From Fragilaria crotonensis (taxonomy: Eukaryota; Bacillariophyta; Fragilariophyceae; Fragilariales; Fragilariaceae): a stretch of DNA of 52,088 nucleotides. The position numbers and the translations under genes are program-made. The stretch covers positions 1 through 52,088 of the forward strand of contig JAKSYS010000446.1 of assembly GCA_022925895.1 (NCBI GenBank). Reading direction: 5' to 3'. Position 1 is the first letter of the stretch; each line of letters begins with the position of its first letter. Under the pieces are notes generated by a model. The model made no database searches. It worked only from the letters and a program-made list of their open reading frames with translations, and was not told the DNA's origin. Below, piece by piece: positions 1 to 52,088 of the stretch.

Positions 1-2
1 CT

Positions 3-71
3 GGGGCTCCACTGGCGAACTTTCTGCTGTTATGGGCGAACACAATCGTACTGGTGGTTTTATTACTGTAG
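3..71 (+). CDS. Possible C-terminal end of a membrane protein, cut by the window edge
   Basis: Reading from base 3 gives 22 mostly hydrophobic residues (GAPLANFLLLWANTIVLVVL, then LL) before a TAG at 69-71. This looks like the end of a transmembrane helix. The stop lies only 32 bp before the PIG-F start, so this may be the 3' end of a closely packed upstream gene. It could equally be a chance frame; nothing beyond the edge can be seen. Confidence 0.25.
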   Translation, partial: GAPLANFLLLWANTIVLVVLLL

Positions 72-103
72 CACAATTGAGACGGCGACGTTCGTGTTGA
101 ACC

Positions 104-799
104 ATGGGAACGACAACAGAGACGATGCAACAGTTCCTTCTTTCCTGCCTTTCTTGCATTATTCTTTGGTATTGGATGCAATCGTTTCTCCTTGGTCCAT
201 TGCAGGAGATGGCAGCTGTCATGGCACATTTGGATCCGACAGAAATAATCGTGGTGCCGTATCCGCTGGAACGGTTGGCATGGTTTGTGGGTCTGACGGT
301 AAGTTTTGGTTGGCTGCTAGTGCTTTCCTCTTGGTCGCATCCTCGTGTGATGCTCCAACACCTTTCTCATTTAGTTCAAGGAACGTTACTTTCATCCATC
401 GCCATAATACTCTGTGGGGCGGATCCGTGGAAAAACATTCTACATACGTTAGGAAGTGCACTCTATTTGACGAATCTCGCTCTCTTCGTGCATCCATGGA
501 CGGACACGGAGCTGAAATCAACTTTCCCAGATTCCATGTATCATTATCTTGACAGGAACGACAGTATGATGTCCTGTCGGCTTTGTGGCACAGTGCTGGG
601 AACCATTCCGTTTCAAGTGCTCAATGTATTAGATTGGGGAATCCAAGTGCAGCGATGGCCCTTGCCTGTTATAATTGGAAGTACCTACGGTTGGATCGGC
701 GGGACTCTGGTGGGGATCGTTTTGACTCATACCCAATCTCGGACTGTTCCTGTGGCACCGATCGCGCCATTGGTCGATTCCATTAAGAAACCATCGTAA
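104..799 (+). CDS. PIGF: GPI biosynthesis protein PIG-F
   Basis: This 231-residue protein is hydrophobic throughout, with about six membrane segments, as expected for the ER protein PIG-F. In known systems PIG-F stabilises the PIG-O and PIG-G ethanolamine-phosphate transferases that complete GPI anchors. A GAD-P segment around residues 105-125 matches the GAP-containing helix of the family. Near the C-terminus VLDWGIQVQRWPLPVIIGST matches the conserved LDW...W..P....G family signature. The length is close to the roughly 220 residues of animal PIG-F. The start is the first ATG of the frame and no intron is needed. The assignment rests on remembered family motifs. Confidence 0.8.
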   Translation: MGTTTETMQQFLLSCLSCIILWYWMQSFLLGPLQEMAAVMAHLDPTEIIVVPYPLERLAWFVGLTVSFGWLLVLSSWSHPRVMLQHLSHLVQGTLLSSIAIILCGADPWKNILHTLGSALYLTNLALFVHPWTDTELKSTFPDSMYHYLDRNDSMMSCRLCGTVLGTIPFQVLNVLDWGIQVQRWPLPVIIGSTYGWIGGTLVGIVLTHTQSRTVPVAPIAPLVDSIKKPS

Positions 800-2242
800 C
801 TACCACTCTGGAGATGCACGACAAAGTGACGACGTGTGAGTGAACCAATTGGAGCAATGTCATCCAAAGGACTGCGTCACATTTGGTGGGATCCGCATAG
901 ATGTGCAATATTTTTCTCGGACTGCAGTCGTCAGATCATCGGACCTCCTTTGGAGGGAGGCGCTAGCATTAGAGGTGTCAGATTGGGGGCCAATGTTTTG
1001 GCACTCGTCATGGAAAAATAAATGTCGAATCACATATTTATTGCAACGTTACGAAATCACGTACATTCTGTAGATTTTATTAAAGGAAGATGGTGAGAAG
1101 AAACGAAAAAAAAATCAAGCATCAGGCAAAAAGGGAAGGTTCATTGTTTTCCTCTCTTGTTAACTTTAATCAGAAACAAATCCAAGTTGGTGTCATGCTC
1201 ATCTCCAGTTCCTCGCGGACAGTTCCATCCATTTTGGATGATACGCCACAAAGCACTGGAGACTTGAACTCTAAAGACCGTCGTGAAATGGTGGATGTAT
1301 GTTGCTCATCATTTGTTGATAACAAAAAAAGGGACTCCAGCAATGGATACGAATGTCTTGAACATACCTTTATACGGCATATCGAGTTTGTTGTGGGTGG
1401 CCGGGGATGGTATCGTATCTCCATGGTGTGAGCCTGTTGCTGTTGTGGACACCGAATACATCAACACATCAGTAACCCCACGTCCATGTCTATCGACCTT
1501 CTGCCACTGGTCGTGGCGAATGGGCAATGGTAGAAGAGTGTATGTGCGAGGAGAGAAGAGGATATCGCATAGTTGCCAGTTGCCAGTTGCCAGCCAAGAC
1601 AAGGAAGGCGAAAGTTTATGGATTGGGAGGGTAATTGCCTGTATGTCGTACGACGACCTCGTGATCGGAGGATGGTGTGAGTGTGTGAGAGTCGATGCCT
1701 CGCCACTCGCCACTCGCCACTCGCCACTCGCCAATCAAGGGGTCAAGGGTCAAGGGGTCAAGGGTCGAGAAAATCGTGACGTAAGCACGACATCATCGAA
1801 TGTTCCGTCAGGGAATTTCCTCGAAAACAATCCAACTGGCTCCGAATTCGCGCCGTACTTCAAATTCAAATGGAATGCATTTCCCCGTAGTACATTCATT
1901 GGAGGGGAGTACCGTACCTGGTACCTGGTACTGTCCGAAATGATATACTCGGACTACTGGTACATCATCCTCAGATCTCAGAGTACATCATACGTGTATG
2001 AATACACATACACCATCATCCATCATACATCATCATCTATATATTGTATAAACATACATGAAGACATACGATCATACTTTCTTCGATAGGCGAATTTTTG
2101 TGTGTTTGTTGTTTTCTGTCATACTGTACCAGCTACAAGCACCGGTACCTGGTATGACATACGCAAGCAGAACACTCTTGACTCTTGACGATACACTCTA
2201 AAATCTCTAATCCTTCTCATTTTTGAGATTTTTGACTGAACA
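800..2242. other. Intergenic DNA with short minisatellites
   Basis: No gene is supported in these 1.4 kb. A 268-codon open frame at 1283-2089 is compositionally odd and runs through simple repeats. The repeats are GTTGCCA-type at about 1573-1595, CACTCGC-type at about 1700-1735, and GGGGTCAA-type at about 1737-1768. Short GTAC/GGTACC palindromes are frequent from 1905 to 2160, just before the next gene. Confidence 0.6.
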
Positions 2243-4464
2243 ATGCGAATGCTGTTTCTGTTGCTGTTGTCTTTCCTTGCTGCTGCAACCTCCTCACAGG
2301 TTGGATCACACTCCGTGTATTCTTTAAGTTATGAAGCAGTGGTTGGAACTTCCGTAATTGACATAGTATCAAAAGTCGAGAATGCCAGCAATATCATTCC
2401 GAAAGGGTACGCGATGTTCACGGCATTGGCCACAGAAATAGCAGGGGATATCGTGCAACTGTTTTCCGACACCAAGACAAATGCCGCGCAACAGGATCGA
2501 AATGTAGAAATGGATCGACGTTGTTATGAAACACTAATCGGTGGTGGGAGATGCAACATTGATCATGTTCGCGAAGGAGAAGTGACAATTCAAATTGTCG
2601 TGTCGTACGATATCAGTCCTGACCAGAGCGCTATGGTCCGTGTTGAGGCAACAGTTGCCGCTATGGCGGCTCGAAATCTACTGATTCAATCCATTCCCAT
2701 GATTAACAAGCAGCTCGATTGTTATCAAGGGATGCTTTGGTCGATCTCGAAACGCCAAGCTCCTGCTGACAGGCAACAACTTGACCACGGCTTATCTCTG
2801 GAAAAGATGGTCCTCGAACGCCACGATTTAGAAGAGCGCACACGCATTGCCTATTTGGAAGCTTCACACCCTATAGAGATTTGGCAGTATACAGACGGAC
2901 ACGTTAAGGTCCGAACTTTATTCGTCGATGGATATCTACGGTCTACAACTCACGTTTCCGGTGCGGCTCATGCCGAAGCCCTGGTTCATCCTGCCATGTT
3001 GTCTGTCGTGGGAGTTCCTGAATCTGTTGTTATTATATCACTCGAACCAACTGCCATATTGAAGGAAGTGCTGAAACATGCGCGAGTTCAGTCTATCCTC
3101 TTGGTGGGCGCTGATACAGACGCCCTCGCTCTCGCCGAGAAATACATGCCGTCCAACAATGATTGCAGCTTCATTGGGAAAGCGACGACCGCGTGCCTCT
3201 CGCAACCAAATGTGCGCATTGTTAATGCAAGCGTTACAGAATGGTTGACTGCGCAAGCTGAATCGAAGGATATAATTGTCAATGTCGTGCTGGTGGATGT
3301 CCCTCCGGACGATGACACGTTGCTCTCACTTGAGGTACAAAGGAAGCTCCGCGCGATCTTGTCGGAAGAGTCTGTTGTCGTCGTGGCGTCTGGTTCGGCC
3401 CCGAAGCTAGGCGATACCTACGACTTGGATGCTCGGCATTCGCTTCTGCAACAAGCTCCACGGGCTACAACGGTTGGTGGTCTTAGTTACTTTCATGTCT
3501 ATGTGTATGATGAGGTACGTGAACTCGGATGAAATCACGTTTTCCCGTTGCTATGCCTAACGTTCGCTTGCAGCCACTCGCTAGTCCATTGGCGTCCTCT
3601 TTTATCGCCATGTTTACTGATGATTCCCAAGTCCTCGGCAAGTTCATTCGAACGAATGCACCTGCCATCGAGAATGACATAGTGGAGCACTTTCATCATA
3701 CGAAAAATGGGCCGCTCACTCTTGTCTACGATGGTGCTACACATGTAAGCTACCAACGACCTTCCAAGGCTTGGCAACAGTGGCGTTGCAATACTCCTCC
3801 TGGAAACCAATTGTACGAATGTACAACATTCTTGAAGGACTGGTACAACCGTGATAATCACTATTACAAGACTGAAGTCAGAAAAGATCCCGTAAAGGGA
3901 CGCTCTCTGATTGCCTTGGAGGAAATTCCCAAGGGAGGTTTTGTATTGCCCGATGACGGCGCTTCTTCGATGCGAATTGATAATGATCAATGGATTGCAT
4001 TGAACGAATTTGTCGAGCGATTTCCTGATGCTGATCTCTACCGTCAGATTCGAGATTTCTTTGTTGCGTACGGATTCATGTCGGAACCCTTGGGTCAAAG
4101 TGGTTGGTGTGTTAGCATAGCAAACAACTCCACGTTTACCAATCATGCCTGCACCGAGGATGAGGCGAATGTGAAATATGTGGACGATCTCTACATTAGT
4201 GAAGATGGCGTTGACATTGGATTCTCTCCCTTCCAAGTTCGCTATGCGGAACTTGTCGGTGTGTTAACTCGAGCGACCCGTGACATTGCTGCGGGGGAAG
4301 AGCTTCAAATGGACTACTACACCTTTCGAAGCTACCCCGAAAATGACTCGTTCCATAAGGATCTTCTGGGTCAAATCTGCAATTCAGGTGTCGGCATGGT
4401 GGCTCCCGATGATGGGGACTTGCTAGTTGGTTTCGGAGATCCTACAGCAGTGAACAATCATTAA
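2243..4464 (+). CDS. Secreted or ER-targeted PABS (spermidine-synthase-like) plus SET domain fusion protein
   Basis: Exon 1 is 2243-3514 (424 codons). A 59-bp intron (3515-3573) starts with GTACGT and ends with TTGCAG. Exon 2 is 3574-4464. The phases agree and give 720 residues. The N-terminus (MRMLFLLLLSFLAAATSS) looks like a signal peptide. Residues about 200-424 resemble a spermidine-synthase-type Rossmann domain with a degenerate LLVGADTDALA glycine loop, so polyamine synthesis is doubtful. Residues about 530-680 form a SET-like domain with GRSLIALEEIP, TNHAC (usually NHSC) and GEELQMDYY. I recall this pairing from diatom proteins. A secreted or ER protein methyltransferase is possible, but the substrate is unknown. 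Without splicing the frame stops at 3532. Confidence 0.78.
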
Positions 4465-5168
4465 CAACCAATAAAAAGATTCTCAGTTACATAGTTCTCG
4501 GCGTCTCCTGCCTTTCGTCTACTGGTACTTGTACCGGTCGAGTACAATACTCCGCGAGTGAAGAGTTCTTCATTTTGTCGGAATGACCTTTACACTCGGC
4601 TACGGGAGGTCACTCCAAAACTACAGTACTACTACATGATAGTAATACAGTTCCTAGTTTCTACGTATGATACACACTTGTATATGCACAATAAAACCAG
4701 CGTCCGACGTCCGACCTCGTGTACTCCGAGTACTTTGTACTGTAGTAGAGTAGCTTCCGTTGGCGTATTCACTGCTCCCCCAAAGCATGCGAGGTCGTCC
4801 ACACTCTGCACTCTGCACACGCTACTCTCTACCGTGCCACCTGGCAACGTACGAACGCTAGTAAGTAAATCGACGATCTACTCTATACGATGAATATTCC
4901 TGTGGGCGTGTGGCGCGTGATATGTAAAATGGAGAGGGGATGCAACAGCAATTTTCACCATCAACCTACACATCAAGATACATTACGTACGACTCGCAGT
5001 CCTGAGCAATACTGTACCTGCCCAAGGTCCAAGCATCACCTATCGACACCTCGAGACTCGAGAAGCATCTTGTGGAGTAGTGGAGTACAAAACATCTTCA
5101 TAAGTTTCCCTGGGTTCTTCTAAAACAACATCTCTTGGACAACACCACCGCGCAACGGCATCCACAAA
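4465..5168. other. Intergenic DNA, GTAC-rich, no gene seen
   Basis: This stretch holds the 3' end of the PABS-SET gene (AATAAAAAG at about 4470) and the promoter of the RRM gene. Short palindromic GTAC-type words cluster at 4520-4640. The open frames here are short and unlike any family I know. Confidence 0.5.
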
Positions 5169-6512
5169 ATGTCCATGAACTGGGGCGACTCGTCGGATGA
5201 CGAAGACGACAACTTTTTTGCACCAGAAAACAACCCTCCTGTCCTTGCTGAGAGGGTAGAAGAACCAGCAGTCTCTTCCCCCCTTGTCGTAGACGACCAA
5301 GTCGGAGCTGCTCGACCTATCAAAGAATTCATCCTCCCCGAACATGCGCCCTATACGGCGTTTGTTGGGAATTTGGCCTTTTCCATCCGGGATCCGCAGC
5401 AGTTGGCCGATGCCATTTCTGATTTGGTCCGACAGAGGTTCGGGGAGGAAATTGTCATTACCGCGAAACGAGTGGCATTGGATCGGCAGGCGGGTGATAA
5501 ACCAAAGGGATTCGGATACGTCGAAGTGGAGACTTTGGACCATGTGAGTTCGGGTGTGGAATCTGTGGTTCCCCTTCTGTTTAGTTTACATGGAATGTTG
5601 AGCTTGGTCTAACCGTATTTTCCCGTCATACCTTCTGTGCTACGTTTACAGTTGAAATCAGTTTTGAGATTGAATGACGGCCAATCAATGATTGCTGGGC
5701 GTTACATCCACTTGGATGTTGCGCAACCAATGAATAATGCACCTTCCCGACAATCATCTCGATCATCGTCGTTTGGAGGTGACCACGGATCAAATAATGT
5801 GGATGGAACCAAGTTTCAAGGTGGGCGGTACAACAAGGAAGGCTCGGGATCCTTTAGACGCAAGGAATCGGGTGGATCGTTTCAACGTTCCGAGTCGGCT
5901 GGCTTGTCTGCTGCTGCGCCAACAGGCGAGCGACCCAGTTTGAAACTGCAACCACGCAGTCAAACGGAAGGTTCCGCTCCATCGTCATCGTCGACCAGTT
6001 CCAGCAGCATTTTCGGTGGAGCCAAGCCTCGAGATCACGAGTCGTGGGAACGAGGGCGTAATAGCATCGCAGGCGGTGATGGAAAGGGCGCTGGTGGGGA
6101 TCGGAGACCTCGCAACGCAAGCTCGGGACGCGGAAAGGGAGAAGGACGAGGCGAGATTGGCGGTCGAGGAGGCGGTGCCGGTCGAGACGGAGGACGAGGT
6201 GTGAGTGGAGGTCGCGGAAGTGGCGCTGGCCGAGAGGGAGGGCGAAGTGAGAGCGGAGGTCGCGGAGGTGGTGCTGGTCGAGACGGAGGACGAGGTCGCG
6301 GCGATCGTAAGCCCACTCGTCAGTCATCCACGGGGCGAGGTGGAGGATACCCCGCATCGACCAAGCCTGAAACCAAAACGAACGAAGATGCGACGAAAAA
6401 GACTGTGTTACCTGCCACTGCTGTTGTGGCCGATCCTGAAAAGGCGGCCGGTGCGAAAAAGGTTACCAACAAATTTGCCGCTCTCAACTTTGATGATTCT
6501 GACGAAGAATAA
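5169..6512 (+). CDS. RRM and RGG-box RNA-binding protein, eIF4H/eIF4B-like
   Basis: Exon 1 is 5169-5543, a 108-bp intron (GTGAGT...TTTACAG) covers 5544-5651, and exon 2 is 5652-6512. Phase 0 on both sides gives 411 residues. An acidic N-terminus (WGDSSDDEDD) is followed by one RRM at about residues 58-148. Its RNP2 is AFVGNLAF and its RNP1 is KGFGYVEV. The rest is low complexity: a serine-rich stretch, then long GGRGGGAGRDGGRG-type RGG repeats (DNA 6110-6310), ending TNKFAALNFDDSDEE. An RRM near an acidic start with a disordered arginine/glycine tail resembles translation factors eIF4H and eIF4B, which assist the eIF4A helicase. A general mRNA-binding protein is also possible. Confidence 0.8.
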
Positions 6513-6596
6513 GGCAGGGATAGGGTCGCCCTTGGATGTTAGTAGATTAGAAAGTGTCGTGAGCTAAAATTGGCCGTCGTTGATCGATCGATAACA

Positions 6597-9103
6597 TTAC
6601 ACTTTCTTTAGCGTCGACAACACATCGATTTGCGTCCGTAGTCCCAGTCGGGTGTGTCTTTGTCGTTTCCTTGCTGCCTCCAGCCGTAAAGCCCGACGTT
6701 GAAAATCACCACCAATCAGGCAGTTGCGCCAGAGGAATACTCGATTGTTTCCATCGTCAAATCGACGACGTGCGTGGGGTCCCAAGGCTACTGACTCTCC
6801 CGGGTATTCGGCTCCTGGGACCATGGCATCCACTTGCGAAAAGTTCGCCTCCTTGATCCGTTCCGAGTCTTCAAGGTATTTTCGGTCTTTGTCCTCCCGC
6901 GCCTTAGCGGCTGCTAGTGCCTGCTTCGATGTTATCTGTTCCTCATCTTGGTCCACTGGCTGCTTCCCTCCCTTCATAGTGCCACGACACTTGAGAGATC
7001 CACATCGGCAGACGAATTTATCTCCGTGTTTTGTATCGAATTGATAGTCGTAACTCAGAAACTCACCCGGCTCGAGATCACGGGCAGCGTAGATGCCATT
7101 TCGGGTATGCCCAGCCACACTGACGGGTCGCAAGACACAGTTGGGCTCGCATGAGTGATTGATGAAGCGACTGAGATTTGCTTCGACTCTTGCGTCAATG
7201 TACCAACCAGCGTCGAGCTGCATTATGTAGAAATTTGGATCGTTGGGGTGATCCTTCGTCCAGCTTGTAAGGCGTTCTCGTTTTGTATTCTCATCGATAA
7301 CTTCGCCCACGTATTCTTGGACAAGGTCGCCCTTCTTGAGAGCTTCGAGAGTAATAAGACCCCAACCCTTTCCTTGCTCCCGCTGAGGCTTGCATTTTGC
7401 CGACTTCCGAAGGCCAAGCGACCGGTTCCCGCACATGGGTCCAACATCACAGTTCCAATACGGATTTTTGTTGCTTTTGGAGGCATCACCTGTACACTCT
7501 ATGCTCATGATTCGGTTGTAGCAGTGCTCGTCGCAGAATCCAGACGCCGCGCACCTGCATGCTTCACCAGAGGGCTCTTTCCGTTTCGGCCGGTTGTTGG
7601 AATCGTAGCGGAGAGTTTGTACCAATCTGAAGTTGGGAGGCTTTGAATAGACCTAAAGGATTTGTCAGCGAAAGGAATTCAGCATATTGCGACGTTATGG
7701 TGGGTACAGTATCGATCAATCTTACCTCGTGTTTCAAGTCGCATGGCAGACAGAAGAAAAGCTCCAGTAGTTGATCTGGAACAACCACATCCTCTTGTCG
7801 TTCCGCGTATGCCTTCACGTGATTCAACAATGTCGCATCTTCTCGTGCTATCTTTTCTCCTCTCATACCAAAGAAGAAAGTGTTCTGTTCCTCCGACCCA
7901 TTTGAGATGGCCCCAACTCTTTTCGTTTCCCTCCTCAATGTTTCCAATTTCTTGTCCGCAGCTCTCTCTAATTCCCCTTGCAAAGACGTTTCCAAATCCA
8001 AGTGTGGGAGCTTGCAGGTGGCTGCATGATCGTGGCAGAGAAGCGCTAACTCGTGGAACCTTGCAAACGGGGGTATGCAGGACGCATGGTAAGCAATACA
8101 GCATTCCAAACATTTCTATTAATGTCGTGAATGGAAAAAGTGGTGAGACGATGCATCAACGGCTCGATCACAAGCACGTGACCGAACTCACAAAAAGGTG
8201 ACCCGTCTTGATTCCAAAGGCATTGTCTCGTGACGACTTGGACTTTTTCTTAGCTCCCTTGCCCCTGTGCTTGCCTCCTTTTGAAGGCGTCTCGTCGTTA
8301 TCGTCACAATCTTTTGTGACAATCTCTTCCGTGCAAGTCCAACATCGATGAGCAGGACACTTGAACTCGGGAATCGTGTCTGACGGTCCTTCTTCAGGAT
8401 TGGTTCCCTTCACTCCTTGCTCCACTTGCTTGATATCAACTTGCAACATACTCAAACATGATTCATGATAAAAGAGTCCGCATCCTTTAATCTTGCACAG
8501 AAATACATCCAGTTGATCCATGCCGTAGTCTTGGCAAATCGAGCACATGTGTCGCTTGGCCTCACAGTCGGCACACATCCAGTCGTTGAGAGGAGCTTCT
8601 TTTAACCCCACACAAATAAGATGAAATGGACGATTGCAACTACCTTCGCAGAGCACGAGTTCCGAATCGTCATCCAAGGCTGATTCCGCTTCCTTACATT
8701 CCATACAAATCCAACTCATTAGATTTTCCTCACGGGTAGGAGTTGCTTTCTTTGTGGAGGATCGCGCAGCAGATGTCGACTGAGATGGACTCTCTTCTTC
8801 TTTGATGTCGTTCGCTGATTTGGACGATTGAGCAGTCGAGAGGTATGAGTTTGGACGCTTGCGACTCCGCCGCCCACCAATGACGTCATTGGTTGGTGTC
8901 ACCGCATCGACTGCCATAGGGGCCACATGACTAGGGCTGCAGATTGTAGATGCCGTCGAAACTTCAGCAACTGATACAACAACCTCAGCATTTGAATCGC
9001 TGCTCAAGATCAATGTTCCCTCGGGAGGATGAGCCGCTTCATTGGCGGCATCAGTTATAGGAATTGGAGCAACAACTCGGCCTTCCATTGGCGAATCGTC
9101 CAT
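6597..9103 (-). CDS. NSD-type histone lysine methyltransferase (PHD fingers, AWS, SET, post-SET)
   Basis: Three exons join in phase 0: 9103-8192, 8115-7726 and 7652-6597. The introns are 76 bp (GTGAGT...TAATAG) and 73 bp (GTAAGA...CTTTAG). The product is about 785 residues. A PHD finger (WICMECKE...CEGSCNRPFH) begins near residue 128, followed by more Cys/His clusters (CSICQDYG, CKIKGCGLFYHESC) as in NSD proteins. Exon 2 starts CLECCIAYHASC. Exon 3 carries an AWS cluster (ACRCAASGFCDEHC, about 465-516), a SET domain (about 525-645) with GWGLI, FINHSCEPNC and GEFLSYDYQF, and a post-SET CRCGSLKCRG. Catalytic residues look intact. The family methylates nucleosomal lysines, usually H3K36. The ATG at 9103 is the first in frame. 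Confidence 0.9.
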
Positions 9104-9124
9104 CGTCGTTGCCACCCGCACCAC

Positions 9125-9808
9125 TCGCCGATCAATCCAAAAATCGAGGGGATTGATGCGCAGAGACCGAAACGATGTTTTCTCGAGACTCCAATTGGAT
9201 TTTCGATTTCCCTCTTGCGATGGATGTGTCCTGGATACAAGATCCTTCTCACTTCCACAGCTAACCCAACGTAAGAGATGAATTGGAGGTATGCCTTGTG
9301 CAAAGAGTATGAGTGTTGAGGACGTTGGAGGCTCTACACGTAAAGCTCGTCCACGATTAAGTTCGAAGTAATGGAGTACCTAGTGTGATGATCTATGATG
9401 TACGCGATCCTAATTCAATGGTTGTTGAACAGTTCATTTCGAATGTCGAGAAAGATGCCGTGCTCAGAGTGCGAACACACTTGTGGGATATGTACTTGTA
9501 CCGGTATAGTACAAGTACGTGGATACCGTACTTGCAGACTGGAACGAGTGCGTGCAATGTAGGCGTACGAGGCCTCCCTCCCATGTCCCAAGGAGTACAA
9601 GTAGATCATTCCCGACAACTCGCCTCAACCCTCAATCAATTGCTGATCCAATTTGGAGATGAAGTGAGATGCGTTGCTCCGGAGCTAGAGTCTATCTTGA
9701 CTACGAGTGCTTCTTCCGAAGAAAACTAGATCTTTTGCATACTTTAAATAACATCCTAGGTCGATATTGGTCTCCGTCAATTGTTGTCCCCTTCAAATAC
9801 ACTTGCAC
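9125..9808. other. Intergenic DNA between two minus-strand genes
   Basis: This region holds the promoter of the methyltransferase gene and the 3' end of the NF-YB gene. A 114-codon frame at 9385-9729 has no recognisable domain and runs through GTAC-rich DNA, so I do not call it a gene. Confidence 0.5.
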
Positions 9809-10330
9809 TTAATCCATCCCAGCCCGCCCGCCACTTGGTTTCTCGGGCTTGTCTCCGCGCACAGCTTCTCTATATTTCGTCAGGTACAATTTCAGCGGTT
9901 CCACATATTTATCAAATCCAAGGGTGGACATGGCCCATAGTAAATCATCGCCGTTGATAGTCTTGCGCTTTTCTTGCAAACACTTATCACTGGCTTCAGA
10001 TGTAATGAAGGAAATGAATTCGGAAACGCATTCTTGGACTGTTTCTTTGGAGTCTTTTGCAATTTTCGCATTTTCGGGCAATGTGTTTTTCATAATACGA
10101 GCAATGTTGGCAATTGGGAGGAAGCGATCCTAGAAAATCAGAATGCATCAGTCATTCAGTGTCAGTGAGCCTACTCGTAGCGACAAACAACTACAGGAGT
10201 AACAACAAAGTCAGGCCCAACAACCAGTATCACTTACCTGCTCGCGAATCTCTTCGTAGTCCTCCCCAGGAGGCAACTTTGAATCCGCAATTGCAGACGA
10301 ATTGTCCATCGACAAGGGCGGTGATGACAT
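9809..10330 (-). CDS. NF-YB: NF-YB / HAP3 CCAAT-binding factor subunit B
   Basis: Exon 1 is 10330-10238 (31 codons). An intron of 108 bp (10237-10130) runs from GTAAGT to TTCTAG. Exon 2 is 10129-9809. The product has 137 residues. The histone-fold region is nearly complete and canonical: [18 protein letters not shown], then [20 protein letters not shown], then [26 protein letters not shown] and [18 protein letters not shown] pairs with NF-YC and then NF-YA to bind CCAAT boxes. The short tail ([13 protein letters not shown]) has no activation domain. The splice junction falls at the usual REQ/DRFLP start of the domain. ATG 10330 gives a short serine-rich leader. Confidence 0.93.
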
Positions 10331-12891
10331 TGCTGGGTTTGCGAACAGTTTTCTCGTTTCGTTCTGCGTGTCCTTCTTCGAATGTACTAGGCACCTTCCT
10401 AGTATATCAAACACTGATGTTGAACGATTGGTAACAACGATAATCAGCAATCCGTTGTACAGCAAAGGTAGATGACAAGAGATTGATGTTCGATTGAAAG
10501 AAAAAGAGGAGTTGACAGAATGCAGCGGTCTATATACCTGCTGTATTGCTATTACCGGCAGTACTACACGACCACCTAGTACTTCCTGCATGCCCGCCTC
10601 GGAGTCGATCGTACGGGCATCTCGGTATGCTGTGCATACTCGCAAGCTCGCAAGTCGCAAGTCCTGGTATTGTGTGTCATACACTCTGTACGACGGAGCA
10701 TACCTCGTCTATTGCTTGTATGAATATGCATAGTCTCGTATGTACTACAGTAGGTGTGTCAGATTCGAGATTCAAAAAAATCTCTATTGATAACTGCTGC
10801 GCAGTTCGTGGAGCGAACGGCCTCCGCGTGGCTCTCGTTCCTTGGCCGGATCAATCATTGGGATATGGTGACAATTGTCACAAGCATGAGTTACTGCGTG
10901 TAGTACCAGTAGCGGTATGTTGGTATTTGGTAGTAGTATGTTTCATTTGCCGTTCGCCATCCGCCAGATTCGAATGCAATGAAATGACGACCTCGCACCT
11001 CACTCTACCGGTACCGGGTACTGATGTACTGATGCCTTGGTATACGACGTAAGTTCTTCGTGACTACAGTACGACAGAATGTAGAATCGTGATCCCCTAA
11101 AACAGCAAGAACAAGAGCAGATATCGTACAACTGTACTCAGAATCCCAATCATAGCCTTGCTGGCTCTACATTGACGAGTGTTTCTCCACAACTCTTTTG
11201 GTAAGAGCATCCCCACCATTGTAGCAAAATCTTAGTAACAACCCAGTTGGACCTTTTTGGTCAATAATTTTGTCCAAAATGCACGGAACAGCTAGTGGAA
11301 AGAATGTATAAATTCAAAAGAAACTACCACCAAAGACCTCATTTGTGATGACAATGATGTTCACAGTATAATCATGCGCATTATGCAGGACCCCAATACT
11401 CCTGATGATAGCAGTGATAGTGACATGAACAAGGGGGGGTGCAGCAATTGAATCTGCAACTCCTCTTGTTTTGGGGTAGTACTAGTGGATCTTGGGTTGG
11501 AAGGCACACAATGTTTGCCATCGTGGAGTGTGTTATTCTCACCTTCTCTTCAAGCATGACTGTTGGGGTCCTTTGCATGTTTAAAATTCCACTTATTCCA
11601 AGTGATTCTTCAAATTCTTCATTGGGATAGTTGACAAAATTATGACAAAGGCTTATGCAAAGAATGACAGCTTCTCGCATAAGAAGAAGGATGCTCCGGT
11701 TGGAACGATGGGATTGCCTGAACTGAAGAAGCAAGATCTGTCCCGCCATGACAAACATCGAATTGGACTGAATTGTATGTGCAAACCATGGACTTGTTTG
11801 ACCATTTGTTGGATGAAGAAGGATGCCAAACAGGGTTCCCAGGAGGATGCCATTCTGGATGGATCTAAAATATCTTGCTCATGAGGGACTGCTGCTGGAA
11901 GGATGTTTGTCAGACAAATCATCATGCTGGCTCTTATTTTTTGCTTTTAGATGATATTGAGATCACATCATTATAAATCTATCATTGGACGATTTTATAA
12001 CTGGATATGCTGCTGTATCATCTTTGGGTTTCTTCTTGGAGCATTGTTTATATGTTTTTGTTCTACGCGTGACGCTCCTTCTTCTTGAATCCCTCCCTAT
12101 GAATGACTCACTCTGGTATTTCCTCTGATAAATTCAGGGAAAGCATCAAGGTTTGGGGATTGTGGAGTTCTGGTCATGGCAATAGCAACAAGAAGCAATG
12201 CAGGCAGGCATGTGGTCGTGCTGGCAAATCATTTGAACAAATTTTATTGAGACGTCATTACTCCCATTGTTGATACAGCACTTATGAACCCCAATGCCAA
12301 CTGCTGGAATCGATCAAATTTGTACCTTGTGTTTCCATGAGGTACAACGCCATCAAATTTATTCCAGGTATATCCTAAGGGTACAAAGAATCCCCGAGTG
12401 GGGTAGTGTTTTAAAAACTCAAAAAGTAGTACTCAAACTCCTTTATTGTGAAGGAGGATCACTCATACTTACCTTCTCCAGGAAGAGGTGCAACATTTGG
12501 GTCTGGGTCACAGGCATCCATGGTGGTGGGATGTTTTCCTATGAATGGAGGCACATCATTTTTTGTCTAAAAGCTTGTTGATGAATATTCAAACTCGCTC
12601 ACCAGGATTTGATTTCATGCATCCAAGCAAGTGTAGCTTTCATTTAGTTCTACAGGGATTGACATGATGTTTTTAGGGAATGCCGGAATTATTCCTTATT
12701 GAGGGGTTCAGTTATGTCATTGATTGGGACAGAGGGAGTGCTGATGATTTATGATTAGCAGCCAGTATGCTCTCGTAGCTAGTTGAGGAGGGGCACCACC
12801 GTTAGTGCCGGGTACCAGCCACAGTCCTATTCATACCTTGTCGTCCTCGTTGTCTTGCTGAACTGGTATCTGGTATCATACTAGTGCTACT
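10331..12891. other. Long gene-poor stretch, partly AT-rich and decayed
   Basis: No gene is supported. From about 11200 to 12780 the base composition turns AT-rich, GTAC words disappear, and several broken frames on both strands (for example 11381-11758 minus and 12294-12581 plus) look like remains of an old inserted element. The same texture recurs at 26.4-27.1, 32.6-33.9 and 51.3-52.1 kb. I cannot name the family. The DNA before 11100 is GTAC-rich spacer. Confidence 0.45.
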
Positions 12892-13573
12892 CAGGGGTCG
12901 GAATAGTTATACCAAATACTGACCGGGACAAAAATGTAGCAGCGGTTGGTGCACCGGTTGTGTCGGTGGCCATTTTTTTGGTTAAATGCATCGCTGACTT
13001 TATCACGGTTTAGTATTAGTATAACCATAGCCTTCTTTCACCTGCGGTCAGTCAACCGGTACTGCAATGGTCATACCGGTTAAAACCGGTTCATAAACTG
13101 TTGCGTGAGTACAGAGAGTACTGGATGATTTTGTACTGTAGCCCTGTAAAGTACTATCAAAGAGGTGACTTTGGTCGTAAGAATCAACAAATGACATGAT
13201 GACAACAAATTCTTGCGCTGCAATTTATACATGTGCAAGTGTTTTAGAGGTTGCTAAGCTGGAAACTCCATTAAATATAAGAAAATTGTGCTCTCAAGTC
13301 ATTCACATGAAATTCGTACGACCCAGTATCCTTGATAACCAGGAGGTTTTTCAGAATACCGCAATGTGGTAGTATACTGTGCCGCGGCAGTAGTTAGTTA
13401 TGATTGGGCCCGGTATCAGGTCAGTCATAACCGGGGTGGCGTGGTAGTATTTGGTTAAATGACCACCAATGCACCACCGGTTTCCTGGTTTTTTTTAAAT
13501 GCCAGTTTTGGTACGGTTAAAAACCGGGAAACCGGGTATACCAGAACCGGTAGTATAACTATTCCAACCCCTG
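12892..13573. mobile_element. Non-autonomous hAT-type MITE, 682 bp
   Basis: The ends form an inverted repeat of 21 bp with one mismatch, each starting CAGGGGT, at 12892-12912 and 13553-13573. An identical 8-bp direct repeat, GTGCTACT, sits immediately outside at 12884-12891 and 13574-13581. An 8-bp target duplication with CAGGGGT-like termini is characteristic of hAT elements. There is no transposase frame inside, so mobility would depend on an enzyme encoded elsewhere. The interior is rich in ACCGGT words. Confidence 0.85.
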
Positions 13574-13581
13574 GTGCTACT

Positions 13582-14193
13582 CATACCTTGTTCGATACCC
13601 GGTGTGCTGTTGAAAGAGGCGTTCGAGAATAACACGTGGGCTGCAGATCTACCGGTGGTACCAGGTATCGTACCTTGCTCTGTGCATACCTTGTAGTATT
13701 GTACGAGGAAAACAAATGTGCTACCGGCTACTCTCTAGTACCGGTATTACGTATTACACCAAACTACCGGTATTCCGGTAGTACTCTACTGGTACTGCTC
13801 GGAGATGGAAGGAACATGGAGGGGGACATTGGAGTTCGCAGTAGACAGTAGACAGTAGGCAACCTACTCAGCACGGGAGTACTGTTTCAATCTGACAAAT
13901 TGTTTTATGCATATAGGAAGATATGAATATGCGTTGAAAACATTGTGTGTGTGTTCCAGTTTGATGTCTCTTTTGATCGTGGATTTCTGAGGGCCAGGTG
14001 TCAGGCCTGTAAATACAGCCGGGCGAGTAATCGGAGATGGCCATGTATGTGTATTTTAAACTTGCATTCGGTATAGTATAGATTATCTATAGACTACCGA
14101 TAGTTGGAGGACTTCTATGAATACTGAGCACACAGTGGCACATGCTCTACCGCCTACCGGTAGTCCCATCTGTTTAATTCCAGCCCATTGTGA
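13582..14193. other. Intergenic GTAC/ACCGGT-rich spacer
   Basis: No gene is seen. Palindromic words such as ACCGGT, GGTACC and AGTACT are dense at 13650-13800. The last 100 bp form the 3' flank of the DUF6824 gene. Confidence 0.4.
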
Positions 14194-14269
14194 TCAATGG
14201 GGAGAACGAGGAAAGTTCATCTTGTGATCGTCTATAGAATACATTATGACATTGTGAACTGATTGCTCT

Positions 14270-15028
14270 CTAAGCAGAACGACACCTGCTAGAAATCTCA
14301 GCCAGCAGAAGCATGGCTGGTGTCGTTCGGCGAGAATCCACCATCCGTGCTTTGGCCTCGTAGAACTTCTTCGTGGCCTTTTTCCACTTAGAAGCACCCT
14401 CCCGCAGAGCTTGACTAACCTTGACAAGGATCTTTTCCAAAGGTATGGACATCCATTCTGTAGAGTTGCTGGGATCTTTTCCATCGTTCTTGACCAAAAA
14501 CCGCCCCCCTCGCGAATGGATCGTATTAATGATTTCATAGCAGACGTCTCGCTTGTCTGCGCGGCAGGTAAACTCCCAATACCTCTCACGATAGTGCATG
14601 ACGAGGTCACGAAAGTTGCGGTTCCCGATGAAGTTGTTTGCCCCCTTTCCTCGTCCGCAAAGAACGTCGTGCCGAGTGACGCCCTCGGGTATGTTGAAGG
14701 GAAACGCACCGGGTGATGAATCCGCGTTTGACATTCCATCGTGCTCAACGCTCGAGTCGTCACTAACAGAGGAGTTTCCAAACATGACCGACACCGAATT
14801 TCCATGCTTGAATAGTACATCGGGGTTGCTCGCTAGTTTTTCAGGAGGGAAGGTTTCTGTTGAGATAATTGATGCATTGTCACGTTGTTTTTGATTGGCA
14901 CTCTCCCAGTGAGATACTGCATACTGAGGGACCATTTCCTCCCTCGCCTTCATTTCGCCTCCATGTATAAGTTCAACGGGATGCAATTCATCGGCATCGT
15001 CGAATTGGTTCTCAACAACAGGCTCCAT
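14270..15028 (-). CDS. DUF6824-domain protein, diatom-enriched family
   Basis: A single exon encodes 252 residues. Residues about 119-210 form a clear DUF6824-type domain: DVLCGRGKGANNFIGNRNFR, then YRERYWEF, an R..DVCYEIINTI helix, GGRFLVK, W.SIPLEKILVKVSQALRE. Proteins with this domain are numerous in diatoms and are often described as putative nuclear or DNA-binding factors, but no biochemical role is settled as far as I know. The N-terminal half is acidic and disordered, and the C-terminus is basic (KWKKATKKFYEAKARM). Two-codon overlap signals or neighbours in an operon are absent. The related domain in the composite element nearby is notable. Confidence 0.85.
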   Translation of the reverse strand: MEPVVENQFDDADELHPVELIHGGEMKAREEMVPQYAVSHWESANQKQRDNASIISTETFPPEKLASNPDVLFKHGNSVSVMFGNSSVSDDSSVEHDGMSNADSSPGAFPFNIPEGVTRHDVLCGRGKGANNFIGNRNFRDLVMHYRERYWEFTCRADKRDVCYEIINTIHSRGGRFLVKNDGKDPSNSTEWMSIPLEKILVKVSQALREGASKWKKATKKFYEAKARMVDSRRTTPAMLLLAEISSRCRSA

Positions 15029-15482
15029 TTTGTTGTATCCTGGCTAGTTATGATTCACTCAAAAACACGAACGGATGCAGGGATGGAAGTCGTTGAGGTT
15101 GTTAATTGTAGTCATGCATGTTCACAAGTAAGTGCACTTAATGACTACAAGGAAGGTCAACGAGAACTGTAGATTAATATAGCCATCTAATTACTGGTGT
15201 AAACAACCCCTTTACCCGCAAACACGATTACGAACTCTCTGCTCTACTGCATATTCTACTGAAGGAAGAAACTGGAGAGCTCTGATAGAGTCGGACACGG
15301 GAATCGGGAGCGAGTCACGAGGATTAAAAAATTTCACTCCGAGTAGAGGGTATGTCATATGCGTACATACAAGTACTTGTAGTCCATCTCTCCAACTCCG
15401 ACTCAAACGGCCCGGTTTTATCATATATATATATGATGATATGGTATGTATGATAGCATGGGATTGATATCATAAGGCGTGT
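15029..15482. other. Spacer between the DUF6824 gene and the composite element
   Basis: Probable promoter region of the minus-strand DUF6824 gene. It includes an AT palindrome near 15420-15435 and no gene. Confidence 0.4.
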
Positions 15483-15531
15483 GGATCCTTTCAGAATGCA
15501 CTGAAATGACGTCATTTATGACGTCACAGTA
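15483..15531 (+). repeat. Second, outer copy of the left terminal repeat
   Basis: This segment matches the left terminal inverted repeat 81 bp downstream at 38 of 49 positions, starting GGATCC and ending CACAGTA. It contains two TGACGTCA palindromes (15507-15514 and 15519-15526). It may be an older end, or a tandem duplication of the terminus. Confidence 0.6.
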
Positions 15532-15595
15532 TACCGATCCCTTGACGAACTGACGAACGTACAGGATCCGATTAGAATGCAAGGAAATGACGTCA
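15507..15595. promoter_or_regulatory. Three CRE-like TGACGTCA palindromes
   Basis: Perfect TGACGTCA sites lie at 15507-15514, 15519-15526 and 15588-15595, with a fourth in the right terminal repeat at 26014-26021. In diatoms TGACGT elements bound by bZIP factors mediate CO2/cAMP responses. The sites lie 480-570 bp upstream of the DUF6824 gene and inside the element ends, so they could serve either. Their role here is inferred. Confidence 0.45.
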
Positions 15596-15612
15596 GCATT
15601 TTCGTCACAGTA
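15564..15612 (+). repeat. Left terminal inverted repeat
   Basis: It is the inverted partner of 25997-26045, differing at repeat positions 4, 5, 33, 40, 44 and 48. Positions 6-32 are identical in both and include TGACGTCA (15588-15595 here). This is too long and too exact to be chance at a spacing of 10 kb. Confidence 0.8.
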
Positions 15613-15865
15613 ATGAAGCTGCGTGGGACCATCATGTAGAGCACCTGTGACACGCGTAGGCCGAAGAAAACACGGAATCTTCGTTTCTCATTTCTTTCGT
15701 TGGTTTTCCAATACGCCTGCCCAGCCTCTGTCACGCCAGCCAGTTATTTTTTGAAATTTGTTATGAATGCAACAGCATACGTGACATACGTGATACGACA
15801 CTCCGTTGGTCTATGATAACGGAATGATTTCCCTTGCTACGTGTGCATATGATGTTTAGCCCTGG

Positions 15866-16165
15866 GCCGCCACACGTACAACAGGGCGGCTTTTGCGGAT
15901 TTTTTTCTACCACTAATGCCGCCACACGTACAACAGGGCGGCTTTTGCGGATTTTTTTCTACCAGTAATGCCGCCACTAGTACAACAGGGCGGCTTTTGC
16001 GGATTTTTTTCTACCAGTAAATGCCGCCACTAATACATCACGGCGGCATTTGCGGATTTTTTTCTACCACTAATGCCGCCACTACCTTAGTACAGCAGGG
16101 CGGCATTTGCGGATTATTTTCTACCAGTAATGCCGCCACATGTACACGACGGCTGCATTTGGGAA
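15866..16165 (+). repeat. Hairpin-repeat array 1 (six units)
   Basis: Units start at about 15866, 15918, 15970, 16023, 16075 and 16132, a period of 52-57 bp. Each conserved block runs from GGCGGC through TTGCGGATTTTTTTCTACCA to AATGCCGCC. The block ends are inverted repeats. Variable segments of about 13-18 bp lie between blocks. The array lies beyond the 3' end of the minus-strand GNAT/DUF6824 gene. The last unit is degenerate. Confidence 0.9.
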
Positions 16166-16242
16166 TAATCGTCATCATAACTCATCACACCTTAATACAT
16201 ATCAAGCAACAATGTTGTATGAACTAATATATTTTTCAGTGT

Positions 16243-19200
16243 CTATGTGTTTGCCTTTTCTTCTTCATGCGCGTTCCTTACTTCTTCTTCGCCAGTCTGC
16301 TCTTCTCTGTCCACATCGCTTGTGGACATTTCAGCTGCCTTTCTCTTCGCTCTTGGTTTCTCGTAATCTTTTAATGACTTCCTCACCTTTGTGACAATTT
16401 GTTCGCGCGGCATTTGCTTCCAAACACCGTCCTTGTCCTTGTGGACAAAAGTATATTCTTCTTTTTCCAAGTCTTCAACCAATCGCAATGTAATTCCCTT
16501 CTTTCCATCCGGCGATGCATTCTTAAACTCCGATGCGACTTGGGAAATCTTTGTTCGATACACAGCATTATAAGGATTGCCCTTCGCCTCATTTCTTTTA
16601 CCACACACAATTGCCCTTCCGGCTGGTGCTCCGTCCATCTGTACAAACGGACCTGGTGGTCTTTCTAACTTTCCCAACAACTTCTTGCTGCTTTCGCTCT
16701 TGTCGTGAGTCAGACGTTGCATGCGTCTCCTCATAACATCGATTGCAGATTCGATGCTCATTTCCTGCCATCCGCCATGCGTTGCTTTCTCCTCAACAAA
16801 TCGAAAGCCTTCCTTTCTCAGTGTCATTACAATGTTTTTCAGAAGATTTCTTTTCTTGTCCGTCCCCATAAGCTTATCATATTGTGTAGCAAACTCGGAA
16901 GTGCGCTGAAGGTATGACCTTGGTGGCTTTGTCCCACGACCTATATCCATGTTGCCAAGCTCAAGAATAACGATAGGTGATTCTTGTTCCAAACTCTGCC
17001 TTATGCACGTCATTGTATCAAGTACGAGTGGAAAACGTTTCTTGTCGTGTAACATCCTGAAAACTGTCCACATCACTTCCTCTTTTGCCTGTTCCGAAGT
17101 ACTCGTTCTAAAGTCTTCAGCGCAAATCCTAGCCAGGGGAGCAATATCCATCACAGATGGATAGCCGACACACGTCACAACTGTGTTGTGACGCCTTCCT
17201 TCAATTGACAAATCCCCCAATGTGGGTGAACCTCTGACAGTCTCCTCATTGTTGCAAGTATCATGCGGCGGCAACGTCTTTTTCCCTTTTCCTTTTTGTG
17301 TCTCTGACCCTTTTCTTGTTTTTTCATCTGTCGTGCCACCCAACGATATCCTTCCAATAAACTTATCGTTGGGTGGCAGAGGCGCATCTAATGCATCCAA
17401 AGGAACTCCCCTTCTCTGCCTAGTACGCAGCGTCTGCAACCTTCTTAACGGCGTCGTCTGAGACTCAGTGTTTCTCCTCCTAGGCTTTCTTGGCAACATC
17501 TTTCGAATTTGTTCTGATTCCAATTCGACTCCCTCTTCAATGTCGTCCTCATGTTCGATCTCAGAATCTGTGTCAACCAGATCGTTTAAGCCTGCATCCA
17601 AGGGCACTCGCACGGTCTCTTTTGGCTGTGAATTTTCTCTGGACGATTCCGGAAAAGATTTCTTCTTCCGAAACTCGTTGTTTGTCATCAAACTCTTTCG
17701 AACACCTGCTGGAGCCACCGTTACTTGCACGTTCCCTTGCTTTCCGGAATTCTTACCAGTCGAGTTATGAATACAATTTTTTGCCTTTCGCTTTTGGGGG
17801 ATTGTCTCTCCCAGTTGTTCTGAATCCGATTCGATTTTTTCTTCAATCTCAACGATGTCAGAATCCAAAGCAACGAGAGAGTCTAATCCTGCAGCCACGG
17901 GAACTACCACATTCAATGGTTTCCATGAATTACCACCACCGCACAAGTCGGAAACCTTTTGTAGGTTGAGGCATTTTGATTTCTTTGTGATCCTTGTTAT
18001 TTGGAATGATGAATTTCTGATACTCGGTTGCCTCTTCCCGAGACGATCCCAACTGGGTGCTTGCAATTCTGTCAATCACTTGAAAGATGCATAACCGCAT
18101 GCCCTTAAGAAATGCAGTCAACTTTGCTTTCTGACTGGGAATTGAAACGCCCATTCCTGATAGTGATACCTCATTCTTATCGTGTTTGAAATTGATGCTC
18201 TCCAACGAAAGACAAAAATCTAGAAGAGAAACGAACGCCAAGATTCCACTTTCGTTCTGCAATTTTCCCTTCTGTTCAAGGAGAACATGATACGCATTGG
18301 GAACTTTCAAACACAGGAAACGTCCATGCTTAACGTCATCGTCGTCCTTGTTGTTCAGTGTATAACCAAAATTGAAGTCTGCCGTTGTATAAAGATCATG
18401 AAACTCCTCCATGGTTTGAAACCATGGTGCGATCACCTCATCTTTCAATGATGTGGCTTTGGCACTTCTTTTCTCACCTACTTTGGTAGGAATTGCTTGG
18501 ATTATCAGGTATGCAAACGTGAGGAAAAAACAGCACTGCACTGGCGCTGCACAATCGTCGTCCGTTGGATCAAAGTGCAGAAAACCACATTCAGTACCAC
18601 GTTTTTTGTCAATCATTCCCGCGTTTACCGACATGAAACATGACCACGACGAATCTTCATCATGTTCTACCATAATCGCAATGTAGGGCTTGATGAATAG
18701 GTTCTTGTTCTGCAAAACATAACTCAGCACTGGAATGGAGGCATCCATGAACCTCTTGTAATCAATTTTTGGATGAAATGTAGAGAACGATGTCTCGACA
18801 TCCTGCCCATCATTCGTTTCAATCATGCGGCGAGCACTGCAATACAAACTGAAAAGCACCTGCATTGTCGATACATTCCTCATGATGTCAAGGGGAATAA
18901 TTGTTAGCATCTCCCTCCAAATCTTTGCTTTCTTGTGTCGCTGAACCCAAGCAATGATAACCTCATAGACATCAACTGGAAAATTTTGATAACCTGTCGC
19001 CCAGCATCGTGAAAGCCAACAAACACTAGCCTCTACATTCCCAAGCGTTATTCCACCATAGAAGACTTCGTTTTTTAGCACTGATGCTGCACCTGACGAT
19101 TTGATGTCCGGAGCGCAATGTTCGACGTCATCCAAACATAGTTTTCCTGGTAGACGAGCATATGTTGAATGCTCGTCCATCTCATTCGGATCGGGATTGC

Positions 19201-19891
19201 TGAAAAATCTCGTCTTGTACTGGAAGAACGAGGTTGATCCAAATTTTCCATGTAGCCACGTCAAATCTTGGCTGTATCCCAAATAGTTGTGGAGGGGACT
19301 CGTGTCAACCTCATTCGAAAAAGCGTCTTTCAAACCCGACGGAAATGGTAGTGTCTCATTCTTCTCACGAAATCCGCGGTTAATATAAAAATGAAACGCA
19401 TTATGATTTTGCCTTTCGTTTGCCTTCAGATACATGTGAATCGTGGCCTTCCCCCTCCTTACCCGGAGTACTTCGTACACAAGGGAAAGCATGAACGATG
19501 CCATTCCATAACTTGTATGATTGGATAATGTTCCCAGGAACAATACTACCGCCCACTCGTTTTGTGCCAGGAAGGTTATGGCACAGACTGCTTCTGTTTT
19601 TTTTCTGTTCAAAACAGCAATTGTTTCACCCTTGCGTAATGCAGGCAAAATTGATTGACGATCTGAATATTCGTCGAATATGGAGTGGTACAATGAATGC
19701 ACAAGATGACTCACATCATTCGACTCTTCTTCACCAACGAAATGAACAACATAATATTCCTGAAGCCACGTAGGACATTCTTTCTTTTTTATGCGAGGGT
19801 GCCATTGCACCATGGCAATGAATTTCTTAAAAGCTGGTGATTCCTCCCCATCAAAGGGATGGATGCCTCTTACATTTTTCATTTTGGACAT
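16243..19891 (-). CDS. Large cargo protein: GNAT-like and Ulp1-like regions plus DUF6824-like repeats (one frameshift)
   Basis: Two overlapping open frames (19969-17930 and 18075-16243) appear to be one gene. The second has no ATG for 129 codons, and removing one A near 17982-17986 joins them into about 1,215 residues. From ATG 19891, the first part has a GNAT-like core (VLFLGT...YGMASFMLSLVYEV, then NAFHFYINRGF). Further on is a stretch suggestive of C48/Ulp1 proteases (DSSWSCFMSVN, GFLHFDP, APVQCCFFLTF); this is tentative. The second part has acidic repeats and two regions resembling DUF6824 (GRGTKPP...GFRFVEE...W and CGKRNEAKGNPYNAVYR...YTFVHKDKDGVW). A basic tail with KPRAKRKAAE follows. 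The true function is unknown. The break may be a sequencing error. Confidence 0.6.
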
Positions 19892-19983
19892 GCTGTAGCT
19901 ACTGGTAGAAGTAGTCGTGGCGTCGATGGGCGGGATTTGTGGATAATATGGTACCAGCAATGCACCCAAGTAATTTAATGAAT

Positions 19984-20260
19984 GCTGCCAAGATGCGGCA
20001 TTTGCGGATTATTTTCTACCAGTAATGCCGCCACTCCTAGACGTTGGCGGCATTTGGCGGCATTTGGCGGCATTTGCGGATTTTTTTCTACCACGAATGC
20101 CGCCACACGGACAGCAGGGCGGCAATTGCGAATTTTTTTCTACCAGTAATGCCGCCATACTGACAGCAGGGCGGCAATTGCGAATTTTTTTCTACCAGTA
20201 ATGCCGCCATACTGACAGCAGGGCGGCAATTGCGAATTTTTTTCTACCAGTAATGCCGCC
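19984..20260 (+). repeat. Hairpin-repeat array 2 (five units)
   Basis: Same unit and orientation as array 1. One unit contains GGCGGCATTT three times in a row (about 20046-20075). Three units carry the variant AATTGCGAATTTTTTT with nearly identical loops (ATACTGACAGCAG and similar). The array lies between two divergent genes, upstream of both starts. A degraded unit in the other orientation overlaps 19930-19969. Confidence 0.9.
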
Positions 20261-20307
20261 ACTTGCGAAAATTCAGTGCGTCAGTGGCGCAAACGTCATC
20301 AAAGAAC

Positions 20308-20347
20308 ATGTTGTTCAGAACTGCACTCCAGCAGTTCTGAACAACAT
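20308..20347. repeat. Perfect 17-bp stem with a 6-base loop
   Basis: ATGTTGTTCAGAACTGC (20308-20324) and its exact reverse complement (20331-20347) flank ACTCCA. The palindrome lies between array 2 and the dioxygenase-like gene. As RNA it would fold into a stable hairpin. Confidence 0.85.
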
Positions 20348-20390
20348 AATTTGCCATCTCATTGTTAGCGGATGTTGAAGGATCAACGCG

Positions 20391-20780
20391 GAAACCTTTG
20401 TGAGGCGTAGTACAGTTGTGAAAAAGGACACCGCTAGCCGTGACATTGTTCATGGTAGCAGCAGATCCGAGATCAACGGGGAAACGATCATGAGGCGTAG
20501 TACCGTTGGGAACAAGGACAGCGAGGAAACCTTTGTGAGGCGTAGTACAGTTGTGAAAAAGGACACCGCTAGCCGTGACATTGTTCATGGTAGCAGCAGA
20601 TCCGAGATCAACGGGGAAACGATCATGAGGCGTAGTACCGTTGGGAACAAGGACAGCGAGGAAACCTTTGTGAGGCGTAGTACAGTTGTGAAAAAGGACA
20701 CCGCTAGCCGTGACATTGTTCATGGTAGCAGCAGATCCGAGATCAACGGGGAAACGATCACGAGGCGTAGTACCGTTGTG
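20391..20780 (+). repeat. 135-bp tandem repeats, just under three copies
   Basis: Copies start at 20391, 20526 and 20661 and are nearly identical. The 135-bp period is divisible by three, so it encodes 45-residue repeats (RRSTVVKKDTASRDIVHG and so on). Each repeat contains two related halves sharing RRSTV. The opposite strand is also open across the repeats. Confidence 0.9.
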
Positions 20781-21881
20781 AAGACCGACAACTCCTCTAT
20801 CTTTGATGTTGGCAGCACCAAAAAACAAGGCTTCCAACACGTGTACAAATCAAGGAACACTACTTCAAGTTGCAGAGTCCAGGTGGCGTACAACTTGTCA
20901 GTACAGTACTGTTATCCTCGAAGCAAGCAGGCGGTGAAACGCGATAAAGCAAAGAAGAAGAAGATAGATTGCCTGCAGATCATTTCTTCATCACCACGGC
21001 ATGCACTGTGCAAGGCCTTCTTCTTGAGCAGTAGACCTATCTTCTATAGTGGAACACTGGACACGACTGCGATCCTTCCACATAATATTGGTAATCCAAT
21101 TGTTCTATCGGTCACTGAACATCTGCAAGTTGTTGACACTATTTCTGGAGCCCGATTGGAATCGGCATGTGGAGACACTGTATTCACGTTGATTCCGAGA
21201 CAGGCTGCGATCAACAAGTTGACGCATGTCAACAAAACAATCATCTCGCTTTACGCACTAGAGGACGCGCAAACAAAAGCTGAAGTACGAGGAAAGAAAA
21301 GGGTTACAATTTCAGAAACGGATGGAAGGTACACAACCGTCGGTCTAAAACCAAACAGAGGTACTCCTGGCATTACAGAGTCTTGGCCAAAGAAGTTAAG
21401 CGTATGCGCGCGGAAGAATATTTGCAACTTAATGACTAGATGTGAAGAAGTTGCAAAAGGGTACATACCCTCAAATGCAATGCGAGGACTGCGAATTGCA
21501 CAATTGCTTGTGGATTGGCCAGAAATTGACGGAATTGCATCGCAGGCTATCTGGGGAAGTCTTGCCTGCGGAAAGAATTACTACTTGAATTCACATTTGG
21601 ACGATGATTTCTTTTATTCCTTGACTACCATTGCTTCTGAATTTGGACTTCAAGAAGATGTTGATAAATACAGAATGGATGCGAAAATCTGCAACTACTT
21701 CACATTTGCAGAACAAGGGATAGCTGTCGCGCTGAGGCCGGGAGATATGCTTATTTTCAATCCAAGATATCACCACTGCTTGTCATCACGCACTGACTCT
21801 TACCGATGTAAGGATGTTTTTTGTCTATCGTTGTATCTGAAAACTGCAATTGTAGGAGGAAATGACAACTCACAGCCCTGA
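20490..21881 (+). CDS. 2-oxoglutarate/Fe(II) dioxygenase-like protein with N-terminal 45-residue repeats
   Basis: The frame opens at GTG 20400, and the first ATG is 20490. The N-terminus is the 45-residue tandem repeat, then a lysine-rich linker. The C-terminal 250 residues look like a double-stranded beta-helix oxygenase: HLDDDFF (HxD at residues 399-401 counted from 20400), LRPGDMLIFNPRYHHCLSSR (distal His near 458-459, Arg near 464), and a closing FCLSLYLKTAIVGGND. The layout is reminiscent of TET/JBP-type or other DNA/protein hydroxylases, some of which travel with fungal DNA transposons. The substrate cannot be told from sequence. A later start, after the repeats, is possible. It lies between hairpin arrays 2 and 3. 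Confidence 0.6.
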   Translation: MRRSTVGNKDSEETFVRRSTVVKKDTASRDIVHGSSRSEINGETIMRRSTVGNKDSEETFVRRSTVVKKDTASRDIVHGSSRSEINGETITRRSTVVKTDNSSIFDVGSTKKQGFQHVYKSRNTTSSCRVQVAYNLSVQYCYPRSKQAVKRDKAKKKKIDCLQIISSSPRHALCKAFFLSSRPIFYSGTLDTTAILPHNIGNPIVLSVTEHLQVVDTISGARLESACGDTVFTLIPRQAAINKLTHVNKTIISLYALEDAQTKAEVRGKKRVTISETDGRYTTVGLKPNRGTPGITESWPKKLSVCARKNICNLMTRCEEVAKGYIPSNAMRGLRIAQLLVDWPEIDGIASQAIWGSLACGKNYYLNSHLDDDFFYSLTTIASEFGLQEDVDKYRMDAKICNYFTFAEQGIAVALRPGDMLIFNPRYHHCLSSRTDSYRCKDVFCLSLYLKTAIVGGNDNSQP

Positions 21882-21912
21882 ATAACAACATTTGTTGCGG
21901 CTGTATTAGAGT

Positions 21913-22476
21913 GGCGGCATTAGTGGTAGAAAATATTCGCAAATACCGCAGTGATGTATTAGTGGCGGCATTAGTGGTAGAAAATAATCCGCAAGTGCCG
22001 CCGACGTCTAGGAGTGGCGGCATTACTGGTAGAAAAAAATCCGCAAATGCCGCCGTCGTGTATGTGTGGCGGCATTACTGGTAGAAAATAATCCGCAAAT
22101 GCCGCCGTCGTGTACATGTGGCGGCATTAGTGGTAGGAAAAAATCCGCAAATGCCGCCCTGCTTGTACGTGTGGCGGCATTAGTGGTAGAAAAAAATCCG
22201 CAAATGCCGCCCTCTTGTAGGAATGGCGGCATTACTGGTAGGAAAAAATCCGCAAATGCCGCCGTCGTGTATGTGTGGCGGCATTACTGGTAGAAAATAA
22301 TCCGCAAATGCCGCCGTCGTGTGCAAATGGCGGCATTACTGGTAGAAAATAATCCGCAAATGCCGCCCTGCTGACTAACGTAGTGGCGGCATTTACTGGT
22401 AGGAAAAAATCCGCAAATGCCGCCGACGTCTAGGAGTGGCGGCATTACTGGTAGAAAATAATCCGCAAATGCCGCC
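21913..22476 (-). repeat. Hairpin-repeat array 3 (eleven units, inverted)
   Basis: Eleven units of 51-58 bp run in the reverse orientation relative to arrays 1 and 2. The block reads GGCGGCATTA, TGGTAGAAAATAATCCGCAA, ATGCCGCC. Loops GACGTCTAGGAGT and GTCGTGTATGTGT each occur twice. Several loops are exact reverse complements of loops in arrays 1 and 2. The array lies between the 3' ends of the dioxygenase-like gene and the transposase. Confidence 0.92.
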
Positions 22477-22550
22477 GTCTACCGTGAGCATGTGCAACGT
22501 GAAACGCCTAAAATACAATGTTTACCATACATCTATGACGCAACATCACT

Positions 22551-25510
22551 TCAACCACACCAAGCCGAAACTTTTGATTTCTTCACTTTCCCAACAGGGC
22601 ATGATGACACCACTCCACCAATGGGTGGTGGTTTCTCGGACGCAAGGTTTGCCTTTTCAACAGAAATAAGCTTGTCGAGAGCTTCCTCGACCGCTAGTCC
22701 ACGCTCTCGGCAGTTTTTTGATGCCGCAACAATACTCACTAGCTCCTTTACTCTTGGCATGAACATGTCGTATGGATTGTAAAACAACGAATCTGGGAAC
22801 TCGTCCTGATGGTGAACACGTGATCCAAAGTCAATACAATCACTATCCACTTTGGATTTGATGAGCCAGGCATCATCGTCATCATCGTCATGGTAATCAT
22901 CGCCACTGCCGCCATCATGACAGTCATCACCCAATTCATGCTGCAAATGAACTTCTTGGGACATGGAGATTGGAACATTTGTTGAACTGTGCTTAAGGGC
23001 AACCATCACCTCATCCCGTGAGTAGTTTATTACCTGGTTGATTACGGAGTCTTTTTTGAAAAGTAATGCTAGGCAGCGTTCTGTTGCATTCCGAAATGTA
23101 TCATTCGAATTCTGTCCAAATTGATACACACGACGAAATGGTGAAACTGTGTGGTCATGGTTCTTTTCTGAAAAGGTAGGTCCTCGGCACTCATTTCCTC
23201 GAAGTGTGTCCAACTCTCTTTTTATGTCAGCCTCAGTAGATGTGCAATCGTGGACATTCTTCATTGCAAAGTACAGATACGCTTTCCACCAACGTACTGA
23301 AATGTCGTGGTGAGTGATCACGGACTTGGCCGCATAGTACATCTTTACATGTACCAAATGCTGGCACACCATGCCATTGCATTCAAAGTACTGGCAGTCA
23401 CACAGGAGACAGCGACGATCCTCAAAAGAATGCAAAGTAACGGTGTACACTCTATGAAAACGGGGTACCAATGAATGCACCTCCCGTTCAACAGACCTGA
23501 CAACAAGCCACCTGTCGTTGCTTGTTCTCCAAGACGCATAGTTCTCGCACTCCCGAATAGCAAATTTCAACATGAATTCTGCTGGGAGAGTAACATCGTT
23601 GACAGTCAGTGAGGTACTCCAGGTTGCTCTTCCAAGCAACGCCGTAGCAAGATGACGACGATAGAGGTCAAACTTGTTGCAATCCATATCCAGCTGAATT
23701 TTTGCCGATTTGTCGATTGCATGCTGTGGAAGTACACGGGAAGGACCAGATTTGATGGCGTGATTGGTCCCTTCATGACCAGAGTTCGTAGTGGTTTCAA
23801 AGTGCCTAACGCCCTTCCGCAAGTAGAAACAATAACTTTGCTCATGTGGAATGATACAACCACGGATGAAGTCCAACAGTTTCTCTCCACCATCATCGCC
23901 AAAAATGGCCTTAATAACATCTGACTTCAAGTAAATAATTAATAGGGCCTTACTTCTGTAGTCACATCGATCATGTTAGGTACAGTCAACAACATACATG
24001 TGGATACCCACCAAATAATTTGACTTACACTTCATATTCTTCTTTGGAATCTACCCCGCGGCGCATCCAGCTATACAGCCAGTTTTGAATTACTCTCACC
24101 TGACTTCTTGCAGCATCTCTCTTTCCCTTCCGAAAGCCTAAACCTCTACATTCTCGTCTCCAGCCTTGATGAACAAGATGCCATCCACAGCGACTACGAA
24201 CTGCATTGACAAGATATGTCGCAATGGCATAGTCGACCTGCGCCATTTCTTGGGAGTCGCCATCTGTCATGACAAGCTTAACCAACCGCAGCGTTTGAGT
24301 ACCTAAGAGCACAGGAAGGGCTTCTTGAAATAACCAACGGAACAACCAAGATCTTTCATTTGGGGCAAAGCATCTGACCACTACCATCACATTTCCGTCC
24401 GAGTCCTTGACAGAAAGAGTAAGCAAGGGTCTGCTTTCATTGTTTGTCTCATGCGTCCCATCGATGCAAACAACTTCTGGAAAGGCTTGAAAGAGACGTC
24501 TACCATCTGGCAACACCCAGCAACATGCAATAAGAATGTCCTGGTCGTCCCTTGCTCCGACAGGCGTGCCTGCTTCTCTGGGCATATTCCTTGAAATCGG
24601 CAGTCTCTGTGACCTCCAGAGGTACAGACTTATGGGCTGGGGCGCTTTCCATTGTGGTCACCATGGAAAGGCTCGTTAGATTAACCCCATCATCAACAGG
24701 ATTGCCTTCGGTTCGTGCAGCCTTGCGATTTTGACCACGCATTTCTTTCGTATTCCCATTATGAAACAGACAGACAAATGATGCACCAATTTTTTGGAGA
24801 TAATTCAGCATACTGTCTGACGGTGACATATCAGAGGGTAGTGCAGCACCCTGAGGTGACGAATCCATTAAATCTTGTGCCATTCGGGAGAAACCTTGAA
24901 CATAAGCCATCTGTCCGCGTGTAAACAGCTCACCAGTACTGCTTCGGGTGAACAATGCAGCTTGTGAGGGCAGGATATTGGCAGCAGCCATTGCAGCTGC
25001 ATTTTCCAGGGTTGGAGCGTCCAGAAAACGTTTGCGATTGGTTATCTCGTTACGAGACATGGGTGGGTGACCCCTATGCTGGTTGTCTCCGACCCCACAG
25101 ACTAGATGAAAGCTGTACTGGTCCAGTCGGATGACAATTTTGGCAGAACAAGTGCACCTTGTATCGCGTTGCGTGCAATTACGTCGTCGCAATGCCTTTC
25201 CTGAGTTATTGGAACCACGAGAGTTTTTTTTGTCACCAATATAGGTTGTCACACGATAAGCATCGGCTTGGGCACCATCCAAACGCTGATGATACTTTCG
25301 GCCGTTACTGCACAACAAAACACGTTGGTCCTTGCAGGCTTTAGCACTACTTCCATTAGATATCAGAGCACAGTTACCATGAGATCTGGCGGCTTGGCAT
25401 AAATCAGTGATAAGTTTTTGGCCTCCAGAATCCTTGCGAATCCTCCCACAGTAGGGTACAGCAATGGACTGAAGCGCACAATAAACTTCATGGGGCCTTT
25501 GTATAGGGAA
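22551..25510 (-). CDS. Mutator-like (MULE) transposase with SWIM zinc finger; 5' exon and one frame break unresolved
   Basis: Coding segments run from about 25510 to 24031 and from 23924 to 22551, with a 106-bp intron (24030-23925). The N-terminal part has a FAR1/WRKY-GCM1-type zinc-binding region (RRNCTQRDTRCTCSAKIVIR, then CGVGDNQHRGHPP). Next comes the MULE DDE core: CIDGTHETNNE, ERSWLFRWLFQ, VMTDGDSQ, and the C-x-H motif RCGWHLVHQGW. A SWIM finger follows (CDCQYFECNGMVCQHL). A one-base shift near 24550 (GGG run) separates the zinc finger from the core. An acidic linker and a short tail end the protein. The first exon is unclear: a tag-terminated frame stops just before 25510, so an upstream exon (perhaps 25682-25511) is expected. 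Confidence 0.8.
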
Positions 25511-25996
25511 CTAGTAGTGTACTCGAACAGGTCGTGCTTCGTTTCCGATGAGGCACAGAAATCTTCGGAAGGTAAGCAAAGGTGTCCATTGAATGGGAGC
25601 GACCCAATCCACGTTGCAGTCTTGAAAGCAGTTAAAAAAGCATCCACAGGCTTTGTAGGGGAAACTACTAACTTGTCTGGATCCTAAAGGCAGAAAAACG
25701 AATGGAGAGAGCATCGTGTGAGCATCGAAGAGTATTTTGGGAAAGCAACACGGATTGAAGCAACAAAAACAAACGAACCATGGTGTGGACCATAAAAGGT
25801 TGAACCTGTGGTAAATTGTGGCGGAAATGTTGTGGGTATTCAATGTTATTATCACATTTACAGACGGATATTTTTATTACTGTTCAAACAAATGTCGGGC
25901 AGATTTATGTTCCTTATCCATGACGAAGTTTTGACTAAGGTTGCTTGAAAAATGGCTCCTGTTGAAGCGAAAAAATGAAGATTCCAAAAAGTTAGA

Positions 25997-26045
25997 TTCT
26001 GCGACAAAAATGTTGACGTCATTTCCTTGCATTCTAATCGCTTCC
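25997..26045 (-). repeat. Right terminal inverted repeat
   Basis: Reverse complement of the left terminal repeat 15564-15612 with six mismatches. It lies about 490 bp beyond the 5' end of the recognisable transposase coding region, as expected for a MULE terminus. Confidence 0.8.
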
Positions 26046-27098
26046 AGTACCTACGGTCATAGCGATTGATGGGAAGACAGCAACAAAATAACCTATTTTC
26101 GTACCAGGTACTGTACTGTAAAGAATGGATTGGTGAATGCAATTTCTGTACAATTACAGAGTGGACAGGTGGACAGTGCACAGTGCTTTCAATTCGCTTT
26201 TTGAAGTCACATTTGGGTGACGTTTCATCTCCGGGGGACGAACGTTCGAAAAAGTTCCCGTGTCTATGATAGCCACACTAAAAAGGCAGTGTGACCCATT
26301 CAAAATGGAATCTGTGTGTGTCGATGTTGTGGCCACACTGCGTGAAACCCGGCGGAAATTAATGTTTTAAACATGTGTCTCAGTGGGCACACTGCCGATG
26401 CGCTTAAAACATTTGAATGTGTTGTCTAGTGTGTCAGGTTAAGACAATGTCTAAGAAGGTACATCTTTGCACTTGTTGAAAGGTATCACGTGGTTCTACA
26501 TTCCATAATTCTGCAAGAAGGATATCAAATTTTTCTGTGTACCTGGCTGGTACTTTCCAGCAGTATGATGATGTCAGTTGATCCTCAAACACTTAAGCAA
26601 CACCATGAGAGCATCCTCACAACAACCATTCAGCATTCCAATCCTCTGACAAGAAGGCAATTTCTTTTTTGGATGCGTAATCAGGAAAAGTGGAGTGTGA
26701 TTAGAACAGAAGGGAATCCAACAAAGAGTAAGGATGTCTTTGATCTGCTGCTGCCTTTCAAAAGTGGTGAAAAAGGAAGAATTGTGAAGCAGCCAGGGTG
26801 TGCAATCTCACTTAGCTACAATGTCTGATGGTAGGAAAGGAATTTGAGAGTACTATGCATAAAGTTTGCCTGAAGCTGGCAATGACAATGATAGTATGCA
26901 GACTACAGCTCACACATCATCATGGAAAAGGTCTGGTATCAGCAGAGTGCTTGTCAATTTTCAATTCCACATTATTGCTCAAATTGCTGAGTCCACCCTG
27001 GTTGTACTTGAGCGCATTTCTTATGAGCATGATAAATTCTCTTGTCATTCATTGAAAAATACAAATAAACTGGTCGAAGATGTGAACAACGAACAACA
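26046..27098. other. Decayed AT-rich DNA left of the retrotransposon
   Basis: From about 26420 to 27098 several frames (26490-26828, 26828-27055 and 26866-27117) look like fragments of a degraded coding element, unrelated to the composite transposon. The retrotransposon interrupts this DNA at 27098, and the same texture resumes at 32602. GGCAGTGTG near 26285 and CACACTGCC near 26393 form a short inverted pair. No family is recognised. Confidence 0.4.
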
Positions 27099-27483
27099 TG
27101 CCCTACGCGCGAAGTAATCAGTTTTATTTTTGGTGGCTAATTTGTAGCTAGTTTTAAAGGGGTTAATAGTTGCACCTTATTAAAAGTTATGAGACTAGTT
27201 TAAAGGCAAGAGAGCAGTCCCATTCTTGGTGGGATTGGACTGTTCTCTTTCATTCATCTAGGAGACTCAGTGAGTTTCCAAGAGATGTCAAACAGTTCTC
27301 ATTCTACTGTTGTACGGTTGTACTGTTGTACAGGATCAGTGTTCTATTGTTGCACTGTACTATGGTATTACTAGTCTACCGGTATATCCAAGTACTACAC
27401 ATGGCCATTGTATTGTAGTACTGGATACTAGTAATATAGTATACTGTATCGCACTACGCTAAGGGCACGTGCGGTGTACTGCA
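27099..27483 (-). repeat. 3' LTR of the Gypsy element
   Basis: 385 bp with TG...CA ends, nearly identical to 32213-32596. Confidence 0.93.
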
Positions 27484-27492
27484 CTCGCTTCC

Positions 27493-28404
27493 CTAATTGG
27501 GCGGTACGCGTTCTTTATATGGGGTCAGTCGACGTATGTTAACACGTTCATTGACAATACCACGTTGAATGCGTACTGCACCATTAGCATAGGTTTCAGT
27601 AATCCGATAAGGTCCCGTACGTGGGGCGGACAATTTGGAGATCAGTCCTGGTTTTTCCAATAGGACTTTTTCACCAACACGGTACTCGTGTTCAATGCGT
27701 TTTGCATTTTCCTTTTTATTATTGGCGTTAATAGTGTCTTGCTTACGTTGTCGTATTCTAGCCCAATCCGTTTTTAATTGGATAGGTAACAACATGTCGC
27801 GTCCAAATACTAACTGTCCGGGTGTAGCATCTAACGTAGTATGTACTGTACTACGTATTGCCCATGCGGCTGCACTTAGGAACGGTCCCCAAGGGTCATT
27901 CGCATCGAGTTCTTTGTGTTCGAGTTCGAATGTCCGAAGTGCATTGCCAAGTACTTGATGTACTCGTTCTACAATACCGTTTGATTGTGGATTGTAACTA
28001 GATGACGGTTTTTCTTTCATACCATAATTTTCGCACATCTGTTTGAATTGTGCTTTGAATTCTGAACCGTTATCATACCCTATGTATTGGGGTCGTGGAT
28101 ATCTTGTCAACCACGTATTATTAAACGCTTCCATGACAGTATGTGCATTTTTGTCTGGTATAGAAATGACTTCGAACCATCCTGTCACGGGGTCGATCAT
28201 AGTCAATGCACGAAGTGTATGCGTGGACGTTGGAGTACGTACCACGTATGGTCCAATCAAGTCTACGTTTACGAGACCAGGAAGTTCTTCAGCTTCCTTA
28301 GGAGGTAAGTGTCCATACTTCTTCCTTTGTTTCTTAAATAGTTGACACGTACGACATGTCTTACAGAATGTCTCAACGTGACTACGTAATTTGGCCACGT
28401 ACAT
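27493..28404 (-). CDS. Gypsy integrase (intact core)
   Basis: An open stretch of 303 codons begins just after the HHCC zinc finger, whose end (CKTCRTCQLF) is visible. The DDE core is intact: VDLIGPY (D), IGYDNGSEF (D), NPQSNGIVERVHQ (E). A C-terminal DNA-binding region with VGEKVLLEKPGL and GPYRITE follows. It inserts element cDNA into the host genome. The upstream zinc-finger half lies in two other frames (28500-28410), so the polyprotein is broken there. Confidence 0.85.
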   Translation of the reverse strand: MYVAKLRSHVETFCKTCRTCQLFKKQRKKYGHLPPKEAEELPGLVNVDLIGPYVVRTPTSTHTLRALTMIDPVTGWFEVISIPDKNAHTVMEAFNNTWLTRYPRPQYIGYDNGSEFKAQFKQMCENYGMKEKPSSSYNPQSNGIVERVHQVLGNALRTFELEHKELDANDPWGPFLSAAAWAIRSTVHTTLDATPGQLVFGRDMLLPIQLKTDWARIRQRKQDTINANNKKENAKRIEHEYRVGEKVLLEKPGLISKLSAPRTGPYRITETYANGAVRIQRGIVNERVNIRRLTPYKERVPPN

Positions 28405-28471
28405 GTTTGACGTATCGTTGCCTCAGTGCGTGATTCGCCTGGGTGTGCTAGGTACTCATGATACCAAGCTA

Positions 28472-30114
28472 CTACGCGTTGTTGAAGTTGAATAGGAATA
28501 TATATTTTTCCTGGTGCGTAATGACCTCAACTCCTTCAATCGTTTTGGTATTGAAGTTCTGACTTTTTGATTTCGTACTTCTTCGTTTAAGTTCATTATC
28601 TAACCGTTGGTATTTAGCGATTAGTGTAGGACTTAACGGAAAGTCAGTTTCTTTAACGTCCGCCTTTGTCATGAAGATGTAAGCCATACTATCATTCGTA
28701 GGCTCTGTTGGTAACTTCTCATTGAAGTTCGCATCTAATCGTGACAAGGCGTCAGCAATGACGTTCTTTTCTCCTTTTATATGTAGAAAGGTAGGTCCAA
28801 ACTCTTCTATTAGGAGTCTCCATCGTATAATACGATCGGTGGACATTTTCTGATATAGGAGATTCTTATGATCTGTATGTACTATCAGTTTTTGACCTAA
28901 TAGTATATTTTTGAATTCCTTAAGTGTTTCTACTATGGATAACAGCTCTTGTTCACCAGTCGTGTAACGTTTTTGAGCGCTGTTAAGTTTCCTACTGTAG
29001 AAAGCTAACGGACGGTCATTTTGCATTATGACTGCTCCCAGTTGATAATCACTGGAGTCCGTATAAATGTGAAAGTCTTTTGAGAAGTCAGGATAAGCCA
29101 GTAATGTCTCTCGACTAATTATGGCCTTAATGTCTTCAAATGCTTTCTGTTCTTTATCATGCCAAATAAATTTAGCTTTGGCAGAACACAGCGCCGTAAG
29201 CGGTGCTAGTATGTGACTTCTACGTCGCCACATGTCACGGTAGTAATTGATCATACCTAAGAAACGTCTTAACTGCCGTTTGGTAGTTGGTGGTGTCAGC
29301 CGCATAATCGCTTCCACTTTCTTAGGTTGAGGTTGGATACCGCGACGAGTAATCCAATAGCCTAAGTAATCAATCTCGGTCACAGCGAACGAGGATTTGA
29401 AGGTTAACGGCAAAGCCAACATCAGTTAGGCGTTGCAACACGAGTTCAACATGCTGAAGATGGTCCTCGTAGGAACCTGCTGTTGTAATCAGTATGTCAT
29501 CTAAGTGCGCGCACATTAGGCAAATCGCCCATAATGTCATTAATTATGGCCTGAAAGATGTCAGGACTGCCATTCAAACCCATAGGTAGGCGACAGTAGC
29601 GATATTTGCCCCAGGGTACAATCATTGTACATAGATAGCTGGATTCTTTATCCAGTACAATATGGTAGTAGCCCATACTTAAGTCCAGAGCCGTTGCCCA
29701 ATTAAACCCTTCAAGTTTCTGAAGAAGGTCTGCAATCTTGGGTAACGGGTATGGTTTACGTTTTATGTACCTATTAAGTACACGAAAGTCCGTTAGGACT
29801 CGAACGTCACCAGTCTTTTTAGGCTGTATGAACGTTGGTGCCGCCCACTCGGAGTCATTGCACTTCGTTAATACTCCTATGTCACATAGGCGTTGAATTT
29901 CTTTCTTCGTTGTTTCCTCGTAGCATTTTGGTACAGGGAACGGACGAGCGTGATACGGCTTCTCATCCTTACTTAAGGGCCGTAGTTCGAGATGTACAGG
30001 CGGTACATTAAGTACGCCCAGTCCTCCACGAAACAACTTCGGGTACTTTCGTAGCGAACGTACGAGTTGTTCTTGTTGATCGTTATTTAGGTGCGTATCC
30101 ATGTGCGTAGTCAT
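28472..30114 (-). pseudogene. Gypsy reverse transcriptase and RNase H, frameshifted
   Basis: The first part (30114-29497) has the RT fingers and palm: WAAPTFIQPKKTGDVRVLTD, LDLSMGYYHI and RLPMGLNGSPDIFQ. The frame then shifts exactly at the catalytic YLDD box (about 29500), where the tyrosine codon is damaged and LDDILITT continues in another frame. A second shift near 29415 leads into the thumb and RNase H part (29422-28472): RRFLGMINYYRDMW, IYTDSSDYQLGAV, ADALSRLD. A third break ends the frame near 28472. The copy could not make a continuous Pol protein as read, unless the breaks are sequencing errors. Confidence 0.85.
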
Positions 30115-30185
30115 CTAGATCTAGCACTATAGTCTGCATCAGTATACGTTTCTCCTTGCTAAACAAGTCAGATACTTTCTAGTGC

Positions 30186-30418
30186 GAGACTAGTTTTTAA
30201 ACAAGAGCAGTCCCATTCTTGGTATTGACTGTTCTCTTGGATGTGAGTCGAGATGTCAAACAGTTCTCATGTTGTACGGTTGTACTGTTGTACAGGATCA
30301 GTGTTCTATTGTTGCACTGTACTATGGTATTACTAGTCACGGTATATCCAAGTACTATACATGGCCATTGTATTGTACTGGATACTAGTAATATAGTACT
30401 GTATCGCACTACGCTAAG
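30186..30418 (-). repeat. Truncated LTR-like fragment inside the pol region
   Basis: 233 bp align with the LTR segment running from GAGACTAG (27190 region) to CGCACTACGCTAAG, with several small deletions. It lies between the protease and reverse transcriptase segments and shifts the frames around it. It lacks both LTR ends. Confidence 0.88.
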
Positions 30419-31154
30419 CTCTGTACTGCTGCTTCCTTGAGTACCGTAGGTTCGATACTGTGGTAGTAGATAGCTGTAGCATTCTGTAGATCGGATATTA
30501 CGTGTTTTTCTTTCATGGGAATTTCTACACCTTCCCATACTATCCGTTGGGTATTGAAATTAATTTCGATACCTAATTCTGATAGTAAATCTGCACCGAT
30601 GATCATGTCATACTGTGCATTCTTGCGCAATGTATGTGTGTCCTCGTGACACACCCATTGTACTATCTTTGACGTACTAAACTCGGGTAATTTGAATTTA
30701 TTTCCCGTTGCAGTTTTGTTACGAATTGACCACCCATAGTGTGCCATCGTGTATGTGATGTTTTGAATACCGGTCCAGTTAAGCCCCGTATCGCATCCTT
30801 AAGTATAATTGTCGCAGATGCTCCAGTGTCTAGCAAAATGCGAACGATGCCGGGTTTGCCTGTTCCCATCACTTCGCCCACGACTTCGGTGGTTTTGTGT
30901 TTTTGTTTTTGTCTCTTACTGCCATGGCCATCTTTGGATGGCAATATCTCACTAGAAAATAAACCAAAGTAGATGGAACTTTCGTCACTATCTTCTTTAG
31001 TCTCTACTGTGCTAATTGTTGTCTTGGGACTGAACATTTCCACGATTTCTGCATCCGAATTCTCGGGTGTAAAGTCGCGGACCTTACGCTTGCCAGACTT
31101 CGGGTTGCGTGGAAGACGCTCAAGGATAGCGTTAAGCTGCTCCTGCGTCATCAA
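30419..31154 (-). pseudogene. Gypsy aspartic protease region, frameshifted
   Basis: The active-site motif is RILLDTGASATII, in the frame 31154-30663. The downstream flap and hydrophobic motif YDMIIGADLLSELG lie in the next frame (30747-30419). One shift near 30700-30745 separates them. It would process the Gag-Pol polyprotein in a working copy. Confidence 0.82.
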
Positions 31155-31180
31155 GACATTTCGGTCAGTAGAACCGACAT

Positions 31181-32178
31181 TTTCTTACCAGGTTTCTGTT
31201 TCCCTTGTTCTCAGGGTTAAACCAACAGTCTTTTGTAGTATGATTCGTACGACCGCAATGCGCACACTTCTTATACTTAGACGACTGTGTTTTGGCGTTG
31301 CCATTTTGTCAGCGGACTTACCGATCCAATTGCCCTTTTCGTGCCCTCAGGGTTATCGGTTTTGTCCACCTTACGACGTTTGGCCTCAAGTGCCTGTCTG
31401 AGTTCAAGTTTCTCAAAATAATCAACAGTGCCTTGAAAATCGAACTTATAAAGCTCGATGTTCGCACCAAGAATGACCGCTTGCCATTCTTCAGGCTTCG
31501 CCTGGTTGAGAATTTGAATCAAGTCGTCATCAGACAATTTAGACGGTTCAGCCTTACCTTCTTCCCGTGGAAAATACGGTAAATAATTATTTAGCTCGCG
31601 TAAACGCGTAGCAAAGTTACGAACCGTATGACTTCCAAGACGTAGGTAATGCTGCATGTACACCACCTGCTTCTGGTACGCATGCAAGATTGGGAAGTAA
31701 GACTTACCAACTTCCGTCATTACCAGCTGGAAAATCTCATTTGGAGTCTTCCTCTGTCGTGCGGGACCCGCTACGTTCTCCGTATCGAGTCTACGCCACG
31801 TTTGCTGGAATTTGTCTCTTGCACTGCCCTTAAGTAGTGCAAGCGCCATAGACGCTTTTTGTTCGCCAGACTCAAGCGGATAGTCACGAATGACCTCCTC
31901 GAGCTCTATGCGCCACTTCACCCACGCTTCTGGCGAGGTGTCGTAGTCTCCAAACAAACGAATTCTCTTTTCGATATTTTTGGAGTTCGCATTTCCGGCT
32001 TCAATCGGGACGTCGATTTTTTATAGTTGCCCTCATCGTCAGATTTCTCTGTCGATTTCTTGGGCCTATCGAAATAAATCGACGGCGGATTCAACGCGAG
32101 GTTCGACTGACGGAATGCGACATGTTCCGCAGACGAATTTTCAGACGCTTTGCGCTTACCTTTATTTTTGTTCGTCAT
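31181..32178 (-). pseudogene. Gypsy gag with CCHC zinc knuckle, frameshifted
   Basis: Translation starts at ATG 32178 (MTNKNKGKRKASENSS, basic and disordered). It shifts frame near 31940 into a helical retrotransposon-gag region (31957-31277, with FGDYDTSPEAWVKWRIELEE). A CX2CX4HX4C knuckle (CAHCGRTNHTTKDC) lies at about 31215-31275 in yet another frame. Gag would form the intracellular particle and bind element RNA. Confidence 0.8.
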
Positions 32179-32212
32179 GGTGATGTACTGACCACTGGGA
32201 GTGAATTCACTG

Positions 32213-32596
32213 TGCCCTACGCGCGAAGTAATCAGTTTTATTTTTGGAGGCTAATTTGTAGCTAGTTTTAAAGGGGTTAATAGTTGCACCTTATTAAAAG
32301 TTATGAGACTAGTTTAAAACAAGAGAGCAGTCCCATCCTTGGTGGGATTGGACTGTTCTCTTTCATTCATCTAGGAGACTCAGTGAGTCTCCAAGAGATG
32401 TCAAACAGTTCTCATTCTACTGTTGTACGGTTGTACTGTTGTACAGGATCAGTGTTCTATTGTTGCACTGTACTATGGTATTACTAGTCTACCGGTATAT
32501 CCAAGTACTATACATGGCCATTGTATTGTAGTACTGGATACTAGTAATATAGTATACTGTATCGCACTACGCTAAGGGCACGTGCGGTGTACTGCA
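32213..32596 (-). repeat. 5' LTR of the Gypsy element
   Basis: 384 bp with TG...CA ends, carrying the element promoter by position. It is followed by the duplicated CAACA. Confidence 0.93.
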
Positions 32597-32601
32597 CAAC
32601 A

Positions 32602-34444
32602 TCAGCCATTTCAGCTTTTATTGGGGTCAATGAATCATATCTATTAAATATTGTGGTCACTTGGATTGTGTCACAAAATATACAATTGTATCTGCCAGCA
32701 GGAATGGAATCTCCGTACTTCTTTTGTTTTGTGATGACTTTTGGATTCCAGAGGGATGGCCAAAGGCAAAGTCAACGATACAATCATTTATGACAAAGGT
32801 GTGAATTCAATGAGGAAGAGGAGAATGCAAAGAGATCATGGTTGTATTCACACAGTAGTAGTGATCATAAGCTTGCATGTATGTATGTTTGATCTTGCGT
32901 ATCCGCAAAGACACAAGGGGTTGCAACTAGAAAGGGTTACTACTAGGTCGCGTTTTAGATGTATATGACAATAGAGAGTTGCCAGCCACATCCAGATGTG
33001 AAGATTGGTGCTGTTCTATGTGGTGGCGGTCCATGTGTTTACAAGGAGACAAATCCAGCTTTCGAAGCCGCAACAACGCTGATGGACTCGTTTGGTCTGA
33101 GCCACATTGTGAGGAAGAGGCTCCCTGATTCAGCTTGCCTTGTGCTTGGTAAGACATTGATGTGGATGATCACTTTGCCTTATGCTGATGATCATGTCCC
33201 TGTGGAAGTTAAGGATAAGTTGCTTTAAAATTGGGCTCACATTTGCGGTGGCAGCAATTCGGAGGTGGATGCGGAACAAAGTGCGATAGATAACAGTCCT
33301 TTGCAAAACTGGCGGTTGTGGTGTTGAGAGATATTTCAGACAGTATTCATTGATACAATTGGGGAGTTGGAGCAGGGTTGAGAAGGTGTTGCGGAGGTAA
33401 TAGAGCTTTTGGTATGCAGGGATTGCATGAAAACTTTCGAAATCAGTTCTTAATGGAAATGTAATCATGTCTATTGGCAGCCAGACAAGACAATAGTGAA
33501 ATGAAGAGTTATTGCTGGCCACTGGATTAAAAAAGTATGGAATGATATTTTGGGATTGTGAATGGAAATGTTCAACAACTCATCATGCAACCAACAAGAA
33601 ACGCGACAGTTCAGTGACAGCGGTGACAAATCAACAACAGAACCAAGGGGGTTGGCAGCCCAGCGTGCAGGGGGCAACTGTGTAATGGTGCTTGCAACCT
33701 CATACGAATGTCCCGGAGTCTTATGGCCCTATACTGAGCGCAGTTTCTCCAAGCACAAAATTGTGTGGGACTTGATAAGTGGCCATGCCAGACAAGGCCA
33801 CACAGCAGCTGATTTGGTCATAGATAGAATCTATGCAGTGTATGGAGGGCAAACTAGTGTGAGCAACATCATCAACGGATTGAAACAAGATTTAAAAAAT
33901 GGTACGACGAACCCAAACCTTGTCATTATTTATTAGCATAAACAAGTCGCTCGTGATTGTCTCGTACTCCGAGTACTCCTTTACTGTGCAGACACCGTTC
34001 CCTGGGAGCTCGGAGCGGTATGTCATACTGTCATACTACTATGTCACATATTTTTCCAAGTCCAGGTGTAAGATGGAAAAAGCAACAGTACCGTACTACA
34101 GTAGATTCAATAGTACAACGGTAGTAGTGTACCAGGCAGCTGTACTCAAGTACCAGTACAGTACCGTACACAGAGACCATACACACAGTGCCATTACCAA
34201 GGTATGCGCTCTAGGTAGTACTGGTACTAGTACCAGGGTACGAGTACTCAAGACCCCAGACATCACGTTGAAATGGATCTTGAGACGTCATCCCGTCGGT
34301 CAGTTCATTGTTGATCTGTGTGGATTGCCAAGTTCATGGGCTCACATCATGACGGTCCTACTGCCACCTGACATACTACCGGGCACAATTTAAGCGAGTT
34401 TATCAAGATCATACGAATAAGTCAAAGCGAATCTATCCAAGACA
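32602..34444. other. Decayed AT-rich DNA and GTAC-rich aquaporin promoter
   Basis: From 32602 to about 33940 the interrupted AT-rich sequence continues, with many stops but long protein-like runs (32959-33228, and the frame listed next). From 33940 to 34390 the DNA changes to extremely dense GTAC palindromes just upstream of the aquaporin start. Confidence 0.45.
33562..33936 (+). CDS. Unrecognised open frame in decayed element DNA
   Basis: 124 codons with a structured C-terminal half (HARQGHTAADLVIDRIYAVY, then GGQTSVSNIINGLKQDLKNG). It looks like the end of a larger degraded protein rather than a complete gene. I cannot assign a family. Confidence 0.25.
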   Translation: MEMFNNSSCNQQETRQFSDSGDKSTTEPRGLAAQRAGGNCVMVLATSYECPGVLWPYTERSFSKHKIVWDLISGHARQGHTAADLVIDRIYAVYGGQTSVSNIINGLKQDLKNGTTNPNLVIIY

Positions 34445-35302
34445 ATGATCAGAACACTCGTTGAGACTCTCTCTCAGCTCACCAAAGATGTCTTCAACTA
34501 CATCCCTCCTGGTGTCTTTGTGGCGTTCGCAGCCGCCTTCCTCGTAGAAGGAAAATACTTCAAGCAGTTCCGTCAGGAATTCGTCGGTACCTTTCTCATG
34601 ATTGCGTGCACCTTTTCGGCTGGAAAGTGGGTGGGAAAGGACAGTATTGAAGTTGCTTGGACCGCTCATTTTCTAGGTGTCATCGCTGCGGATTACTTCG
34701 GCGGTGGACCTCACGTCAATCCAGCTGTCACCCTCAGCATGTTCTGCCTGGGAAAGGCGTCCTACACTGAAGCTTACATTCAGTGGCAGCGCAGATGGCT
34801 GGAGGATTGCTTGCCTTTCCCATCTATCACGCCATTTCAGATTTCATGGGTTGGACCTCATTTGGCGGACCTGAGTTCAAAATGTATGGTGATCATCCAG
34901 TGGAAGCATTCTTATCAGAATTTGGGGCTATGTTCTTTCTCATGATCCTTATCTATGTTGTCAACTGGGAGATGAACTTTGGCACTTATCACTACTGGAT
35001 CAAACAGAGTCTGACGGCAATCGGAATCAGAGCTCTCATTGAACTTTTCCCAACCGCCGGTCCCCATGAACCCCATGCTCGCCACAGCATGGAACGTGTT
35101 CGAGGTTGGAACCTCCTTTGAATTCCCAAGTGACATGGATCACTACATTGTGTACTGGTTGGCTCCTGGATTGTCTTCCATTTTGGCCAGCATTGTGTAC
35201 GTCGTTTACGCAGGAGGGACGGTCTTTGGTGCCAAGATCCCGCTTGGACCTTTGAAGAAGCAAACGCCCGCTCGTGAGAAGACAAAGAAGAAGAAGAATT
35301 GA
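34445..35302 (+). CDS. Aquaporin / major intrinsic protein (two one-base frame breaks)
   Basis: The first part (34445-34782) carries the first pore motif in GGGPHVNPAVTLSMFCLGK. One missing base near 34783 moves to the second part (VAAQMAGGLLAFPIYH, then FGAMFFLMILIYVV). One extra C in a CCCC run (35062-35065) returns to the first frame, with the second pore motif GPMNPMLATAW (NPM in place of NPA). The total is about 285 residues with six helices, normal for the family, ending in a lysine-rich KTKKKKN. Such proteins pass water or small solutes. An NPA/NPM pair could alter selectivity. The breaks look like sequencing errors because both halves are well conserved. Confidence 0.8.
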
Positions 35303-35366
35303 TGAGGGAATAGAGGGTGCATCTTATAGTAGTATACGAACAACGATTGCCGAATTTAGTTGTAGT

Positions 35367-37343
35367 TTAGCTCAAGGATCTTCGAGTTCGAAGACGTTTT
35401 GTCCGTTGTGCTGCCTCGGCGCCTTCGCCCCCCAGACCAATAGATGTCTCGGTCGTGGTACGTCGCGCTCGTTCTCGCTTCTGTGGCGTCGTCCGCGTTT
35501 CAACGACAGCTGGCGAGTTTTGGACGCGAGACTTTTCTCCTGATTTGGATAACACTTCAGTCGATGCAACCAGTGTTTCAGTCTTGCGGGTCGTCCTGCG
35601 ACGTCTTTGAGCCCCGTCGAACCCATGCGAAGTAATCGCCACGTCATCCACTTGTCCAGTGTCGTAGCCATCAGATTTGGCATCGTTGTCGATGGCAGGC
35701 ACCGCTTGTATTGCAGCCAGCATTTCAGCCTTGCGGGGCCGTCCCCTACGACGTTTTTGAACCCCTTCGACCTCACAAGAAGTCTTCGCCACGTCATCCG
35801 CTTGTCCAGTTTCGTCACAATCAGAATTGGCATTACCAGGTTTCGAGTGGGCCACAGCAAGTTGCTGAGATGTTAATGTAGCAGGCTCTTCACCGTCGTC
35901 GAACTGCACAGTCCACTGTTCTGGACCAACTGACTTGACGATTGTGCCGAGTTTCCCTTCGTATATCCTCGATTTCGACACAACTCGTACGCCAGCTTTG
36001 AAATCCATGTGAGCATTGGCACTCGAAGCGACAGCATCTCGTTCAGAATCCGCGATGTAAGCTAATTGCTGGGACGTAAAGGTTCCACGATCTACACCAT
36101 CATCAAACTTCAATTCCCATGTGTGGTTGCCACAGGACCTGATAATCGTGGCAAGTTTGCCTTGGTAGACTCTCTTTTTCGGCAAGACTCGCACGCCCAC
36201 TTTGAACTCTTTCTTTACGCCATCCGCGGTGTCGACGTCCAGCGATGGTAAGATTTGATTGTCGTCGAGGACGCACAATTGTTGAGTCTTGAACAGTCCG
36301 CGGTCGACTCCATCGTCAAATTTAAGTTCCCATTTATGCCTCCCGGCTGATCTTACAATCGTTGCGCCTTTGAATTTGTAGATGTTTTTCTTGGGCACGA
36401 CTCGGACGCCTGCTTTGAATTCGACGCTCTGCCCTCTGTTTGAAGAACGCGTGTGGTTGTCGTCGTCGTTGTCTTCGACGGCAGTCTCTACCTGACTCGA
36501 CGCCCCTGCATCAGCAAAGTTAATTGCAAGGACTTGAATGTACCGCGATCTATTCCATCATCAAACTTAACTTCCCAAGTGAATTTGGAAACCTCCTTTA
36601 CTATCGTTCCGATCTTGTCACGCCATTTTCCCTTCCTGGGAAAACGCGTACACCCTCATGAAGATGAATCACGTTCGCTGCTGGTGAGGGTTCAACAAAC
36701 TCGTCGAAACCATCTGCCACATCTTCCAAGTACGACAGTTGCTGAGACTTAAACGGTGCGCGCTTTCTCCCATCGTCAAATCGTACTTCCCAAGTGTGTC
36801 GATCGATTGATCGAACGATTGTTCCAGTTTTGCCCTGACGCCTTAGCTTCTTCGGTACAACTCGAACGCCAGGCTTAAATGATCGAAAGCCTGGCTTGAA
36901 TTCAACTTTACCAGCTGGGCGAGGCGGTGAATTTGTCTCATTCAATGAAGCAGAGGACCTCGCTGATTCACTTTTCACAACTGAATAATCCGCTGAACCA
37001 CCTTGAGTTGAAGTCCTTCCTCTTGCGAGGAGTCTCCTCATCACTATGGATAGCCTTCCTCTTCCGCGGTGGTTTAATGAATATGAGAACTTCTCGAGCT
37101 CGCCTTCGTCCATGTCTTCTTCATCGCCATCTTCGTATCTGATTTTGTAGAACGGGTAGTCTTCACAAGGAAGCGCCTTAACCACGCCAAGAAAACGCCC
37201 ATTCTCTCCGAAATCCTTGGAAACCTTTGACCCTATCCCAATTGCTTGGGGTTCATCGCCTTTTCAGAGACTTGTGGGTGTTCTTCATCTGATCTTTCAG
37301 ACGCAATGACACTTGTTCTCCGAAGCATCGTGGTCGTCGACAT
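35367..37343 (-). CDS. Tudor/SH3-like repeat protein with AT-hook (three homopolymer frame breaks)
   Basis: From ATG 37343, a PTM/DIR17-like Tudor domain (GSKVSKDFGENGRFLGVVKA, then YKIRYEDGDEEDM) is followed by five repeats of about 70 residues. Each has the pattern FKxGVRVxPKK....GxxxTIVRS....W.xxFDDG....FxSQQL. A classic AT-hook (RRRGRPRKAE) and a basic tail end the protein. Frames shift at an A run (37261-37264), at 36641-36644 and at 36520-36524, each consistent with one missing base. Repaired length is about 650 residues. The domains suggest a nuclear reader that binds modified histones or DNA. The stop lies 65 bp from the end of the aquaporin gene, tail to tail. Confidence 0.75.
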
Positions 37344-37409
37344 TTTCCTGCAATCACATTATCCTCATTTGTCTCTTGTTCACGGTCATGAACCGACTCT
37401 TTTCGTTAG

Positions 37410-40400
37410 CTACATTTTCAGTGATTTTGTCTTGTTGCTCCTCTTTTTATCATCTTTCTTTCTGTTCCTTGCCGGATTTTGCGCAAGCCGATAATCCCGC
37501 AGTTCACAGAGGAGAGTGTCCAGTTCACTTTGCATGTCCTCTAGTGGGAGATTTAGTATTTTCTTGTCGTCGTTGTCTAGCGTCTGATTCAAAGCATCGG
37601 AGGCTGTATCCTCTGGCCCCTTACCCTTCCTAGCTTCTCCAGAAATTCCAGTTTTTCCTCCAAAACCTGTCGCGGCATCCTCTTCTCCTTGCGTGCTGTC
37701 GTTTACTGAGAAAGCTTGGCTCCCCTTCTTACACAACTCACCAGATCGAGCTCGCGCGTCGTCCAGAGGAATCATGACTGCTTTCATCTGTCCGGGTACC
37801 TCTGTTTTCTCATCTAATTTCGATTCCTTGGTGTCTGAAGCATTGCACTTCGAACAGAACCAGTCACCTTCCGGCACACGGTCGGATCCTGCGCAAGGTG
37901 CATGCATGACAACGGGGCATTTCTCGCAACAGATGACGTCACCGCTCAAGCCACAAATTGAACAATAGTTGTAGTGACCATCCGCTGGGTCGATAGGGAA
38001 GGAATTGCGGATAAATTCGTCGGACAATCGAGGTGGGAGTTCCGCAGCTTTCTTTGTGGAGGCAAGCAGCGTTTCCGCAAGAAGCAATGCCCTAGAGGCT
38101 GAAGCAAGTAACCGCAGCGCTTGCGTATCTTTGGCAGCATCTTCCTCCGCCTTTGCTGCATCATGTTGCAAAGATGCTTCGGATTTGCTTGCCAGGTCGC
38201 TTGGTGGTTCTTCGGAGACGTGGACTGCTTGAGGCTGCGCTTCGGAGGAACTCGGGGTGGAGGATTACCGTATCTCAATGTGTAGAAGGCCCTCAATCCC
38301 ACAACGCCGGTCATGATATCATCCCAGTTGAAATCTTGGTTTAAGTGACCTCTCTGAACTCTGCATGCCAACATGGAACGCCGGGAGACTTGGCAACGGC
38401 CACGCATTCATACGTCCAGGTTTGCCAAAGAAGCAACGAACAAGGCCATCCAGGTTGGCATAATCTTGATGTGAGAACACAATCGGCGGCAGATCATCAT
38501 TTTTGTCGACCAACGACAAACTGCTGACAATCTTGATTTTCACCGAAGGGTACACATTACCCTCCTGGTTGCCAGATACATTTGCTCCCCGAAGAGACTT
38601 CGCCCTACCCCGATTGAAACCTGGGTCACGGGGTAGAGCTGTCAGTATTAGGGACAGCTTTTGACGTGCCGCCATAAAGCGATGGTGCTGCGCTGAAGGT
38701 TCCCGACGTCTAGGGGTCGCTCCTTTCTTTGGAGATGTTCCAAAGATGCACTCAAAGAATCTTGTCGCCGACACCGACGCCAACGCCATTGCGTACAGGC
38801 TTCGAACCAACAGGACGCTCCGAACTCGACCATCTTCGTAGCTTCCTGGGAAAATCCGTCGAGTGCTCCGTCATTAACGGGCGTCTTTCCTTCCTTTTTG
38901 AACGTGAAGTCTTCATCATGCCTAACTTAACCAAGGACTTGGTAAATTTCTTCAAAGAAAACAAGGACCGAATTTGCTACTGGACTGTTTTGATAAGACG
39001 AGAAGAACGGGTTTACATACGCCTCCTGCATGTCATCAACGAGTCCCATCTTCTGCCTGTAGTAGCCGTTTCGAAGGCGTTGTTGAATAAGCTCGAGGGA
39101 GAGCTTGGGTGACGGGCACATACTTTCTTCAAATGATATTCCAGGTTCTTTCTTCTCTCGACCTTTGACCGTGCTCGATTTGGACGCAGAAGGACCCTTC
39201 GAGTAAGGAGGAATGTAATGTATCTCCGCAAGGGCTGTGAAAGACTTCTCCTGCTCTTCTAGATTTTCGGACTTCCTATTCTGTGCTACTGCTCGGTTAC
39301 TTGCTCTGTCGATGTCTCCGATTGCATCGTTTCCGAACAGATACTCGAATGTAGGTAACGCTTTCAATGATGTCTTACTCGGAGGGCGCCAGCCCTCCTT
39401 CACGCTCATGATGTTGAGGTTTTCCGGAACGAAATCACTCGGGATTCCAGCAAGGCATCTTCGTTTCAAGGCGTTAAAGCATCTGTTTATTGCGGAAACA
39501 GTATCGCGGTCAAGTCCACTCGGAGGAGAGAAGAAAGATTGTGAATCGATAGAGACCTTGCCGGGAAGCAGCACTGAGTGTCGTGAGAATGACTCTGCTT
39601 GTGGAGAACGATACAACCATGCGGGGAGAAGAAATCCAAATGATGATTGGCACCCGCAAGAAGGACAAATGCAATCATCTGGCGCTCCAGATGGATTTGA
39701 TAACATGCAGGGCCTCCAATACACCATATGAGTCTGCTGCCCGCGGGACCACGGGTAGTCGAAGCAAATACCCAGGGACAGCAAAGGTGAACGCACGTCA
39801 AACGTATCGTTCTCCACGTCCCTCTTCGACGGGCTCCGAGGAAACACACGTCTCACCTGCGGACAAGTCGAAACTGGTGTCAGCTCTGAATTATATGTTT
39901 GAACCATTCACAGACAGACGGAAACTTACCCACACAATCCTCCCGACAAGAAGCTGAGAGTGGATCGAATCTGCGAGGGACTCATCAAGATCAGTGGCAT
40001 TGTTAGTCTCAGCTTCTAGCTTGTCATTAAGGGCGGCCTCAGCAGTTCTCCCAGGTACTGGGCTTGAAACGACGTCCATGCGCACTGTTGTTTGAGACGA
40101 TTTTTCGTCTAGTCTGATTTCTGCCACCGGGCGATGAGCCCGTGGTCTACCTGAGGCCGACAGCCTTGATGAATCGCCACCAGGCAAACGTACTTTCTCC
40201 ACAACATCAAGCTGACTTGCTACGTTATGTCCCATGATAGGCGCCGTTGTTTCCACGATCGTAGGTGCACGCCCAGCAGGAGGGACGGTTGCATCAGAGA
40301 TCGCAGTCCCTGACTGCAGCACAAATGTGGTAGATTGCACTGCTCGGTGAGCAGCGACTCCTGGTGGCCTTTGATGAATTCAGAGTGCAAGAGCCGAGTA

Positions 40401-42323
40401 CAGAACTGCGTCCCCACTTTGCGGTACCCATGCTGTACTGTTCGCGACCGATGTCTGCGTAGAGTCAGCGCTTAAGCTCCAACTTCTGTCGCGATCAATA
40501 CGCTCAATCCAACTTCGATTTAATGCCACCGTATACGGTCCTTGCATTGTCTGAACATCTGCAAAATGGGAGGACCGTCGGGATTTTGGGAGTTTGCCCT
40601 CCGCGAAATGCCCAATTGAAGGATTCGACTGAATGCAAGCGGCAGCGTTGTATTGAAGGGCAATCTTCCTCCTCCTCTCTTCGTCGGCCTTCTCTCTCGC
40701 CGCCTGCTCTTTCTGATGGCGGCTGACCACCTGATCGATCAGTTTTGTGGCATCAGCTATGACTCGAAAGCCTTGCAGAACAATATCCGAGTCGGCGCTA
40801 TTGTAAAGCAGACAATTGTCGAGGATGGACCCAACATCATTTAGCAGAGAATCCAGTGTTCTGTAGTAGGAGTAGGCCCTCTCCTGACCATGCACTTTCC
40901 GATGTGACAAACGACGCATAATCTTCTGGAAGCACATTCCTTGTGGAACGGCACAACTATAGGAAGGCGCCAAATCATCCGTCACCGAATCCCAGAAAAC
41001 ATATGATTCCTCGTTTCGCTTCGCGAAGTCTTCCAGTGAGCACTCAATCTTCGCCCTTAGAGCTTCATCAATATAGTACATAAGGCCGTTCCCGGCAAGA
41101 ATGTGACTTGTAAGTGCAGCATACGCCCCACCTGATGGTGTCAATAGGGTGGAAGATTCTACGTCCCAAGGTGACACACTGACGTAACGTCCGCCTTCTA
41201 ACATAACCGATACACTTTCCAAAGCGGTAAAGTTTCCTGATAAGAGTGATCAGGCAACCTTCTACCTCATTCTTGGTGAGAGCAGCAGTTGTCGATGCCG
41301 AACTGGATGTCCTCGTTGCCATGGTGTCAATCACAATCCCGGCCTCAGCAAGGGGCAAAGTCGATTTCGGGCCGCTTGTCTGCAGTAAAGATGATTCAAG
41401 GGAGGAAAGGAGCGTTGCAGCACCTTCTCCTTTGAAGAAAGCAAGCATTCCAGCAATTCGTGAGGCATTGTCCTCAATGCGTCCACTGCCATACCTGTCC
41501 ATGGAAAGAAACGAGGTAACGAAACCACAAAATTGGTTTTCTCCTCGCAACTTGACCATCCGCCCAGGCGCAGTGAGTGAGCAATCCTATATCCAAAGCC
41601 AAAGGAACTATAAAGGGCGCGCATCTTGAAGCAAACGTGACTACGTGAAAGACAGGCGGTGAAAGCGCATGGCGGCAGCAACTGTTGTCATACCGATCCG
41701 GCGGGATCAGGAGTCATGGGCTTCAACGCAACAACGAGACAGAGGAGGATTCCACTTCTTGCTTTTTTGTTGGATTTTGACTGTTTGAAGACAACTTTAG
41801 GTACCCTTCCTCCGCAACCACCATGCTCTCTACCTCTGGGTGCGGTGGAAACTCCGCATGGGTGCGCTCAACACGACAAATCAATGGATAGTCTCCGAGC
41901 TTGGTGTCAACTCCTGCCAGCCACTCGTCGTTGAACCATTCGGGTTGCTTTTGACTAAGAGTGGTCGATTCAACTTTTCGGAGGGTGCATTCGTTTGGGG
42001 TCGTCTGAACTCCTTCCTTTGGCTTTCTCCTTTCTTGCTCGTTCCCAAAGTGGCATCCTGGCTTTGCTCCGTAGTTTCTTGCCTAACACGTCTGGGTGCT
42101 GCCTCAAGAAATCTCGGTGACCTGATGGATAGTATCTACAGGGAAAAGTGTGAGCAGGTTCTCATGATTGAGTCAATCGGGAAGGTTGCCCTAAACTTAC
42201 AAGATAATGTCACCAGCTTGGGGTACATAGGTTGACAAGTTCAGTTTCGAGTCATATGCGTCGCTCGCTAACCAGGATCGGTCGATTTGGCTAGCGAAAG
42301 TTGGGAAACCCAACCTCCCACAT
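37410..42323 (-). CDS. Bromodomain and PHD-finger chromatin reader, PHIP/BRWD-like (several frame breaks)
   Basis: From 5' to 3': YVPQAGDIIL, an intron (GTAAGT...CTGTAG, about 42207-42137), then YYPSGHRDFLRQHP, the segment typical of PHIP/BRWD proteins. A long frame with no ATG (about 42000-41780) is followed by an intron (GTATGA...ATATAG, near 41680-41590). YVSVSPWDVE precedes a bromodomain (about 41110-40750; DLAPSY...LLYNSADSDI). A cysteine cluster (CICPSCGCQ) and a bromodomain-like fragment (LIQQRLRNGYYRQK) follow. A PHD finger (CSICGLSGDVICCEKCPVVM) ends the gene. No WD40 repeats are present. One-base shifts occur near 42006, 41775, 41238, 38370 and 38262. The middle joints (39.0-38.8 kb) are unresolved, so two genes remain possible. 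Confidence 0.65.
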
Positions 42324-42337
42324 TTGTACTCTTCCTT

Positions 42338-43701
42338 TTAGTCCTCCTTTTTTGAAACCTTGGCACGAGCAGGATCGGCATTAATGTCGTCGGCGTCGTC
42401 AGGGGCCTCGAGAACTGTCAATTATTTTGGTAGGTTGCTCAGCAGCAATAAGCGCTGCCAGATTCTGCCACTCGTCCGCGTCCGTTTTGTCGTCGCTTTC
42501 AGGAGATACCGGTACCGCGGTGCTTCCTCTTACCTTCGCTCGAATCGCGTCGCTTGCGATCGCTTTGTCGAGGAGGAGGCGGATCTTTTGGGGCTCGTTC
42601 AACCAATAGGTGATTGAGATGATGCACCGCTTCCTGAGGATAATGAGTAAAGGGGATAAGTTGCGCTTTTCATAGAAGAAAATGTTTGCGACGTGAACTT
42701 ACTGTCAATGCATTTGGAAAGCCATTGATTGCGTCAATCATTTCCAGTTTCCTTTCTTGCTCCAAACGTTGTTTCTCAATGTGTTCAAGCCTTTCTGGAG
42801 ACTTTTACGACGAAGCGTCAGCAAAGGTTATGACTGAGAGAATATAAGCACCCATGCATGATCTGCTTACCATGTATTTGTAATCGAAATCATTTAGGGC
42901 CACTTCTATTTCAACTTGGCGTCGGTCGATATCTTGCAGCAATTCTCGCAATGACTTTCCATATTGAAGCTTCTCCGATTCGAGCGCCGCACACATGCTC
43001 TGTACCGATTGCTTGCGCGTGACCCGTCTTGATGCGGCGCTTGCAGCCCTCGCCGCGAATCTATGTTCCAGCTGGGCAAACCGGAATTTTTTCTCTGCCA
43101 TCTTCAAGTCGTTTTTCTGTGAGGACCGGAGTCGTAAAAATTCGTCATAGATAAAGCGCTCCATCCGCTTATCCTTGTCTCTCTCCCCACTCCTATTTTT
43201 TTTTGGTGGTGGATCACTGACTGTCTCAGGATCCTCCACCAGAAATCTGGCAGGCATATCGGCATAGTTCACGTCTTGCTTCGAGCGCGAAGACTTGCGA
43301 ACGTCTCCAGGATCAATTTCCTTCTTGTCACGAATTCGTTGTTGCTTGGGCTTAGCCATAGGCTTAAGATCCCCAAGTCCTAGTCTCGAGAGGACTTCTT
43401 TGTTTCTCCGAATGCGCTCGAATCGACGTTTTTCCAATGATGAAAGACCTCCACCAGCTTCGTCGTCGTCGGACGAATCAGAATCCTCTGATTGGCTCGC
43501 AATGTCATCATCATCATCGCCATCGCCTTTTTCGCTCCCCTCGTCATCATCATCCACATCCTCTTCTTGATTCTCAGCGTCATCGTCGCTGGTGTCGCAA
43601 TCGCCTCCCGACGTATCCTCCTTCTCGTTTCCGTTCGATTCCGTTTCCCCCCTCACCTCTTCCATTGCTGATTCGTCCAGATTCCCAGCCAAGGTTGTCA
43701 T
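42338..43701 (-). CDS. Acidic coiled-coil nuclear protein, possibly the N-terminus of the bromodomain gene
   Basis: Four exons join cleanly: 43701-42871, 42801-42703, 42633-42534 and 42414-42338. The introns are 69, 69 and 119 bp, all GT-AG. The product has 368 residues. An extremely acidic N-terminus (residues about 20-80) is followed by a basic SLEKRRFERIRRNKEVLSRL segment. After it come RKSSRSKQDVNYADM and long charged helices. No enzymatic domain is recognised. The TAA at 42340-42338 is followed in the same frame by the PHIP-like coding sequence, with no room for a promoter. The two may therefore form one protein. Confidence 0.6.
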
Positions 43702-45257
43702 GACTTGGTATTGTGTCTTGCAGAGAATGGAAAGCGTTTGTCAAATCCTTTGTCTCGCGTTTCCTCCGTTAGACTTGCTGCACGAAAATAGAGATTTTCT
43801 CTCGGAGTCGGTGTGAAATAAAAACTGTTCCGTGCAATCCACGTAGATTGTATACTACGAGGCGGCAAGTGAGGCGGAGGACATGTTTCCCACCTCCCAA
43901 GCACATACCAAAATTATTCAAAAAATGAGATCTGAGTAGCTGGTGGTCAACTTTGTGATGGATGCAAACATGCTATTATTACTTGTAGTACCAGGTACAG
44001 AACTAGAGAGGCGCTCTAGTCTAGCTATGAGTAGAGTAGACTACAACTCCACATTCTAGATTTTAACATTAAATCCAATCGGCGTCGCGGATCGGGAAAT
44101 ATACAACGACTACGTAGAACGCATAACACTACACTACACTAAACTAGATTACTTCACCGATGACGAAATTGACAGTCCATTGCCCCCAAGCACAATTCAT
44201 GTGTTTCTAATATCGCCACAATTAAAGCAACCAGTACGACGAAGCGGATTGTCAATGAATACAAGATTTACATTATACATATTATACTGAAGTGTACTGT
44301 ATCCTCCACTAATAAAAGTACCAAGTAGAGCAGCATTTATAAAAGGATTTTGGTTACCGCCATATCTACTGAACTAGAAACCCAATCGGAGCCATTCAAT
44401 AAATTTCATTGTTGACAACACTATACGCCATTATAGCATCATTCATCAAACCTGGTGGTCCATGCCAACCGGGTTGGTTGGATCCTCGTAGTACATAGTA
44501 CATACCGATACATCAGAATCTACAGTGGTATGGAGTATAGAATCCTCCAAGGTCCGAGTACTATACTCCAAAGTACAGTAGACGGTAGAGGGTCCGTGTA
44601 TGGACAACGTACCACGTACAGTACCGTATTCCTACCTTCGTACGGTACGTTTATGTGGACTGGAGAGGGCAATCGAAAGATGTATGCATAATGAGAATGA
44701 GACAGCATTTTTGACGATGAGCCAAAATTGGACAGTACTCAGGTAGGATTCTATGATACTGTACAGTGTCAATGGTCTATCTTACCAGTACCGGTACTTG
44801 TACCACGGATACACAACAGAAAACCTTTCCATGCAGAGATTGCTTCTCGTTGTTCTTGTCTTTAACCGAACAAGCGCCAACTATCCATTAAGCCATTCAT
44901 AAACACCCACCCACTCGTGTGTAAACATAGACAGACTTACGCCATTGCTTCCCTGTCCAACGATACTTGTGGCACAATTTAGAGGAAATTGTTATTACGA
45001 CTGTAGCTTATATATTGCAAGAGGATGTAGTATTCATATTTCATACTCCATTGCTCGGACTTCCTGGAGTACCAGCTACTTGATACTGGAGTACGGAAGT
45101 ACTGGTACAGTTGTGTGGATTCATTGCAAGCAGCAAGCAGCACGAGCGATTCGACGGCCAGAATTTTGACGCAAGAAAGGTCGCTTTCTGATCGAATTTC
45201 AAAACGCAGCATTGAAGATTGAATTTGAAGCTAACAGACAAAGGCAACGAATTCATC
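43702..45257. other. Intergenic region, no gene seen
   Basis: Divergent promoters of the acidic protein gene and the PNRC-motif gene. GTAC-rich palindromic clusters occur at 43985-44040, 44480-44660 and 44780-44800. The open frames are short and lack domains. Confidence 0.5.
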
Positions 45258-46287
45258 ATGAGCAATCTATCTGACAATGACGTCAATGAAGCGACCGCTG
45301 CTCTTAAAGGCATGCTAGGTATCGGGAGCGGAAGTGCTGGCCCAACACCCAGTAAAAGCGCAGGAGGGAAACCGAAGGGTGCAAAACAAGGAAGGAAGGG
45401 AATCAAGAGACTCCAAAGCGTGGCAGCAAACAAAACGATAGAAGTGAAAGCAACCCCGGCCTGGTGGAGGTTCCAACACAAAGGCGCAACAAAATTTTGC
45501 CTGGTCTGCCTTCCAGGCCTCACCAGATGCCTCAGCATTGCCTATCCCTGCCTTTGTATCTCCTGTTAATTCGGCTACAGGTGACGAATCTTCGACCCAG
45601 TTAGACCCCAGCCAATTAATCTCCCTGCTCTCGAGATCGGGAGATCAGCAGCTAAATCCTGTTCCGGTTGAAATCATCAATGCTCCTCGGGCCGAAGATC
45701 TTGAGGCACAGCAGATTGCAGAAGCCGAAAAGGCGAAAGGAGCTACTCCTCAAGTGGAATCGCAACTTGATGCCAACACCCAGAACGAACAAGCACTGCA
45801 GGAGGAAGCCAAACCAGTGAGCGAAAAAGGAATCAACCTTGCAGCACTCGCAGCATCTCCTACGAGTAACCCTCAGTACCCTCCAAGGGTCCACGGGGCT
45901 GGATTACTGGCGCCGCCTCCCACCCCTTTCTCGTCACCACAACTTCCACCGAGATATCTTTCTCACGGTCACTTCAGTTCACCACCTCCACAACAGCTGC
46001 CTCAGAGTTATGTGACGATGCAGGTTCAAGTTCCACCCATTCTGGGACCCGACAGACGCTTGGTGGTGCATTCTCCGGCTGGTTATCCTGTACAGATTCT
46101 GATTCCCGATGGCGTGCCACCTGGCATGGTGATTCCAGTTCATGTTCCGACATCACCCATGATTCCTTCGCCGTATTACGCGCAACATCAGCAGCAGCCG
46201 CAGCCCTTTGTTCATCCTCAAAATCAATACTATGGTAGTCCTTCCCCATCATGGCGATCAGCCCAAGCACCAACATCCTCATTCTAA
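45258..46287 (+). CDS. PNRC-like motif protein, probable mRNA decapping adaptor (one frame break)
   Basis: The start ATG 45258 gives MSNLSDNDVNEATAALKGML, then a lysine/glycine-rich linker. One extra C in a CCCC run near 45456 shifts into the second frame. Across the joint lies NFAWSAFQASPDASALPIPA, closely resembling the short motif of PNRC proteins and Edc1-type decapping activators that contacts Dcp1. The rest is disordered and rich in proline and glutamine (PPPTPFSSPQLPPRYLS, HQQQPQPF), with a VHSPAGYPVQILIPDGVPPG patch. About 342 residues if repaired. A role in mRNA decay is inferred from the motif alone. Confidence 0.65.
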
Positions 46288-46706
46288 CTAGCCGTACTAG
46301 TCTCACCTTAATGGATACGTGAAACGAAGAAGCTTAGCTATTTAAGGATGTCTGTTACGTTGAGGCGTTCTTTCTATGCATGGCCATGTGCCGAACTGAT
46401 TCACCGAATCTCCTTTGCACTTATCGAAAACGGCCAAGGAAAGCCTAGTAACTTCCATTCGACACTTTTGGATCCCAAGAATTGCTCGGTCTCGGTTACG
46501 CGGGTGTACCTACGCCACATATGGAAGTTTGCAGTGCGCGTACGACAATCGAAATCGTTCGAATACAAAAACACAGCGATTAATCCACTAGTGCACACAA
46601 GGACTGGTGATTTTGAGTCTATACATCATTATATGCCTTTAACTTCTTACCCAAAACTCGTTGCACGGCAACCGCTAAATCCATCGGACCCCACCTCTCT
46701 CGCCCT

Positions 46707-49700
46707 CTACGGGACAGGACATCCCTCCGTCACAGTACAACATTCATTACAATCGCCCGAAGTCGGATCCCAAGGACGCGGAGAGCAACCACCCAGCTCG
46801 ACCCAACGTGCAAAAGTAAGGGTCAATGTCAACTGGGCACAAACTCTTTCGGCAAACGTCTTGGGTACACGGAGGACACGCGGATGGGTCAACCACAGTC
46901 TTCACAGGAATCACAACCTTCCTTGGACATCGTGTCGTCTCGCAGCATTCGGAACACTGTGGTTCTTCGGGCCATGGGTCTTCTTGGCATCCACCACTAC
47001 TTGGCCCTTTCGTGCAGAGGAAGGTCCTTTCGTAGACAGGACAACGATTCAAGATACTATTGCATACTTCGTTGGAACAAGGAGGGCAGTGACTGTCTTC
47101 TTTCACCACGACGACTTCGTCGGTGCCTGTTGGAGTTGCAGCCACCGCACTCGCTTGGGTATTCGAGTCGTCCCACAGTCGCGCATGCGACCGACTGAGA
47201 TTTGCCCATGGTTTCAATAAGCCAGTTGATGCGTTCTTTGCAGGTGAACCCTCCAGCATCCATGTCAAGTACTGCAGCTGTGCATGTCTCAGGCACACCA
47301 CAGTCAACGAGTTCAAAGACAAAATCGTCTGACACGGTCGAGACTTCCGTGGTTTCCATATCTGATTCTGGGAGCACAATCGGTTCGATGTCAGGCCGGG
47401 TCGCAATAAACCAGATAGTGTTGGAGCGAGAGTGTCCATTACCACCGGCAGACTCGAAAACCTCCGAAGACAAGGCCTCGGCTCGCGCGAGTGCCTTCTC
47501 AAAATGACCAACCGAGGACAGTATTGCTAGCTGCAAAACGGACCATCCATCAGTTTCGCACGCGATCGCTTGGTTGCAGGCGTCAGCGAAAGGATGGTAC
47601 ATCTCTTCCAACCAAGCAGGATCATCACGTTGTTCTGAAATGGCAGTAATCGGCAGAAGCTGGATTCCATATGGAAGGTATGGTGCATTTCCAAACCATG
47701 TTTGAAACTGGGCCATAGAATTCCAAAGCATGCCCACCACATTCTGAACATACTGTTTTGGGTAGACGGCGAGACTTTCATTCTTGAGCCGCACATGCCA
47801 GTAGCGATCGGTAGATCTAATTTCAGTGGCAAGAAGAAGTCGTCCGACGTTTCTGATTTCAGCGGAAACGCCGGCATGCTCCGCACTATCTTTACAGTGC
47901 GGGCATTCGTTCCAGGCGTCAATCATGGCACTACCGAAGAGAGCGACAGCCTCATAGGCAGCAATGGCCTCACTGGAGGACTCTTGATTTCTTCCATTAA
48001 GAAAAGCAGGAAGGGGGATTCCACTGGCCCACGAGTGACCCTCATACCAATCCTTTTGGCGGAACATTGGAAAGCGACTGTCATCAGGAGATGGATTAGC
48101 AAAATCACGAATGAGCAGATTTACTCCTTCAAAGTGAGCGCGACCCCAATTTGGATCGAATTTCGCCACAACAGCCGCCGCGTAGATATGATAACCGTAA
48201 TGAAAGTGGTGATCGTTGTAGAATCCATTGCCAAAATTGAGTCCTTGATCAACAAATGCAGGACAGTCGGGAAACGTGTTATCGCAAGATGTGGTCTTGC
48301 CGTTGAAATAGCATCCACAGTTGACCAATCCGCCCCAACCCTTATCATACACAAAAGGAGATTCTGCAGTACCATTGATCCAAATCTCGACTCCAGCGCG
48401 CAGCAAATCCAACATCGCGGTTGTCTCTTCCGAGGTCGGCAAGGTCGAATTCTTGCATGCCACATCATAGGCTTTGCTAGGTTTGGCACAAATTTCTCTC
48501 ACCTCGTCCGCAATGACAAGGATCCTGGCAGTCTTGGCCAGAATCTTGCCAGAAAAGTAGGTATCGCCGACTCCCCTCAAATAGTATTCTGGGCCATGGA
48601 ATCCCATGTCCGACTGTAACGCACTCGACAATGCGGGCAACGCCTGAGCCTTTGGTGGGCGAGGTGCGCGGAGACCAATCGGCGGCAGTGTGTGGGGTAT
48701 TATCCACGGATCCTCTCACGATACAGGCGCGTCCCAGCATGACGGGGCGACAGAAATCTGCAGCTTTCCCAAGGAAATCGACATGATGGGGAAGCGCAAA
48801 CGAAATGAGTTCGAGCGGTTCGTCGCCTTCGTTCTGAGGAGTCATTAGCTGAGCATCCCAATCCAAAGTCAATGTTGCCTCATCATGCTCATGGTCAATG
48901 TCATATTTCACATTGGTTAGAGGGCCTGGGTACACATTGGCATGCTGACGCAAGAGATCGACGAAATCCTCGTACGTGGGAGCGGGCTTGGAACGATCAA
49001 AATCGCGACAATAGAGTGGATTCGCTCCCGACGTGCAATTGGTCACCAGCGCCACGCGGAACCAATTCAATGTCGTCGTCATGCGGATGAGGCTTGAATT
49101 GCAAAGCCGCACCTTCCCAAGAAGGATGGGAATTGACGCAGTGCAACAGGACGGGATGCGAGAAAAAGGCCCAAGTGAAATCGGTGTTTTCCAAAGTCAT
49201 TTTCACTTCACGTTGAATAAGAACTTTCTTGCCGTCGCAGGGCGCGAGCGCTTCATTATCAATAAGTAAACTTCCTCGGATGGGCCCATGACCTGCGATG
49301 GTGGGGAGGACGTTATCCGTGTTGAGAGGATGGCGGGTACTTCATTGTCATGTAGGGCATGCCGCGGACAATTGACGACGTCATAGCCGACGAATTCTGT
49401 CCGGGGACAAAAGGTTAGTGCCTTAGAATCAAGGAGTGCAGTAAACAAGGGCAGGCAGATGTCGTTGTTGATACGTACCCACGTCAACGTAATTCCCAAG
49501 GGAGTCATCTGGAGCACAGAATACTCGTTGGTCATTGTATTCACACTGGTCGCCTGCTTCGAGTTCTCCGCAGCCCCAAGAGTCAATCCATGGGGAATCA
49601 CATACGACAGCTGAATAACATTGCTAGAAGCATCGATATGATTCGGATGAATTTGAAGGCCTGGTATAGGACCGGCGAGGTCGACCATGTACGGGACGGC

Positions 49701-50214
49701 ATAGACACGTTGGAGTTCAGTCGTTTCGGCATGATTGAGAAGCAAATTTTGGTACCATTCATTAGTCGGAACTGCCGCATCGGCATTGGGACGATCAATA
49801 TAAGGAGGTGGTGAGGTATCGGCGTTCCTGTCAAACCCATACAAGTGCAAGTCGTAGACGGGATCAAGCTTAGAGAAGGGTTTTGGATGTGTGTATGTCA
49901 TGTCACTGGCAGGAGGTATGGACGTGGATTCTGAAGATTTGGAACGCATGAACATGCATGCTATGGCAAGGATGAGAATCACAGAAAGGATTCTGAGCCA
50001 CATTGAGTACCTGCTGTAGCACGATGTTGAACCTGTGTGAGTGGGACGTTTTTGTTCGAAGTCGATAGATCCTGTAATGCTCATCCGATCCGTGATCAGA
50101 TTTCAACATAGAGTACGTAGATCTGTCCGTGGAAGCGGGAGAAGGAGAAGGGTGGCCGGAGAGAGGAGTCATCTCGGAAGGCATAGCGCCTGCATTGTCG
50201 CCTGGGGAAATCAT
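46707..50214 (-). CDS. GH81 endo-1,3-beta-glucanase, membrane-anchored with cysteine-rich tail (several frame breaks)
   Basis: The N-terminus has one hydrophobic anchor (MWLRILSVILILAIACMF), so it is probably a type II membrane or secreted protein. The start is ATG 50214 or 50084. GH81 landmarks follow: PTNEWYQNLL, RGMPYMTMKY (in a second frame, near 49365), YNDHHFHYGYHIYAAA (about 48190-48215, containing the proposed catalytic Asp) and NQESSSEAIAAYEA (about 47950-47985, proposed Glu). Two cysteine-rich repeats close the protein (CPPC...FLCTKG...GGC..DPW...C..CC). Breaks lie near 50055, 49413, 49345, 49110, 48640, 47126 and 46770. In a diatom the likely substrate is chrysolaminarin or another beta-1,3-glucan. 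Confidence 0.8.
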
Positions 50215-52088
50215 TCTCTTGACTTGGCTAGTTGTCTGGTTTATCGATCACTGGTAGATTCGACACACAGATCCTTCTATGCTCGTCAGAAACCTTCTAA
50301 GCAACTCAGAGAGGGATAAAGGTACTTTTCGATCGTATGCCAACAAAGAGTCGGGATTGTTGTCGATCAGATTTGTGTAACAGGACTTGTACCCAAGTTC
50401 TTGGTTGGTCTGGGACGACCCTACCCATCACCTTGGAAAAAGATTTGACACAAGTTTGACGTTTCACGGCCTCAGGTCTCACAGCGATGTTGTAGTCGGT
50501 ACTGTAGTACACCGGTAGTGTACTCCAAGTGCGTAACCGGTGGACAAAAACCACAGCTGTCTGTATGGTCGGGCAGATGACGGTTTCAAAAACGAGCGAA
50601 GGTTCTGGTGTTCCTGTTTTCCTCTTAAAACATCAATCGTACACACAAAAAAGCCCGCAGTTGCCATATGATATGTCTTCTATTTTACGGATTCCGATCT
50701 CTTGGTATTGCTCAATGGAATCATGGAGAATACACATGCATAAATATAATAATGTAATTGTATTTGCATGGTAGAGTCGGAGCATCTATTGGAACTGCTC
50801 GTACTCGAAGCTCGGAGTTGTATGAACATACCGTGGTAACATACCTGGTATCAGGTACCTGGTACCTGGAACCTGGTATGATAATATGCATTGTCCAGTG
50901 TATCAGAGTAAGACGTACTTGTATGACATATGGTGTACCTGGTACTTGTACTTGTACCTTGTGACACACTTTGGTTACAACAATTGTGACTCGTGACACA
51001 CAATCACGGGATCCAGAAAAGTTTTCAACGTTATTTCGCCTACGGTTCGATCACTATTAGACGTAGGAATGACGACGTCGAGCAACTTCTGATAAGAAGA
51101 TCACTGTGGACTCCATTTTCCTGCACAACCTGAGTCGGTGTTCTTGCTGAGTTAAAAGTGATGCTACAAGAGGAACAGGACTGTTCTGAGTTCTGACCTG
51201 TTTCATGTACCGGAGGACCTCGAGCACATGCACAGGCACAAATCAAAAGAACAACCAGCATGAAATACCAGTACTGTTGGACAGCACTCCAGAATTCTAA
51301 CAGACATGCTCTCACCTCTCACTTTTGGGTAATGCACATTGGAGCGATCAACAAAACCCTAATTCTCAAATAATACTAGTATCAGGTACCCATTCTTTGT
51401 CAATGCATTAAAGAACGTTTCCATAAGACATGCAACACAACTCTGCAGCATTTGGAAATGGATAAAGGCATTTGACTAAATGGTATGCCTGTTTATGAAG
51501 GGTTCTAAAACTCAAAAGCCTACCATCAACGGCATTGGTATGTCCAGCACAAGACAAGTGGCAGCACCAGACAATCCACAACACTTCAAGGTTAATTTAT
51601 CAGGATGAACTTGACATTATGTTGCACTTCTTGTTGCTCTACAACGGTAGTCCACTCAAGTTATTGTAAAAATATATTGTGCCAACAACATATTCCTCAT
51701 GTTTTGCTTCTTCAAGGTGCCCCAAAGTGCATGTGAGATTCTGGTGCACTCAGGCAACGTCAGGCACCATGCTTCACCATTGAAGTATTGTGAATTAAAT
51801 GATATGTATTCACCTTGGGCAACCCTGATGATGTGCTCATTGCAATCTGCAATTGGTCCAGTGCTGATCAACCAAGGAGGATAAATGCTGCAGACTGCCT
51901 TGGAGGAGTTTGTCATGCTTGACCTGGACCAGGGGTCAAATGGTATGGCAGTGCTGTAGATCATCCTTAGAAGACTGTAACACAGGTCAGCCTTTGCTTT
52001 TGGTTTGGTCAACAAATTCTTAGTGAAGAAATGCTGCTAAAATGCCAGTCACTTGCTGCCATCAGAGCTCCGAGCATGACAGTATCAA
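50215..52088. other. Gene-poor right end
   Basis: 50.2-51.0 kb is spacer with GGTACC/GTAC clusters at 50820-50960. From about 51330 to the edge the sequence is AT-rich with broken protein-like frames on both strands (for example 51656-52015 minus), like the decayed regions at 11.2 and 32.6 kb. No gene is supported. Confidence 0.45.

Follow-up and report, generated by a model that had tools for sequence, protein, structure and literature searches.

Some fungal DNA transposons carry an oxygenase of the TET/JBP type, for which a role in the escape from methylation silencing has been proposed (PMC12730594). The element described here, from the diatom Fragilaria crotonensis, resembles these carriers in being a DNA transposon with a TET/JBP-type (TET-like) oxygenase gene. 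It differs from them in that the abstract of the fungal study names no MULE or MuDR element and its hosts are all fungi; its main text is also without the words "diatom", "tandem repeat" and "acetyltransferase". In Arabidopsis, the targets of VANC were reported to form tandem repeats that differ between related VANDAL elements (Hosaka 2017, PMC5735166). The F. crotonensis family shares with VANDALs the MULE type, a candidate accessory anti-silencing gene and non-coding tandem arrays that differ between subfamilies. However, VANC is described as a motif-binding anti-silencing protein (PMC5735166), whereas the effector in F. crotonensis would be an oxygenase with putative array binding.

The superfamily review of Dupeyron 2019 (PMC6446971) lists groups without target duplication, diatoms included. 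Its group 37, MULE-Diatoms, is entered as SWIM-type with "No TSD and not indicated", and agrees with the present family in diatom host, putatively in SWIM type, and in the lack of a listed target site duplication (TSD). The row for group 37 differs in giving one ORF, no other motifs and terminal inverted repeats (TIRs) of 123–124 bp, and it mentions neither cargo nor arrays nor target replacement. A minisatellite within or beside the transposase gene makes Rehavkus and aphid Phantom MULEs similar to our element, but Table 1 of the same review assigns them neither an oxygenase nor an acetyltransferase, and Rehavkus has a 9-bp TSD (PMC6446971). In the open-licence literature we found no TET-carrying MULE, no TET-carrying diatom transposon and no 6-bp target replacement.

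Boundaries and Copies of the Element

The window analysed is the 52,088-nucleotide stretch of F. crotonensis contig JAKSYS010000446.1 (positions 1–52,088, forward strand; assembly GCA_022925895.1). Within it lies one copy of a diatom MULE family that is autonomous and mobile as a unit of three genes. The copy occupies positions 15564–26045 and is bounded by TIRs that match at 43 of 49 bases; in copies of subfamily B the TIRs are perfect over 32 bp. The left TIR, on the GNAT side (15564–15612, + strand), begins with the 6-bp end GGATCC followed by the core GATTAGAATGCAAGGAAATGACGTCA, an end type also present in other copies of subfamily A. The right TIR, on the MULE side (25997–26045, − strand), reads inward as GGAAGC followed by GATTAGAATGCAAGGAAATGACGTCA. 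The 49-bp inverted repeats with a 27-bp perfect core that had been proposed by a sequence-only reading are thus borne out. The left end's best match elsewhere within the window (15483–15531, + strand; 38/49) is a diverged related end that lies just outside the element, does not belong to the unit and is probably the remnant of a short family member. The 26-bp core has 167 + 150 matches at ≤3 mismatches in the 62.1-Mb assembly as compared to 0 + 0 for the reversed control, and is therefore not a chance occurrence.

Among the 31 MULE loci at least 69% identical to that of the window, the TET-like gene lies tail-to-tail within 6 kb at 21, the GNAT gene is in its canonical place at 16, and both are present in order at 13. 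Among loci of 45–55% identity the count is 0/10; the TET-like gene, and no GNAT gene, accompanies one of the two loci at 55–69% identity and 3/13 below 45%. These counts take one row per MULE locus, with 56 of 93 rows typed and secondary pieces left out; C130 contributes three loci, and two of these may belong to a single broken element. Three distant MULEs (30–32% identity) also have a TET-like gene in the same relation.

Two B copies, C105 and C183, are ~97–98% identical across 12.1 kb and end together at their 32-bp perfect TIRs, beyond which the flanks are unrelated. At twelve B loci, a perfect TIR core lies on either side. Ends without genes, which the initial reading had named as a refuting observation, do occur in the genome, namely as short paired-end derivatives (152–172 bp core to core in the 21 looked at) and as gene-poor array elements; being of these two kinds, they do not refute a mobile unit. 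The grouping of the genes into one mobile unit with chromatin-type cargo, as first suggested from the sequence of the window, is upheld by the order at 13 of the 31 close loci, by the 12 bracketed sister copies and by uninterrupted relatives of two 12-kb insertion sites. The term "composite" does not fit, as the genes belong to a single element rather than lying between two. The left and right flanks of the C270 element (22336–27465) match different loci, C191 and C361, so that some junctions may be rearranged or mis-joined.

Insertion Sites

The 8–11 bp TSD typical of MULEs is not seen in this family. Exact repeats of 4–11 bp were found in 0/43 end pairs at either possible boundary, outside the 6-bp ends or next to GATTAG. 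Near-repeats of 7–8 bp, with one mismatch and shifted positions, occur by C54, C198, C270, C17, C25 and C8; as their offsets differ, they are taken as chance and not as duplications. Spy transposons, which are related to Harbinger, are another case of eukaryotic DNA transposons without TSD. To our knowledge, no target loss has been reported for them.

Uninterrupted sites were sought as related sites in the same genome, not in other strains, with the joined flanks of 36 insertions plus part of one C57 flank. In three flank searches (5, 12 and 18 insertions) 40 of 169, 260 and 202 first-look candidates, respectively, were scored. The 5-insertion search covered 2274 of the 4095 bases prepared, and in the 18-insertion search one repeat made up 38 of 41 rows, so that further spanning relatives may have been missed. 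At least 8 of the 36 insertions have a relative that spans the junction: C54, C142, C150, C252, the C270 short copy, C304, C325 and C328. The spanning rows examined were 3/6 for C142, 5/17 for C325, 6/38 for C328 and the sole row for each of the others.

The uninterrupted relatives are readable at six sites, and at each of them (6/6) the filled site lacks exactly 6 bp. These are the sites of C150 and C304 (12-kb B elements), C54 (a 6.6-kb A′ element), C328 (a 2.8-kb array element) and the C142 and C270 short copies. The loss was determined with 10-bp words at ≤1 mismatch at five sites and at ≤2 mismatches at C54, whose neighbour is 80% identical. One of the three C142 relatives (L110) fails the word test through a nearby change, and its alignment gives the same six bases. 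The C325 site is compatible with the loss of six bases plus a 4-bp repeat unit and was left out of the count; the C252 relative (78%) is not readable for base loss. The joined flanks of the window copy have no spanning uninterrupted match. Some sites are shared rather than empty: both C198 flanks recur at C376 around another copy, and the C105 right flank recurs at C495 beside another copy. At the six sites, then, elements of the family inserted without target duplication; 6 bp of the target were lost, and the elements carry their own 6-bp ends.

Genes of the Element

The MULE transposase gene (22551–25683, − strand) lies in pieces. The pieces are 22551–23975 with a SWIM-like C-x-C...C-x-H motif, 24025–24657 with the DDE region, 24500–25510 with a weak FAR1 match, and 25363–25683. 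The transposase domain PF10551 (E = 1.1e-11, 24025–24585, − strand) and PF21056 (E = 4.6e-13) are above the Pfam cut-offs, in line with the MULE transposase first noticed inside the ends. FAR1 (E = 0.0093) is under the cut-off, P0004 is without a Pfam match and the SWIM-like motif is assigned by eye only. Judged by the sequence of its transposase, the family is filed as MULE despite the missing TSD.

The TET-like ORF (20400–21881, + strand) has 493 codons, its start codon being uncertain. Its N-terminal part contains three copies of a 135-bp (45-codon) tandem repeat (20384–20788, + strand), with equivalents of 130–132 bp in C183, C878 and C305 and of 138 bp in C592, C84 and C783. The confidently modelled part, residues ~175–490 (20922–21869, + strand), is predicted to adopt the double-stranded beta-helix fold of the TET type. 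A Foldseek comparison with the PDB returned TETs in all of the first 21 rows (CcTet, TET2, NgTet1), with a best E of 9.7e-11. VIA Z scores are 19.5 for TET2 (282 aligned, 4.1 Å), 15.5 for NgTet1, 15.4 for CcTet and 15.2 for CMD1, followed by FTO/AlkBH3 at 11.3. The HxD...H iron ligands H399, D401 and H459 are near-invariant (90% or more) in 33 aligned TET-like proteins, as is R464, five residues past the distal His. By eye, the usual C-terminal place of the 2OG-binding Arg before S-L-V seems empty. None of the 33 members passes either of two Pfam cut-offs: PF12851 (Tet_JBP) reaches a best E of 0.04 (1/33) and PF20515 (2OG-FeII_Oxy_6) of 0.028 (2/33). The protein is therefore called TET-fold or TET-like and not a member of the TET family, yet the structure model bears out the 2OG-Fe(II) dioxygenase-like cargo of the initial reading. 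Relatives of the oxygenase were sought in viral contigs and in bacterial and archaeal contigs, and none was confirmed.

The GNAT-like/DUF6824 gene (16243–19969, − strand) consists of two overlapping frames, 17930–19969 and 16243–18075. Copy C860 has a single frame that runs through the GNAT part and roughly the first third of the DUF6824 part, which indicates one gene with break points that differ between the window and C860. The initial description of this cargo as GNAT/protease-like/DUF6824 holds in part. DUF6824 (PF20710) is matched with E = 1.5e-16 in ORF 16243–18075 (− strand) by two stretches, the best at 16366–16611, and is also present in C305 and C451. The GNAT part is weakly matched, by an NAA60 profile at E = 5e-4 and by Acetyltransf_1 at a best E of 0.0069 in one of five members; the homologue P0093 is named GNAT by its source, and the structure model of the GNAT region is unusable (pLDDT 36.6). 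The protease label is unsupported, with a weak resemblance by eye to Ulp1/C48-type proteases and no protease family among Pfam matches at E ≤ 10 in five members (HMMER filters on). The DUF6824 region has no match among PDB sequences, and no paper on DUF6824 was found in the open-licence literature.

All three genes show purifying selection between the window copy and B copies (dS 1.5–2.0), with dN/dS of 0.07–0.11 for MULE, 0.17–0.21 for the TET region and 0.28–0.34 for the GNAT region. Pairs with dS <0.02 or ≥2 and copies covering <45% of a region were dropped. Among close copies (dS 0.02–0.2) the TET median of dN/dS is 0.85 over 18 pairs and the GNAT median 0.79 over 20 pairs, from which it follows that many copies decay freely. 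The window copy gives 0.65 against C198 for TET and 0.63 against the decayed A copy C20 for GNAT. Many GNAT copies are broken. Most TET genes of A′ elements are damaged: C57, C270 and C786 have an internal gap, C169 retains a part and C54 has a frame break. None of these five elements has a GNAT match.

Repeat Arrays

As the initial reading had noted, the unit contains arrays; there are three, with units of ~52 bp. Slot i (15866–16173, ~5 units of 52 bp) lies past the 3′ end of the GNAT-DUF6824 gene, slot ii (19995–20262) separates the GNAT-DUF6824 and TET-like genes at their 5′ ends, and slot iii (21909–22479, ~11 units) the TET-like and MULE genes at their 3′ ends. All three slots are array-filled in both A (C388, C860) and B (C105, C183), with a unit of 52 bp in A vs. 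73 bp in B. C592, C84 and C783 have TET and GNAT genes, no array in the stretches examined and no MULE within 6 kb.

The stems of 176 array units average 7.93 of 9 pairs, as compared to 7.18 (maximum 7.38) when partners are shuffled among units; because the units are related, this covariation supports a dyad weakly and does not prove hairpins in RNA or DNA. The RNA folding z is −4.2, −4.5 and −5.2 for one unit each of A, B and A′, respectively, and −3.1, −3.1 and −1.6 for two-unit stretches of the window arrays. CpG gives a mixed picture as a sign of methylation: it is 0.90 in the element, 0.92 in the window and low, at 0.72, in the MULE gene, and it is also low in stretches with decayed copies (C198 0.68, C114 0.73). 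The observed/expected ratio of 1.16–1.36 in the arrays is uninformative alone, since it follows from the unit motif.

Interpretation

Beyond the observed mobility, the TET fold of the model and purifying selection, we favor, with a probability of roughly 0.55, a three-gene anti-silencing MULE unit that combines TET-like demodification, arrays as landing sites and 6-bp target replacement. The TET-like enzyme would most likely act on the DNA of the element itself, oxidizing 5-methylcytosine or a similar modified base, and, together with the GNAT-DUF6824 protein, would keep the element out of silent chromatin, as its predicted fold and the retention of these genes suggest. At their three fixed slots, the arrays of dyad units would most likely be bound by a DNA-binding part that the element encodes, either DUF6824 or the transposase, and so act as its landing sites. 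By analogy with VANC and VANDAL in Arabidopsis, such landing would address anti-silencing to the subfamily's own sequence.

It is possible, if not what we would expect, that the unit is mobile with all three genes and the arrays are structural or cis-regulatory (terminators, insulators or hairpin-RNA sources) and unconnected with the TET-like enzyme. They do sit between genes, and slot iii, with its tail-to-tail genes, is a place where one expects terminators; RNA of single units folds well, and the minisatellites of Rehavkus and aphid Phantom offer precedents among MULEs. However, two gene starts flank slot ii, slot i is outside the last gene, and a co-evolving binding site accounts at least equally for units that turn over between subfamilies while conserving the dyad. 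Rather improbably, the enzyme could make a protective or signaling base, as CMD1 or JBP do, e.g., to mark arrays or block host nucleases. TET2 and NgTet1 score as high as CMD1 or higher, and no second base-modifying enzyme was recognized in the element.

MULEs capture genes, and the many copies with broken cargo would suit captured host genes that hitch-hike as in Pack-MULEs, with no function for the element. This explanation is already disfavoured and looks unlikely, since order and orientation are kept between subfamilies at dS ~1.6–2.0, cargo dN/dS is 0.17–0.34 between the window and B, and the three distant MULEs keep the TET-like gene in the same relation. That the grouping is an artefact of nested separate repeats or assembler joins, as the two-locus flanks of C270 might suggest, is very improbable in view of the two 12.1-kb copies that are ~98% identical and share exact ends, the 12 bracketed B loci and the two uninterrupted 12-kb insertion sites.

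Significance

Extending the anti-silencing reading, we tentatively propose a sequence-addressed DNA demethylation of transposons outside plants and fungi, in which a TET-type enzyme would be guided by the element's own DUF6824/GNAT protein to dyad arrays diverging in step from one subfamily to another, in combination with 6-bp target replacement. Such replacement is unexpected for a DDE transposase and may explain why diatom MULEs are tabulated without target duplication. If the anti-silencing reading is true, TET-type DNA demodification was adopted by transposons of diatoms, not of fungi alone, with MULE as a further superfamily. It raises the testable questions of whether a mobile TET clears methylation from its own arrays and whether arrays and protein co-evolve. 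In that case, transposons would have repeatedly answered silencing by carrying an anti-silencing factor along with arrays, as plant VANDALs do.

Ends and copies of the element

The 49-bp inverted ends proposed for the element from sequence alone are borne out: 15564-15612 and 25997-26045 match at 43/49 positions. The 26-bp core of this terminal inverted repeat (TIR) occurs at 317 places at ≤3 mismatches in the assembly (62,107,879 bases, 881 contigs) vs. 0 for a reversed control. The two ends of family A, the subfamily of the window (contig C388; such handles denote contigs of this assembly and the copies on them), can be told apart: the GNAT side starts with GGATCC and the MULE side mostly with GGAAGC, C57 and C198 deviating. 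The short end pairs (n = 21 examined), which span 152-172 bp core to core and end mostly in GGATCC and GGTTTC, are gene-less derivatives. A diverged copy of the element end at 15483-15531 of the window, 32 bp beyond the left end, has an inner part that matches other genome places and is probably the remnant of a short copy. A lone TIR-core-like site (four mismatches) lies at 10967-10992; none of the window sites at ≤7 mismatches could be recognized as its partner.

In the sister subfamily B, C105 and C183 are ~97-98% identical across 12.1 kb and diverge abruptly at each end. Their ends form a 32-bp perfect inverted repeat, TCCGATTAGGTTTCACCAATTTGACGTCAGCA, which has GATTAG and TGACGTCA in common with family A and is found at 91 + 89 genome places at ≤3 mismatches (control, 0). 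Exact 32-bp repeats flank gene loci at C31, C48, C77, C93, C105, C150, C175, C183, C304, C451, C765, and C878, and the bracketed loci measure 11.9-13.0 kb core to core. C93 is an exception in that its 2OG piece has the opposite orientation.

Target sites

No exact target duplication of 4-11 bp was found at either possible boundary in any of the 43 end pairs with flanks. For 36 insertions the two flanks were joined and used as a query, which yielded a relative spanning the junction in eight cases. The six readable uninterrupted sites carry exactly six bases between the flanks that are missing from the filled site: AGTAAG (C142), AATGCT (a short copy on C270), AATGGT (a 2.8-kb array element on C328), CATGTC and CATGTA (12-kb B elements on C150 and C304), and TCCCCC (a 6.6-kb element of the related subfamily A' on C54, compared with an 80% identical neighbour). 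Two relatives were left out, that of C325, compatible with a six-base loss plus a further 4-bp repeat difference, and that of C252, which was unreadable.

Across 86 ends, the terminal hexamer lying outside GATTAG is well conserved (GGATCC 27, GGTTTC 15, GGGTCC 11, AGATCC 11, GGAAGC 9; other sequences 13). The findings are most simply read as a staggered target of 6 bp in which six bases brought by the element would take the place of the overlap. On occasion the bases of the target may be retained, and this would account for the odd terminal sequences. Dupeyron et al. (PMC6446971), in their entry for 'MULE-Diatoms', give 'No TSD and not indicated' and one ORF.

Cargo genes

Assembly searches matched 68 pieces to the GNAT ORF, 95 to the 2OG ORF, and 93 to the MULE domain, merged into 29, 50, and 56 loci, respectively, with each MULE locus counted once. 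Among the 31 MULE loci at ≥69% identity to that of the window, a 2OG gene lies tail-to-tail within 6 kb in 21, a GNAT gene downstream on the same strand within 12 kb in 16, and both are so placed in 13. Ten lack the canonical 2OG placement (C114, three loci on C130, C342, C35, C93, C361, C869, and C63), and four of these have a 2OG gene in another orientation. At more distant MULEs the canonical 2OG gene is present in 1/2 loci at 55-69% identity, 0/10 at 45-55%, and 3/13 below 45%, the last three (C12, C31 at 54-58 kb, and C497) all without a GNAT match. These counts across identity classes show that the association is a property of particular MULE lineages, not chance proximity.

The MULEs of C12, C31, and C497 are 30-32% identical to that of the window and have a TET-like gene tail-to-tail, which suggests that the MULE-TET link is older. 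On C592, C84, and C783, TET-like and GNAT genes stand head-to-head, 0.4-0.7 kb apart, with no MULE match within 6 kb; these are another lineage of the pair. The A' element at 22336-27465 of C270 joins two different loci by rearrangement or mis-join: its left flank is identical to C191 (100%) as far as the junction, whereas its right flank matches C361 (95%) from just past the junction and, by eye, from the junction itself.

The second cargo protein has a GNAT-like N-terminus (NAA60 profile, E 5e-4), a middle without assignment, and a C-terminal DUF6824 in two stretches (E 1.5e-16), the latter present in C305 and C451 too. The protease-like label given to it in the sequence-only reading found no support from the tools. 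The N-terminus of the TET-like ORF holds a 45-codon repeat (window 20384-20788); repeats of similar length occur in other copies.

Between the window and B copies (dS 1.5-2.0), dN/dS is 0.17-0.21 for the TET region (C305, C105, C878, and C183), 0.28-0.34 for the GNAT region, and 0.07-0.11 for the MULE; values for the TET region against the MULE-less pairs on C592, C84, and C783 are 0.16-0.29. Among close copies (dS 0.02-0.2) the ratios are mostly relaxed, with medians of 0.85 (TET) and 0.79 (GNAT). Such a contrast is to be expected if the cargo is required in active lineages and dead copies decay. The CpG evidence turned out to be mixed.

Dyad arrays

Arrays occupy three fixed slots: one past the DUF6824 end of the second cargo gene, one separating the starts of the GNAT and TET genes, and one separating the end of the TET gene from that of the MULE gene. 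Their sequence turns over between subfamilies. The layout comes from copies with all slots covered (C388 and C860 of A; C105 and C183 of B); C878, C305, C451, C48, and C93 have arrays in every slot covered whole. The A unit is 52 bp with the dyad GGCGGCATT/AATGCCGCC; the A' unit (C54, C57, C270, C786, and C169) is also 52 bp, with a related dyad altered on both sides; the B unit is 73 bp with the dyad CGACTATTTG/CAAATAGTCG. B arrays are absent from the matches listed for an A-type array query. In the stretches examined, C169 has one array and C198, C592, C84, and C783 have none. Single units fold stably as RNA. Gene-poor array elements occur on C328, C428, C586, C274, and C768, and three of the five retain a short fragment of the N-terminal repeat of the oxygenase gene.

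The element at 34322-40274 of C114 has A-type ends and an A-type MULE, yet its arrays are mainly of the 73-bp B type, with a remnant of two 52-bp units, and it gave no oxygenase match; arrays thus seem exchangeable between subfamilies. At 74071-75615 of C54, an extra MULE-type end in + orientation lies upstream of the A' element and is followed by a third array type with a 51-bp unit and a longer dyad.

Implications

The element first recognized from sequence is real, and richer than claimed: it is a mobile three-gene MULE with conserved cargo, whose oxygenase is placed by prediction in the TET fold. A parallel for the arrays is the Arabidopsis VANDAL/VANC system (PMC5735166), in which the targets of the anti-silencing protein VANC form tandem repeats that differ between related VANDAL MULEs. 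The nearest cargo precedent is the fungal TET/JBP transposons (PMC12730594); that paper names MuDR solely in its introduction, where it is said to carry other genes, and does not mention 'diatom'. The oxygenase may demodify the DNA of the element itself, the arrays may serve in recruitment, and the GNAT protein may have a role as well. This new MULE variant combines a TET-fold enzyme and a second conserved cargo gene with arrays specific to each subfamily and with 6-bp target replacement, the functions being putative.
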